Assembly (NCBI GenBank): GCA_028713225.1
Contig: JAQTOS010000001.1
Span: 62,001 to 126,000, forward strand
Origin: Candidatus Altimarinota bacterium
Lineage (GTDB): Bacteria > Patescibacteriota > Gracilibacteria > BD1-5 > UBA6164
DNA length: 64,000 nucleotides
Direction: 5' to 3'
Below are positions 1 through 64,000 of the stretch, piece after piece. A program made the translations under genes and the position numbers. Under the pieces are notes generated by a model. It saw nothing but the letters and a program-made list of their open reading frames with translations, ran no database searches and was not told the DNA's origin. The stretch's first letter is position 1; each line of letters opens with the position of its first letter.

Positions 1-52
1 AACTGTTCCAGAAATAAAAATATCAACTACTATAGCTCTTAATTCTTTTTAA
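1..52 (+). CDS. 3' end of an unidentified protein (partial)
   Basis: Only the last 16 codons and a TAA stop are in the window, read in the frame that starts at base 2; the peptide ends ALNSF. Three bases separate its stop from the next start, so it is probably co-transcribed with the pilin-like gene that follows and may belong to the same pilus cluster. Too little is left to identify it. Confidence 0.5.
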   Translation, partial: TVPEIKISTTIALNSF

Positions 53-55
53 ATT

Positions 56-946
56 ATGTTACAAAAAAATAAGTGAGCTTTTTCTATAGTACTAGCTATG
101 ATGCTTGTTATTATAATGCTACTTGTAGCTTATAATTTGCTTGATTTTTTAATACCTTTCTCAAAAAACACAAAAGGTATAGAAAATTCTTCAAATGCTT
201 ATTATCAATCTTACTGACGAGTAGAACAATCTATAAATTTTATAGCTAAAAATCCTATTTGAAGCGCAACTTGAACTAGCATGGCTTCAAATGCTGTATG
301 ATATTCCATTTCTATGGATTCATCTGGAATAACAATTCCGAAAGCTTGAAACTGAAATAGTGAATTTGATTCTAATCGGAATAGGATATGACCTGGAGAA
401 CCTATACAATTATATATAAACTGAACTCAGACTTTTAAAAAATTTAGATTTAGAGTACCTGATTTAAATAGAAATTGAACTCTTGACTGAGCTAGTGAAA
501 CTCTATCTTGAAACTCTAGTTTCCCTATTATAAACTGGCAAATATCTGGTTCATGACTTACTCTTAATGCTTCTTGATCTCAAATAATAGCTAACAAAAT
601 TTGAAATATATGATGAACTACTAATATAGATATATCTTGATATAATTGACTAGATTTAAATTGATCTTGATATACTTTAACAAATTTCTATTCTAATACT
701 GCATTATTAAATAAATGTATTTCTGCTCCATGTTCACTAAAACTATCAATTGTAAATCAATTATCAACAAATAATTGAACTCAAATTCCATATTTAGAAT
801 ATCAAATAGATTTTGATACAGCAGTTCCACAGCAATATGTAGATATAACAAGTGAGTGAAAATCTTACTGATTTAAAAAAACTATAAACACAAAATATAG
901 AGTCGATACTACAAGTGAGGCCTTTGATTTTACAGTATTCCAATAA
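56..946 (+). CDS. Minor pilin-like exported protein (PilX-like architecture)
   Basis: A 296-aa protein read with TGA as Gly. The N-terminus is a short basic stretch, MLQKNKGAFSIV, followed by about 20 hydrophobic residues (LAMMLVIIMLLVAY). This is the class III leader/helix layout of type IV pilins and PilX-type minor pilins; prepilin peptidase would probably cut after the Gly before AFS. The rest is polar, rich in Asn, Ser, Thr and Gly, as in extracellular pilin heads. The usual Glu at +5 is not obvious, which fits a minor pilin better than a major one. The assignment rests on architecture, not on a sequence match. It lies 3 bp after the partial gene and 12 bp before the pseudouridine synthase. 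Confidence 0.55.
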
Positions 947-958
947 TAAATAATAAAA

Positions 959-1948
959 ATGAAACAATTTACGATAGAAGAAAATGATGCAAACCAAAGA
1001 CTTGATAAATTTTTGAAAAAACTTTTTCCTAGTGCTACAAGAAGCTTAATATATAAGCTAAATAGAAAAGGTAATATAAAAATAAACTGAAAAAAACAAG
1101 ATAATGAATATAAACTTCAAATATGAGAAGAAATAAAAATTTTTGTATCTGATGATGATTTTATAAAAATGTCAGCACCACCCCTTAATCCCCTCCTTGA
1201 TAAGGAGGGGAAAGTTAGCGAAGCTAACAGGGGTGGTATTGATAAAAAAGATATCGTATTTGAAGACGTGGGACTTCTAGTAGTTAATAAAAATCCTGGA
1301 ATGAATGTACATCCTGGAGACCATAAAACAAAAGAGCTTTCACTAATTGCTTTGGTTCAAGATTATTTTTCTGGTAAGTTAGATAGTTTGACTTTCAAAC
1401 CAAGTTTAGTTCATAGAATAGATAGAGATACTTCTGGAATAATAATGATAGCAAAGAAAAAAAATGTGCTTGATTCTATGCTCTCTCAATTACAAAATAA
1501 TAAAATCAAAAAAACTTATTTTACTCTAGTTTTCGGAAAACTTCCTGCTAAATCAGGAACTATAAATAAAAGACTTAAAAGAATAGAGTGAGCAACAAAA
1601 GAAGATAAGGTTCAAGTAGCAGATGACGGACAAGTTGCCATTACTCATTATAAAGTTATTGATGAGAAAAAAGCTTGAGACTTAATCATTTCATCTGTGG
1701 AAGTTACAATTGAAACTGGTAGGATGCATCAAATAAGAGTACATATGGCCTCTATGTGAACTCCTGTTGTTTGAGATGATAAATATTGAGATAAAAAATT
1801 AAACTCCTTTATAAAGAGAAATTATGGACTAGCAAGACAAGCTCTTCATTCTTGGAAAACAGAATTTATAAATCCTAGCTCAAATAAAGAAATAAAACTT
1901 GAAGCCAGATTAAAAGAAGATTTGACAAAATTTCTAAATTCATTATAA
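959..1948 (+). CDS. rluD: 23S rRNA pseudouridine synthase, RluC/RluD family
   Basis: A 329-aa protein, normal length for RluD-type enzymes, which isomerise specific uridines of 23S rRNA to pseudouridine. An N-terminal S4-like RNA-binding domain (about residues 1-68; RLDKFLKKLFPSATRS) precedes the catalytic domain. The signature HRIDRDTSG starts at His152, making Asp155 the catalytic aspartate. The C-terminal GRMHQIRVH-type motif is present, with TGA coding for glycines. Residues 71 to about 92 (APPLNPLLDKEGK and following) are encoded by a GC-rich palindromic repeat inserted in frame between the two domains. RluC versus RluD specificity cannot be decided here. Confidence 0.9.
1177..1237 (+). 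repeat. GC-rich palindromic repeat inserted in rluD (family A)
   Basis: An outer stem (ACCACCCC at 1177-1184 with GGGGTGGT at 1230-1237) encloses two hairpins: CCCCTCCTT/AAGGAGGGG (1190-1198 with 1202-1210) and GTTAGC-GAA-GCTAAC (1214-1228). The GC-rich element stands out in AT-rich coding sequence, keeps the frame open, and falls at the linker between the S4 and catalytic domains. It resembles the element at 51065-51101 and behaves like REP/RPE-type repeats known in other bacteria. Confidence 0.85.
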
Positions 1949-1987
1949 AAAGATGGAAATATTTTATATTATAATTTTAAGAATTTT

Positions 1988-2161
1988 ATGGCTTTAGATT
2001 GAACAGACTTTAATGATGATTGTGCTCATCTTGATACTTCTAATATAGAATTATTATGATCTTGAAAAGAACATTTATGTAAATGAAGTGTTCACTCATC
2101 TTGTCCTAAAGATTGTGAACTATATGTAAAAGAACAAACAATGGGAGTTTTAGAAAAATAA
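1988..2161 (+). CDS. Small Cys-containing hypothetical protein
   Basis: A 57-aa ORF in table 25 (start MALDGTDFNDDCAHL, end MGVLEK) that a standard-code caller would miss because of four in-frame TGA codons. It has four cysteines, including a C-P-K-D-C pair, and no signal peptide or membrane segment. A CxxxC pair in so small a protein could bind metal, but that is inference. It lies 39 bp after rluD and its stop is followed within 15 bp by the palindromic terminator. I do not recognise the family. Confidence 0.6.
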
Positions 2162-2174
2162 AACAGTGAATTTG

Positions 2175-2216
2175 TAAAAAAGTAGTGAACGCGGGCCCGC
2201 GTTCACTACTTTTTTA
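2175..2216. terminator. 42-bp perfect palindrome, bidirectional terminator
   Basis: Positions 2175-2216 are fully self-complementary around GGGCCC (2193-2198), with an A-run on the left and a T-run on the right, so each strand reads as a GC stem followed by U residues. It sits between the small plus-strand gene and the convergent 2-hydroxyacid dehydrogenase, whose TAA stop (2214-2216) lies inside the right arm. Confidence 0.9.
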
Positions 2217-3086
2217 TTTTATAAATTCTTTAAATATATGCATATTTTTATTAGATTCCTCTGTCATTGCACCGATATGTGGAGTAATGATACAATTTTC
2301 TAAATCTTTTAATTCCTTTTTAGGATTTTCTGGTTCTTCCTCCCAAGTATCTAAAAAAGCTCCCGAATTTGGATTAATACTCAAAAATTTTATTAAAGCA
2401 TTTTCATCAATTATTCCTCATCTTGAAGTATTTATAATTTTTGCATTATTTTTAAGAATCAAAAATTCATCTTTTCAAAGAAAATTTTTAGTTTCAGGAG
2501 TTAATGGAATATGAAATGATATAATATCACAATTACTTAAAATTTCATTCTTGTCTGAGATTTTTTTTACTTCTCATACATCAGAATCAATATATGGATC
2601 ATAAAAGAAAAATTCATTAGTTTCAAATCCAGAAATTCTAGATTGTAGCTTTTTTGCTATATTTCCAAAACCAATAAATCAGATTTTTTTATTTTCTAAA
2701 TTTTCTCAAAAAAACTGAAATCTATCATCCAAACTTGTCCATTTATTAGAAGTTTTTCTAAGAAGAGATAATATTCCCCAAATAACTAAATCCGCAACCG
2801 AAGCAGAATTTGCTCATGGAGTATTTATAACTTTTATTCATCTCTTAGTACATTCTGGTAAATCAATTTTATCAAGTCATACTCAAACTCTGCAAACATA
2901 TTTCAAGTTTGGATAAGAGTCTAATAAATGCGAATCAACTGTTATTTTAGATCTAATAATTATAGCATCAACAAGAGAATTATCCATATCTGAATTAAAA
3001 TCTTTTATAATATGTCAATCACTTTTTAAATATGACAAATATTCTGATTTTATCTCATTTTCATTTTCTAAAATTAAAAAAATCAT
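2214..3086 (-). CDS. serA: D-isomer-specific 2-hydroxyacid dehydrogenase (phosphoglycerate dehydrogenase-like)
   Basis: A 290-aa NAD-dependent dehydrogenase of the D-2-hydroxyacid family; SerA-type members oxidise 3-phosphoglycerate. The Rossmann motif GFGNIA lies at residues 139-144. The catalytic triad is recognisable: Arg222 in NTSRGG, Glu in DTWEEEP, and His270 in TPHIGA. The substrate-domain motif PGANSASVADLV is present, with the Gly coded by TGA. At 290 aa it is shorter than most SerA proteins and has no C-terminal ACT domain, so substrate is uncertain (glycerate, phosphoglycerate or other 2-hydroxyacids). It is the last gene of a minus-strand run, 5 bp after the membrane-anchored protein. 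Confidence 0.88.
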
Positions 3087-3091
3087 ATTTT

Positions 3092-4366
3092 TTATTTAGC
3101 AAATAAATCTATATAATACTGTTTTCCATCTTTTTTCAAAAATACGAAACTATTTAGAACTTTTAATTCTTCTCAATCAATAAATTTGATAAGTTGTCCT
3201 CATTTGTAATAAATATATATTTCTTTATCATTTTTGATTATATAAACTCATTTTTCTTGAGTAATTTTGAAATTATTTAAATTTTTTAAGAAACTTAGAT
3301 CAATTTCATAATTATATAATGAATCCAACAAATTAGCTATATATTTTCCATCTTTTTTACCTACCAACATTGATTCTCAGCCAAAATCATAAGCATATTC
3401 TATCTTCTTTATATTTGGAAGAGGAAAGGTTTTTATAATATTATTATCAGTCAAATCATAAAGAGAATATAAAATTCCATCTTTAATTATATAAGGTAAA
3501 CCTTTAATATGAATTAAATTGTCAGCACTTCTAATATAATCAGTATTTATTTCATAATTATAATATTTTCCAGAATAATTTGAAGAAATATATTTAGTAG
3601 TAATATTTATATCTTTATTTATTTTTATAAGAGTATCTTTTCCTGGACTTATAGAAAAATTAGTCAACATCTTATTAGTATCAATACAATATAAATCCTT
3701 ATCATAAAGTTTTGTATTTTCACAAGTATAAATTGTTCCATCTTTTTTAAGTAATGGTACAACCACATTATTATCTAAATCATAAATATATATATTTCAC
3801 TCATTTGTAAAATATGTATAACCTATATATTTATATGAAATATTTAATTCATTTAGTTTCTTAAAAGAACTATCATAAACTAAATAGCCCGTAGAAGTAT
3901 GAAATAAATAATTATCATCCATTTTTTCTACTCTATCATATTCAAACGGAATTTCATTTAATTTAGGATTTTTTATAAGATAAATATTATTTGCATAATA
4001 TTCTAATTTTTTATTCAAAGTAATATCTAATTTAACTCCAAAATAATCTATTTTTTCTATATCAATTTTATAATTTCAATAGTCAAAAATCCATCTCAAA
4101 GAATTATTAAATCATTTATCATTTATTTGTATACTGTTTGATTGAGGTAAAACATTTAATTCTATAACTCAAAATGGTTTTATAAGATTCCCATTATTAG
4201 CTTCTGAATCTGAAGAAGAATTATTATTAAGTAGAACTCTTGTATCTATATAATATCATTGAAAGAAAAAGTACAAGAAAAAAGTCAATATAATAACAAG
4301 TATCCAAAAAAATACTTTTCTTATATTTGCAGTTCTAACATTCTCTTTATAAGTTTCTATATGCAT
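3092..4366 (-). CDS. Membrane-anchored extracytoplasmic protein, function unknown
   Basis: A 424-aa protein with a short cytoplasmic N-terminus, one strong membrane helix around residues 20-38 (FFWILVIILTFFLYFFF) and a long polar, Tyr/Asn/Ile-rich outer part with repeating short beta-like segments (IYLIKNPKL, YLVYDSSFK, IYIYDLDNN) that suggest a beta-propeller-like or repeat fold. No catalytic motif is recognised. It ends 5 bp before the dehydrogenase and starts 17 bp after the glycosyltransferase, so it may work with that enzyme in surface polysaccharide synthesis or sensing. TGA codons inside it break it up in a standard-code translation. Confidence 0.6.
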
Positions 4367-4383
4367 AATTTGTGATTTAATTA

Positions 4384-5883
4384 TTATTTCTTTCTTGATA
4401 GTTTTTTTGTAGTTTCAAAATTATCTAGCCTTTTTCACATAAACAATCTAAATTGACTTTCTATTGCTGGAATAGAAAAAAGTGTCATTTTCAGAAATGG
4501 GATAAGTATCCATTGAGCCATATTTATAACATAATCTCTTTTTCTAAACTTAGTATATTTTCTCATTATTAAAGTAGATAAAAATGAAGGTAATATAATC
4601 GTCAAAAATAAAAATGATGATATAATAGATATCGAAATTGGTACCGTGAAAGTAGATATAGAATCCGTTATTCTAAAAGAAAAACCAGGAAAATATCAAA
4701 TTAATAAAAACAAGAAAGAAGCCGAAGCCCAAAACATATGGTTTATAAGTAAATAAACTGTTTTTCTTATTTTTTCAATTAACTTTATTTTATTATTTTT
4801 ATAGAATTCTGGAATAACATATTCTACATCTGAACACCCCCAAGACCATCTTCTTAATTGTTTATATTGAGATTTTACAGATTTGAAGAAATTTTCTTCT
4901 TCAACTAAATCCATCTTACAAACAGCTGGAACATTTACTATACGGAATTTAGAATCAAAGGCAAAATATGATCTCCAATATTGAAGTCAATCTTCTACTA
5001 TAGAATCAAGTGACCAATAATTTGATTTTTTTAAACAATATAGTGATTGCCCATAAACTGCAAAATTTCTATAAAATTCTGGATTTTGGCTTTCTCCAAG
5101 TTGCCGAAATGTAGTTCAAACAGCAATCAATCTAGAGAAGAACGTTCCTTTATGCCAATTATTTGAATAAACAGGCATATATTGATAAATTGCATTATCT
5201 CTATAATCAGTAGATAAGAAAATATAACTAGATATTAAAAAGAAATTTTTCTCTAAATTAGTATCTGTATCAATAGAATGTACAAGAGTTAAATGTGGAT
5301 CTAGATTATTATTTTTTTCATATTCACATGTAGCATAAGTAATATTTGCTCACTTCACTTTTGATTCTCATGGTAAATCAGCTGGATGTAGAACCATTTC
5401 TATCTTTACAGGAGTTTTTCAAGATAATTTTTTGATAACTTTTCTTGCATTATCCGGAGCTTCATCCCATCTTTCTTCTACTGCCAAAAGTACTGTTATA
5501 TTTTCTTTAAATGGGTAATCATTTTCCAAAACTGATTTTACACTATCTTCAATAACATCATATGGTTCAGAATATACAGGAATCAAAACCACATGCTGTA
5601 AATCTTTTGCTTCACTAAGAAGGGATAAAAAATGTTTATAATCTTTTTTATTTATTCAAAGAAGTTCAAAAAAAGATTTCAAAATAAAATAATAATTTTG
5701 AAATGCTTTTATACTCCAATAAGCAACATAAAAAGCTATAAATAGAAGTCCTATTTGATAGTTTATATTTATTAGAACAATTGGCACCAAAAATATTGTT
5801 ATAAACAAAGTAAATGGTACTTTTGATAAGAATTTTATATCTGTAAAAATATATTTTGATAAATTTTTTAATTTTGATTTCAT
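4384..5883 (-). CDS. Membrane glycosyltransferase, GT2 family
   Basis: A 499-aa processive-type glycosyltransferase. Two N-terminal membrane helices (about residues 22-62) precede the GT-A domain, with HVVLIPVYSEP at its start, a D-x-D-type SIDTDTN for metal/nucleotide-sugar binding, and the acceptor/processivity motif Q-x-x-R-W seen as QYKQLRRW near residue 343. Further hydrophobic segments (ISLLINHMFWASASFLFLL type) form a C-terminal membrane domain. Such enzymes add sugars from UDP-donors to growing polysaccharide at the cytoplasmic membrane. The product cannot be predicted. It is the first gene of the minus-strand run down to serA. Confidence 0.85.
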
Positions 5884-6125
5884 GAATATCTTAGTTTATT
5901 TTTTGATTCTAAATTTTTGTGCCCTAAATATATTAAAAAACTTGATAAAATCAATTTTTTAATAAAATAAGTGCAACTTTTAAAGTAAAACTGATTTTAT
6001 GATTTTTTTAAAATAAATGAGAACTGTTCGAAATCCCAGATTTTGCGAAGCAAAATTGGTTTAGTTTTCGAATTTATTGTAAAAAATTATAAAATCCAAA
6101 ATTTTAAATATTAATAAGATAAATT
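5884..6125. other. Non-coding divergent intergenic region with an imperfect hairpin
   Basis: A 242-bp gap between the divergent glycosyltransferase (minus) and rhodanese (plus). No ORF. Positions 6027-6072 form a nested inverted repeat: outer TTCGAAA/TTTCGAA arms and an inner ATTTTGC-GAA-GCAAAAT hairpin (6040-6056). The GCGAAGC core is the same mini-hairpin as in the rluD repeat. Promoters for both genes should lie here, but I cannot place -35/-10 boxes with confidence. Confidence 0.5.
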
Positions 6126-6449
6126 ATGTGAATATTTGATATGTTTGATTCTAATGCCTGTAGTATACAAGGAAGAAATAACTGACTTGAAGCTTGGACT
6201 TGGGATGAGTATGATGAAAAGAAAAAAGAACTATGAGAAAAAGTAGTTTTGGTTGATATGATAAATCACCCAGTAGCTGGAAGTGTAGTTATCTCTGATA
6301 AACTATTTTCAGGAATATATCCAGAAGGAACAATTTTTGCACTTTACTGTCATAGCGGTTGATCTAGCTGATACCTACAAAAACAATTAGCTCCAGCTAT
6401 GCCGATGTATCAATTTGTAAACATTAGATGAGGAATAATGAGTAAGTAA
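6126..6449 (+). CDS. Single-domain rhodanese-like protein
   Basis: A 107-aa protein with the rhodanese active-site loop: Cys75 in YCHSGGSSGYLQ, preceded by the typical beta strand GTIFALYCHSG. Rhodaneses carry a persulfide on this cysteine for sulfur transfer. The preceding ISDKLFSGIYPEGT resembles the usual rhodanese DVR/xE-GHIPGA region only loosely, and the N-terminal third is short. Single-domain rhodaneses are normally 100-120 aa. The two glycines after the Cys are GGT and TGA. The gene is monocistronic, ending 3 bp before a strong terminator. Confidence 0.75.
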
Positions 6450-6451
6450 AA

Positions 6452-6490
6452 ATAAAAAACATTTATAAACAAAATATAAATGTTTTTTAT
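6452..6490 (+). terminator. Rho-independent terminator after the rhodanese gene
   Basis: A perfect 16-bp stem (6452-6467 with 6475-6490) with a 7-nt AACAAAA loop; the right arm ends in a T-run. It begins 3 bp after the TAA stop. Confidence 0.9.
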
Positions 6491-6550
6491 TTGAAAAAAT
6501 TTTTTAATAATATAAAATACAAAAGAATTTTAATTTTTTACTACTTATTT

Positions 6551-7297
6551 ATGAATAAATTTAAATATCATTTCATTGGAGCATTTATATTCTTATGAAC
6601 AATATTCCTATGATTATGAGTTTATGCTCTTGATTGGTCTGGTTTAACAACAGTTAAAGATTGAGATACACTGAATGCTAATGTATGGACAAATACTATG
6701 AATAATATTAAAAATAATATTGAAGCTTTAAATGCTTCTATTACTAATATAAATAACTCTTTGACTACCATAAACAATCAATTGAATTGAACATCTAAAC
6801 TAGTTTGACGAACTAGACAATATACAGATGCTAGTTTTGATTGTACATTTTGATGAGAATTTCCAAATTGAGATACTTCATTTAAATATAATTTGTGAAA
6901 TTGAGTTTATAAATGTGAATATATGTTTCCAGTATGAAATGCTAATGATGAATCCAGTTTAGTATGGGTTTGTCCATCAAAGTGATTAAAAGATGCTGAA
7001 TGAATAAAAATCCCCTTATCTTGGAAAAAAGACCCAACTACATGGTGAACAATGTGGACAAAGGCTAAAAATACAAGTGCTGTATGATATTGAGAATTTC
7101 TACTTTTATGAAATGCTTGAGATCGGACATCAGGTCATTATATGTGAATGAACTTAATATTTAATTCTAGTCAACCAAATAAAGTACTACCTCAATATTG
7201 AAACCGGAATGATTGATGAGTATGGAATACTCCTGCTGCTAATTGATCTCAAAGAGCTGACTATGCTACTTATTGATTTGTGATATGTGAATTATAA
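6551..7297 (+). CDS. Exported protein with conserved N-terminal module (tandem copy 1)
   Basis: A 248-aa protein. The N-terminus MNKFKYHFIGAFIFLG is a signal peptide or anchor. It is followed by the segment DWSGLTTVKDGDTLNANVW and a heptad-like coiled coil (NTMNNIKNNIEALNASITN) that may trimerise, as in phage-tail or collagen-like fibres. The C-terminal part is rich in Trp, Asn, Gly and Cys and reads as a secreted domain; many of its glycines are TGA. Residues 1-60 are closely repeated in the next gene while the C-terminal domains differ. Function unknown; the layout suggests an attachment or adhesin stalk with interchangeable heads. Confidence 0.6.
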
Positions 7298-7322
7298 TTT
7301 TTAATTTTTTACTAATATATTT

Positions 7323-7988
7323 ATGAATAAATTTAAATATCACATTCTTGGAGCTTTAGTTTTCCTTGGAACTTCAATTTTATGAATTGTTGCTTATTGA
7401 TTTGATTGGTCAGGAATAACTACAGTTAAAACATGAGATACATTAAGTGCTTCAATTTGGAATGATACTATAAATAACATAAAAAATAATCTAGAAGAAT
7501 TATCGTCAAGACCTTGAACTATAGCAAATGTAGTAACTGTTCAAACTAGAGATAATACTATTTTCACAGCTCCAATAACGGGCAATGGTACAGAAGTAAC
7601 ACCATTAAGATTATCTATTACTCCGAAAAAGGCTTGAAATAAAGTAATTTTAGAATGGATTGTTAACTGAGAAATGAATAATAATACTGTTTATATAGTT
7701 ACTCGTAATTGAGTTTTACTTACTGACACAACAGATGCCTCAAACAATCGTTGGGCAGGAGTAACAGCTCAAACTTATGATACAGATACTAATAGTACTC
7801 CTGACAATACTATAGTTAAAATTATTGATAATAATAGTTTAAATACAGCATCTACATATGAAATTAGAGTTAGGGCATCTAGTGCATCTGCTTATTCTTT
7901 ATATTTAAATAGAACCGTTTGATCAGCCTGAACTGATCGATATGAAACAAGTTTATCAACTTGAATAGCTACTGAAATTTGGCAATAA
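7323..7988 (+). CDS. Exported protein with conserved N-terminal module (tandem copy 2)
   Basis: A 221-aa paralog of the preceding gene, 25 bp downstream. It keeps the leader (MNKFKYHILGALVFLG), the segment DWSGITTVKTGDTLSASIW and the coiled coil NDTINNIKNNLEEL, then diverges into a beta-rich Thr/Asn/Val domain (RLSITPKKAGNKVILEW) lacking the Trp-rich features of copy 1. That domain looks like a jelly-roll or tail-fibre-type beta sandwich, but no family is recognised. Both genes end at the same bidirectional terminator. Confidence 0.6.
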
Positions 7989-8020
7989 AATAAAGCATCC
8001 AGCTCTGGATGCTTTATTTT
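7987..8020. terminator. Bidirectional terminator between convergent genes
   Basis: A 16-bp perfect stem (7987-8002 with 8005-8020) around GCATCCAG/CTGGATGC, flanked by A and T runs. It overlaps the TAA of the plus-strand exported protein and touches the TAA of the minus-strand gene (8020-8022). Confidence 0.9.
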
Positions 8021-8994
8021 TATATTTCTAGAATAAGTTTGATTTCCTCACCCGTAATTCAAGTAACTTTTGATAAATCTTCAATAGTTGAATATTTTCA
8101 AGTATTAAATATATCTTTAATTAATTTTTTATTAGCTTCAGAAATAGCTGCTTGTTTTTCTTTAAATCTCTCTTCTTTCATTTTTTTTAAGTCTTCAATT
8201 GAGACTCAAGTCATATTTGAAACATCTCATATCCCATAAATAATTCATCATTGAAGAAAATTATCAAGAATTACTTCTGAAAATAAATCATTTCTTTTTT
8301 CACTTAGATCTTTTATTCTTGAGTTTTCTTCAGTTAATGAATCTAAAATCTTACGTTTACGTTCTAATTCATTTTCAGCAGCATTTATAAATACTGGACC
8401 GATTGATTTAACTATTTTAAGTAATTTTATAGGATTTAATTTTAATAAATTTTCATCTTTTAAATCTTCTATTTTTAATCAAAGTTCACTAATTTTACCT
8501 TTTATAATTTTAAAATCTTCTATTCAAATTATCATTGATTCACCTCTAAATTCATTATTTTTTACAAATCTAAGATAAGTTTTTCAATTTTCTCTATACG
8601 CAAAATAACATTCAAAAAACGTGTCTATTTCTGAAATATCGTCAAAAACTGATTGTTTTATTTTAAAAGACTTTGTACTTACAAGTAAAATACCTTTTTT
8701 ATTAGTTTTTTTATCATATACCATTTTCTTAGAAAAACTATCATCTTCATAAGATTTAATTCATAGTTTTCAATTTGAACTCTTTTGAAAAATTTGATTA
8801 AAGAATTTATCTTCCCATTCAGCATCTGTAAAATATAATGATTCAGCTTTTTCAGCTTCGATTATAGAACTTTCCATATAATTTCTTATATCATTTTCTG
8901 GATTTTTTAAATATTCTATAAGTTCTTTTTCAAAATAACTTAATTTTGTATCTACTCACATTTGAGCATAAGGATTTCTATTTATTCAACTCAT
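8020..8994 (-). CDS. Coiled-coil hypothetical protein
   Basis: A 324-aa acidic and lysine-rich protein with no signal peptide. It has an aromatic N-terminal half (residues 1-180) and a helical C-terminal half with long charged runs (LTEENSRIKDLSEKRNDLF, EERFKEKQAAISEANKK) likely to form coiled coils. Glycines are mostly TGA. It ends at the shared terminator and starts 36 bp after the stop of the phosphoglycerol-transferase-like gene. I do not recognise the family. Confidence 0.6.
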
Positions 8995-9030
8995 ATAAAT
9001 ATATAATTTTATAAAAAGAGATATTTATAA

Positions 9031-10911
9031 TTATTTATAATATTTTGTCAAATAGTTTTTCCCAAACAAAGTATCATACTGAAGTAGTGCATGATTTTTG
9101 TCATATTCTAGACAAGTTTTTCTGTCTTTGTTTCTGATAACTCAAGTTTCTTTTGTAAATGATAGAACTGGAGAATTGGCTTGTAAACATTTAAATTCTT
9201 CACTTATATAATCAAAATAAGTTCATTTAGATTTTATCATTTCTGCATCAAGAACATAATTTCCCAAGTATGAAGCTCAAATATATCATAAATCTTTGTT
9301 TTCAAATTCTCATTTGTTTGACCAAATTACGAAATCTGGACTATACATATTTTCTAAATTATCTTTATTCCATTTCTTTTCCTCTCGCTCATTGATATAT
9401 TTAGTTTCTGTATATCAAATATTATTATCTCATAAATTAGGTAGGTGATCTCAGAAAAACAATACAACTGTATGTTTTTCCCTTGTTTTAAGATATTCTA
9501 GCAATTTTCACAAACTTGCATCAGCATCGTGAATTCCTTGAGCATAATTCGTCAAAATATCCGCTACCTTTGGACTAAAATTGTTTTTTAGCTTAACTGA
9601 AATTTCGCTCTTTTTATATTTATTTTCATAAGAAAAATGATTTTGCATAGTAATTCACATTATGAATTTATTTTTATCATCAGAATCCAAATGTTTTGTT
9701 AATTCATCTACAAAAGTATCATCAGATATAAAAGGTCATTTGTATTTAGGATTTTTTATAGAATCTTCTCCATAAAAATTATCAATTCAAATATGTGGAT
9801 ATGCATTATTTCTATTAAAAAATGTTTTATCATAAGTGTGAAGAGCTAAAGTTTTATATCAATTTGCTTTAAATATCCAACCAATTGCAGGAATATCTCT
9901 ATTTACATATTGAGTATAAGGAATACTTCAGACAGGTAGATTTTTTATCAAATCCCCAGTCATAAGCTCAAATTCTACTAATGCAGTTTTACCTCAAAAA
10001 GTTGGACTAATCATTTTTCCATGATAAGTTTGGGTTTGTAATCTATGCAAATTTGGAGTTAAATCTTCTCCAAAATCGATTCATTTAATTCTAGATAAAT
10101 CAAAAAATGCTTCTGATAAAATAAATATAAAATCTGGTTTATCATCTGCTGAATTTTCAGAAACTATAGTTTCTTTTTTATTATTTTTGATATTTTCTAC
10201 TATTTTATCTATTGCTTCTTTGTTATATCACTCAGGTTTTTTTACATAAGCATTTGATATATTTATATAAAAAGCCGTTATAAAACCATTTGCGTCATAA
10301 TTATAATTTTGTCTCCAATTTACCCCATCCAAATCGTATCCTATAGTTTTCAGTAAATATTTTTCTCTGAAATCATTTGTAACAATAACAAAGTAAAAAA
10401 GCATAAAAAATACTATAAACAAAGGCAGTCTAACAATAATTTTTCTGATTTTAAAATCCTGAAAAAATCTAAAATATGCAAAATTTACTAAAAATATAAA
10501 GAGAAAAAATAAAACCACTCAAATACTTATTTTGAAATGAACAAAAGAAGCAATATCACCAGATTGCCCAGCTTGAGCTATTATATCAGTCAAATACAAA
10601 GGTTCTCAAAGAATTTGTCTTTTAAGCAAATTTACAATTGCAAGAATTACAAAAAATATAAAACTAGCATAAAAAGCATGTCTTGAAATAAGTAGATATA
10701 GCATATAAAATACTATAAATACTATGAAATATGAAAACAAAAAAGCTCTTGATGATCAAGTTATAAATTCTAAAAGTCCAGAAAAACTTTGTTTTTGTAC
10801 AAGTTCCACAGCTAAAACTAGTAAAACAGGGAAAACAAAAAACAAGATAATTTTTATTATCTTATTGTTTTTTGCGAAAAATGTTTTTAAAAAATTGAGT
10901 GTTTTTGTCAT
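9031..10911 (-). CDS. LtaS/MdoB-type membrane phosphoglycerol transferase (sulfatase fold)
   Basis: A 626-aa protein with about five N-terminal membrane helices (residues 15-185) followed by an extracellular alkaline-phosphatase/sulfatase domain, the layout of lipoteichoic acid synthase LtaS and OpgB/MdoB. Recognisable sites are the metal-binding FILSEAFFD, the nucleophile Thr309 in FGGKTALVEFELMTG, IHDADASLG, and the late metal site VVLFFGDHLPNLG. Members transfer phosphoglycerol or phosphoethanolamine groups to glycolipids or glycans on the outer face. The substrate here is unknown. The start is ATG at 10911; upstream lies a repeat-rich spacer. Confidence 0.85.
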
Positions 10912-10954
10912 TTTTTTTATCTTGTTAAATAGAAAACCCCTCGGCTTTCAGCCA

Positions 10955-11062
10955 CTCCCCTTGGGCCCTAAAGGATACACCTTCGGATAAAGGGGAGAAA
11001 TTAGAAATAGAAAAACTTATGTCCTATTTCTTCCCTTTCCAAGGGAAGTCCCCCGAAGGGGG
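10955..11062. repeat. Cluster of GC-rich palindromic repeats between yvcK and the LtaS-like gene
   Basis: Three hairpins in a 162-bp spacer: CTCCCCTT/AAGGGGAG (10955-10962 with 10990-10997), TTCCCTT/AAGGGAA (11031-11037 with 11041-11047) and CCCCC-GAA-GGGGG (11050-11062). The GC content is far above the surroundings. They could act as terminators for yvcK, but lack clean T-runs, so a repeat-element origin is more likely. Confidence 0.8.
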
Positions 11063-11073
11063 ATTGGTTTACT

Positions 11074-12054
11074 CTATTTTACCCAACCGTCTATGATATC
11101 AGATATAACAGCTGCTAATTTCTCTGGTTTATGTCTAACGAAATCAGTTTCATTAAGTAAATCTCGTTCTATTACTTTGTAAGATTTACCTTCAAAATCT
11201 GAAATATCTTTTAATTTTACTGGTTGTTTCATATCTTCTTCTTCATATTTTTCTACCATTTCTTCTGATATATATCAGTTATTCACTATTACATAATCTA
11301 GGTTTCAAACTCAAAGATATCTTTCAACTACATTTACAAAATCTATAACTTCAAAATTTGTAGTTTCACCATGTTTTGTCATGATATTACAAAAGTAAAC
11401 TACTTTAGCATCACTGTTTGCAATAGCTTCTTTAACTCATTTTACAAGTAAATTTGGAATAATTGAAGTATATAAATCTCAAGGACCAATTATGATAATA
11501 TCTGAATTTTCAAGCACATCTTTAGCTCTTGGATTTACAGAAACTTCTGGTTTCAAGAAAGCATCTATAATAAGTAAATTAGCATCATGAACAGGACAAT
11601 CAATATTTGTTTCTCCTTCTATTATTTCTCAGTTTTCTAGTTTTACACATAAATCTGATTTTTCTTTTGTAACTGGAACAACTTTCCCTTTTACTCTAAA
11701 CATTTTTGAAACTTCTTGTAAACCAGCTTCAAAATCACCTGTTATATCAGCCATAGCAGTTATAAGCAAATTTCCTACAGTATGTCAACTAACTGAAGAT
11801 TTTTTTTCAAATCTATACTCAAAAAGTTTTCTTAAAACTTCTGATTCTTGACTAAGAGCCAAAATAGCTCTTCTCAAATCACCAGGAGGAAGTATACCAA
11901 ATTCATCTCTAAGTACTCAAGTACTTCATCCACTATCACTCATAGTTACTATAGAAGCCAAATTTAAGTTTTCAAATCCTTTTAATCAAGTTAGTACATT
12001 ATATGAACCTGTTCCTCATCAAATTGTTGTTACATTTACTTTGTTTTCTAGCAT
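11074..12054 (-). CDS. yvcK: YvcK/CofD-like gluconeogenesis factor
   Basis: A 326-aa protein, the usual YvcK length. The N-terminal GGGTGSYNVL (residues 12-21) and SIVTMSDSGGSTGVLRDEFG are hallmark YvcK/CofD motifs, followed by ILPPGDLRRAI and HTVGNLLITA. In Bacillus YvcK is a UDP-sugar-binding protein needed for cell shape and growth on gluconeogenic carbon. Several signature glycines are TGA. It is separated from the LtaS-like gene by the repeat cluster, and both may act in envelope biogenesis. Confidence 0.92.
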
Positions 12055-12194
12055 TTTTTGTTGTTGATTTTATATTATAACTTTAGTATTTTATGTAATT
12101 TCTGAAAAAGTCAATTTTTGAAATTTTTATATTTGAAAGAAAAGCTAGTTTAAATATAATGAGCAAAATAAATATAATATAAAACTAAATAAAT

Positions 12195-12689
12195 ATGAAA
12201 ATAGAAACAGGAGAAAAAAATGAAATACTTAGAACTGTAAGCACAAAAATCGCAAAAGACGAAATAAAAAAATATGCTGCAATCTGAAAAGAAATGATAA
12301 AATATACAAAAAATCCAGATCATGGAGGAGTTGGACTTGCTGCACCTCAAGTCTGAATAAATAAAAGACTTATAGTTGTTAGTTTGCTTAGAAACCGGGA
12401 TGATGAAAATTTTTCAACAATTATGATGATAAATCCAGAAATTCTAGAATTTTCTAACGATTTAGAAACAGAAAGTGAGTGATGTTTATCAGTTCCTGGA
12501 AAAAAATGAAAAGTAGAAAGGTATCATTCTATAAAAATCTCATTTTTAGATGAAAAATGAAGCGAAAAAGTATTGAAACTAGTATGAGTTCCCGCTCGTA
12601 TAGTTCAACACGAAATAGACCATTTAAATTGAGTTTTATTCACTGATAGAGTTTGAGAAAAAACAATAAAAAAAGAAGTTCTGGTTTAG
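12195..12689 (+). CDS. def: Peptide deformylase
   Basis: A 164-aa metalloenzyme that removes the formyl group from nascent N-termini. All three family motifs are present: GVGLAAPQVG (about residues 46-55), EGCLSVPG with metal ligand Cys97, and QHEIDH at 138-143 giving His139, catalytic Glu140 and His143. The Gly of EGCLSVPG and of the first motif's end are TGA. The start is the ATG at 12195. It is transcribed convergently with secY and shares the long hairpin at its 3' end. Confidence 0.96.
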
Positions 12690-12709
12690 AACTTCTTTTT
12701 TTATTGTTT
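12661..12709. terminator. Long perfect-stem terminator overlapping the end of def
   Basis: A perfect 22-bp stem (12661-12682 with 12688-12709), loop GGTTT. It includes the last codons and stop of def and ends 6 bp before the secY stop (12715-12717), so it can serve both convergent genes. Confidence 0.9.
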
Positions 12710-12714
12710 AATTT

Positions 12715-13983
12715 TTATCTGAATTTATCGTAATCGTACATCTTCATTTCAGTATCAACTTTTCTAATTAAGTCTAGAATAACTGAAACTATGATTATAA
12801 GACCGGCTCCACTGATAAGTAGATTAACACTTTGTCCCATTAATTTACTCATAACATATGGTAAAACTGCAATTATCGCAAGGAATCAACCACCAAATAA
12901 ATTTAATCTAGCAGAAACTTTTGAAAAATATTCAGATGTTTCAACTCCTGGTCTGATACCTGGAATATAACCACCTCTTTTTTGAATACTTTCAGCAACT
13001 TGGTCAGTATTGAATGTAATAGATACGTAGAAGAAAGAGAAAAGTATAACAAGTATAAAATATACAGCTATAAATGCCCAACTTGGATTATTCATACCAA
13101 AGTATTTTACCAAGAAATCTCAAACATCACGAGCAGCATATGAACCACTAGTAGAAAGGATTTGTCCGATAATAGAAGGAAATGTTACAAGAGATACAGC
13201 AAATATGATAGGCACCATTCATGCTTGATTGATTCTTATTGGAAAATAAGATTTTTCTTCACCTCAAGTTCTAGTATATATAATTGGAATTCTTCTGTTT
13301 CATTCAGTAAATCTTATGATTATATATATGATTATAAGAGTTAAAACTAGAAGTCATGCAAATAAGCTATATGCACCAGTAGAAAAATAGTTTATTATCA
13401 TACCTGGAACTCAAGCTAAAACTCAAGCAGTGATGATAACTGATATACCATTACCAATACCATATTCTGTCATTATTTCACCTAACCACATCAGAAACAT
13501 AGTTCAAGTAGTAATAACAAGCATTGCAGTAAATACAACTGACCGATCTGTAGTATTTATGATAGAACCACCAGCTAAATTATTTAGTAGAAGAATCATA
13601 CCATAAGATTGTACGAAAGCTAAAGGTAAAGCTAACCATCTAGTAATTTTATTGATTTTCTTTTGTCCTTGTTCACCTTCTTTTTGCATAGCTTCTATTT
13701 TAGGAACTATAACTCAAAGTAGTTGTACTATAATCAAAGCATTGATATATGGAGAAAGTCCCATAAGAATAACAGAGAAATGTTCTATTCATCCTCCCAT
13801 TAAAGCTGAGAAAAAAGCAAGACCTTGTTGTTGTTTAATAATAGCAGCAAGACCATCAGTGTTTACACCCGGAACAGGTATTACAGATAAAAATTTAAAA
13901 ACTAGTACTGTAGCAAGAGTAAAGATAATTTTTTTTCTTAAATCTTTTACAGCAAAGATAGATTTCATATGTTTCAAAATCAT
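12715..13983 (-). CDS. secY: Preprotein translocase subunit SecY
   Basis: A 422-aa, ten-helix channel protein of the Sec translocon, the normal length. Family segments include IPVPGVNTDGLAAIIKQQQG with the plug region, RWLALPLAFVQSYG, VSITFNTDQVAESIQKRGG and the C-terminal DTEMKMYDYDKFR. It follows L15, as in spc operons, but after a terminator and a 130-bp gap, so it may have its own promoter (possible TATACT -10 near 14020 on the minus strand). ATG at 13983 is used; an ATG five codons later is also possible. No adk, map or infA follows. Confidence 0.97.
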
Positions 13984-14064
13984 AAAAAACTATTTATATT
14001 AAATAATAAATTCGCTCATCAGTATAAGGAAAAATAAAAAAAGTAAAGTTTTTTTGAAGACAAA

Positions 14065-14100
14065 AATAAAAAGCTAGAAAATTAATTCTAACTTTTTATT
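14065..14100 (-). terminator. Terminator between rplO and secY
   Basis: AATAAAAAG..TAGAA pairs with TTCTA..CTTTTTATT across a short loop (14065-14080 with 14086-14100), with a T-rich stretch following on the minus strand. It separates the ribosomal cluster from secY. Confidence 0.7.
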
Positions 14101-14113
14101 TATTTGATTGAAA

Positions 14114-14575
14114 TTAAGCAGTGATTAGTTCAACTTTACCACCAACTTTTTCGATTTTTTCTTTAGCAGCATCTGAAATTTTATCAGTTTTGATAGTTAC
14201 TTTAGAAGTTAAATCTCCGTTTCCTAATACTTTAAGACCAGCAGATTTATTTCTTATTACTTTGTTTGCAAGAAGTACTTCTTTTGTTATTTCAGTTATA
14301 CCTTTAGAAGCAAGAAGCTCTAAATCATCTAAATTAACAATGTTATATTCTGTTTTAAACATAGCATTTGAGAAACCTTTCAATTTTGGCATTCTTCTGA
14401 ATAAAGGAGTTTGTCCTCATTCAAACCAAGCAGGAACTCATCCACCAGATCTAGCATTTTGACCTTTACAACCTTTACCACAAAATGTTCATTTACCTGA
14501 TCCATTTCATCTACCAAGTCTTTTTGATTTATTTCTGGCACCTGTATTAGGTCTTAGAGTGTTTAATAAAACCAT
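14114..14575 (-). CDS. rplO: Ribosomal protein uL15
   Basis: A 153-aa protein. The N-terminal LRPNTGARNKSKRLGRGNGS and GKGCKGQNARSGG motifs and the GFSNAMFK region are typical of L15, which binds 23S rRNA late in large-subunit assembly. Glycines in the RLGRG/GKG segment are coded by GGT and TGA side by side. It follows S5 directly, without an L30 gene between, as reported for CPR bacteria. Confidence 0.96.
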
Positions 14576-14619
14576 AATTATTTTTTATAATTAATAATTA
14601 ACAATTAATAATCAAGAAG

Positions 14620-14671
14620 AGTAGTAACAAGTTGCAAGCTACAAGTATTTTCATTCTTGCGACTTACTACT
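14620..14671 (-). repeat. Long imperfect hairpin between rpsE and rplO
   Basis: AGTAGTAA..AGTTGCAAG at 14620-14638 pairs, with a small bulge, with CTTGCGACTTACTACT at 14656-14671; outer AAGAAG/CTTCTT arms extend it. It occupies the 117-bp gap where L30 would lie in other bacteria. It could be a repeat element or an mRNA processing site. Confidence 0.7.
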
Positions 14672-14692
14672 TATTACTAAAAAACTTCTTTA

Positions 14693-15178
14693 TTATTTAA
14701 AACTAGATAAAGCTTTTATAGTAGCTCTAGCATTGTTTATAAGGTTGTTTGAACCATATCTTTTAGCTAAAACGTCTGTATAACCAGCAACCGCTAAAAC
14801 TTTTCTAGCAGCACCTCCGGCAATTAATCCAGTACCTTCTGAAGCAGGGTGAACCATAACAACAGCAGATTTATTTTTAACTTTTACGTCATATGGAACA
14901 GTACCATTTTCGATTTTAACTTTCGTTAAATTCTTTTTAGCATTGTTTATAGCTTTTGCTATAGAATCAACAACTTCCCAAGATTTACCAGTTCAAAGAC
15001 CAACGTTACCTTTACCGTCTCCGATAACAACTACAGCTCTAAACCTTAATTGTCTACCTCAAGCAGTAACTCTAGTAACTTTGTCAATCGCTAGCAATTC
15101 TTCTTTAAACTCTTTTTTTTGTTCACTAGAATTCCTAACTGGTCTTCTAGTTACTTCTTTTTTATCAGTTCAAGTCAT
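14693..15178 (-). CDS. rpsE: Ribosomal protein uS5
   Basis: A 161-aa protein with the S5 RNA-binding core (ELLAIDKVTRVTAGGRQLRF), the conserved VVIGDGKGNVG loop and the C-terminal SEGTGLIAGGAARKVLAVAG. It acts in decoding fidelity and mRNA unwinding in the 30S subunit. Length is normal. Glycine of TAGGR is coded by TGA. It starts 21 bp after the stop of L18. Confidence 0.97.
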
Positions 15179-15199
15179 AAAAAATCGTAACTTAAATAA

Positions 15200-15544
15200 T
15201 TAAAATTTTAATCCACCATCTCTAGCAGCATCAGCCAAAGCTTTTACTCTTCAATGATATTTAAAACCACCTCTGTCAAAAACAACAGCATCAATTCCTT
15301 TTGCTAATAATTTTTTTGCAACATCTTGCCCAACAGCTTTAGCCATTTCAACTTTTGTTCCAGATTTAGTTAATTTTAGATCTGAAGATGATTCTATAGT
15401 CGTACCTGTAGTATCATCTATGGCTTGTACATATACATTAGAGTTACTTCTGAAAACAGTTAATCTAGGTCTAGTCGCAGTTCCTGTGAATTTAGATCTA
15501 ACTCTAACTTGTCTTCTAACTCTTTTTAATACTTTTTCTAACAT
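15200..15544 (-). CDS. rplR: Ribosomal protein uL18
   Basis: A 114-aa 5S-rRNA-binding protein with [29 protein letters not shown] and the C-terminal [20 protein letters not shown], ending in the L18 signature ARDGGLKF. The Gly in YHGRV is TGA. Confidence 0.97.
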
Positions 15545-15580
15545 AAATTTTGTTTATAAGTAAATAACATTATTTATTTA

Positions 15581-16132
15581 TTATTTTTTCTTACCTGATT
15601 TTCAAGCTTTTCTTCTAACAACTTCATCAGTATATTTAATACCTTTACCTTTATATGGTTCAGGTTTTTTCTTAGCTCTAATTTTCGCAGCAAATTCTCC
15701 AATAAGTTGTTTATCAATACCTGAAATATGAAGAGTATTCTTCAATTTTTCATCCATTGCTACCTTTATTCAAGCAGGAACTGGCATTTCAACTTTATGA
15801 GAGTATCCGATACTTAGAACTAATTTATCTCAAACAACTTCGAATTTGTATCAAACTCAGTTGATTTCTAATGATTTTTTAAAACCAGTAGAAACTCATT
15901 CAACCATATTTGCTATTAATGCTCTTGTTGTTCCCCATAAAGCTAAAGCTTTTGAGTCAGTATTATCTACTGGTGATACAACAATTGTATTGTTTTCTTT
16001 TACAACATTAACCAATGAAGTGAATTCAAAATTCAAAACCCCAAGAGGTCCTTTTACTTCTATTGTTGATGCTGCTAGATTTGCTTCTACTTTGTCTCCT
16101 AAAACTATAGGCAATTTACCAATTCTAGACAT
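15581..16132 (-). CDS. rplF: Ribosomal protein uL6
   Basis: A 183-aa protein with two L6 domains: [15 protein letters not shown] at the N-terminus and the second-domain motif [20 protein letters not shown] near the C-terminus, followed by [11 protein letters not shown]. The start at MSRIG (16132) matches the family; an ATG three codons earlier is less likely. It binds 23S rRNA near the factor-binding site. Normal length. Confidence 0.97.
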
Positions 16133-16164
16133 AAAAAACACTTATTAATTAAATAAATTCTAAA

Positions 16165-16557
16165 TTAGAATATTTCACACATCAATTCTCCACCTACTCA
16201 TAGACTTCTTGATTCATATCAAGTAATCACTCATTTAGGAGTTGAAACTATGTAAATTCATTTACCATTTCTTGATTTTTTAATATCTTTTGCAGATATA
16301 TATATTCTTTGACCTGGTCTTGAAATTCTTTTAAAAGTAGGGATATATTTAGTAACTCTTACATCATTCAATGTAACAATTAAAACTTTTTTAACACCTT
16401 CTTCTTTGATTTCAAAATCAAGAATATAGTTATTTTTCTTTAATATTTTTAAAATATCAGATTTTAATCTTGAAAACGGAATTGAAACTTCTCTTATTCT
16501 AGAAAGATAAGCATTTCTCAATCTAGTTAATAAATCTGCTATTGGATCTATTATCAT
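16165..16557 (-). CDS. rpsH: Ribosomal protein uS8
   Basis: A 130-aa protein starting MIIDPIADLLTRLRNAYL, the S8 signature, and ending with the conserved STPKGVITGYESRSLGVGGE region, where four glycines are split between TGA and GGT/GGA. S8 binds helix 21 of 16S rRNA and in many bacteria represses the spc operon. Confidence 0.97.
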
Positions 16558-16593
16558 ACATATAAAAACTTAAAAACTAAACTTTTTAATCTA

Positions 16594-16815
16594 TTACCAA
16601 CTTGATTTTCTTACACCTGGCAATTCACCTGCATTAGCTTTTTCTCTAATACAGATTCTACACATATCGAATCTTCCGATGTATCATCTAGTTCTACCAC
16701 AACAACTACATACATTAAAAACTTTTGTAGCCATTTTTGGTTTTCTTCAATCCTTAATTGCTCTTAAAAACTTTTCTTTAAGTTTCGCAGCTTTTGCAAT
16801 TTTTGACTTTCTCAT
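16594..16815 (-). CDS. rpsN: Ribosomal protein uS14, zinc-binding type
   Basis: A 73-aa protein with a CSCC..CRIC zinc ribbon (VCSCCGRTRGYIGRFDM followed by CRIC) and the C-terminal GELPGVRKSSW. Zinc-type S14 is usually 61 aa; this one has a longer basic N-terminus (MRKSKIAKAAKLKEKF). A downstream ATG (MATKVFNV) exists but would drop the conserved basic segment. Confidence 0.95.
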
Positions 16816-16840
16816 TTAAAGTAAAAATTAGAAATTAAAA

Positions 16841-17380
16841 CTATTTAGCAAATGGTACTCCCATAAGTTCAAGTAACTTTCTTCAAGAATCCTTAGTAGT
16901 ATTCTTAGTAGAAATTGTTATTTGTAAACCATGAGTTTTTACTACATCATTTTGAGGAACTTCTGGAAATATAGTATGTTCTTTAATTCAGAAATTATAA
17001 TTTCCTTCATTATCAAAACTTTTCTTAGGGATTCATCTGAAATCTCTAACTCTTGGTAAAACAACGTCAATCATTTTTTCCAAGAAATTATACATTTTTT
17101 CACCTCTAAGTGTTACTGATAATCAAACAGGCATTCCTTCTCTAAGTTTGAAGTTAGATATAGATTTTTTTGCATATCTAACAGTACAAGCTTGACCAGA
17201 TATTAGATTTAATGCTTGTTTTAGTGGTTCAAAATCTTTATTTCCTTGTTTGATATAAGTACCAATTCACATATTCAAAACAATTTTTTCGATTTTTGGA
17301 GCTTGCATTATATTTGCATATCCTTCACTTTTCATAAGTTCTGGAAGAACTTGTTTAGTATACTTTTCTTTAAGATACAT
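16841..17380 (-). CDS. rplE: Ribosomal protein uL5
   Basis: A 179-aa 5S-rRNA-binding protein, exact family length. Motifs include [19 protein letters not shown], the [20 protein letters not shown] loop (P-site tRNA contact) and the C-terminal [10 protein letters not shown] and [20 protein letters not shown] codons fall at conserved glycines. Confidence 0.97.
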
Positions 17381-17412
17381 CTTTGTTAAAATGTTATAAA
17401 AATAATCTTTTA

Positions 17413-17754
17413 TTATTTGATTATTGCATCCTTCATTGCTTTTCAAGCTTTGATAGCTTGTTTTGAATATCTAAATTTCTTAGATATTCCTTTTTCTTCA
17501 ACTAAAGTAAATCAAACTCTAGTAGGTTTTCCTGTAACAGGACAAATTAGCATTACATTTGATGCTTCAACTGGTTTTTCAAATTGTACAATTTGACCAG
17601 GAGTATTACCAAACTTTTTAATATGTCTAGTTACAACATTCACTCATTCAAGTAAAACTTTTTCTTCTTTTATAAATGCTTTTAGTACTTTAGTTTCCTT
17701 TCCAGCATCTTTTCAAGACATAACTTTTACTTTATCTCAAGTTCTTATTTTCAT
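17413..17754 (-). CDS. rplX: Ribosomal protein uL24
   Basis: A 113-aa assembly-initiator protein with a KOW motif: KIRTGDKVKVMSGKDAGKE at the N-terminus. [18 protein letters not shown] and [16 protein letters not shown] are typical. Both glycines of the KOW core before KDAGK are TGA. Confidence 0.96.
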
Positions 17755-17781
17755 AAATAAAAAATTTTTAAAATAAATTTA

Positions 17782-18150
17782 TTATAAAACTTCCGGAGCT
17801 AAACTCACTATTTTTTGATATCCAAGAGCTTTTAATTCTCTAGCAACTGGACCAAAAATTCTTGTTCATTTTGGTTCTCCTTTTTCGTCTATTACTACAG
17901 CAGCATTATCATCAAATCTAACGTATGAACCGTCTTTTCTTCTGATTTCTTTTGCAGTTCTAACAACTACTAATCTTACTACTTTTTTCTTTTTGATAGT
18001 TCAATCTGGAGAAGCTTTTTTAACAGAAGCAATTATTACATCACCCACTGAAGCATATCTTCTTTTAGAACCACCAAGAACTTTTATACATAAAAATTCT
18101 TTAGCTCAAGTATTATCAGCAGATACTAATCTTGATTCAGTTTGTATCAT
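17782..18150 (-). CDS. rplN: Ribosomal protein uL14
   Basis: A 122-aa protein, exactly the family length. It opens [19 protein letters not shown] and carries [19 protein letters not shown] and [19 protein letters not shown]. It forms intersubunit bridge contacts with 16S rRNA. Confidence 0.98.
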
Positions 18151-18198
18151 AAATAATTAATAATTAATAATTAATATCAGAGTAATAACCTTTTCAAA

Positions 18199-18423
18199 TT
18201 ATGCAGTAACTAAAACCCATCTTTTTAATTTAGATAATGGTCTAGTTTCTTGTATAACAACAATTTCACCTTCAACAGCTACATTGTTTTCATCATGAGC
18301 ATAAAATTTCTTTGTTACTCTATATCTTTTTTTATATATAGGATGGCTTTTGTAAGTATAAACAGATACTACCGCAGTTTTATCCATTTTATTACTTGTA
18401 ACAATACCTTTAATTGTTCTCAT
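18199..18423 (-). CDS. rpsQ: Ribosomal protein uS17
   Basis: A 74-aa protein with the OB-fold signature: [36 protein letters not shown] and [13 protein letters not shown]. One of the few genes here without in-frame TGA. 48 bp separate it from L14. Confidence 0.97.
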
Positions 18424-18460
18424 AAATTTGTATATTAGATTTTTTAAAATACTTTAATTC

Positions 18461-18673
18461 TTAGTTAGAAGAATTTGAAATAGTTTTCACTCTAGCAACA
18501 TATCTTCTTAAAAATTTTACTAGATGAGTTTGTTTAAATTCATTTAAGCTTAATTTCATTTCAAAAGAAAATAATTTTTTTTGAGCATCTTTCAATTCTT
18601 TTCCAAGATCTTCAGATTTCATTTTTCTTAAATCTTCAAGAGATTTTAATTTTAAATCTTTTAATTCTTTCAT
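18461..18673 (-). CDS. rpmC: Ribosomal protein uL29
   Basis: A 70-aa all-helical protein at the exit tunnel, with the L29 pattern LRKMKSEDLGKELKDAQKK, LFSFEMKLSLNEFKQTHLV and RRYVARVKTI. No in-frame TGA. Starts 12 bp after the L16 stop. Confidence 0.95.
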   Translation of the reverse strand: MKELKDLKLKSLEDLRKMKSEDLGKELKDAQKKLFSFEMKLSLNEFKQTHLVKFLRRYVARVKTISNSSN

Positions 18674-18685
18674 TTGCTTGTTTGA

Positions 18686-19090
18686 TTAATCAACTAAGGT
18701 TTTAGTTTTAACTGGTAATTTGTAAGAAGCAAGCCTAAAAGCCTCCCTTGCAGTTTCTGGTGTTACTCACGTAAGTTCAAAAAGAACTCTACCAGGCTTT
18801 ACAGCGGCTCTATACATCTCAACAGATCATTTACCTCAACCCATCGGAACTTCCAATGGCTTCTTAGTATAAGGTTTATCTGGGAATATTCTTATCCATA
18901 ATTTTCCTCATCTTTTTATATGACGAACGATTGCTTTTCTAGCAGACTCAATTTGTCTAGATGTTATATATCATCTATCTATAGTTTTTAAACCAAATTC
19001 TCCGAATGAAATGCTAGAACCTTTTATGGCAAGTCATTTCAATCTTCCTCTCATGGCTTTTCTATATTTAGTCTTTTTTGGTTGTAACAT
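18686..19090 (-). CDS. rplP: Ribosomal protein uL16
   Basis: A 134-aa protein opening MLQPKKTKYRKAMRGRLKG, with ARKAIVRHIKRGGKLGIRI, FPDKPYTKKPLEVPMGGGKG and the conserved GRVLFEL. The MGxGKG loop, next to the peptidyl-transferase centre, uses TGA at its glycines. Confidence 0.97.
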
Positions 19091-19152
19091 AAAAAACTTG
19101 TATTAGTATATAAATAAATTTAAAAAGTCAATTTTATTATTATTTTCAAATT

Positions 19153-19785
19153 TTATTTCTTAAATATATCTCATTTGTAAATCCAAACTTTAATTCAAAT
19201 TGTTCCATAAACTGTTTCAGCTCTAGCAGAAACATAGTCTATATCAGATCTGATTGTTAAAGTAGGAACACTTCCTTCTTTAAATGTTTCAGCTCTAGCT
19301 ATTTCAGCTCAGTTCAATCTTCCTCAAACTTTAACTTTTATTCATTTAGCTCATTTTTCCATAGTTTTTTGAATAGCTTGTTTAATAGCTTTCTTATATG
19401 GAGTTCTTTTTTCTATTTGGTTAGTAATAGAATAAGCAACGATTTTAGCATTTAATTCAGGTTTTTTAATTTCTTTTACATTAATGCTAACTTTAGCATT
19501 AACTTTAGAAGAAAGAAGAGCCTCAATCTTAGCCAAATTTTCGTTATTATTTCATAAAACCAAAGAAGCTTTAATTGTAAAAATATCGATAGAGATATTA
19601 TCTTCTGTTCTTGATATTTTTACATCGCCAGTAGGTATACCAGCTAGTTCTTTTTTAAGAATTTCTCTTATAGAGTTATCGGCATTGATAGAAGCAGCAT
19701 AAGCTTTTTTATCAGCATACCAAGATGAACCCCAGTTTTTTATATAAGGAATTCTAAAAGCAATAGGACTTACTTTATGTCACAT
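19153..19785 (-). CDS. rpsC: Ribosomal protein uS3
   Basis: A 210-aa protein with a KH domain and the C-terminal S3 motifs: [20 protein letters not shown] at the start, KGIKVKVGGRLNGAEIARAE and GTIGIKVGIYKGDIFKK at the end. Helicase and mRNA-entry function in the 30S subunit. The VGGRLNGAEIAR segment contains three TGA-coded glycines. Confidence 0.97.
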
Positions 19786-19812
19786 AAAACTTTTTAAATT
19801 AAAAATAAAATA

Positions 19813-20142
19813 TTATTTTTTTACCTGTAATTCTACCGTTACATTAGTAGTTCTTTTTAGTATTCTATGAGATCTACCTCTAGAGATAGCTTGCCCTCTT
19901 TTGTAAACTAAACCTTTATTTGTTATAATAGTACCTAAGATTAAATCTTCTTTAGATTGTCCATCATTGTTGATAGCATTACTCATTGCTGAGTAAACCA
20001 ATTTGTAAAGTAGACCTGCTCATTTAGTAGGAGCAAATTTCAAAAAATCTAGAGCCTTTGTTACATCTTGTCATCTTACGATTTCAGCAACAACTCTTAG
20101 CTTTTTAGGAGAAATTCTTATATTGTTTCAATAAGCTTTCAT
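19813..20142 (-). CDS. rplV: Ribosomal protein uL22
   Basis: A 109-aa exit-tunnel protein with NIRISPKKLRVVAEIVRGQD, the AMSNAINNDGQSKEDL hairpin and the terminal KRGQAISRGRSHRILKRTTN. Normal length and position between S3 and S19. Confidence 0.97.
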
Positions 20143-20171
20143 AATACTTTTTAAAATTATTTAGATAAATT

Positions 20172-20435
20172 TTATTTATTTCAAGAATGACCTTTAAAGA
20201 TTCTAGTAGGAGAAAATTCACCTAATTTATGTCAAACCATATCTTCAGTTACGAAAACTGGAGTATGAGCTTTACCATTATGAACTCAGAAAGTGTGTCA
20301 TACGAACTCAGGAGTAACTGTACAGTCTCTTGCCCAAGTTTTAATTAACATCTTTTTTGATTCAGTATTAAGTTTTTCAACCTTCTTAAGTAGTCTTTCA
20401 TCTATATAAGGTCATTTTTTAAGACTTCTAGTCAT
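20172..20435 (-). CDS. rpsS: Ribosomal protein uS19
   Basis: An 87-aa protein opening MTRSLKKGPYID (Gly of the family-invariant KKGP is TGA), with TVTPEFVGHTFGVHNGKAHT and KLGEFSPTRIFKGHS. It contacts S13 in the 30S head. Confidence 0.97.
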
Positions 20436-20460
20436 AAAATCAAAATTATAAATTATTAAA

Positions 20461-21309
20461 TTACTTTTTCATTAATTTTCATTTTCTAGTTCTAAGTATC
20501 CATTTGTTTGTAAAACTCTTTTTACTTCTTGTTTTTTTACCAAGAGCATGTGCTCCCCAAGGAGTTTTTGGATATTTCATTCAAATAGATGAATGTCCTT
20601 CTCAACCACCATGTGGATGGTCAACAGGGTTCATTGATTTACCAAGAACTGTTGGTCTCTTTCACATATGTCTAGCTCTACCGGCTTTACCGATAACAAT
20701 TAAACTATGATCTGGATTTGAAACTTGACCTAGAGTAGCAAAACATTTTTTGTTAACTAGTCTTATTTCTCCTGAAGGAAGTTTAACTTGTGTATACTCA
20801 CCTTCTTGTGAAACTATTGTAGCAGATGAACCAGCAGATCTAACTGATGATGCTCATTGTCCTACGATAAGTTCTACATTGTGGATTTGTAATCAAACTG
20901 GAATATTTGATATCATCATTCTATTTCCAGAAACAAGTGGAGCTTTTTCAGAAGTAATTATTTTGTCTCATACTTTTACAGTGTTGTGAGCAAGAATATA
21001 TCTTCTTTCTCAATCAACGTAACATACAAGAGATATCCAAGCTGTTCTATATGGATCATATTCTACTGTTTCTACTTTAGCTGGAATATCCAGTTTATCA
21101 TGGAAATAGAAGTCAATCAATCTATATTTTTGAGCATGTCCAGAACCTTGATGTCTAACTGTAATTCTTCAAGTATTATTTCTACCTGCGTGATTTTGCA
21201 ATTTTACAGTAAGTGCTTTATGCGGTTTTGAAGTAGTTAATTCTTCAAATGTATAACCAGTCATTCACCTTCTACCATTTGTAGTTGGTTTAAATTTCTT
21301 GATTCCCAC
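20461..21309 (-). CDS. rplB: Ribosomal protein uL2
   Basis: A 282-aa protein near the peptidyl-transferase centre, with [45 protein letters not shown] and the invariant [16 protein letters not shown], whose third HGGG glycine is TGA. The only in-frame start that matches the family length is GTG at 21309 (reads [13 protein letters not shown]), a rare non-ATG start in this window. The upstream bases are A/T-only without a Shine-Dalgarno match. Confidence 0.96.
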
Positions 21310-21386
21310 GGTTACAAAAAATTAAAAATTAAAATTTTTAATGCAAAATATTTAAATATTGTTTTCTTAAATATTTTTTCGGGGCA

Positions 21387-21671
21387 TTATTTTACTGCAG
21401 AAAAATCTAGAGTTTGAGATTTATCTTTTAAAGAAATGTAAGCCTTTTTTGAAGGTTTTCTTTTCATAGCAACTCCTTTTTTTAAGAATTTGAATTTTTC
21501 TCTAACAGAAACAATTCTTACATCAGAAACTTCTATGTCATATATTTCTTTAATAGCTTTCTTAACATCTATTTTTGTAGCTCTGCTATCTATTTCTACT
21601 GCGTAAACACCATTTATTCAAGGCATTTTTTCAGTAACTATAGGTTTTTTTATAATATTATACAGACTCAT
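21387..21671 (-). CDS. rplW: Ribosomal protein uL23
   Basis: A 94-aa protein with IIKKPIVTEKM, NGVYAVEIDSRATKIDVKKA, IKEIYDIEVSDVRIVSVREK and a basic loop. It forms the docking site at the tunnel exit for trigger factor, also encoded in this window. 77 bp separate it from L2. Confidence 0.95.
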
Positions 21672-21682
21672 AGCTTTGTTTA

Positions 21683-22309
21683 TTATTTAAGAAATACTTC
21701 TTCAATTCTTTTTACAGAATCTTTTAATAGAACTAGTGTATCGTATTTTAATAGATCTGCTATATTCAAGTAATCAGCTCTAGTATATTTTGCGTAAGGG
21801 ATATTTGAGATAGATTTTTGTAAAACATCGTCTTTACCCGGTATAGCTAATAGTAAGCTTTTTGTATATGGTAGATTAGATAAAATAGAAACCATTGATT
21901 TTGTTTTTATTTCAGCTAGTGAAATAGAATCAACAACAATCAAGCTATTTGTTCTAAGTTTTGAAGATAAAGCTGAAAATAAAGCTAATCTTCTTTCTTT
22001 TTTATTCATTGAGATTGTATAGTTTGTAGTATTCTTAGGACCAAAACCAACTCACCCTTTTTTTCTTACTGGAGATCTAGCAGAACCTGCTCTCGCCTTA
22101 CCAGTACCTTTTTGTTTATAAATTTTTCTAGTAGATCATCTTCTGTCTCATCTAGTTTTAGTATGAGCATTAGATTGTCTAGCATTTGCTAATTGAAGCA
22201 TAAGTAATCTATGCATCAATCATTTGTCCACAGGAACTGAGAAAATAGAATCATTTAATTCAATAGTTCAGATTTCTTTTCATTCCTGATTTAATAATTT
22301 AGTTTCCAT
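21683..22309 (-). CDS. rplD: Ribosomal protein uL4
   Basis: A 208-aa protein. The tunnel loop reads RQSNAHTKTRGDRRGSTRKI then YKQKGTGKARAGSARSPVRK with GGVGFGPKN, the L4 hallmark. In other bacteria L4 represses the S10 operon. The N-terminal segment is typical and length is normal. Confidence 0.97.
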
Positions 22310-22331
22310 TTTTTGGGCTTATTATTAAGAA

Positions 22332-22940
22332 TTAAAATTTAATCATAACTAATGATTTTCTAGCACCTGGAACTGGACCTTTAAGTCCTAGAACATTTAA
22401 GTTCTTGTTCACTATTTCTACACTTATATTTTTAAGAGTAATTTGTTCATTACCCATATGTCCGTGCATTTTTTTACCTTTATGAGTTCTTCTTGGTTTT
22501 CTATTACCGATAGAACCAAGAGCTCTATGGAATTTTGAACCATGTGTAGCCATACCTCAATGGAAATTATGTCTTTTCATGGCACCGGCAAAACCTTTAC
22601 CTTTTGAAAAAGAAGTAACTTCAACTTCAGTAACTCATTCCAATAAATCCAAAGTAACATCGTCTCAAACATTGAATTTATTCAAACTAGATGCATCCTC
22701 TAGTCTAAATTCTCTAATTCTTGAGAATTTGTTAAAACTAAGTGCTTTGTTTCAGTCCTTGATAGAAGCATCAGCTCCATCTTTCAAGATCCCTACAACT
22801 AAAGCATTGTATCAATCAGAAGCAACATCTTTTTTGTATACCACTTTTAAAGTTGGTATTTTCAAAAGAGTCACAGGGATAAAATTATCTCATTTTATCA
22901 CCCTAGTCATTTCTAATTTATAAGCTAGTAATCAAGCCAT
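22332..22940 (-). CDS. rplC: Ribosomal protein uL3
   Basis: A 202-aa protein, first gene of the cluster. The core TSFSKGKGFAGAMKRHNF, GSIGNRKPRRTHKGKKMHGH, MGNEQITLKN and GPVPGARKSLVMIK are diagnostic. S10, which usually precedes L3, is absent; upstream lies a structured leader and then the methylase operon. Confidence 0.97.
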
Positions 22941-22968
22941 AAAAATAAAAATAATTAAAAAATATAAA

Positions 22969-23018
22969 GTTAGAGGTTAAACTTCTGTTACCAGGTAACG
23001 GAGTCTAACTTAACCTCT
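22969..23018 (-). promoter_or_regulatory. Structured leader upstream of the L3-L15 ribosomal cluster
   Basis: On the minus strand, 29-78 nt before the L3 start, AGAGGTTAA pairs with TTAACCTCT (22972-22980 with 23010-23018) and encloses GTTACC-A-GGTAAC (22987-22999). GTTAGA/TCTAAC (22969-22974 with 23004-23009) offers a competing helix. The place fits an autoregulatory leader such as the L4-binding S10 leader of other bacteria, but the sequence does not show the ligand. Confidence 0.55.
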
Positions 23019-23124
23019 TCAAATAAAACTTTCAATAAAATTTTACAAGCTGTAGCATTTTATGAAAAAGATGCTAAATGTCAAAAGAAAATAAATTTTG
23101 GTTTTGTGGTGAGGAAAATGAGGG

Positions 23125-23165
23125 ATTTTTAAGACCTCACCCTAAGCCTCTACTTTCTGGAGAGG
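23125..23165. repeat. Degenerate GC-rich repeat (family B)
   Basis: The stretch with CCTCACCCTAAGCCTCT and GGAGAGGGAA resembles the element in dnaE read on its other strand (CCCTCACCCCCAGCCCCTCT). It is a truncated or decayed copy in non-coding DNA between the methylase terminator and the ribosomal leader. Confidence 0.6.
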
Positions 23166-23173
23166 GAATAAAA

Positions 23174-23199
23174 AAAACAGAGCTTTTATTCTCTGTTTT
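23174..23199 (-). terminator. Terminator of the methylase operon
   Basis: AAAACAGAG/CTCTGTTTT stem (23174-23182 with 23191-23199), 8-nt loop, followed on the minus strand by a run of T. It overlaps the stop of the methylase gene (23198-23200) and isolates the island from the ribosomal operon. Confidence 0.85.
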
Positions 23200-23947
23200 A
23201 TAGTTTTTGAAAAATAAATAAATGTTCGTGCATGATAAGTAGAAAATTTGCTTCTTTGGATTTAGTAACCCAAAAACCTGTTGCTTTACAATTATGTTGA
23301 ACTTTGATAATATCTTCTTTTAGAGTAAAACCTGATTTCAAAAATCTTTCCATTACTTTAAATGCAAGTGGTTGATAGAGTTTGTTTCTTCTAGTGTCTC
23401 ACATCAAAACTGCACAGAATTTTCAAGGTTTCAAAACTCTAAAGCTTTCTTTTGCGACTTTCTCTATTTCATCACAAAATTTATCTATATCATGAATATT
23501 TGATAAATCCTCCTTGATTTTTCATTCACTATATTTGATAATATCAACATAAGGAGGATGCATAAGTACAAAATCCAAACTATTGTCTTTTAATTTTTCA
23601 TTTCTTAAAGTTGCATCATGATGAAGAATTTCTATTTTAGGACTATTCTCCACTTCAAAATTAATAAAACTTTTTGTAAGTTCTATTGCATTTGGATTTA
23701 TATCATAGCAAAGCAGATTTCTATTCAGAAGTTTTGCTTCAATAGCCGTCGTTCAACCTCAAATCATCGGGTCAAGCAAATAATCTCATTCTTTAGAATA
23801 TCTTAAAATCAGATTTCTAACTACTTCTGGAGACCAGTTTCATCTATATTTAGAATTATGAGTCATCCAGTTTCATCTGCGAGGGAAAGACCAAACAGAA
23901 GTACATTCTTGTTCAAAGTCTTCTGGAGGAAGTTTTAGTTTAGGCAT
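23198..23947 (-). CDS. Site-specific DNA methyltransferase, amino-MTase type (HPPY motif)
   Basis: A 249-aa SAM-dependent methylase. Motif I is LDPMIGGGTTAIEAKLL (about residues 56-72; glycines by TGA) and motif IV is HPPY at 130-133, an accepted variant of (D/N/S)PPY used for N4-cytosine or N6-adenine methylation. The order IV after I, and a TRM11-like N-terminus (SPEVVRNLILRYS), resemble CPR-type site-specific DNA methylases. It is the last gene of the island operon, 1 bp after the acidic protein. Target sequence unknown. Confidence 0.85.
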
Positions 23948-23948
23948 A

Positions 23949-24191
23949 TTATGAATATATTAAATTTAAATCTAGTTCCTCATCATAATCTATCCATTTA
24001 GGATCTTGTTTAGAAAAATCTCATTTTACTAATTCTACATTTTCTATTTTTTCACAATTCTCATGAACTTTTGAAGTAAAGTAAAATCCCCAATTTGCTC
24101 AACAAAAAACAAAGTTTTTAAAATCTATTTCTTGTTCTATTTCCTCATCTATTGATTCTAAATAATACAATTCTTTAAATTTTGTTTTCAT
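23949..24191 (-). CDS. Small acidic hypothetical protein
   Basis: An 80-aa protein very rich in Glu and Asp (LESIDEEIEQEIDFKN near the start, IDYDEELDLNL near the end), with no signal peptide. Its start overlaps the HTH gene by 17 bp and its stop is 1 bp from the methylase start, so the three are translationally coupled. An acidic partner could be a DNA mimic or an antitoxin-like inhibitor, but this is only a guess. Confidence 0.6.
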
Positions 24192-24387
24192 CTTTTTCTT
24201 TTAATGAAATAATAATTTCCAGTCAAAGAAAATCTAATATTTTTTGCAAACTTGGATTTTCAAAATTTTTAGTTCTAATTGCTTTATAAAAATTTTGTTT
24301 TGAAATATCAAGCTTTGTATAAACATCAGCTTGTTTCAAATTATTCTTTTGTAAAAAATCTTTTATCTCTTTTTCTAGCATAATCAT
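24175..24387 (-). CDS. Helix-turn-helix DNA-binding protein (XRE-like)
   Basis: A 70-aa protein with a single HTH: KDFLQKNNLKQADVYTKLD then ISKQNFYKAIRT, matching the Cro/C1 two-helix pattern (Q-A-D-V..L-x-I-S). Such proteins act as controller (C) proteins of R-M systems or as antitoxins. ATG at 24387 (MIMLEKE) and 24381 are both possible. The position in the middle of the R-M operon favours a controller role. Confidence 0.72.
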
Positions 24388-24418
24388 TATATTCATTTAA
24401 AAATTAAAGTCAACTAAA

Positions 24419-24955
24419 TTAGTTTACTTTTTTATCTAATATTTCTTGATTTATTTTACTATGATATTTTAAAATATTAAACAAAAATATAAAGAAAGTT
24501 ATTCAAACTAAGAAAATCATAAACAATCAAAAATAAAAATCTGCCTCTTTTCATTCTAATTTCTCTTTCCCTCTAATTATATCCATCACATAAAATGTAG
24601 CAAAATAAGTTATTATAGCAACTGTTAATCATAATAAATTAAATGTATTTACTCTAGAGCTTATTTGTTCTTTATAATAATCTATTTTATCATTTGTATC
24701 TAATTCATCTAAAGTATTATTATTTTTATTATTAACTAGTTTTTTTTTAATAAAAACTACTATACTTATAGTCATAAATATTGATATTAAATTTCAAAAA
24801 AGGCTATTAATAAAAAAATCATAGTAATAAATTCATAATACTATCAATAATGATACTAAAAATATTAATATATTTTCTATTAAAAACACATGTATATCTT
24901 CTATATTAAAATAGTTTTTTAAACTTTCTGTAAATTTTTTTGATTTATTTTCCAT
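24419..24955 (-). CDS. Four-helix membrane protein of the R-M island
   Basis: A 178-aa protein with four hydrophobic segments in two pairs (ILIFLVSLLIVLWIYYYDF and LISIFMTISIVVFI; then LLGLTVAIITYFATFYVM and FWLFMIFLVGITFFIFLF), separated by a charged Lys/Asn/Asp loop. No family recognised. It lies 37 bp after the nuclease gene. A membrane protein is unusual in a plain R-M operon; abortive-infection effectors often have this architecture. Confidence 0.65.
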
Positions 24956-24992
24956 AATATTTTAAAAATTAAAAATTAAATTAGTTTATCTT

Positions 24993-25751
24993 TTATATAA
25001 TTATATATTTTCAAGTTTTAACTAAATCAATAGAATTATAATCATTTTCATCTTTAAATTTATATTGCCAAATACAATATTCTTTTCACCTTTTTTCAAA
25101 AAATAATAGAAATACTTCTTTTTTAGTGTTAGTTTTCCATTGCTTGTACGGATAAAATAACTGCCTAATTATTGTATTATTAGTTTTACTATTTTTAGCT
25201 TCAATTAAAACTATTTTATCTTTTCATTCATATCAAGCATCAACTTCAGTTTGAACACTTTTTGTTTCTATTAATTGATGTCAAACATTAAAAGAAAATT
25301 CAGGAGTATATTTTCTCCCTCTTATAGTAAGAACTAAACTAGGATCTTCCATAAATGTACGAATCAAACTTGATGCATAAGCAAAATCTAAATGTTGCAT
25401 TTCAGAATTTCAAACCTTTGAAGATTCTAATTCAAAATCAATTTTAGAATTATATATTGTTGGTTCTCATTCAATATCTGGAATGTCGATATATCAATCT
25501 CATTTAACTATAACATAATCTCAATTTTTTACAGGTAGTAAAAATAGTCAATTTGTACTCATTATATCAGGAACATCACTTCTACTATCTTGTTTGCACA
25601 AAATACGAACTTCTTTTTCTGCTGTATTCTTAAAATCCTGAACTGATTTTTTAATCATTATACTCGTTAAAACAAAAGGACATTTTGAAAAATCATGTTT
25701 TAAAATTTCATACTCATCAAATATTTTTTGCCACGAATTTGAATTTGCCAT
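24993..25751 (-). CDS. PD-(D/E)XK restriction endonuclease-like protein
   Basis: A 252-aa protein with a probable PD-(D/E)XK nuclease core: Glu169 and Asp171 in QTEVDAGYEG and E184-A-K186 in IVLIEAKNSKTNN, the acid-then-ExK spacing of type II restriction enzymes. The flanking NVGHQLIETKSVQTEVDAGY and IRQLFYPYKQ resemble uncharacterised REases found beside Dam-type methylases. It probably cuts the site that the methylase protects. It follows the GHKL ATPase by 34 bp. Confidence 0.78.
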
Positions 25752-25785
25752 ATTTTTATAATATTATTAAATGTTAAAATATTTA

Positions 25786-27345
25786 TTAATGAATAACTGT
25801 TCAAAACATAGTGTTAATAATTCTAGTTATTAGAATCTTATAATTCTCTAAATCAAGATCAGTAACCATTGGTGATGCTTTTTGATGAATAAAATTATTT
25901 CTTATCAAATAATAATAATTTGTAGCATTTATATCTGCAATTAAATCAGGTCTTCTTTTCTTTAATTCATCAATTACCTTAGTTCTATTTTCTTTAATTT
26001 CATCAAATTTAGAATTACCTATTTTTTCCTCATTAACTAAATACTCTTTCATTCAAATCTCAAAATTTGAATCTAACACAATAAATGCTATTCTATTTTT
26101 TTGAATTAAACCTGTTCTTAATATTAAATCAACAGCAATCATTCATTCTACTAATCATCTAATCCAAGGTTTTTTCTCTATTATGGAATTATTATCATCT
26201 AAAATTTTTTCTGAATATGATTTTTTTATTTTTCATATTGGTAATTTATATGATTTTCATGCATCAATATTATTTCAATTTATTTTTTGAATAGTTCAGG
26301 TATTATAAGGAACAATATTTTTTGTCCAAGATCATTCTTTTTTTGATAAATATTTAGCTGCTTTAGAAAAATTCACAAGATTTTCTACAATCTCATCTTT
26401 TATCAACTTATAAATTTTTGATTGATAATTTATTCATGATTTAGTACTATTCCAAGGAATTAATTTAGATGGTCAATTAAAATAAACTAACATATGAAAA
26501 ATTGACATTTCAGGATGTGGAGCTCATGCTCATCATTTATAATATCAAACTTCTTCATCTTTTGTATATTTGCAAATTAATCTATTATTTCAAAAAAATG
26601 TTACTCAATATTCATTAGTACTTCATTTAATCTTTAATCCTGTTTTAATTATGACTTCAACATCTCATTCTTTATATTTATGTATTTTTTTTATTTCCTT
26701 TGGTTCAAATCATTTCGGGAAAGCCCATTCTGAATCAAATGATGTGATAAAATTTATTTCTTTTCAATTTAATTTAATAACAACTTTTTTATTTTGAATA
26801 ATTAGTCAATATACATCTGGTAGTCATTTATTAAGTCTATCAATTAATTCTTTAATTTCTATTGCTCTTAATTGAGATAATTCGATAATAGTAGTTCATA
26901 ACTCAATATTATCAACTTCATAATAAGGAATTTTCCAATTATCATCTTGTACCCAATCTTCATCATATTCTATTTTATATGTTTTGTTATCATTTACACT
27001 ATGTGTTACTATTGAAATCTTTTTAGCCAAAGAAATAACTCATCTTTTACTTCAAACTCAAAAAATTCATATATTATTTTCATCTCAAGAATTTCAACTT
27101 TTTCATGGTGAAACAATATTTTCCAAATCTTTTCATGAAATTCATCATGAATTATCTTTAATGGTAATTGAATTGTCACTTAAATCTAAGTCAACACATA
27201 TTTCTAGTTTTGAGCATTCTTTTGAATTATCAATTGCATTATCAATTAATTCGTAAATTGATAACTCTGGAGTATAATCTGCTATTATAGAGTGATAAAT
27301 TCTTTTGGATGGACTTGCATCTAATTCTCATAAAAGTTTTTTCAT
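25786..27345 (-). CDS. GHKL ATPase, MutL/MORC-like, linked to restriction-modification
   Basis: A 519-aa protein with the Bergerat ATP-binding fold: N-box YELIDNAIDNS (residues 31-41), G1 box IKDNSGGIS (62-70) and G2 box GIFGVGSKRGVISLAK (93-108). The C-terminal half is helical and unassigned. Such MutL-like GHKL ATPases without a MutL endonuclease domain are described in R-M operons as relatives of eukaryotic MORC proteins, where they may remodel or translocate DNA for the nuclease. Key glycines are TGA, so standard-code callers miss the gene. It is flanked by the Dam-type methylase and the nuclease. Confidence 0.85.
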
Positions 27346-27362
27346 ACTTATAATCTTAAAAA

Positions 27363-28331
27363 CTAATAATTCATCACCACAATCTCCTCAACTTCTCACC
27401 TTCAAGCTCAATTACTATTCACATTTCTTCTTGCTTTCACAATTTCAAACTTAAATCCTGCATAAATCTCTCTGATAAATGGAGTATTATGATTACTCAT
27501 CATAACTTTACATCACATTTTATCTAGCTTCACAAAAACATCCCTAAGCTCTATTTGCATATTACGAGCAAATCAAGATTCATTGTAACTCGTAAAGTTG
27601 GCAGTTTCTGATAATGTATCGTATGGAGGATCAAAGTAAACAAAATCTCAAGATTTGGCATTTTTCAAAACATCTTTGAAACTTTGAAGTTTGATTATTG
27701 CTTTTGTTTCTTTTAATAATTTAGAAACATTCGTTATATTTTCCTTTTGTACAAAATCAGGATTAGCATAAGAACCGATTGGCACATTAAATTGTCATTT
27801 ACTATTTACTCTGTAAAGTCAGTTAAAACAAGTTCTGTTCATATATATAAATCTTCCTGCTCTTTGTACATCAGTAAAATTTTCTTGCCAGTTTTCTACT
27901 CTATCCCAAGCTCTAATTTCTGTAAAAAACTCTTTGCTATGAGTACAAGATTCTAAAAATTTTATTAATTCTTTTGGTTTATCTTTGATAACTTGATAAG
28001 TATTTATAAGCTCTGCATTAACATCACTTAAAAAACTTTGTTTCTTTTGAAGTGCGAAAAATACAGCTCATCCACCCAAAAAAGGTTCATGATAATTATT
28101 AAATTCTCAATTTTTAGGAAATAATTTCTTTAATTGTGGAATAATTTGTCTCTTTCATCCTACCCATTTTACAAAAGGTGTAGCATTTATCATTTTTTTA
28201 TTTACATCAAAAAAAGACTTTGCCTCTTCAAATGAAGCAAAATTCATATGTTCAAACCAAGATTTAACTAAATAAAAATCAAATCCAAATTGGATTGAAA
28301 ATCTTAAACTATTTAATGCAATTGAAGTCAT
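27363..28331 (-). CDS. dam: DNA adenine methylase, Dam/DpnM (D12) family
   Basis: A 322-aa protein. Family motifs: [17 protein letters not shown] (from residue 51), the SAM motif HEPFLGGGAVFF, NRTCFNGLYRVN and the catalytic DPPY at 234-237. About 50 extra N-terminal residues precede the usual Dam start, since family members are near 270-280 aa. Dam-type enzymes make N6-methyladenine, commonly at GATC; here it would protect the host from the adjacent nuclease. It heads the island operon. Confidence 0.9.
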
Positions 28332-28379
28332 ATTTATATCTTTTTTATTAAATTTTTTCTATTATACATTTTTCCTAAA

Positions 28380-28454
28380 TTTATCAAACTTTTCTCCCAC
28401 AGTTCCACAAAAATTTGACTTTTAAACTTGTTTTTCATATAATGGATTTACTTT
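28380..28454 (+). repeat. 75-bp direct repeat, copy 1 (RNA promoter block)
   Basis: Identical over 75 bp to 28924-28998. It contains a complete plus-strand sigma-70 promoter and ends at the RNA start region. On the opposite strand it lies between the first toxin gene and dam. Confidence 0.95.
28415..28443 (+). promoter_or_regulatory. Strong sigma-70 promoter driving RNA unit 1
   Basis: TTGACT at 28415-28420, a 17-bp spacer, and TATAAT at 28438-28443. The direction is opposite to the neighbouring protein genes. Expected transcript start is near 28450. Confidence 0.85.
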
Positions 28455-28544
28455 AGTAAGATTTAATTGCTTACATTGAAGCCAGCAGTTTCTGCTGGTG
28501 GACAATTTAATTAGAGATTTAAGAGATTCTTAAGCCTCTTTTTT
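28450..28544 (+). ncRNA. Small RNA unit 1, convergent to toxin gene 1
   Basis: About 95 nt. Hairpin 1: GTAAG/CTTAC (28456-28460 with 28470-28474). Hairpin 2: CCAGCAG-TTT-CTGCTGG (28482-28498). A terminator follows: AGAG..TTAAG/CTTAA..CTCT then TTTTTT (28513-28544). The terminator lies inside the last 11 codons of the toxin gene on the other strand. No ORF. RNA unit 2 has the same three-part plan with different bases in both hairpins, which indicates that structure is conserved. Confidence 0.75.
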
Positions 28545-28900
28545 ATTTCTAAAAATTGTTTTCTTTCAAGTTTTCATTCATTTACATAAAATCTATTTTT
28601 ATTTAACATTTTTATTTGATATAAAAGTGCTGAATACTGAACTCAGTCTACTTCATACTTAGCAAACCAAGTTCAATCTTTTAATTTTGTACTTAATGGA
28701 ATAATTATAAAATTTTCGTGAGATAATTTTCTTAAAACTAAAACAGGTCTTCTAAAATCTTTTCACTTTCAACAAGATTCAGTTTTTATATTTAATCAAA
28801 AATTAGTCCACCATATTTCTCATTCTTTTATAACTAAATCAACTTCTTTATCTTCTAATTCTTTTTTAAAAATATTCCATTTATCAAAGTCTTTTTCCAT
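28511..28900 (-). CDS. MazF/PemK-like toxin (copy 1)
   Basis: A 129-aa protein. After a helical start (MEKDFDKWNIFKKELEDKE) it has the MazF/PemK core: GEIWWTNFGLNIKTES, the FRRPVLVLRKL strand with the catalytic-type Arg, and IIPLSTK with the conserved Thr. ALLYQIKMLNKNRF is typical of the family's third strand and dimer region. MazF-type toxins are sequence-specific endoribonucleases; the related ToxN family also has this fold. No antitoxin gene is adjacent. Its last 11 codons double, on the other strand, as the terminator of an RNA gene. Confidence 0.82.
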
Positions 28901-28923
28901 AAAATAATCTTAATAACTAATAT

Positions 28924-28998
28924 TTTATCAAACTTTTCTCCCACAGTTCCACAAAAATTTGACTTTTAAACTTGTTTTTCATATAATGGATTTACTTT
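28924..28998 (+). repeat. 75-bp direct repeat, copy 2 (RNA promoter block)
   Basis: Identical to 28380-28454. It lies in the gap between the two toxin genes and drives RNA unit 2. Confidence 0.95.
28959..28987 (+). promoter_or_regulatory. Strong sigma-70 promoter driving RNA unit 2
   Basis: TTGACT (28959-28964), 17-bp spacer, TATAAT (28982-28987), identical to the unit 1 promoter; transcript start expected near 28994. Confidence 0.85.
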
Positions 28999-29079
28999 TG
29001 GGGATTTCCCACCGATTCCAGTAGAAATACTGGATGATAATATAATTAGAGATTTAAAAGTAATTTTAATCTCTTTTTT
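28994..29079 (+). ncRNA. Small RNA unit 2, convergent to toxin gene 2
   Basis: About 85 nt with the same plan as unit 1: a first hairpin GGGGA/TTCCC (around 29000-29010), a second hairpin CCAGTA-GAAA-TACTGG (29018-29033) and a terminator AGAGATT..AAAA/TTTTAATCTCT with a T-run (29048-29079). Relative to unit 1 both hairpins differ in sequence but keep pairing. The terminator is again written into the last 11 codons of the toxin gene. Confidence 0.75.
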
Positions 29080-29435
29080 ATTTCTCAAAAATCAGTTTCA
29101 TCAATTTCTCAAACTCTTCTTTGAAATCTACTTATATCAAACATTCTTATCTGGTATAATAAAGCTGTTAAACTTTCACCTGAATGCTTATAATTAGCAA
29201 ACCAAGTACCTGTCTTAATCTTTGAACTTAAAGGAATTCATATAAAAGTGGTCGTTGATAATTTTTTTAAAATTAATATAGGTCTTCTAAAACCATCTCC
29301 CTTACCACAAGATTCTTGCCTTATATTTAATCCTAAACTACACCGCCGGATTTCTCATTCTTTAAAAAGAAATTGTTTATTATTAATTTCTAAACTTTTC
29401 TTTAATTCATTCCATTTATCAAAATCTTTGTCCAT
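29046..29435 (-). CDS. MazF/PemK-like toxin (copy 2)
   Basis: A 129-aa paralog of copy 1, identical in length: MDKDFDKWNELKKSLEI, GEIRRCSLGLNIRQES, FRRPILILKKL, IPLSSK, ALLYQIRMFDISRF, ending EIKKRLKLLLNL. The conserved Thr of PLST is Ser here (PLSS), a change at a catalytic-type position. Both copies share the C-terminus that carries the RNA terminator on the other strand. No MazE-like ORF lies upstream. The upstream palindrome could be an operator. Confidence 0.8.
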
Positions 29436-29446
29436 AAATTTTATCC

Positions 29447-29469
29447 AATGCAAATAAAACTTTTGCATT
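29447..29469 (-). promoter_or_regulatory. Operator-like palindrome before toxin copy 2
   Basis: AATGCAAA (29447-29454) and TTTGCATT (29462-29469), spaced 7 bp, 11 bp before the toxin ATG. A minus-strand TATAAT overlaps its distal arm (near 29468-29473). A binding site there would block transcription of the toxin gene. Confidence 0.55.
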
Positions 29470-29538
29470 ATACTAATAGCACCTTAAATCCGCATTAAAT
29501 TTTAACACTAAATTTTAAAATCAACTAGACAAAAACAA

Positions 29539-29566
29539 AATAATCAGTCCTGACGGACTGATTATT
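29539..29566 (-). terminator. Terminator downstream of the 146-aa gene
   Basis: A 12-bp perfect stem AATAATCAGTCC/GGACTGATTATT (29539-29550 with 29555-29566), loop TGAC, followed on the minus strand by a T-rich tract. It ends the dnaE-side minus-strand genes and separates them from the toxin genes. Confidence 0.85.
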
Positions 29567-29570
29567 TATA

Positions 29571-30011
29571 TTATTTTTTTACTAAAAGTTTTTCTATAAC
29601 TCATTTTGTTTTTCAAGTTAACGTATCTGAAAGTGAAGGCAACTCTGCTCTTTCTTCTTCTCTTCTTGCTTCTACAGGATTAAATCTTCAAAAATATATT
29701 ATCTTATCATAAGTTTCATCAAAGTTATCTAATTCAATTTCTAACTTTTTTAAAGCTTCTCTGTTTCATTTAAAATTTATGTATTCTACATATTTTTTAA
29801 TTCAATCAATTATAAATAGCTTAAAATCATCTAAGTTATTAAATTTAGTTTGATTTTGAAAGTAAAAAAGAACTACTTCCTTGGCTTCTTCCATAAAAGA
29901 ATCCAAATTTTTAAACTTATCTATAGAGGCTTGTCATTGTTCATTCATTATTTTATTTGCTTGTAGCATATTACTCTCTTCCTTTATTGCATCGTATTCT
30001 GATTGATTCAT
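29571..30011 (-). CDS. Hypothetical protein with ARREEE motif (paralog A)
   Basis: A 146-aa charged, mostly helical protein without signal peptide. It shares with the next gene the block DETYDKIIYFGRFNPVEARR followed by EEER and the ending PSLSDTL..GVIEKLLVKK. The family is not recognised. The conserved F-N-P-V-E-A-R-R-E-E-E stretch may be a binding motif or a remnant of a protease-docking or assembly tail. It lies 8 bp after paralog B and is last in its run. Confidence 0.6.
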
Positions 30012-30019
30012 CTTTTTAT

Positions 30020-30457
30020 CTATTTACCTGATAATAATTTTCGCACAGCTCCAGTAATTCATCAAATTACTCAATTTGTTTTTGGATTTAGAGTTTCTGA
30101 AATTGATGGGACATTTTTCATTTCTTCTTCTCTTCTTGCTTCTACAGGATTAAATTCTCAGAAATAAATTATTTTATCATATGTTTCATCTATATAATTT
30201 AATCTATTCATATCTTTTTCTTTTCTAGAAAGAGAAAATGATTTTAAATAAAATTCTATTTCTCACTTCAGATATAATTTAAATTCCTCAATATTTTTAT
30301 AAACAGATTGTAATAGAAAATAATCTTTAATTATATCATCTGTAATTAAAAATAACTCATCTATATTATTAAATTTAGATAAATGGATTTTTATTTTATT
30401 CTTCATAGAATTAGATTCTGTTAATATTTCATCTTCAATTGTTTTTTTTGCTAACAT
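30020..30457 (-). CDS. Hypothetical protein with ARREEE motif (paralog B)
   Basis: A 145-aa paralog of the previous protein, with N-terminal MLAKKTIEDEILTESNSMKN, a helical middle, and the conserved YDKIIYFGEFNPVEARR plus EEE and the PSISETL..tail, here extended by a hydrophobic GVIGGITGAVRKLLSGK. It starts 5 bp after the 426-aa gene's stop. Tandem duplication followed by divergence is clear; function unknown. Confidence 0.6.
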
Positions 30458-30462
30458 AGTTA

Positions 30463-31743
30463 TTATTTTTTAGTTGATAAATTTGGGTATAATTTATAAT
30501 ATGATTTTATTATGTTTTTATCGTAGATTTCTAATATATTTGATCTATATACTTCTTTTAGCATTTTATCATTTCATACTTTTCATAAACTTTTTCTCAT
30601 TTCATTAAAACTCATTCTAAAATCTTCAAGTCTACTTCTATCTAATCTCATTATCAAATCATGATTCTTATCTATATAATCACACATACTTTCAACTATA
30701 TCAAGCATTGAATCAATTCTTGCTGGGTGATTAACTAAATATTTTACATCTATACTTTTTGAAAATTCTTCTATTTTTTTGCTTGCTGTAATTATATTCA
30801 ATCATTTAATTTTATCCAGTTCATAAGTTCCTTTCATTTCTAGAGTATCTGTTTTTGTAAAATCAATTGCTTCAGGAATCTTCCCACAAACTCATTTTTC
30901 TAGTAATAATTTTCTCTCTCACTTAGTGAATCAAGCTTTTTCAAGAATTTTAAGCTTTTCAGCTTTTTCTGAAAAATTATAATTATATACTCCTGCTCAT
31001 TCTCTATTTTCTCAAACTTTATGAGCTGCTATTATAGCATTCTCTTGATCTTTACTAATCTCTTTTTTAAAATGGTTTTTCATAAAAAATCTTGCCACAT
31101 CTAATTTATCAGAATCACTCATTTTTGCTATATCACTCACAGATAATTTATCAAAATGATGTTTTGGAACATCTATATGTTTCAATTTTTTTATTCCAAA
31201 CTTTGCTATTTTAAATCCCGCAAAAGCTCATGTTGAAACTAATCATAATTCTACAAAACTTTTTCATTTTTCATAAGCATTTCAAGTAGCTAATTTTACA
31301 GCACTTTCTTCCAATCATTTAGCCAAAGCTTTCATTCACTCAACACTCATTAATTGCTTAAGTGCATCAAGTAAAACTTTTCAATCTGTTTTTATTATTT
31401 CTAAAATTAAATCTCAATTTCCTATAAATTCATCTATTACTCATTTTGCGAAATTTTCTTCTGGAGAATTTTTATTTTGATTATCATCTATTCCCAATCC
31501 ATCATAAAGAAATCTTTTTGTTTTATGAATTAATTTTTCTATCCATAAATGTTCTTTTGTTTCTTTTCTTACTTCTTTTGTTTCTTTTTCATAATTTATA
31601 AATAATTTTTCTTTTTCTGCGTTATGTTTCTTTTCTAAATGTTTATTATTGCCATAATTCAATGGTTTTTGACCATTTAAATAAGGAATTTTTGCTTCCT
31701 TTCTATTCGGATCAATATAAATTAAATTTTCTTTTGTTGTCAT
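30463..31743 (-). CDS. Hypothetical 426-aa protein
   Basis: A lysine/glutamate-rich, largely helical protein. The start chosen is the ATG at 31743 (MTTKENLIYIDPNRKEAK); an earlier ATG at 31785 is in frame but lies closer to the dnaE terminator hairpin. A moderately hydrophobic stretch (SFVELGLVSTGAFAGFKIAK) could be a membrane or amphipathic helix. No family recognised. It is followed at 5 bp by paralogs B and A, so the three probably act together. Confidence 0.6.
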
Positions 31744-31803
31744 ATTTTGATTTTTATTTTTGTTTAATTTCCTTAATTCTAACATATTTTGAATTAAAAC
31801 ACA

Positions 31804-31831
31804 AAAATAGAGCAATTAATTGCTCTATTTT
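31804..31831 (-). terminator. 28-bp perfect palindrome ending dnaE
   Basis: Perfect palindrome around AGCAATTAATTGCT, with A and T runs at the ends; it lies 2 bp downstream of the dnaE stop and before the 426-aa gene. Confidence 0.85.
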
Positions 31832-31832
31832 A

Positions 31833-34800
31833 TTATAAAAATCTCTCTTTTTCCCAAATCTTCAACTTATCCAAATTTTCTATAGAAAATTTTGTGTCTA
31901 TTTCTTGTCATCTTAGTTCTATGAAAATACTTATATCTCACTTATATTCATCAGCCAAGAAGTCTTTCAAATCCAACAAATCCTGTTTACTTGCAGAAGT
32001 CGGAATAGAAACAATATATTTGTCTATTTTCTCTTCCTCCTGAACTTCTAATTCTTTTGCTTGTTCTTCTTCCAAACTATCAGTAACTTCACAGAAATCT
32101 CCACAAACTTCCAAATTTTCTTCATCATCTTTAACATCATCTCTTTCTAAATCATCTTCTAGTTCTTCTCCCCTCGCCTTAGGGAGAGGGGCTGGGGGTG
32201 AGGGCTGTTCTGCAACAAAAACTTTTCAGATATATTTTACATCATCAAATACTTGCAAGTCCATAGCTTGTTCTCTAATCATAGACAATCAAACTATTTT
32301 CATATCTTTTACTTGAATATTTTTTCTCTTGTATTCTTGGTTAATACTCAAATATCCGTCTACTATAACGACCATATCTTCTTTTACTTTGTCTTTGTAT
32401 TTGTCATGGTCTTTGTCAAAAATCGTGATTTCAAAATCATAATTAAAACTTTCTACCGCTAAAAATATCATTTTCTTTCCATTTTTTGTGATAGTTCTTC
32501 TTATTTCTTTGATTACTCAAACAGCTTGAATTGATTCTCTTGATTTTATAGTTTCGTTTTCTAGTTCTTCAAAACTCATTTTCAAATATTTGTCATTTTT
32601 CGTTCTTTTTGCTATATATTTTTGAAGTCAATCAAGCGGATGTCCAGATACTCTAAAACCAAGTACATCTTTTTCTCTTTTTAATCTATCTTCAAATCAA
32701 AAATCACTAGCTTCTTCCAATTTCAAAGCATCTGAATCAGTATCTCCTGAAAAATCAAACATACCAATTTGAGATGATTCAGTTTTTTTCGTATCAGCTT
32801 TTGAAAATCTTGTTATGTTTTCTATATTTGCAAAAAGTTGTCATCTTGGACCAAATTCATCCATAGAACCCGACAAAATAAGTGATTCTAGAGATTTTTT
32901 ATTTACTACATCTTTCCCAACTCTTTTTATAAAATCTTCTAAATTACTAAATTTTCATCCTTCTTTTCTAGCATCAAGTATAGCATCAATTGGCCCATCT
33001 CAAAGTCATTTAATGGCTTTTAAACCAAATCTTATATTATTGTCATCAATATAAGTAAAATGTTTTAGAGAAGCTTGTACACTTGGTGCTAAAACATCAA
33101 TTCATTTTGATTTTGATTCTGAAACTTCCAAAACAATTCTTTCCATATTTTCCTCATCACTCGTCATCATCGCAGTCAAAAATTCTGTAGGAAAATATGC
33201 TTTCAAATAGGCTGTATGATATGCAATAAGCGCATAACAAGCCGCATGAGATTTGTTAAATGAATAATCCGCCGCTGGCATTATCATCTTATCATAAATA
33301 TAATTGGCAGTTTCTGGCTTATAATTCCTAAATTCTCAGGCTTTTTTAATAAATTCTATTCTTATCGCTTCAATAACATCTTTTTTCTTTTTTCAAACTC
33401 ATCTACGTAGCATATCGGCTTCAGCAAGAGTAAAACCTGCCATTGATTGTACAAGTCTCATAAGCTGTTCTTGATAAACCGCAATTCAGTAAGTCACGTT
33501 CATGAAAAATCCTAAATCTTCAAAAAGCTTAGTTCTTTCTATTTCTATTATGTCTTTTCAATATTTTTTTGTCAAATCTCGAGCTAGTTCATCGTACATA
33601 TATTCAATTGCTTCTCTTCCTTGTTTTCTGTCTACATAGTTTGGAATAAAGGCAATAGGACCTGGACGATAAAGGGCAACCATCGCAATAATATCTTCAA
33701 AAGTATTAGGTTGCAAGTCTATCAAATATTTTCTCATACCATCAGATTCAAACTGAAAAACCCCAGTTGTATCACCTTTTGCAAATATTTCAAATACTTT
33801 TTGGTCTTCCATATTTATTTTAGACAAATCTATGTCGATGTCTTTTTTTGCTTTTACTATTTCTCTTGTTCTTTTGATAATTGTCAGGTTTCTAAGTCAC
33901 AAAAAGTCCATCTTCAAAAGTCCCAAATCTTCAAGCGGATGAGCTGAATATTGAGTAATAATTGAATCATTATTTTTTGGTGGATATTGCAAAGCCGTGA
34001 AATTCGTCATCGGTTCTGGAGCGATGATAACAGCACAAGCATGAACTCAAATTTGTCTAACATTTCATTCTATTTTCAGAGCATCGTCTATAATCTCCTT
34101 GTATTTTGGATTATTATCATAAGCCTCTTTGAATTCTATAGATTCTTCAAGTGCTCATTTTAGCTTTGTTCCTGGTTTTTCTGGAATAAGTTTAGCAAGT
34201 TCATTCATTTCTTGAAATCCTATTCATCTAACTCTTCCTACATCTTTAACGGCAGCACGAGCAGCAAAAGTACCAAAAGTACAAATTTGAGCAACATGAT
34301 CTGCACCATATTTTCTTCTACAATAGTCTATAACTTTATCTCTCGCATCATCGGCAAAATCAGTATCTATATCAGGCATAGATACTCTGGCAGGATTCAA
34401 AAATCTCTCAAAAAGCAGTTCATAAGGAAGTGGATCTATATCAGTAATCCCTGACAGATAAGCCAGTAATGCTCCCGCTGCTGAACCTCTTCATGGTCAA
34501 ACTGGAATATCATTATCTTTTGCCCAATTTATATAATCGGCAACTATCAAGAAATATCCATCAAATCACATTTCATGAACTACCAAAAGTTCATATTCAA
34601 GTCTTTCTAATTTAGATTTGAAATCTTCATTTAAAGTTTTAATTTTTTCAATTTTTTTATCAGTAAAAAATTTCAAAGCCAAAGTTTGAAGTTCTTCTAC
34701 TCAAGTATCTTGCAATTTTCAAGCCAAATGTGGTCATTCTATCTTCTTGATAAATTCAAAAATTTCATCTTCTGATAAATCGAAATCATATCTTTTGTTA

Positions 34801-35774
34801 AGTCACAAAAAACACAAATACCTCAAATACCATTCAGACATTTCTAGTTTTTGTATTCAAATTTCATTTTTTTCTAATTCTAGTGCTTTTTTATAAATAA
34901 CTTGGTCGTTTTCTGGTAATTCATATCTAGGAATAAGTACTCATCCTCTTGGAATTGTAATACTTACCATATCTGCAATTTTTTTTGTATTATAAAGAGA
35001 TTCTGGAATATGCCCAAAAAGCATTTCCATTTCTGATTCTGACAAGAAAGAATAATCTCAATTTATAAGAGTTGGTCTGTCTGGATTTTCCATTTCGTGC
35101 CCTGTTCAAAGAGCCTGTATAACGTCTTGTGTTGTCTTGTCTGATTTGTCTATATAATAACAATTATTTGTTGCAACAACAGGAATAGAATAAGTTTTTG
35201 CCAAGTCTATAAGCCTGTCAGTTATCATTCTTTGTCTAGGAATATCTTCGTGATAAATAAGTTCTAAATAATAATTTTCTGCACCGAAAATATCTTGATA
35301 AAATCTAATTCTATCAACTATTTCTTCGTCAGATTTCCCTGAAAGTATAAAATAAGCTAGTTCTGAAGTATGATTTCCTGATAGACAAATAAGATTTTCA
35401 CTATGTTTTTTAAGCATATCAGTGTCTATTCTAGGAACATCTTTGAATCATTCCAGATTAGAAAGAGTAACTAAATCTATGATATTTTTATATCCATCTA
35501 GATTTTTAGCCAAAAGTACAAGTGAATGAGGGATATTATCTCTAGAAACATCGGAAATTCATTTTGAAACAACATAAAATTCACAACCTAAAATTGCTTT
35601 TATTCATTCTTCATGACAGATTTCATAAAATTCATGTCATCCGTGAATATTTGCAGTGTCAGTTATAGCAACTGCCTCCATTCACAATTCTTTAGCTTTT
35701 TTTATGTATGCTTTTGGTTTTGGTAGTCAGTTTAATATCGAGTAGTGTGTGTGGTTGTGTAAGTGGACAAACAT
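31833..35774 (-). CDS. dnaE: DNA polymerase III alpha subunit
   Basis: The replicative polymerase, 1313 aa. N-terminal PHP domain with HLHNHTHYS (residues 4-12); polymerase core with [19 protein letters not shown], the catalytic PDIDTDF carrying two acidic ligands, [12 protein letters not shown] and YRPGP; then a helix-hairpin-helix/OB region ([25 protein letters not shown]). Near residues 1190-1202 the peptide [13 protein letters not shown] is encoded by a GC-rich palindromic repeat in a poorly conserved C-terminal linker followed by a very acidic stretch. Length is at the upper end of the DnaE range. Starts with ATG at 35774. Confidence 0.97.
32164..32206. repeat. GC-rich palindromic repeat inside dnaE (family B)
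   Basis: CCCCTC (32170-32175) pairs with GAGGGG (32186-32191); the adjoining GCTGGGGGTGAGGGC completes the element. On the coding strand it yields Pro- and Gly-containing residues unlike the surrounding Glu/Asp/Lys-rich linker. A related, decayed copy is at 23125-23165. Confidence 0.8.
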
Positions 35775-35848
35775 TGTATATTGCTTTAAATTTTATTTCT
35801 ATTTTATTATAGAAAAAAAGAGATTTATAGCAAGATTTTTAAAAAACA

Positions 35849-35880
35849 AAAAATCCCAAATTCGTAAATTTGGGATTTTT
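35849..35880 (-). terminator. Terminator after the RNase J gene
   Basis: A 14-bp perfect stem AAAAATCCCAAATT/AATTTGGGATTTTT (35849-35862 with 35867-35880), loop CGTA, with T-rich sequence following on the minus strand. It lies 8 bp past the rnj stop, between rnj and dnaE. Confidence 0.9.
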
Positions 35881-35888
35881 TTTGATTA

Positions 35889-37910
35889 TTAAACTTCTGT
35901 AATTATTGGAATTATCATCGGTTCTCTGTCTATTTTTTGTAGTAAGTATGATTCTAAATCAGCTTTTATGATTTTTACCAAATCTTTTTCTTCGATTTCT
36001 GGTACATCCATAACAGTATTTTCATAAACTGTTTTAGCTTTTTTGATAATCATTTTATGTATTTGTCTAACTTCATCTATATAAACTAGTCCTCTTGTTT
36101 CTATTTTTAGAGGTCCAACAATTGCTTTTGTTTTACTATCGATTTTGAAACCAATAACTAAAACTCAAGAGTTCATCATTTTTTCTCTAGCTTTTATTAC
36201 ATGAGATCCAGCAGTACCAATACCATTACCATCTACAATTATTTCTTGAAGAGGAACTTGTATTTTAGATCTAAATATTTTTCCATCTGGTTGAATATCT
36301 AGGATATTTCCGTTATCTGATAAGAAAATATTTTCATCTTTATGTCATAATTCCATAGCTGTATTTTTATGAGCAACTCTCATGAAAAGTTCACCATGAA
36401 TAGGTATGAAATTTTTTGGTCTAATCAAATTTAACATTATTTTTTGTTCTTCTTGAGCAGCATGTCCAGAAGCATGTATATCTAAATTATCATTTGTAAC
36501 TAATTTAGCTCCAAGTTTGATAAGTTTATTCATAACTTCAACAACTGATCTTTCATTACCTGGAATAGGAGTAGAAGATAATACAATCGTATCACCTGGC
36601 ATAACTTCTATACTTGGATGAGTTCCTTCAGCAATTCTATAAAGTGCTGAAAATTCTTCTCCTTGGCTTCCTGTTGTAATAATTACTTGTTTATTTAAAG
36701 GAATTCCTTCTGTAGCTTTTCCAGTCATCTTTTTGATAGTAGATTGACTAGATTTCACAAATCCTAAATCACGAGCAATTCTTACGTTTTCAACCATAGA
36801 TCTACCACTTAGGAAAACTGTTTTATTATGTCTTTCACAAGCTTCAACTATTTGTTGAATTCTTCAAACTAGAGATGAAAATGTTGCAATAATCATTCTA
36901 CCTTCAACACCTTTTTCTATCAAATGGTCTAAAGATATTCCAATTTCCTTTTCTGATTTAGTAAATCATTTTTTTGTAGAATTTGTAGAATCACTCATCA
37001 AAACAGAAATTCATCTTGAACCAATTCTTCCGATTCTAGCCAAATCAGCTGGTTTATCAACTGCTGGAGTAAAATCAAATTTAAAATCTCAAGTATGTAC
37101 TATTTTAGCAGTAGGAGATTCTAAATAAATACCCGTAGCATCTGGAATAGAATGGTTTTCTCTAAAGAATTCAACATTCCAATTTCACATTCTTACAAAT
37201 TCTTCTTTGTCTTGATCTACTTCTATTAAAGTAGCAGAATTCAATAAATTATTTTCTTCTAGATTCTTTTTGATAAATCCAATAGTCAATTTTGTTCCAT
37301 AAACTGGAGGCATTCCAAGAGCAGGAAGTAAATGTTTCAAAGCACCGATATGATCTAGATGACCATGAGTTATTATGAAACCTTTGATTTTATCTTTATA
37401 AGGAATCAAAAATGAAATATCTGGGATAGAATATTTCGCACCAAGCATATCAGCTTCTGGAAATTGCATACCGCCATCAATAAGCACAATATCATCTCAA
37501 TATTGATACATACTCATATTTTTACCAACTTCATTATGTCCTCAAATAGGTATCATTCTAGTATAACCTTCTCTTAGAGTAGGTAAGTAAAATTTTGTTT
37601 CTGGGAAATTTGTCATAAGAGATTGTTTCAAAGAAGTGAATTCTGAATCAGAATTATTAGATCATTCTTTGAAATCTTTTGTATTTCTAGAAAATTCTTT
37701 CTTGAAACTTGATTTTTTTTCTTCTGTAGAAGCAACAGTTTCTGCTTCAGCACTTTCCATACAGCTTTCTGTAAATGATTCATTTACATCAATCGCTTCA
37801 CCTTCAACAGTATCATCTTCTATTATTTGTATATCATCTTGATTGAATGAATTGTTAGAAGTATTAACTCCTTTTAATTCATTATCTAGATCGTCGAAAA
37901 AATCTTTCAT
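35889..37910 (-). CDS. rnj: Ribonuclease J
   Basis: A 673-aa metallo-beta-lactamase/beta-CASP RNase, the main 5'-3' exo/endonuclease of RNase-E-lacking bacteria. Metal site GFIITHGHLDHIGALKHL (His182, His184, Asp186, His187), FLSGRSMVENVRIARDLGF and the beta-CASP motif FIPIHGEL are present. The first 85 or so residues form an acidic, low-complexity extension (DDLDNELKGVNTSNNSFNQD, EDDTVEGEAIDVNES) absent from most RNase J proteins (550-600 aa). Its role is unknown; similar extensions can bind partners. Confidence 0.95.
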
Positions 37911-38211
37911 ATTATATTATTAAAAAATTAAAGAGTGGTTTTATAAAAAACCTGTAAATTATAAAGTAAATAAAACTATCAAAATAATGATTTTTTTAAA
38001 GAGCAATTTAAAAAATTGCAAAAAATATTAAAGCACCAAAAAAACTTGATAACTTTATAGACTCTATAAATTGTTTTTGAAAAAAGATATGTTCTTATAT
38101 AAATGTTGAAGAATAAAAATTATACCTTGATTGTTTGAATTTCTTTTTACAAAAAGATGAATGCTCTAATTGCAAAAAAATATTTTTAAAACTTTACGAG
38201 CAGTATTATAT
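37911..38211. other. Intergenic region without a convincing gene
   Basis: 300 bp of A/T-rich DNA between rnj and the metallopeptidase gene (both minus strand). It should hold the rnj promoter. Short plus-strand open stretches with Lys/Asn/Cys codons have no start codon and contain a TAA; I do not count them as genes. Confidence 0.5.
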
Positions 38212-39102
38212 CTATTTTTTTAAATACTGCAAAAATTTATTATAATTTACTCATATTTTTGTTATATCCCAATAATAATCTTTAATTTTATCGTTTGTAG
38301 CAAAGCTAGTATCTTTAAATTGTCCATCAATAAAAACATATTTAGAAAAAAATCTGTATTTTTGTTCCAATTTATCGTTTTTCTCAGCTTTTATCAAAAA
38401 AGATTTGTTGTGTAAAACATAATAAGCAAAACTTTCTGCAAAATCTTCATATTTGTTTGTCATAGAATAACCAGAAACAAAATCCTCTCATTTAGCTCAA
38501 GCCTTTAGAGTTTTCACTGATTTCCAAGAAATATTATAAAAATTATCACTATCATCTCCTATAATATCTTTTTCCAAAATATAAATATCTATATAATGCC
38601 CAAGTTCATGAATATACACTGATAAAAACTCTGATTTTTTCATAGCTTCTGGAGCAAATATATGAATTGCTCTATTTTTCATTTTTCCTCTTACATCAGC
38701 CTTTTCTGCATATAAATCTGTTTCTACTCAAGAAATTTTATCTCTAAAAACATTATCAAACAAACTAGATTCAAGTAAATCTTGAAGTATATAAAAATAA
38801 TCTTTATCTATTTTTGCTCCATAATTTTCTGGCTCAAAAACAGCCTCTAATCTAGAAGCAGATTTCATTTCCAAATTTGTCTTTTTTATATGACTTAGAA
38901 GTGCTTTTTTAGCTATTATATCTGGATTTTTTTGAATTGCACTTCATCAAGAATCATACAAATTGTCTCATAATTGTCTATCTATAAAACTTTCTTCTTT
39001 TTGATTATTTTCATCTTTATAAAAAAAAGAATTTGAAGAAAAAATAATTACAGTGAAAATTGATGTCAAAATAACTAGGGCTTTTAGATCTTTTATTCTC
39101 AT
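38212..39102 (-). CDS. Exported putative zinc metallopeptidase (HExxH)
   Basis: A 296-aa protein. The N-terminal ALVILTSIFTVIIFSS is a signal peptide or anchor. The middle has YIHELGHYIDIYI (His165-Glu166-x-x-His169) and, further on, NKYEDFAESFAYYVL, a distant Glu helix as third ligand, the arrangement of gluzincins such as ATLF-like (anthrax lethal factor) domains. The overall sequence is not recognisable. It would act outside the membrane; its substrate is unknown. It lies next to the PKD/LTD surface protein. Confidence 0.72.
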
Positions 39103-39164
39103 TTATTTTTTAATATTTTGATAAATTTTAGGTTTCATTATATATTTTTATAAATAATTGCAAA

Positions 39165-42032
39165 CTAAAATAAATCTCTCTTTCTTCATATTACAAAAAG
39201 TAAAGCAAGAGCAATTATTACGAGTAAAGTTATGTATAATATTTGATTTTGTTTAAATCATGCAGAAGCTGTTTCTTCTATTTTACTATCAGCATTTGCA
39301 GTATTTATAATATTATTTGTTTCTTTTATTTTAGCTTTGGATTTGGACTCTTTTGACTCAGCTCAAAGAACTTCTACTATGAAATAAGCTATATTTTCTA
39401 ATTTTTCAGAACTTACTTTTAGTGAAACTATCTGTTTTCATTTTAAAAAAGTATAAGATGCTGGATTAGCTTTTGTAAATGTTTTACCATTTCAAAAGTC
39501 CCAAAGATATTGCAAAGATTTTCCTCATTTGCTGGCCCTTCAATCGAAATTAACACTACAGAGATCTGCATAACAAACTATTCTGTTCTTTGATAATACT
39601 TTATCATCACTAATTTTTCATTGCAGCTCAATAACAGCTTCGAGATTTGTATCAGAGCTTATCACTTTTTCTGCTGAATCTGTATTTATATAAGCAATAT
39701 AATCATTATCCACATCAAAATTAGAGATTTTTGGAATCTCAAAATTTGAACTATCAGTTGATTTTATAGATGAAACTACCTCAAAAGATCCAATACTGGG
39801 ATTTTTTATAAGAAGTTCATATTTCCCCTCGCTATCTGCTGCAAGTTCATAAACGTCCATTGAACTAGCATAAGTTTGCTTGAAAAAGAAATCCCAAAAA
39901 GATAAATTACCCTCTGCTGATTTTTTTACTTGTATCAAAACTTTAGAGTTTGGAATAGTATTTCCATAAATTTTTATTCATTTTTTCTGTTTTGAAATTT
40001 TTTGAGTAAATGAACTTGCTATAAAATCCTTTATTTTAGATTTATCATTGCTATTTGTATTTGCCTGTTTCAATAAATCATTTATCAAAGCTTTATTATA
40101 TTTTTCCTGAGTAATACTGTTTCAATCAGAAAAAGTAAGAACAAATTTATTTTTACTTTGTAGATTTTCTATAGAAATAATTTTTGATTTTAGAATCTCT
40201 GGACTAACAATAAATCATTCAGCAGTATCAAAATTCCATGAAACATTATCTATAAAAATTCAATCACAAACTAAATCTAATTTTGCTCACCCAGTATTTT
40301 TGAAATTTAAGGCCGTATCAAATTTATAAAATTTTAGACTTTCATCTGAATTCAAAAAAGTATCAGTTTCTATTTTATATTTTTTAACTGAAGATTTTAA
40401 TTCATTATGAAGTTCACATCATTTCAAATTTATTTTTTCATTTCAGGTATTTTTTAGCTCTATCCATTCCAAATCATCATTTCAGATTGGATTTGGCAAA
40501 ACTTGAGATATTTTTAAAAATCCTGATAAACTAGATATTTTATCTAAAATTTCTGACTTTATAGCTTCAGAAATTTTAGTTTCTTTTACTGGTTCTACTT
40601 TTTCTATTTTTGCATTAGTGATTTTATTTGAAAAATTTAAATAAGACTCCTTATAATTTGATTCATTTAATATCTCATATACTTTTAAACTAACCTTAAA
40701 CTCTCAAGTAGGATATTTTATGTAGCCTGGATTACATTTTTTCTCTGTTCAACTCTCATAAGTACCGCCAGGAAAAGACCATAAACAAGCTTCTTTTGAG
40801 TTTTTAATATCATAAGACAAATTTATACTACAACTAGCACTTTTACAATTATTATTTTCATCCAAACCTCATTGAATATTGATTTTTGGAATATTTATAG
40901 AAATAGCTGAAGTAGAAACACTTGATGCACTTGTTCAGCCTACATATATTATTTTTGTTGTAGAATCCTCTTTAAATCACTCATTTTTTATTTTTATTTC
41001 TTTTGAAATATAATTAGCAGGATTTGATTTTTGGATAATTTTATAAGTTGTTTTCCATTCTCAAACAGGATAAGTGATAGTATTTGGATTACATTTATCT
41101 TCTTCTCCTGTAGTTCTAGAAAATCCAAAATTCCACTGACATTCATAATCTGTTGGAATAGATTCAAATCAGTTTCCTAAATATATATTTAGATTATAAT
41201 TTACCTTACAATCACTTTTTGTTCTATCACAATTAAATATTGTAGCCTCACTATCATCTTTTTCTAGTAAATAGCTAGGAGACTGAAATAATAACTTAGT
41301 TTCATAAGTAAAATTATTTGTATATCAAGTTAAAATTTCTCCACTTGAATCATTAGTATATTCTTGTTCATCACTCGCTCAAGAAGCTGTTTCAGACGCA
41401 TTCTCATAATTATTTATAGTCCCTGTATTTTCATTAATTGAGCCTGTTTCTTCTGATATTTCAGGAATGTTTGGGCCTGTTCATCAAGTAGATGTATCAG
41501 GAAGAGTATTTTGATCTATAGTTTCGTCATTTGTTGTATCATCTATTATATCTTGATTTGGATTTACTTTGAAACTCACATTTGTATAATTAGAAAAACT
41601 ACTTGTATAAAGCAATTTTATTTCATTTCCAAATGTATCTTTTATAGCAACTCATGCATTTGTTTTGATTCTTAAATGACTAGAAGTAGTATTATCTACG
41701 GTAAGACCAGTTAAAAAATTGTTTTGTTCAATCAAATTAATTCATAAAATATTTCCAGATAAATAATAAGAGCTGAAAATACTAGCTCCAGAAACTGAAT
41801 CAAGTTTAGAACTAGATAAGCCTCAAGTATTTGAATATAAAAATAATTTATCCATATTCAAAACTCAAGTTAAACTATTATTAAATTCTATTTCAAGTTT
41901 ATCAATTTTCCCATTATTATCAGTATCCATATAATAAAGATGAGTTTCTGCTAACACTGGATTATCAGAAAAAACAAATGTATTACTAAGAATAAGTAAA
42001 CTTAATAAAATTCAACTAATAATTTTTTTCAT
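39165..42032 (-). CDS. Large membrane-anchored surface protein with LTD and PKD-like domains
   Basis: A 955-aa protein with a signal peptide (MKKIISGILLSLLILSNTF) and a C-terminal helix plus basic tail (LLVIIALALLFVIGRKRDLF). Residues about 490-560 contain an LTD (lamin tail domain) signature, ISQVLPNPIGNDDLEWIELK, and the C-terminal third has a PKD-like domain with YLWDFGNGKTFTKANPASYT. The N-terminal MDTDNNGKIDKLEIEF resembles a Ca-binding/dockerin-like loop. Cys pairs appear in the two PKD-like repeats. A typical CPR surface adhesin or hydrolase scaffold. It is followed by the S-layer gene downstream in the window, same strand. Confidence 0.8.
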
Positions 42033-42167
42033 AAAAATATAAATAAAAAATAAAAATATGAAAATATATTATTCAGCAAATATTAATTAATCATTAATTA
42101 TTTTAAGATTTTTCTAAAAAAGTATTAAAAAATATAGTATTTATTTTGCAATATATTTTTTAGACAC

Positions 42168-42201
42168 AAAAAAATCCCCCGCTTGCGCGAGGGGATTTTT
42201 T
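42168..42201 (-). terminator. Terminator of the S-layer gene
   Basis: A GC stem TCCCC..CGC/GCG..GGGGA (42175-42182 with 42187-42195) with a TTGC loop and an A/T run on each side. It lies about 40 bp past the S-layer stop, as expected for a highly expressed gene. Confidence 0.9.
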
Positions 42202-42232
42202 CTTAAAAACATAAATGTCTTTAAAGTCTAAA

Positions 42233-45200
42233 CTAGTTAGAAATAGTTTCAACAAATGGGAAAGCACCAGTATTTAGGTAAGCTTTAACACTTGAGATTG
42301 CTGAAGTAGCAACATCATCTAATTTCAATTCATAAGAAATTGTATTAGCTGAACCATTTTTAACTGCGTTATCAACAACTGCGATGAAAGTTACAGTAGA
42401 ACCAGCATCAACAGTATTGTTAGCAGAAGAAGTAACTTCATTTGCAGCAGCAACACTATCTTTATAAACTCTTACTGTACCAGTAGAAGTATATCCAGTA
42501 GGATTTTGTGTAAATGTAAATCCAGATAAAGTAACAGAATCTTTACCAGCAGCAGTTACAGTAAATCTCATAGCTGAAGTAGATAATGATTTGTTTGCGT
42601 TATCAATTTTAGCAACAACTAAAGTGTTTTCAGCAATAGCATGAACTTTAGAATCTACAGCAGAAGCATAAACTGTACTTTCTGTACCGTTACTAGCTTT
42701 AATAACAACTGAAGCTAAAGACATAGCAATATTAGCTACATTAGTATTAGTATTAGCATTAGCTATTAAATAATAACTAGTTGATTTATCCATAGCTGTA
42801 CCAGTAGTATCAGATACATTTTGGAATACTACAGAAGAATCTGAAGTAGTAGAAGCAACTCCGATTGAACCTGCATCAGTACCATCAGTACTAAGTCTGA
42901 AGTTAGAAAAATTAGATAAACCAGTACCAGATATAGTAATATCTTTTAATTTAACTGTATCATTTCTAGCAGTTAATTTAAATGCAAATAATTTGTTATT
43001 TGAAGTACCAGATGTAAGTAGAGTAGCTTTTGGATTATTATCACTTGAAGCTAAAACAGCACCAGCAGCAAGGATAGTAAAAGCAGGACCTACTAAAGCA
43101 GTTTCATTAACATTAGCAGAAGTTAATGAATCAGTAGCATCAAATGCAACAGCAGAAACATTAAATGTACCAGCAGCTATAGCATCATTAAAATCAGCTT
43201 TTAATTCAATAGTAACTGGACTAGCTGTATTAACAGTAGCATTTAAACCATCAAAAGAATAAGAAGTTGCAGCAACAACTGATTTTGTAGATTTAACTAC
43301 TCCATTAACATATAATGAAACAGTTACATTAGCACCAGTTTGAGATAAACCTGAACCAGCGAAAGTAGCGTTAAAATTAGATAAATTAACAGCATTACCT
43401 TGTGTTTGAGAATATTTACCAGCAAATATAGTTTGAGATTTAGCACCAACAGCTAAGTTAGTAGCACCTAAACCATCAACTCTAGTACCATTTAATGCAG
43501 TAGTATCAACAGTAACTAATACTCAAGCAATTGTACCAACAAAAGAATTTATAGTATTTTGATTAACTGAATATTCTTTAGTAGTTTTAAAAGAATCTAA
43601 AGTCATGTCAGAAACTTTAATAGTAGTACCTGCAGAAGCATCTTTTAATTTAGTATAAACTTTAACAGCAGCAGTACCATCAACAGTAACTGAACCATTA
43701 AATCTAAGAGTTTCAACACCAGCTCCAGTAGAAGTAGGAGTAGCTGAGAAAGTAGAATTACCTATTTGTAAATAAATAGTATTTGCTGCTTTAGATAAAC
43801 CTGTACCAGTAGTAGTAACAGCTAATTCAACATCTTCTAAATTAACAGAATTTTTAGCTTCAATTGTACCTTTCATAAGAACAACATCAGAAGTTCCTGG
43901 AGCAACATTAGCTGATTTAGCAGTAGCAGAATCAGTAGTAAAAGTTACATCACCACCTTTAACATTGTATAATCCTAGAACAGGTAATCCTGAAACAGTA
44001 GATCTGAATCCAGTTTTATTTTCAATAATGTTTATATCAGTAGCTTTCTTAAGATATAATTGATATACATCTGTAGTAAGTTCTACTCTAGCGATATTAG
44101 CTCTTACTAGGTAAGTAGCAGTAACACCATCTTTGATAGTATCATTAAGAGTAACTGCAACTGTTTTACCAGAAACAACAACATTAGAAGAAACAACAAC
44201 ACCATTTCTTTCAACAACGATATTAGAAAGGTTGTCTAAAGAAGCTGCACCAGATTGGTAAAGCATAATAGTTTGGAAAGTTTCGTCTCTAGTTTCTGAA
44301 TCAGTATCAGTATTAGCAACTGTGAATTTACCTAATTCAACTTTATCATTACTAGCATTGTAAGTATTACCACTAGTATTTTGAGCAGCTATAGTTGCAC
44401 TAGCAACAGTATAATCAGCAGTTCTTAAAACAGGAGTAACAAATGATCCTGAAAAATCAGCAGCTGAAGTAGAGATTTCTACTGAAGCAAATTGATAATC
44501 AACACCAGTTGAAGCAGATAATTCAACATACATATCTAATGTAGCAGTTTCACCAGCTTTAACTATGTAAGCAGGAGCAAATGATATAACAGCATCTCCT
44601 TCAGAAGAAAAAGAAGCTTGAGATGAAACTCTAGTACCATTTTTTTCAAACCATACTTTAGAAACACCTGAAGTAGTATTTAAACCTTGTTTTGCGATTT
44701 TTACAGTGTTAACTAAAACATCTGAAGAACCAGCAGTAAAATCAACAACAGCAAATCTAACTGTACCAGCTTTTGGAACTAAAGTACCATTAGCAGGAGA
44801 AGTAGGATTTAAAGAAACACCAAGAGAACCAGCTTTAACTACAGTAGTAGTATTTCCAGTAGAAGTAGTATTTCCAGTAGAAGTTAAATCACCTAGTAAT
44901 CCTCCAAGACCTAAATCAGAAGAAGAATCAGTTGCGTTAGCAGCTGCAGTGAAAGTAAAACCTCTTTTAGAAGCAGAAGAATAATCTGAGAATGAAGCAG
45001 AAATTAATCCAGCAGTAACTGCAGCATTAACGTAAGCAGCTTCCCAAGAAGAAGCAGAAGCATCTTTAGCGATACCTTTAGCTTTCATAACCATTTTTAA
45101 AGCTTCAGCTTTAGAAACGTTATCATTTGGTCTGAAAGTTGCGTTAGCAGCAAGGAAACCTTTAGCTAGAGCAGCTTCAGCATATTTACATCCCCAGTCA

Positions 45201-45484
45201 GTAGCTGGAAGATCTGTAAATTTACCTTCACATTTATTTTCAACAGTTGAACCATTAAGATTCATCATAACTTTTAACATTTCTCTTCTAGTAATAGTAT
45301 CACCTAATCTATAAGCAGATACAGTAGAAGATTGATCAGCGATAACACCAAGACCAGCTAATTTATTAGCAGCTTCAGTTTCAGCAGTGTTAGCATAAGT
45401 AGAGCTAACAGAACCGATAGTAGAAGCAACTATAGCAGTCAAAGCAACAGCTGAAGTAACTTTTTTCAATAAAGAATTACTCAT
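42233..45484 (-). CDS. S-layer protein with SLH domains
   Basis: A 1083-aa exported protein. Residues 1-31 are a signal peptide (KKVTSAVALTAIVASTIGS). SLH repeats follow in residues about 35-165 (RLGDTITRREMLKVMMNLNG, FRPNDNVSKAEALKMVMKAK), binding the cell-wall polymer. The rest is a Ser/Thr/Ala/Val-rich beta-domain tandem (TLDMYVELSASTGV, ANIARVELTTDVYQL). Only one in-frame TGA occurs, codon 654 at 43523-43525; the rest of its many glycines are GGN. In a standard-code reading it falls apart into two pieces. Long leader and strong hairpin terminator support high expression. Confidence 0.93.
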
Positions 45485-45512
45485 AATCGAATAATAAATT
45501 AAAAAATAATTA

Positions 45513-45538
45513 GGATACGGGTGATCAAACCCATCCTA
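45513..45538 (-). promoter_or_regulatory. Leader hairpin just upstream of the S-layer start
   Basis: On the minus strand AGGAT..GGGT pairs with ACCC..ATCCT across a short loop, ending about 28 nt before the S-layer ATG. It may stabilise the mRNA 5' region or control translation. Confidence 0.55.
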
Positions 45539-45642
45539 TATAACAAATTATTACTATGAATTCCTATAACATATATATAAGTATAATTTTTCCATATTCT
45601 CCTTCTCATTAATAATGTAAAAAAGATATGTATTAATGAAGT

Positions 45643-45671
45643 ATTATATATGTATTATAAAAAGAAGTAAA
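45643..45671 (-). promoter_or_regulatory. Probable S-layer promoter
   Basis: Minus-strand TTTACT (45666-45671) and TATAAT (45643-45648), 17-bp spacer; a second TATAAT lies at 45654-45659. It would give a leader of about 150 nt including the hairpin at 45513-45538. Confidence 0.6.
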
Positions 45672-45704
45672 TTAGTCCTAGTAATAACAAACTAAAATAC
45701 CGAT

Positions 45705-45788
45705 GGTTAAAGCCTTAACCCTTGTTGTTTTTGCTTAAGCACAACGAAGGGATCCTAGCCTACTAAATTTTAATAAGCAAAATCCCTT
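45705..45788 (-). promoter_or_regulatory. Leader with mutually exclusive helices upstream of the S-layer gene
   Basis: Minus-strand RNA from an upstream promoter would fold AAGGGAT/ATCCCTT (45782-45788 with 45747-45753), or alternatively pair CCCTT-x-GTTG with CAAC-x-AAGGG (45742-45751 with 45719-45727). A third small stem GGTTAA/TTAACC lies at 45705-45720. Competing pairings are the mark of riboswitch-like control, though no ligand class is recognised. Confidence 0.5.
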
Positions 45789-45973
45789 TTTTGTGCAAAA
45801 AACTTGAACAAACAAAGTAAATCTTTAAATGTATTTTTCAGATTATGTTAAAGAGCTAAAACCCAAGTGTGTTCGCAGATTTTACTACAAATGCAATAAA
45901 AAAGCAAAAAAATGAGCTTAAATTATAAAATTTACTTGCTTAAAAGACTTTTCTAGCCTTTTTAGACAAGGAG

Positions 45974-46000
45974 ATTATAGTCAGTTTGCATAAAAGTCAA
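45974..46000 (-). promoter_or_regulatory. Possible distal minus-strand promoter
   Basis: TTGACT (45995-46000) and TATAAT (45974-45979) separated by 15 bp, a short spacer. It would transcribe the structured leader and then the S-layer gene, or a separate RNA. Confidence 0.45.
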
Positions 46001-46155
46001 ATCTTTTTGCTATAGTTTTGCTATTTATCTTGTTTATTTATTCCTTTTTTATGTTATAATTAATATTATAAAAAAATAGCTTCAAAAAACAATCTCTCTA
46101 TGTAAAATTATATTATTATATTATTTATAACATATATAATTCTAAAAATATAGCT

Positions 46156-46215
46156 GTAATATTTAATAAAACCTAATAAATTACTAGCAATTTATTAGGT
46201 TTTATTAAATATTAC
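46156..46215. repeat. Perfect 27-bp inverted repeat
   Basis: 46156-46182 and 46189-46215 are exact reverse complements, separated by 6 nt (ACTAGC). The stem is AT-rich with a central CCTAATAAATT core. It is not adjacent to a gene end: the S-layer promoters lie on its left, the RNA promoter 97 bp to its right. It could block read-through between divergent units or act as a protein-binding/cruciform site. Confidence 0.9.
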
Positions 46216-46311
46216 AAAATAATCTATTCTCTAAACAATGGCTATTTAATAAGAAAAATCAAATTAATAACAAATATTAAATAGAAAATAAAACTTTTTT
46301 TGATAAAAATT

Positions 46312-46340
46312 TTGACAAATACTAAAATCTATGTTTTAAT
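46312..46340 (+). promoter_or_regulatory. Promoter of the structured RNA
   Basis: TTGACA (46312-46317, a consensus -35), 17-bp spacer, TTTAAT (46335-46340). Transcript start is expected near 46347, just before the structured region. Confidence 0.8.
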
Positions 46341-46346
46341 ATACTT

Positions 46347-46638
46347 GTCTTACTCAGTGATGGTGAATCAAATCACCGGAAACAAAAACAAAAATAAATA
46401 GTATGGCTAGATTTAATCTATCTGTGCAACACGCAAAACAAAATACAATTTTCTCTAATCTCTAGAATCTTAAACAATTTTAGCAAAAATATTATGGGAC
46501 AAGCCGCGAGAACATGCTTGAGAAAAAATTTCGAAAACTAAGTATAGACTTGAAGGTAACTTCAAAAAATAACCAGCTATATACAACCCTATGTAATAAT
46601 TATCGCACTGAGGGTCCAATGTATATAGCTATTTTTTT
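46347..46638 (+). ncRNA. Structured non-coding RNA, about 290 nt, family uncertain
   Basis: Promoter at 46312-46340 and a closing stem plus T-run at the 3' end define the gene. Helices in order: GGTGA/TCACC (46362-46377), TAGATT/AATCTA (46408-46420), CAAGC/GCTTG (46500-46520), TTGAAG-GTAA-CTTCAA with a GNRA loop (46550-46565), and AGCTATATAC/GTATATAGCT (46575-46584 with 46621-46630) followed by ATTTTTTT. Unpaired, non-AT stretches CCGCGAGAACA and TCGCACTGAGGGTCC look like conserved functional elements. The sequence has no ORF. It does not match tmRNA, RNase P, 6S or SRP RNA by inspection; a raiA-type RNA is possible but unproven. Confidence 0.72.
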
Positions 46639-46711
46639 GTTTTGATTTTTGGATTTTTTTGAATATAATCCTCGGGCAAAAAATTTATATTATTTTAAAA
46701 ATTGATTAAAT

Positions 46712-48007
46712 ATGAAAATCGAAAGTAAAAGACTTCCAGGTTCAATAGTAGAACTTATACTAGAAGACGAAGCAAGTCATGTGGCTAGTCATAGAAAACA
46801 CGTAATTGAATATCTTAGAAAAAATGCTGATATAAAAGGATTTAGAAAATGAGCCGATATTCCAGAATCTATAATTGTTCAAAAATATGGTGAAGAAAAA
46901 ATCGCTGCAATGATTGTAGAAGATGCTATTGACCATATGTTTAGAGAAGCTTTGAGACAAGAAAAACTTGTTCCTATGGCAGAAGCTGAAATATCTGAAG
47001 TTATTTCTCAAAATCCTATAATCGTTAAAATGACGGTTGAAGTATTTCCAGAAATAGAAATCAAACCTGAATATAAAAAAATCAAACTTACAAAAACTAA
47101 GGTTGAAGTAAAAGATTCAGAAGTAGAACAAGCTCTAAGTGAAATACAAACTAGATTTACTAAATTTGAAGCTTGTAAAGCTGGAGATAAATGTAATATG
47201 TGAGATAAAATTCATATTGATACTGAAGGATTTGATAAATCAGGTGTTTTCTTAGAAAATACTAATATGAGAAATTATCCTCTAGTTCTTGGTTCTAATA
47301 TGCTTGTTCCTGGATTTGAAGAAAAAATAGTTGGAGCTGGTGAATGAGATGAACTTGATCTTGATATAGTTTTCCCATCTGATTATCACAATGCTGGTTT
47401 TGCTTCTAAAGAAACAAAATTCAAAGTAAAAGTAAATAAAATCGAGAAATCAGTTAAACCAGAATTTACTCCTGAATTCATCAAACAATTAAGAGGTAAA
47501 GAAATGGATTTAGCAGGATTTAAAGAACTTATAAAAGCTGAATTACTTGATGTAAAAGATTCAAATGCTAGACTTCAAGATGAAACTAAATTAATTGAAG
47601 AATTAATGAAAATCTCAAGTCTAGATATCGGAGCTAAAATGATAGAAAATCAAGTAAACAAAGTTTTTGAAGAAATCAAAGAAGACATAGCTCAGTCTGG
47701 AGCAAAACCAGCTGATTATATAGCTTCTCTTGGAATGGATGAAACTACTTACAAAGAAAAAAATGTTCTACCTACTGCAATGAAGAGATTACAAGGAGAA
47801 CTTCTATTATACAAGTTAAATGAACTTGAAAAAACAGAAGTAACAACAGAAGAATTAAATTCTGAAATTCAAAAAGTATTTGAAAGATTTGAATCTCCAG
47901 ATGTTAAGGAAAGACTTAAAGAACTTTACAAAGAAGGAACTAAGTATTATGAAGAACTTAGACAAAGAATGATTTACAAAAAAATAGTTGACTCTTTTTT
48001 TAACTAA
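46712..48007 (+). CDS. tig: Trigger factor (ribosome-associated chaperone)
   Basis: A 431-aa protein, exact family length. N-terminal ribosome-binding domain (FRKGADIPESIIVQKYG, the signature loop is here GFRKG), the central FKBP-type PPIase domain (GDKIHIDTEGF, LVLGSNMLVPGFEEKIVG) and the helical C-terminal chaperone domain are all visible. It binds nascent chains at L23, also encoded here. Only three in-frame TGA glycines. It is preceded by the ncRNA terminator. Confidence 0.95.
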
Positions 48008-48012
48008 TAAGC

Positions 48013-48046
48013 AAAAAGAAGGACAAAAATAATTGTCCTTCTTTTT
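48013..48046 (+). terminator. Terminator of tig
   Basis: Perfect 14-bp stem AAAAAGAAGGACAA/TTGTCCTTCTTTTT (48013-48026 with 48033-48046), loop AAATAA, then T residues. Starts 6 bp after the tig stop. Confidence 0.9.
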
Positions 48047-48074
48047 TTATTTTTAGAAAATTTTTTCTATACTT

Positions 48075-48125
48075 ACTTTTGTGACCAAAAGTAACAAAAG
48101 ACTTAAAGGGCCTATGCAGCCCTTT
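48075..48125. repeat. Palindromic repeat element in a non-coding gap
   Basis: ACTTTTG-TGAC-CAAAAGT (48075-48092) and AAAGGGC/GCCCTTT (48105-48111 with 48119-48125) form two hairpins in a 150-bp gap of higher GC. Neither lies at a gene end; a decayed mobile or REP-like element is likely. Confidence 0.6.
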
Positions 48126-48197
48126 AAAATCCCGCAAGCTGATGACTAACATTGTATCTTGCTAAAGTCTAAAAAGTTTTATTTATAGTCTAGGATT

Positions 48198-48776
48198 TTA
48201 AATAATTTCTATTTTATCAATAACTTCTTCTTTTTCTTTAGTTTTCCTAGTTTTTTTAGGTTTTACTTCTTCTGAAACAAGTTCATCTTCATTTCCACAA
48301 TAAGGACATATTTTCCATTCAGCATTTAATTCTTTGTGACATTTAGTACATTCTTTTTTCAAAGAAATTTTACAATTTGGACAAAAATGGAAATCTGGAC
48401 TAATAGTGAAACCGCAAGAAAAACATTTTAATTCAGGTTTATCACAAATTTCATTTTCTTCTTCAAGTTCTTCTGTATGGAATTCATCATCCAAACTTTC
48501 AAAATTTCCTTGTTCATAATATTTTTCAAGTAAAGTTTTTGATGGTCTAATAAGTAGATAAATAACAACTCAAAGAGGTGTTAAAAACAAAACTGTAGAT
48601 ATAGAAAGAATTTGAAGTAATATATTATTTGTTCTATTAATAATATCTTTTGTTACCCAAATTATTATAGCTATCCAAAAAACAAAGAAATACAATGCAA
48701 GTAATTTCAAAAATGTTTCAAATGTAATAAGCGATACCAAACCCTGAACACTTGCCATAATATTATTAAAATCCAT
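48198..48776 (-). CDS. Membrane protein with double zinc ribbon
   Basis: A 192-aa protein. Residues 18-75 hold two membrane helices (LALYFFVFWIAIIIWVTKDI and an Ile/Leu-rich segment); the C-terminal half has two treble-clef/zinc-ribbon pairs, CFSCG..CPNCK and CTKCH..CPYCG, and an acidic/lysine tail. The pattern matches DZR-type domains. Possibly a stress or envelope regulator. Divergent neighbours: minus strand, 19 bp before it lies trmD's end. Confidence 0.75.
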
Positions 48777-48795
48777 ATTTTCTATTAATTAAAAA

Positions 48796-49449
48796 TTAAC
48801 TTAAATTTTTAATTTTCCAATCATCTATTGCTTTATGATTACCAGAAGTAAGTACATCAGGAACAGATAATCAAGAAAATTCTTTAGGTCCAGTATATTG
48901 AGGATATTCCTTTTGTCTATTTAATTTTACAGAAAAACTTTCTTCCTCGTGAGATATTTCACTATTGATTACTCCAGGAACAAGTCTAACTAAAGAATCA
49001 ATAAATACTTGTCGTGCCAATTCTCAACTAGTAAGTATATATTCACCTATACTTATTTCTGAAACTCCATATAAATCAATAATTCTTTGGTCTATTCATT
49101 CATAATGTCCACAAATTATTATAAATTCATCATTCAATTCATTTGAGTATTTTTCTATTTTTTCTTGATTAAGTAAGTCTCCCTTGGGGCTCATGTAGAC
49201 AACTTTTATTTTTTTTCAAATTTTAGAGAAAATATATTCTATAGCTCTAGATAAAATATCGGCCTTTATAAGTTGTCCATGACTTCAATAAACTTTATCA
49301 TCTACTCTTTTTAAATTATCATATGAAAAATTGTTCAATTTATAAAGTTTTATATCAAGTAATCATTTGTTTACTGCATTTTTTGCGATACTAGTAGACA
49401 AATAGGAATCAAAGGCTTCAGGAAATATCGTAATAATATGTAATTTCAT
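48796..49449 (-). CDS. trmD: tRNA (guanine-N1)-methyltransferase TrmD
   Basis: A 217-aa SPOUT methylase that makes m1G37 in tRNA. GHYEGIDQRIIDLYGVSEIS followed by IGEYILTSGELA is the trefoil-knot SAM-binding signature, and MKLHIITIFPEAFDSYLSTS is the usual N-terminus. The normally invariant PYGGGPGM loop is altered to VYGSHGQLI (around residue 53), so activity could be changed. C-terminal domain shorter than in E. coli (217 versus 255). Adjacent to gmk, 1 bp apart. Confidence 0.9.
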
Positions 49450-49450
49450 A

Positions 49451-50011
49451 CTAAATATTTTTAATTATATCAGATACTTTTTTCAAAATCTCTTCTTCAG
49501 ATAAAGTAGCATCAATATCATAATCACAAAGTTTTCTCAAATTTTCTTCTTCTATAAAAGCATTTTTAAGTCTTGTCTCTAATTCTAATCTATCTATATT
49601 TGGCTGTCTTTTTAATATTCTATTTTCTAGCTCTGATATAGGTAAATCAAGAAAAATTGTTTTATATTCCAAACCTTGTCTGGTTTTTTTTAATGAAATA
49701 AGTCCATTCAAATCAAGTTCTTTCAAAATACTTTTTCAGGCTTTTATGGCTTCATTTATTTGAGCCCATTTTGTACCATAATAATCGTCTCCATGAACTA
49801 CTGCATATTCTAAAAATTCTCAAGCCTCTATTTGAGCCCTGAAATCATCTTTTGATATAAAATGTGCGTCAACTCAATTAATTTCAAATTCTCTTTTATC
49901 TCTAGTTTTATAAGAAAGAGGATGTTCTAAATTAGGAAGATTTAGTTTTTTAATATTTGATATAAGTGTGGACTTCCCAGACCCCGATATCCCAAGGATA
50001 AAATAAATCAT
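49451..50011 (-). CDS. gmk: Guanylate kinase
   Basis: A 186-aa GMP kinase, normal length. P-loop GISGSGKST (residues 7-15), the guanine-binding LSYKTRDKREFE, then EYAVVHGDDYYGTK and LDLPISELENRILKR match the family. Its stop is 1 bp from the trmD start; it starts 14 bp after the trpS stop. Makes GDP for nucleotide metabolism. Confidence 0.93.
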
Positions 50012-50025
50012 ATTTTTTTATTAAA

Positions 50026-50994
50026 TTATAATCATACTACTTTTAATATTTCTTCATATTTTTTGTCTACTATTTCATTTGCTATTTTGTTTCACTTAGC
50101 CAATTTATCATAAACAAAATCCAGATTTTTTTCAAGTTCTGCTTTTCTTTGTCTAATATGTCCAAAATAATCTAGTATTATTTCTAGTAATTCCAGCTTA
50201 GCATGACCATAGCCATAGTTTCAAGCTAAATATTTTTGTCTAATTTGATTTTGTCTATCTTGTGTAGCAAAAAGCTTAATAAGAGCGAAAACATTACAAG
50301 TATCAGGGTTTTTAGGCAATTCAAGTGGAGTATCATCTGTTACTATAGACATAATAGATTTTTTTATTTCTTTTTCTGAAGCAAAAACTGGAATAAAGTT
50401 ATTATATGATTTACTCATTTTTCTACCATCTATTCAAGGAATAGTTTGAAGTTCTTTGTCTATATGACAGTTTGGTAATTTGAAAGTATCACATATGTAG
50501 TTTTTATTAAAATATCCTGCTATATCACGGGCAAATTCTAAATGTTGAATTTGATCTTTTCAAACTGGAACTATATCAGCATCATAACTTATGATATCTG
50601 AAGCCATAAGTATAGGATAATTGAAAGTTGCCATATTTATTTCAGCATTTTTTGCTTGACTATCCTTGAAGCTATGAGCTCTAAGCATCATACTGTAAGG
50701 AGTTAAACTAGACAAAATCCAAGTAATATCATTTATTCTTCTTACTTTTGATTGCTCAAAAATAGTTACATTATCTAGATCTCAAACCATAGCCATATAT
50801 TCCAAAATCATTTCAAGTTTATATTTTTTCAAAGTTTCTCAGTTATGAACTGATGTAAGAGAATGAAAATCCGCAATAAATAAAAAAGCCTCTTGTCATT
50901 TTATCAAATCCAAGAAAGGTTTTACAGCTCACATATAATTTCAAATATGTATTCAGTTTCAAGTTGGTTTCAATCAAGTTAATATTCTCTTCAT
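50026..50994 (-). CDS. trpS: Tryptophanyl-tRNA synthetase
   Basis: A 322-aa class I synthetase. LKPTGNGIHIGNYMGAVKPF is the TrpS HIGH-type region (with TGA-coded Gly), VPVGKDQIQHLEFARDIAG and the KMSKS motif (DGRKMSKSYNNF) are present. It ends with Gly-Leu read through a TGA; a standard-code reading would stop two codons earlier. It heads the minus-strand trpS-gmk-trmD cluster. Confidence 0.95.
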
Positions 50995-51064
50995 GACAAT
51001 TTTTTTTATAATTATTAATTTTAGTCATTATATAAAAAAAACTATAAATTCAAAATAAAAAAGT

Positions 51065-51101
51065 CCCCCTTTATTAAGGGGGATGCCTATAAGGCAGGGG
51101 G
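51065..51101. repeat. GC-rich palindromic repeat (family A), possible terminator
   Basis: CCCCCTT-TATT-AAGGGGG (51065-51082) and GCCT-ATA-AGGC (51085-51095) followed by GGGGG and T's (51097-51109). It lies just beyond the stop of the Cys-rich surface protein (51108-51110). It shares the CCCCTT..AAGGGG core with the rluD insert. Confidence 0.85.
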
Positions 51102-51107
51102 ATTTTT

Positions 51108-53333
51108 TTATTTAGCTATTTTGTTTACTTTCATATATTCATCTATAAAAGTAGTTAAAAGTGGTGGTGGATTTGTAAATACTCCAGATCTGAAATTTAT
51201 TGTAGTTCAAACATTTATTATTCAGTTATCTGATTTCATATATGTTCTATTTGCAATTAAATCTCTAGCATCTCAGTAAAGTCCTCCATTAACAATAAGT
51301 CTATTATTTGTTTTTATAGCATCAGAGTTAATTTTCCCTCCTATATTATCTTGTTTTATTGCAAGATATACTCAATCAATTTTAGCTACATCAGATCCAA
51401 TAATTATATTTCATCATTTTACAATGAATGCAATATTTGAACCAGCCACCGCTGAAATACTTCAATTTATAATCAAATTTCAATTTTCAATTATAAATGT
51501 TTTATTTCCAGAAATAGCTTGTCCTTCTAAAGAAACATCTCATTTATGTATAAATACATTTGAAAGTCAGTTATATTTTTCTGTTGGAAGAGTATTTATT
51601 GGTGTAGCATATCAAGTTGATGATAATTTAGCTATTGATGTAGCTGCTGAACTATTCCAATTATTTACAGAATTATCATAAACAGTTTTATCTCATACAG
51701 ATGAAACATAAGATGAAAATGATTTTCCTGTAGTATCAGCAATAGATGCAACTACGAAATTTTTATTTCTCAAATCATTTAAGAAATTTTGAGAAAGTGC
51801 TTCTACATCAGAATATAAAGCTGAATTGAAATTCAATAAACTTGTTCACCCATATATATTTGCGACAGTTGGTTTAGCTACTCTTACAGTTAAAACTGAA
51901 GATAAGTAAGAACCCTTCAATCACTGTGGAGCTGTAATAAGATTTACATCTTGATAAGAAAGACCAGCTGGAATCAAAGCAGTATTTGCTGTATAATCAG
52001 CTACATTAAAATCAAATTTTTGTCCAGATGCTAATGCTCATATTTGAGATGCACTACAAATAGAAGAATTTCATTGCAGCGATAATTTACTATCTTTGTA
52101 CAAACATAATGGTTTATCTATATACAAATCATAGCCTGTATTATTTTTTATATAAGGTAATGATAAACTATATGTATCCCATAATTTCATTCCATTTCAA
52201 AGCAATGCTCATCCAGATGGATAAAAAATTATTCAATCTTTATCTGATGGAGTTGTATTATCACCTCATCACTGAGAAGGTCTAGTAAAATCTCAGATTA
52301 TTCTACAATCAGATTTTCTACACCAACTTGGCCAAGTAGAAGTTCCGAAATCACATTCTTCAAATTGAGCTCATTTAGCTGTAGAATTTGGTCTTTGTAA
52401 ACTTCAATCTCCACAATAAGTCCATTTACAAGAAGTTGTACAAGATCATTTATTATTATTTCCAGAACCAAGATCACATTCTTCTCCAGATTCGACAGTT
52501 CAGTTTCAGCAAGAAGATCATCCTCCGCTTCAACCGCCTCATCCTCCACCTCATCCTCATCAGTTAGAGTTTAGAGGAGCACAAGATGCACTACATCATA
52601 AATTCCCCCAACCAGAATGACTTGCATCGTTTGGCTCACATGATTCTTGTGATTGCTTTATTCAATCTCAACACCATCTAATTTGATATCTTTTACATTC
52701 TACCAACATTTCATTATCACTTGCTGTAGCCATATTGTCATCAGTATCATATATTGTTCAGATTTTTACCTGACAATCATATGTAGATCAAGTAGCTATA
52801 GTTAATGGATGATTTGAAAGATTTCTTACATTTGCTTGATTAAATGTAAAATTTCATGGTAAGTCAATATTTGTATAAGAACCTGAAAATGTCCAAATTC
52901 AACTTTGCCATCCTGATCAATATTCCTGAGTAGTTGTTAAATGTCTAATAAAACCATTAGGAACAATTTTCCATCCTATAGAATCTAGATAAGGTTTATT
53001 AAAACTAAGCATTCTAAAATCACCTGGTCTATATTCACTATTATTATATAAACATAGAGGATTTCAATCAGTTCCTAGTCTTCAATCTGAAGTAAATCAC
53101 GCTCATTGAATATAAACATTGTGACTTGAATGATTTCTAAAAGAGTCTACTAATATTCATCATTGTCATACATATAATTCACTTGTAAGTACTTCGTCAC
53201 AAGTAGCTCAAGAAAGTATAGGATTAGTATAAATTGGGTTTACACTTGAAACATTAGATATATAAGCATTTGTTTGATAGAACATTAGAAATAAAACTCC
53301 TGAAAATATTAGTTTTATATATTTTTTATACAT
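51108..53333 (-). CDS. Large Cys-rich surface protein
   Basis: A 741-aa protein with a signal peptide (YIKLIFSGVLFLMFYQTNAY). The N-terminal 190 residues are a beta-like domain. Residues about 190-340 have EGF/disulfide-knot-type Cys repeats (CGDGIKQSQESCEPND, CGNGTVESGEECDLG, CGDGSLQRP and similar), the CGNGxxExGEECDxG motif of DUF4215-like repeats. A Gly-rich tract sits between them, coded by TGA mixed with GGA, GGT and GGC. The C-terminal part has repetitive beta-strands (IIENGNLIINGSISAVAGSN). Probably secreted and surface-bound. Family function unknown. Confidence 0.75.
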
Positions 53334-53356
53334 ATTAGTTTTATTAAAAATAATAA

Positions 53357-53578
53357 TTATCTTCATCCTCATCATAAACTAGATTGAAAAGTTCAAATTT
53401 CTTTATTTATAATAAGAGATCCGCTAGTTTCTTTATTTAAAAGTACTTCTTCATTTACAAGTGGTACTTTTTTATTTGTAACTAATTCTTTTATATCTAT
53501 TTTTAAAATAAAAACAACTAAAATAGATATAATTATAATAATAAATAAAATTATAAAAAGTACTTTTTTATTAAGCAT
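53357..53578 (-). CDS. Small single-pass membrane protein
   Basis: A 73-aa protein: short N-terminus, a hydrophobic helix (VLFIILFIIIIISILVVFIL), then a charged tail ending in GGGGR with TGA-coded glycines. It lies between the Cys-rich protein (23 bp after its start) and the 1041-aa protein (23 bp before its stop). Function unknown; perhaps an accessory subunit of the neighbours. Confidence 0.6.
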
Positions 53579-53601
53579 AAAAATTTTTTATATAATTAAA
53601 A

Positions 53602-56600
53602 TTATCTTCCTCCAACTGTTCAACCTGATGCAGCTCATCCTCAAGTACCACTAGTATCTCAAGTCGCTGATCATAAATGACTAGTTCCAGAACCTCCTCA
53701 TCAATTATTATTGTTATTATCAGAAGATTTTTTATCTCCTAAATTTAATTTTTCCACTGTATAAGCTGCAATACCATCAATATTTTTATATTCTGGATTG
53801 AAAATATTTACATTTACAATATTTTCTGAAGCTCACGATAAATCTAGAACTTGTACATCTTTCATAATAGTTGTTTCTGTTGCTTTTACAATAGGAATAA
53901 TTTTATCATCTCAACCATAAGAATCTTTACATAATTTTAAAACAATTGTTTGATTTTTTAATCACTCAATAATTTGTTTTTTTTGTACTGAGTTAATATT
54001 TCAGCTGTTAGATTTAGCTAAATTTTGTATAAAAATATCTATTTTAGATTTGTCTGTTATTTCTTCCCAAGCAGGTTTTCCATCAACTGTTAAAATACTA
54101 GTTTTAGCATTTAAAGTTTCTAATCATTTAAGTGATTTTTTCTCTACGTTTAATGATGAGATAACATCAAAAGATAATGCGTCCAAATTAACTTTTGAAA
54201 TTTTTCATTTTCATTCAGTAAGTTGAGTATAAAGTTTTGTTGATTCATCATTTAAAGAAAATCCTAATATTTCATTAAATTTTTCTCTTCTAGATTTTTT
54301 TCAATTAAGTTTAGCAAATTCAAGTTCTTTTCTTTTTTCTATATTATTATTCCATTCAGCTATATCTCCATTTTTAAAATCATTAGATTTTCTAGTAAAT
54401 TGAGATAATACTGAAATTAAATACCATTTTTGATTTACATCTCAACTTTTTTCAATTCCTGCAATTATTTGCGCTAAATTGCTTTCTCTCAATTTTTTAG
54501 TACTTTTATCTAATGCTTTTAATCAATTCCATCTAGTTTCTAGATTTGCATTAGGATCCATAAAATCAAATGCTCCTTTATTATAACGAGTCTTATAATC
54601 AAATTTATCTTCCAAGGCAAGAATAGAAGCTGATAATTCTACATTAGTCATAATAGTAGATTCAGTTACTATATTTTTAGATTCTACTTTAAGAGTTTCT
54701 AAAACTTGCTTAGTTATATATTTTGGTTTCTTAGGCAATTTTATAGTATCTGCTTCTAACCATTTAGTATCATGATATTCAAATTTTGCTCAAATAAATG
54801 GAATCATTGCTGCAAGTCACAAAATAACTCATGTAAATTGTAAACCATCAGCATTTTTATACAATTCTCTTTCATAATTATTTAAAATTCAAGTTTTTAC
54901 AAAAGATTTGTCTCCATAAGAATTTAATTGCGAAGCCAAAATCTCATAAGCTTGTTTATTTTCCAGATTATCTTTGAAAGAAGAATTTTCAAATGTTTTC
55001 CCCGCTTCTATATCAACGAAAACATTATCTATCATTCCTGACATTTGTGTTTTTAGATTTTCAATTCAAGTTTTTGTTTTTTCATCTACTTTTGACACAT
55101 CAATAGCTCCAATTCAACCTACTATACTAGCTCATCCTGATAATCCTAAATCATAAGTAGAATCTATATTAGTTTTTCATAATAAAGTTTTAGAACTAGT
55201 ATCTCATTTATACATTAATCATCTAGCTCATACATAAGGAATCAGATTTACTATTCATGCAGTAGCTTGAAGTCTACCATCTACAAAACTAAAGTCTTTA
55301 GCGACACCAATTCACCAAACTCAATTAATAAATCAAACATTTAAAGTACTTAATATATCATTTGTTAATTTACTTATATCAAAAGATAATCAAGCTCCAT
55401 TATTTGTTCAAACAACTATTCAAACAGCCTTTAATTTAATCTGATCTATAAAATATTTAATTTCTGATTCTGTTGCTGGACTATTATCTCAATTTGCTTT
55501 TTTTATTTCTAATATTTTTGCCTCTATCTGTTTTCTAGATTCATCTCAATTTAATGTTTTATCTACTTTTGTAAGTAATTCTTTTACAAAAGAAATTCTT
55601 TCTTTCACAGCATTAGGGTTAGTTAACATTTCACCTGGATTTACTCTTAAAAGAATATCTCCTTGATGCAATACAGTTGCCAATCTTGTTTCGAAGTTTT
55701 TTCTAGCCGAAAAATAATTATTTCCTAATTCTTTATCAAATCATGATTTTCAATTATATCAAAGGTTTTTAAGTAAATTATCCCAATTTTCTGGTGTTTT
55801 AATAGCATCAAAAAATTCTTTTTCTTTAGTATAAAAATGTACATCTTGATCTAAAACACCATCTCTGTTACTATCAAACATTATAGCGATTTGATCTTTA
55901 AAATTTTTAGCTCCTATTTCTTTTTGAGTTAAAACAACATCTTCTATTATTTGAAATAAAGACCCCATTTCTTCTCCTCCGAAGAAACCATCTGCAACAT
56001 ATCCATTCTTTTTAAATACTTCTTCTAATGAGCTATTAGAAATACCAAATTCATATTTTCCATTTTTTAAATTATCTCTTTTAGCAATAGTATTCATTTC
56101 ATTATATAATGATAATAAATCTGCTCACGATTTTTGTTCTAAAATAGAATTTAAAGAAGCCTTATTTACATTTTTCCATTGCCCTCATTTTTCTATTTTA
56201 GATCAGAAAGTTCATTCTATTGATCCTGATAATTCTTGAGTTTTTAATGCTTCTCTTTTTTCTTTTGAATCTTCTTTAACTTTTTTAGTTTCTTTTACAT
56301 TAGTTTTTGTTACTTCCAATTTTTCAGATGCTTGAGAAATAGTTTTTTCTTTCCCATCAATATAATTTTGAAGTAAATTTAATTTTTCTTCTGTATATCA
56401 TAAAACAATAGAAGCCCCTTCTTTATAATCATAAAAAGCTTTTACTAAATCAAAAACTTTTGATAAAGCTCTTCTTTCTGAAATATCAAAATGAGATGGA
56501 ATTTCGTCAGATTCTAAAGTGCTTTTTTGAGCGTTTTTAGAAGCCATTAATTGTAGAAACTTCTTAGCAATTTCTTTATGTTCAGAATTAGATACATCAA

Positions 56601-56727
56601 AATCAGATAAATTATTAATATAATCTGATAATCCTGCAATATCTAATTTTTCGAAATCTATTTTCTTAGATTCCTTTGTGTTTATAGGAGTTACAATGTT
56701 TAAATTTTTATCATTTGTATTTTCCAT
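53602..56727 (-). CDS. 1041-aa hypothetical protein with EF-hand-like and membrane segments
   Basis: A large protein with no signal peptide visible: helical, Lys/Glu-rich N-terminal region (KTNVKETKKVKEDSKEKREA), a Ca-loop-like FDSNRDGVLDQDVHF near residue 290, several hydrophobic, TGA-glycine-rich stretches (VGFINGVGGIGVAKDF; IVNLIPYVGAGGLMYKG; FTGVILGLAAMIPFIGAKF) that may be membrane or beta-barrel hairpins, and helical segments. The C-terminus is very rich in Gly/Ser/Thr and ends VGGR, like the 73-aa protein. No known family. Its size and place among surface genes suggest an envelope role. Confidence 0.6.
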
Positions 56728-56775
56728 AATATATATTTTTTATAAAATAATTTTATTTTTGTTTTTTGATTTTTA

Positions 56776-56824
56776 ATATTCAAAGACTTGAGAAGCCAGA
56801 GACTTCTCAAGATCTCTGAATATT
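56776..56824. terminator. Hairpin at the end of the LPKTG gene
   Basis: CTTGAGAAG/CTTCTCAAG (56787-56795 with 56803-56811) with outer AATATTCA/TGAATATT arms (56776-56783 with 56817-56824). It overlaps the stop of the minus-strand LPKTG gene; the T-run is weak, so it may be a 3' stabilising hairpin. Confidence 0.6.
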
Positions 56825-57536
56825 AAACAGATTTTCTTCTGTAATATAATACTCAAGCTGTTAGCATTAATGCTAAAATAACAAGCATATTTTCAGCCGG
56901 ACCTGTTTTTGGTAGAGCTTTTACTGGTGGAGCTTTTACTTCTACTGGAGTAGGAGTTGGTTCTGGAGCTTTATTTGCATCAGCAGATTTGAAAAGTACA
57001 CATTCTTTATGAGTTGTAGTTTCTGGACTTGGAGTACCATCTTCCAAAACCGCATGAGTCATAATAGGATAAACTAAAAGTCCAATGTTTGTTCCTTTAT
57101 CAGCTTTATTTGAATCAAGTTTGTAAGCAGCACCTAGATTAGATTTTAACCAAGTTACACTTGCTCCTGGTTTCAAAACATAAGCATCAGCACCTGAACT
57201 ATAAATATTTTCTAATTCTGGAGTAAATGCCCAAAAATCTTTATCAGTTATAGGATTTTGAGACCAAGTAACTTTGTCTGATACAGGATTTACCATTTTA
57301 GGCATTTCTTGTTCTTCTTTATATATAAGTCTATCAGTTGAAGAATCATTTTTCCAAAGATCTTCCATCATTCCAATATTATCTCCAGTTGTTTTTTCTC
57401 CTCCATCAAAACATTGATTACAAGAGTTTTCTGAAAATATAGTACTAGTAGAACAATCTACAGTTTGGTAAGCAGCGCTAACTGCAGCAACATTTGCCAT
57501 TAAGCATAAGCTAATTAAAAAAGCTATTTTTTTCAT
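56823..57536 (-). CDS. LPXTG-type cell-wall-anchored protein
   Basis: A 237-aa protein with signal peptide (KKIAFLISLCLMANVAAVSA), an ectodomain with several Cys, a Pro-rich spacer (APEPTPTPVEVKAPPVKA) and a C-terminal sorting signal: LPKTG, a hydrophobic helix (NMLVILALMLTAGVLYY) and RRK. This is the sortase-substrate layout of Gram-positive walls, so a sortase should be encoded elsewhere. The ectodomain family is not recognised. Only one TGA occurs, in the sorting helix. Confidence 0.85.
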
Positions 57537-57587
57537 AATTTCATAAATTAAAAATAAATTACTTCTTCATATTATCACAAATAAAAA

Positions 57588-57611
57588 AAGTTGTCAAAAA
57601 ACTGACAACTT
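57588..57611 (-). terminator. Terminator downstream of yidC
   Basis: AAGTTGTCA/TGACAACTT stem (57588-57596 with 57603-57611), 6-nt loop, followed on the minus strand by a run of T residues. It lies 11 bp past the yidC stop. Confidence 0.9.
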
Positions 57612-57622
57612 ATATATGTATT

Positions 57623-58801
57623 TTAGATTGACTTTTTTATAATTTTATTCACCACTATTTGCTGAATAATCATAAATGTCGTTGAAATTCACCAGTATAT
57701 ACCAACTCAGATATAAAAAGTAAATGTAAATATTCATACCATAATTGGCATACCATAAAGCATAAATTTGTTCATTACAGCTTGGTCTGGCATAAATGAT
57801 GAATAATCATTATCTCCTTGTTTCTTTTCAAGAACTACTCAAGTCTTATTTTCAGGTGCTTTATTAAAAATCATAGACAATTTTATTTGAATAAACTGAA
57901 CAGCTCGGACAGCTATAGCAAGTACTCAACCAACCCATCATCCAACAGATAATAAATCAATAAAATGAAATTTAGTTTGAATTGCATCAATAGAAAAATT
58001 TTGCAAAAATGAATAAATATAATAAGTATTTACTGGATCTTGAATAGAAGTAAGAATATGATAAACAACTATTAAAATTGGCATTTGTATAAGAAGTGGT
58101 AAGCAAGATCCCATAGGATTTACTTTTTCTTCTTTATATAATTTCATAAGTTCTACTCAAAGCGTTTGATGATCTCATTTATGTTTTTCTTGAATTTCTT
58201 TGATTTTTGGTTGAACAGTTTGCATTCTAGCCTGACTTACCATCATTTTATGTTGAGGATAAAGCAAAATAGATCTGATTATAACCGTTACTATTATAAT
58301 AGCCCAAAACAATGAATAATTAACCATTGTAAGGATGAAAGCTATAAGATTATAGAATGGAGCATAAAAGAAAAAAGTGAAAAATTTAGCGAAAAATCCC
58401 ATGTTTCAAATTGAAAATTGAGACATATAATCTTTGCCTTCGATTTTTGCTTCTATAAAATAATCTCAAGTTATTTCAAATTTAGAAAAATACTTAGAAT
58501 AATCTACTATTTGAGTTTTATTTGATGCAACTTTTATATCCTTGCAAAATGATTTATCAGCCAAATCAACAAGTCCTGCACTAGATTTTATCTTCAAATC
58601 ACAAGTATTTAGAGATATTTCTTTTGCTGTATTATTTTGTAAATCTATTTTAACAGTAGCTGGAACATTATAAGAATCACTAGCTGATTTTATAATAAGA
58701 TTTCCTGTTGTTTGAGTAGTTTTTTTAGAACCATCAAACATACTAAGAATAAAAAATACTATTAAAAATACCAGTAAAAAATTTATTAATTTATCTTTCA
58801 T
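57623..58801 (-). CDS. yidC: Membrane protein insertase YidC/OxaI
   Basis: A 392-aa insertase. N-terminal helix and periplasmic-type domain (residues 1-115), then the conserved core: [55 protein letters not shown] and five membrane helices. The apparent break between two standard-code ORFs is a TGA at FEITGDYF, so this is one gene. It follows rnpA, as in rpmH-rnpA-yidC clusters. Confidence 0.95.
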
Positions 58802-58804
58802 ATA

Positions 58805-59203
58805 CTATTTTTTAAAATTAAATTTTATATTAGCATTTGCTTTTTCCTCTTCAAAAAATTTAGAAAAAACAAAATTTAAGTCTTTAGAAAATTCTTGTAC
58901 AGCTTTTTGATCTACTTTATTAAGTTGAGTTTCTTTTTTTATCAAAACACTGAAGTCAAAAAATGAATTTTCTTTAGCTAATTCTAGATATTTTCTAGAA
59001 TTTTCATAAAAAAGCCTCCTGAAAAAATTTCTAGAAACTCCTGAATTTACTGATTTAGAACCTATAACTATAGAAAATCTATTATGTGTTTGTTTGTTTT
59101 TTAAAGAGTTCAAAACAAGCGAATAAGAAAAAAAAGGCTTTGATCTTTTTCGCAAAACCTTTTTCACTTCATTTTCTTTTAGTCTATATATTTTGGAAAT
59201 CAT
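58805..59203 (-). CDS. rnpA: RNase P protein component
   Basis: A 132-aa basic protein with the RNxxKR-like RNFFRRLFYE motif and the RFSIVIGSKSVNSGVSRN fold, cofactor of RNase P RNA in tRNA 5' processing. Normal length, no in-frame TGA, 3 bp before yidC. Confidence 0.92.
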   Translation of the reverse strand: MISKIYRLKENEVKKVLRKRSKPFFSYSLVLNSLKNKQTHNRFSIVIGSKSVNSGVSRNFFRRLFYENSRKYLELAKENSFFDFSVLIKKETQLNKVDQKAVQEFSKDLNFVFSKFFEEEKANANIKFNFKK

Positions 59204-59224
59204 ATCTAAAAAGTAATTTTCAAA

Positions 59225-59470
59225 TTATTTACTAGTAGCAACATAATTACCTTTACCATCAAAAGGTGATTTTCTAGCAGTTCCTCCAGCTATGATGTGA
59301 AGTCTTGCCTTACCTTTAATATCTTGGAATCTTTTTTTAACTGTAGGAGTTAATTCCCATCTTCCTTTTCTTCTTCTATTTTTTAGAACATTCATTCCAT
59401 TAGGTGTAGAAGATCTTCTTAAGTAACCATGAGTTCTAAGTCTCTTTCTTTTCTTTAATTTTCCTAACAT
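59225..59470 (-). CDS. rpmH: Ribosomal protein bL34 with a C-terminal extension
   Basis: An 81-aa protein. [20 protein letters not shown] and [16 protein letters not shown] form the usual 44-47-aa L34. A further 35 residues ([20 protein letters not shown] and [15 protein letters not shown]) follow; the first half loosely resembles the RF-x-x-T/K-x-K motif of bL35, but a fusion cannot be proven. No TGA. Same gene order as in other bacteria (rpmH-rnpA-yidC), but dnaA does not precede it. Confidence 0.85.
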
Positions 59471-59569
59471 GCGTAATTGAGATTAGTAATTATTTTTAAA
59501 TATATTTATATTGCTCGCAAGATTTTATGAAAAAAAGCTAATTTGTCAAAAAAAAGTAAAAAAATCTTT

Positions 59570-60277
<708 letters not shown>

Positions 60278-60281
60278 ATTT

Positions 60282-60677
60282 TTAGCCTAGTCAATAAATA
60301 AAATTAATTACAATTGCGATTATCGCTCAAGCAGAAATCATTCATAAATATCAAATAAGTGTCCATTTAATGATGTCTTTTGCTTTTTTGAGATCTTCAT
60401 CCTTTCATTGACTCAAAGTCATCTTAAGACCGGCAAATACCAAGGCTCAAACAGCAATTAAAGAAAGGGCAATAGAAATATTTTTAACTATTGTAGAAAT
60501 TTGAGTTTTAAATCATGTTTCAACTGTATATTTATCAACATTAGTTCAAACCAAAGTATCCGGAGCAAAATTATTCAAATTAGTAGAAACATCTGAAGAT
60601 TCATCATAATCTCAATAACTAATAAATGCTCAATTAAAAGAAAAAAGCAAAACTAAAAGTAATAATAATTTTTTCAT
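60282..60677 (-). CDS. VirB2/TrbC-like pilin-type membrane protein (copy 1)
   Basis: A 131-aa protein with signal peptide (KKLLLLLVLLFSFNGAFIS), a short ectodomain, and two membrane helices (ISIALSLIAVGALVFAGLKM and IISGAIIAIVINFIY) flanking a charged K-K-A-K-D loop. This is the two-helix pilin-like layout of VirB2/TrbC and Mbov_0395-like proteins common in CPR genomes. Assignment by architecture only. Confidence 0.65.
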
Positions 60678-60678
60678 G

Positions 60679-61047
60679 TTAAAATTGTAATGAAGAAATA
60701 AGTTTCACAAGAGCCCAAGCAAGAGGAATAATTGCTAGTCAAATAATAGCATAAACAAATCCCATCATAGCCTTTTTGAATTCATCTGGTTTTCATTGAG
60801 CTGAAACAAGTTTAAATCATAGGTATATAAAAACCGCTACTGCGATAAGAGCAAGAAGTGAAAAAATAATAGTTTTTACTTCTGTTAAAACAGGGAATAA
60901 CGAATTTGTTCAACTTCATTTTATATCTGCAGAATTTCCCATAATAGTATTTGTATTTGGTAACATATCAGTTCAAAGATTAGCAGCAAAAACAAAATTT
61001 GGTAGTATTAAAGTAGAAAGCAGAAAAATTTTTAAAAATATTTTCAT
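60679..61047 (-). CDS. VirB2/TrbC-like pilin-type membrane protein (copy 2)
   Basis: A 122-aa protein, 1 bp before copy 1. Signal peptide (MKIFLKIFLLSTLILPNFVF), helices TIIFSLLALIAVAVFIYLGF and FVYAIIGLAIIPLAGALVKL separated by KPDEFKKAMMG. Same charged loop and helix arrangement as its neighbours. Function as for copy 1. Confidence 0.65.
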
Positions 61048-61054
61048 ATAAAAA

Positions 61055-61405
61055 CTAAGAGTTAGGAATAGAAACTGTATTTATCAAGTTTATTATATAC
61101 CAAGCCGAAACTGAGAGCAGCACTCAAGCAAGAGAATATATAATCCAAGATTTTGCTTTTTTTGTAGTATCTTCTTTTCAAGCAGAAGTTAGATACATAA
61201 GACCTGAAATCATAGTAGAAATTACAGCAATAACTGCTATATATTTTATCATAGTAGCAATCAAAGATGGAATATATTTTGTAATAATTTTATCTCCAGA
61301 TGCTCACGACCCAGGAAGTCCTCCTCAATTTATAGCAGGAGCTGCTGCCATAACAAAATCTACAGAAATAATTGAAACTAGCAATAAAAGTAATAATTTT
61401 CTCAT
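61055..61405 (-). CDS. VirB2/TrbC-like pilin-type membrane protein (copy 3)
   Basis: A 116-aa protein with signal peptide (MRKLLLLLLVSIISVDFVMA), helices YIAVIAVISTMISGLMYLTS and IIYSLAGVLLSVSAGYIINL and the KKAKSG loop. The start is the ATG at 61405, not the longer overlapping standard-code ORF, which would run into the next gene. Confidence 0.65.
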
Positions 61406-61410
61406 GTTTT

Positions 61411-61986
61411 TTAAGAATACAAAATATAAGATAAGAAACTTACCATAAAATAAGAAGACATCGCTATAGCAAGAGCTATAATTCAAGCCTTGAAAATAGT
61501 TTTTCATTTATTTAGACTATCATCTTTTCACATAGCAGTTATCATAAATCCAGCTCAAACAACCATTATAATCAAAGCTAAACTTCACAAAGCAACCATA
61601 AGTTTTTTTATAAGAACCGTGAAAAATCCATTTATAGTAGCTTTTGATGTTGATTTATTCAAGCCCTTTCAACCAGGAGAAAACTTACCAGTATCTATCT
61701 TAAACTGGTCCGAACAAAGAGAATCTTTCCCCGGAGTACAATTAAATTGTACCGAAGAAGATTCTGAAGAATCCATTTTAACAGGATTTAATTTTAAATC
61801 TACCGTCTCTTCATGACTAGTGTCAGCATCGGGAGTAGGAGTAGATGTTGCATTTAAGTTAATTTGAGTATCAATTGATCAATTTGCACCATCAGATCAT
61901 GGTGTAATTGAAAAATCATACGCAAAAACACTTCAGGCTCAAAGAAAGAATATTATAATAGAAATTGTGATATTTTTTAATGACAT
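61411..61986 (-). CDS. VirB2/TrbC-like pilin-type membrane protein, larger (copy 4)
   Basis: A 191-aa protein, first of the four-gene run. Signal peptide (KNITISIIIFFLGAGSVFAY), a longer Ser/Thr/Asp-rich ectodomain with two Cys, and the paired helices (KKLMVALGSLALIIMVVGAG, IIALAIAMSSYFMVSFLSYI) around the KDDSLNKGK loop. The longer ectodomain may make it a tip or adaptor subunit. Confidence 0.65.
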
Positions 61987-62087
61987 AGTTTTTTGTGTTT
62001 AAAAAATTATTTACTCTTATTTTATTAAAAATTTTGAAATTATCAAAAATAATTATAATAATAGAAAATATTTACTAATAGAAAAAT

Positions 62088-63185
62088 ATGAAAGTAGCAA
62101 TTTTGCACGAAATGCTGATAAAAAAATGATGAGCTGAAAAGGTTGTTGAGAAGATGATGAGAATGTTTCCTGATGCTCCAATTTATACTCTTATCTATGA
62201 TGAAAAAAAGATTTGAGATATATTTCCAAAAGAAAAAGTAAGAGTAGCTTCACTTACTCAAAAAATATATAATTTGAGAAAAAATCAAAGATATTGTTTG
62301 CCTTTTATGGCAATGTGAGTTGAAAGCTTAGATTTCTCTGAATATGATGTTGTGCTTTGTAGTTCAAGTGGATTTGCTCATTGAGCGATTACAAAACCTG
62401 AAACAAAATTTATAGTTTATTACCATTCTCCAGCAAGATACCTTTGGGATTGGACAAATGAATATAAAAAAGATATAGGTTTCGATAAATGAATAAAATG
62501 ATATATTTTGAACAAATTATTTTTGAAATTGAGACAATGGGATTTTATTGCTAGTAAAAGAGTAGATATAAGCTTAGCTAATTCTACAAATGTACAAAAC
62601 AGAATTAGAAAATATTATAAAAAAGATTCGTCACTTGTTTATCCTCCAGTTGAAACAACTAGATTTATGCCAGGCGAAAAATGAGATTACTATATAATTA
62701 TCTCAGCATTAACAGAATTCAAAAAAATAGAAGTTGCAATAAAAGCTTTTAATGAAATGAGTGATAAAAAACTAAAAATAGTTTGAGGCTGAAACTACTC
62801 TGAAACTTTGAAATCTATGGCAACAAGCGCAAATATAGAGTTCTTATGAGCAAAATATGGACAAGAATTAGTAAATTTACTACAAAATTCTAAATGACTT
62901 ATTTTCCCAGGAGAAGAAGATTTCTGAATAGTTCCAATTGAAGCACAAGCTTCTGGAAAGTGAGTTTTTGCTTACAGATGAGGTTGATTACTTGAAACTG
63001 TAATAGAATGAGTAACTTGAGAATTCTTTGATGATAAAAACTGATCTGATTTTGTTCCAAAATTTGAACAATTTGATTTCAATATAGACAATGATGTCTA
63101 CAATGAAGAAGAAGTTAGAAATAATGCTCTTAGATTCTCAGAAGAAGAATTTGAAAAGAAAATAATGGAAGCTGTATATAACTAA
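62088..63185 (+). CDS. Glycosyltransferase, GT4 family
   Basis: A 365-aa GT-B fold enzyme. N-terminal MKVAILHEMLIKKGGAEKVV is the typical GT4 start, and C-terminal signatures are present: SALTEFKKIEVAIKAFNEM, LIFPGEEDFGIVPIEAQASG and GVFAYRGGGLLETVIEG. These transfer sugars from nucleotide-activated donors to lipids or polysaccharides. Many glycines are TGA. It is divergent from the pilin-like genes and shares a terminator with the ligase-like gene. Confidence 0.88.
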
Positions 63186-63211
63186 AAAATCCCGCAAATG
63201 CGGGATTTTTT
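63184..63211. terminator. Bidirectional terminator
   Basis: CCCGCA/TGCGGG (63191-63196 with 63199-63204) flanked by A-run and T-run. It overlaps the GT4 stop and lies 12 bp from the stop of the convergent gene. Confidence 0.85.
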
Positions 63212-63223
63212 TAAGTTTAATAT

Positions 63224-64000
63224 TTATACTTTTTCATGTGCTTCTTCCTTTTTAGAATAAAGAATTCAAATTAATATGAAAAATAGTGCTGAAACATAAG
63301 TTGCTTCAAATGTATGCAAGAAAAGATTCATCATCATTACAGCAAAGAACATAACTGCAAGTACTGCGTCTATCTTAAGTAAAAAGAAAAATAATATTGC
63401 CATTATAGACACAAATAATATAAATCCTATAAATCCTCATTCAACAAGTTGTTGTATAAACCAAGATTCAGGAATATAAAAATCTTCTTGTTTCTTTCAT
63501 TCTATAGAATATACATATCTAGAAGCTGGCCCACTTGATGCTAATCATTCTCCAAAAGGATGAGATAAGAATCTATTTACTCAAATTATCATTCTTTCAG
63601 CATGTCCAGTAGTAGAAGATTTTCTCACAACAATATCTGAAATTTTATCTTTTATAAGAAATCAAAATCAAGAGATGAAAACAAGAGCTATTATAAGAAA
63701 TTTCACAGTTTGTTTTTTATGATGTTTTATCAAAGTAGACATATTTATCAAAAATACAAAAACAGCTCAAAGGATTACTCACAAAAGTGCAGATCTAGAG
63801 AATGTATAGATAAATAAAGGAAAAAGGAAAACAGATAAAAATCCAAGTAGAAAATAATAATCTTTTTGTCATTTAAAATAATAAAACAAAAACCCGATAT
63901 AAGTCAGTAAGAAAAAAGCTGCCTGATTTGGTCAATCAAAAATTCATTGAAATCTATAAATTCAAGTTCCTTCAACTCATTGATAAATCGGAATTGTTCC
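63224..64000 (-). CDS. O-antigen ligase-like membrane protein (partial, 5' end outside)
   Basis: About 258 C-terminal residues of a multi-pass membrane protein. The outer loop GHAERMIIGVNRFLSHPFGE then GLASSGPASRY is the pattern of the O-antigen ligase/Wzy (WaaL) family, with the following helices (LVEGGFIGFILFVSIMAILF, VLAVMFFAVMMMNLFLHTF). Such proteins ligate or polymerise surface polysaccharide units. It probably works with the convergent GT4 in surface-glycan assembly. Confidence 0.78.

Follow-up and report, generated by a model that had tools for sequence, protein, structure and literature searches.

What kind of gene, if any, lies between a long minus-strand ORF and the trigger-factor gene tig of a Gracilibacteria genome was the question raised by one locus of the window, i.e. 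the whole 64,000-nt stretch of DNA analysed here. In this genome TGA is read as glycine, since tig is open only with genetic code 25. A sequence-only reading had placed at the locus a sharply bounded, structured non-coding RNA of about 290 nt, and the analysis described below indicates that the RNA gene is both real and new, matching no RNA family now catalogued.

Bounds, helices and covariation of the RNA

The sharp bounds of the RNA are visible in the alignment of the window genome (G000) with its genus mate (G001), which, together with the fold score and covariation, bears out the gene proposed by the sequence-only reading (Table 1). The promoter claimed at its 5′ side, TTGACA-17-TTTAAT, was confirmed as well, as the -35 hexamer and the 17-nt spacer are identical in all seven homologs, and the -10 hexamer is TTTAAT in six, G015 alone having TGTAAT. 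All seven also keep helix P1, the segment UGAUGG-P2-CCG, P5 and the P7 terminator stem. That is, promoter, terminator and fold are demonstrated at the level of sequence comparison. The RNA is read as 250-290 nt long. A covariance model of the seven copies (R1) matched positions 46346-46634 with 197.5 bits, a score obtained with the window sequence itself as part of the model. Further upstream, at 46155-46216, stands a 31-bp palindrome without spacer, near-perfect at 97% complementarity and found once in the genome. It may represent a remnant element or a terminator working in both directions, and it does not belong to the RNA.

Table 1. Positions of the RNA gene, its structural elements and its neighbours in the window
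Feature	Position	Strand	Description
Long ORF	42233-45484	minus	5′ neighbour; RNA gene stands between this ORF and tig
Sigma-70-type promoter	46312..46340	+	TTGACA 46312-46317, 17-nt spacer, TTTAAT 46335-46340; from sequence
Structured non-coding RNA	46346..46638	+	About 290 nt; start placed by the promoter and end by the T-run
P1, 5′ strand	46347..46357	+	GUCUUACUCAG; partner 46538-46549
UGAU junction, hairpin P2 (46362-46366 / 46373-46377) and conserved G	46358..46378	+	TGATGG invariant in 7/7
A-rich linker	46378..46399	+	Unpaired; longer in other genera
P3, variable hairpin	46401..46427	+	From MFE and centroid fold; different hairpin here in G001
P4 hairpin	46462..46483	+	CUAGAAU / AUUUUAG; hairpin at same place in other homologs
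P5 hairpin	46500..46520	+	CAAGC-[CGCGAGAACAU]-GCUUG; paired in 94.3% of cells, with both sides changed at one pair
P1, 3′ strand	46538..46549	+	CUAAGUAUAGAC; partner 46347-46357
P6 hairpin	46550..46565	+	UUGAAG-GUAA-CUUCAA, GNRA loop; genus-specific
P7 terminator stem	46576..46629	+	Outer 10 bp 46576-46585 / 46620-46629; inner 4 bp
Terminator U-run	46630..46638	+	From sequence; U-run present in 7/7 homologs
Putative separate tig promoter	46642..46669	+	TTGATT-16-TATAAT; by consensus match
tig (trigger factor)	46712-48007		3′ of RNA gene

The minimum free energy of the window RNA was -58.6 kcal/mol, versus -42.1 kcal/mol (sd 4.4) for dinucleotide shuffles (z -3.78; none of 200 shuffles as good), and z values for all seven homologs fell between -2.1 and -6.1. 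The 5′ domain is closed by P1, a helix that the sequence-only reading had not named. Its 7 core pairs are formed in 95.9% of cells, and one of them is changed on both sides (G-C/U-A). The pairs of P2 covary, GGUGA/UCACC being replaced by GGUAU/AUACC, GGUAA/UUACC or GGCAA/UUGCC. The most conserved letters are those of the P1/P2 junction (consensus UACUnAnUGAUGG...CCG with GGAAn-UAAGUA), where UGAUGG is invariant, CCG follows P2, and GGAA or GAAA stands before UAAGUA; these letters stay fixed while identity drifts outside P1, P2, P5 and P7. The 30 nt after P2 consist of 60-77% A in all seven homologs. In the window RNA the A-rich linker is complementary to positions 46630-46648, which cover the U-run tail and the bases that follow, and the two could form an A-U duplex or triplex shielding the 3′ end. 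The linker of the G015 RNA contains three AAGUUACAAAA repeats, which none of the other homologs has.

P4 reads CUAGUUA / UAACUAG in G001, that is, three pairs are changed on both sides relative to G000. The GNRA-capped hairpin reported earlier is real (P6), with the loop GUAA becoming GAAA in G001, so that the GNRA type is kept though the letters change, but it is genus-specific, being absent from the other five homologs (g11 and g15 included). Similarly, the 10-bp stem followed by a T-run does exist, but it is the terminator hairpin P7 rather than the closing helix. Its outer stem has 94.3% of cells paired and four pairs changed on both sides; the inner stem (CCCU 46587-46590 / AGGG 46611-46614), lying within the 34-nt loop of the 10-bp stem, has 89.3% and two. 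The two GC-rich motifs described as unpaired do lie in the P5 and P7 loops, although AGGG, in the second motif, forms the inner P7 stem with CCCU. The genus mate has both motifs unchanged, but their letters differ in other genera, so that conservation of the letters is at genus level only and position is conserved more than letters.

Taking P1, P2, P5, P7 and inner P7 together, 92.6% of cells are paired in the seven-sequence alignment. Ten of the 31 pairs are changed on both sides, versus 4.4 (sd 1.5) in shuffles, none of 500 shuffles being as high, on a basis of few sequences (seven, from three genera). The signal vanishes when helix partners are slid by 1-3 columns, a control that favours this helix set, which was picked from the same seven sequences. 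Moreover, the P7 loop UCGC is complementary to the P5 loop GCGA in the window RNA, and the two loops are complementary in at least six homologs (GCGA/UCGC in three, CCCA/UGGG-type in three; p ~0.001, or 0.0125 without near-copies). The two loops may thus touch, but in genus g11 the contact and the inner P7 stem would be in competition, and we therefore treat it as a moderately supported candidate only.

Homologs and their history

The RNA was found in six Gracilibacteria genomes besides that of the window, making seven in total. The copy of the genus mate (genus g1) is 83% identical and in the same place, and diverged copies stand upstream of tig in G074, G075 and G076 (g11) and in G015 (g15); these four were recovered by reading the DNA 5′ of tig. 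The copy of G011, recovered with a sequence pattern from the P1/P2 junction, lies on a contig other than that of tig, where a 178-aa ORF and a DEAD-box helicase gene flank it, and no copy stands upstream of tig in that genome. That is, the RNA is directly upstream of tig in six of the seven genomes and relocated in one.

A search of 77 genomes of the order with R1, in which the best 25 candidates per genome were scored, returned the seven copies and no credible one in the other 70 genomes, where diverged copies could escape. With a looser pattern, a GTDB-wide scan of 84,980 species, from which the record of the window genome itself was possibly excluded, gave 71 loci, six of them true copies. 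These were the same six relatives, each titled as Gracilibacteria or Patescibacteria. Model scores were weak in Clostridiaceae, Cloacimonadota, Flavobacteriaceae and a viral contig, where the loci resembled coding or AT-rich noise on reading, and other promoter-sized BLAST matches were generic promoters, not RNAs. No phage or plasmid relatives of the RNA were found; no viral contig carried the g1 motif pair, and the looser pattern gave there only what the covariance model scored as noise.

In a trigger-factor tree of 28 genomes, whose root is not fixed, the six RNA-bearing rows fall on one side of a branch (support 95/99), and none of 500 label shuffles grouped them as well. Every sampled genome of g1, g11 and g15 has the RNA, so retention is clade-wide. 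On these comparisons the RNA is a clade-specific, vertically kept gene, and in its simplest history it would have been gained once before tig, passed on vertically and relocated once, in G011.

Possible role and rival readings

The RNA has the generic marks of a stand-alone structured non-coding RNA, namely a promoter and terminator of its own, a covarying fold, several homologs and no conserved ORF. It would be transcribed from a near-consensus housekeeping promoter and ended by its own intrinsic terminator, a combination suggesting that it is probably abundant. The predicted fold consists of a multi-branched domain closed by P1 (P2, the A-rich strand, one or two variable hairpins, and P5) and, 3′ of it, the terminator hairpin P7. 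The loops of P5 and P7 may touch, perhaps holding the RNA compact. The P1/P2 junction is a putative partner-binding site, the partner being most likely a protein, although the invariant letters could instead be a purely structural motif. Our tentative preference, to which we give a little under even weight, is thus for a stand-alone, clade-specific RNA gene whose probably abundant product would act in trans as a scaffold or regulator, most likely via a protein at this junction.

The main rival, possible but with about a third of our confidence or slightly less, is a regulatory RNA that pairs in trans with mRNA targets through the P5 loop, the P7 loop or the A-rich linker. Exposed loops and a promoter and terminator of its own would suit such a role, as would an A-rich single strand combined with a U-run tail, found in many regulatory RNAs. 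However, the loop letters differ between genera (CGCGAGAAC versus CUCCCAAAU), those of the P5 loop tend to vary in step with the P7 loop in cis, and no Hfq (PF17209) was found over the cut-off in 27 genomes including that of the window, nor any at all in the RNA-bearing ones. Both the loop drift and the failure to detect Hfq weigh against base pairing. A further, rather unlikely reading is that the new family might be a clade-specific ribonucleoprotein or catalytic RNA, built around the UGAUGG/GGAA junction and the candidate P5-P7 contact, with an activity unlike that of any described bacterial RNA.

That the RNA is a housekeeping RNA (SRP RNA, 6S RNA or raiA) too highly diverged for the Rfam models to detect appears improbable. 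No family of Rfam 15 reached its gathering score anywhere in the 64-kb window, and nothing plausible was matched by the RNA itself or by the seven homologous loci at E up to 10. This covariance-model scan, the check proposed by the sequence-only reading, included raiA (RF03072, gathering score 101.3 bits), of which that reading had had a weak impression; the impression found no support, since neither the window RNA nor its seven homologs matched at E up to 10. None was found in 40 relatives either, in a search that is weak alone as no positive control rang. The earlier failure to place the RNA in the tmRNA, RNase P RNA or 6S families was borne out, as far as Rfam models these. One gene per genome is expected for tmRNA and for RNase P RNA, and the matches of this genome lie elsewhere (RF00023 at G000:C9:32421-32885, 66.6 bits, with none at the RNA; RF00010 at G000:C16:41950-42365, 135 bits, outside the window), so that the RNA is neither. 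A fragment of either was also rejected, as there is no similarity beyond AT-rich words. The RF00023 match is not called by ARAGORN and is perhaps a diverged tmRNA.

Size and a strong promoter would fit a diverged housekeeping RNA, and SRP and 6S RNAs are unaccounted for elsewhere in the relatives: the bacterial small SRP RNA (RF00169) matched in 0 of 25 genomes (11 of 14 controls ringing) and 6S RNA (RF00013) in 0 of 76 (5 of 14 controls ringing). However, both go undetected in RNA-lacking relatives too; the gap is therefore order-wide and not filled by this RNA. Furthermore, no long interrupted duplex is predicted, as 6S RNA would require, and the GNRA hairpin, which might recall SRP RNA, is missing in five of the seven homologs. 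The order may thus lack 6S RNA, SRP RNA and Hfq, or hold strongly diverged forms.

A cis-acting leader or attenuator of tig is quite improbable. The RNA does stand directly upstream of tig in six of the seven genomes, and a terminator-like stem precedes the gene. A cis leader, though, would always be in cis and share one transcript with its gene, whereas tig has a promoter-like site of its own, downstream of the RNA terminator and upstream of the start codon, the TATAAT-like box of which is common to relatives without the RNA, and the G011 copy stands beside an unrelated gene pair while tig of that genome has no RNA upstream. The separate promoter-like site and the G011 copy argue that this is not a tig leader and that tig is not needed in cis, demonstrating by sequence comparison the independence of the RNA from tig.

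Least probable by far is that the locus codes for protein under code 25, either as a short gene of its own or as a 5′ extension of tig. The absence of any ORF claimed earlier needs correcting in that, with TGA as glycine, a frame from ATG 46514 is open for 66 codons upstream of the tig start, running through the RNA into the tig frame, but it is not conserved, since in G001 it ends before tig in another register, the longest frames of the other homologs disagree in place and length, and the changes track base pairs rather than codons. Automated gene calling could misplace the tig start at 46514 and so hide the RNA.

Comparison with known RNA systems

Stand-alone structured bacterial RNAs without assigned function are a familiar kind, and with no family match the present RNA is therefore a new family within a known kind, not a new category. 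Candidate-phyla bacteria have genomes of about 1.2 Mb; despite this, the clade keeps a 250-290 nt RNA with a near-consensus promoter in every sampled member. With no Rfam family for it, and 6S RNA, SRP RNA and Hfq undetectable in the order, RNA-based regulation here is essentially uncharted, and the seven-sequence alignment and model make one such RNA accessible to concrete tests.

Among described RNAs, Hfq-type intergenic sRNAs share the A-rich single strand and the intrinsic terminator with its U-run, but they lack so large a conserved multi-branch core, and no Hfq scored above the cut-off in the 27 genomes. The 6S RNA family is of similar size range, with a strong promoter and presumed abundance, and the present RNA resembles 6S (RF00013) and Ms1 in these respects; unlike them it is multi-branched rather than one long interrupted duplex, and 6S was unmatched in the 76 genomes. 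The GNRA-capped hairpin of the window copy and its genus mate recalls SRP RNA (RF00169), which is nevertheless unmatched, and the other five homologs have no such hairpin. Like raiA (RF03072), the RNA stands alone at 200-300 nt, with a multi-branch domain closed by P1, conservation of junction letters and possibly a contact between loops. In raiA, pseudoknots stand at the core, pk-1 joining the P3 loop and the P5-P6 junction by 7 pairs (PMC11751092), whereas here only the 4-6 bp of P5-P7 loop complementarity, of other topology, was found. One account describes raiA from Bacillota and Actinomycetota, in more than 2,500 species (PMC11706538). The present RNA differs from it in having no model match, in occurring in seven Gracilibacteria, in its letters and its A-rich linker, and in that its terminator hairpin takes part in the candidate loop contact.
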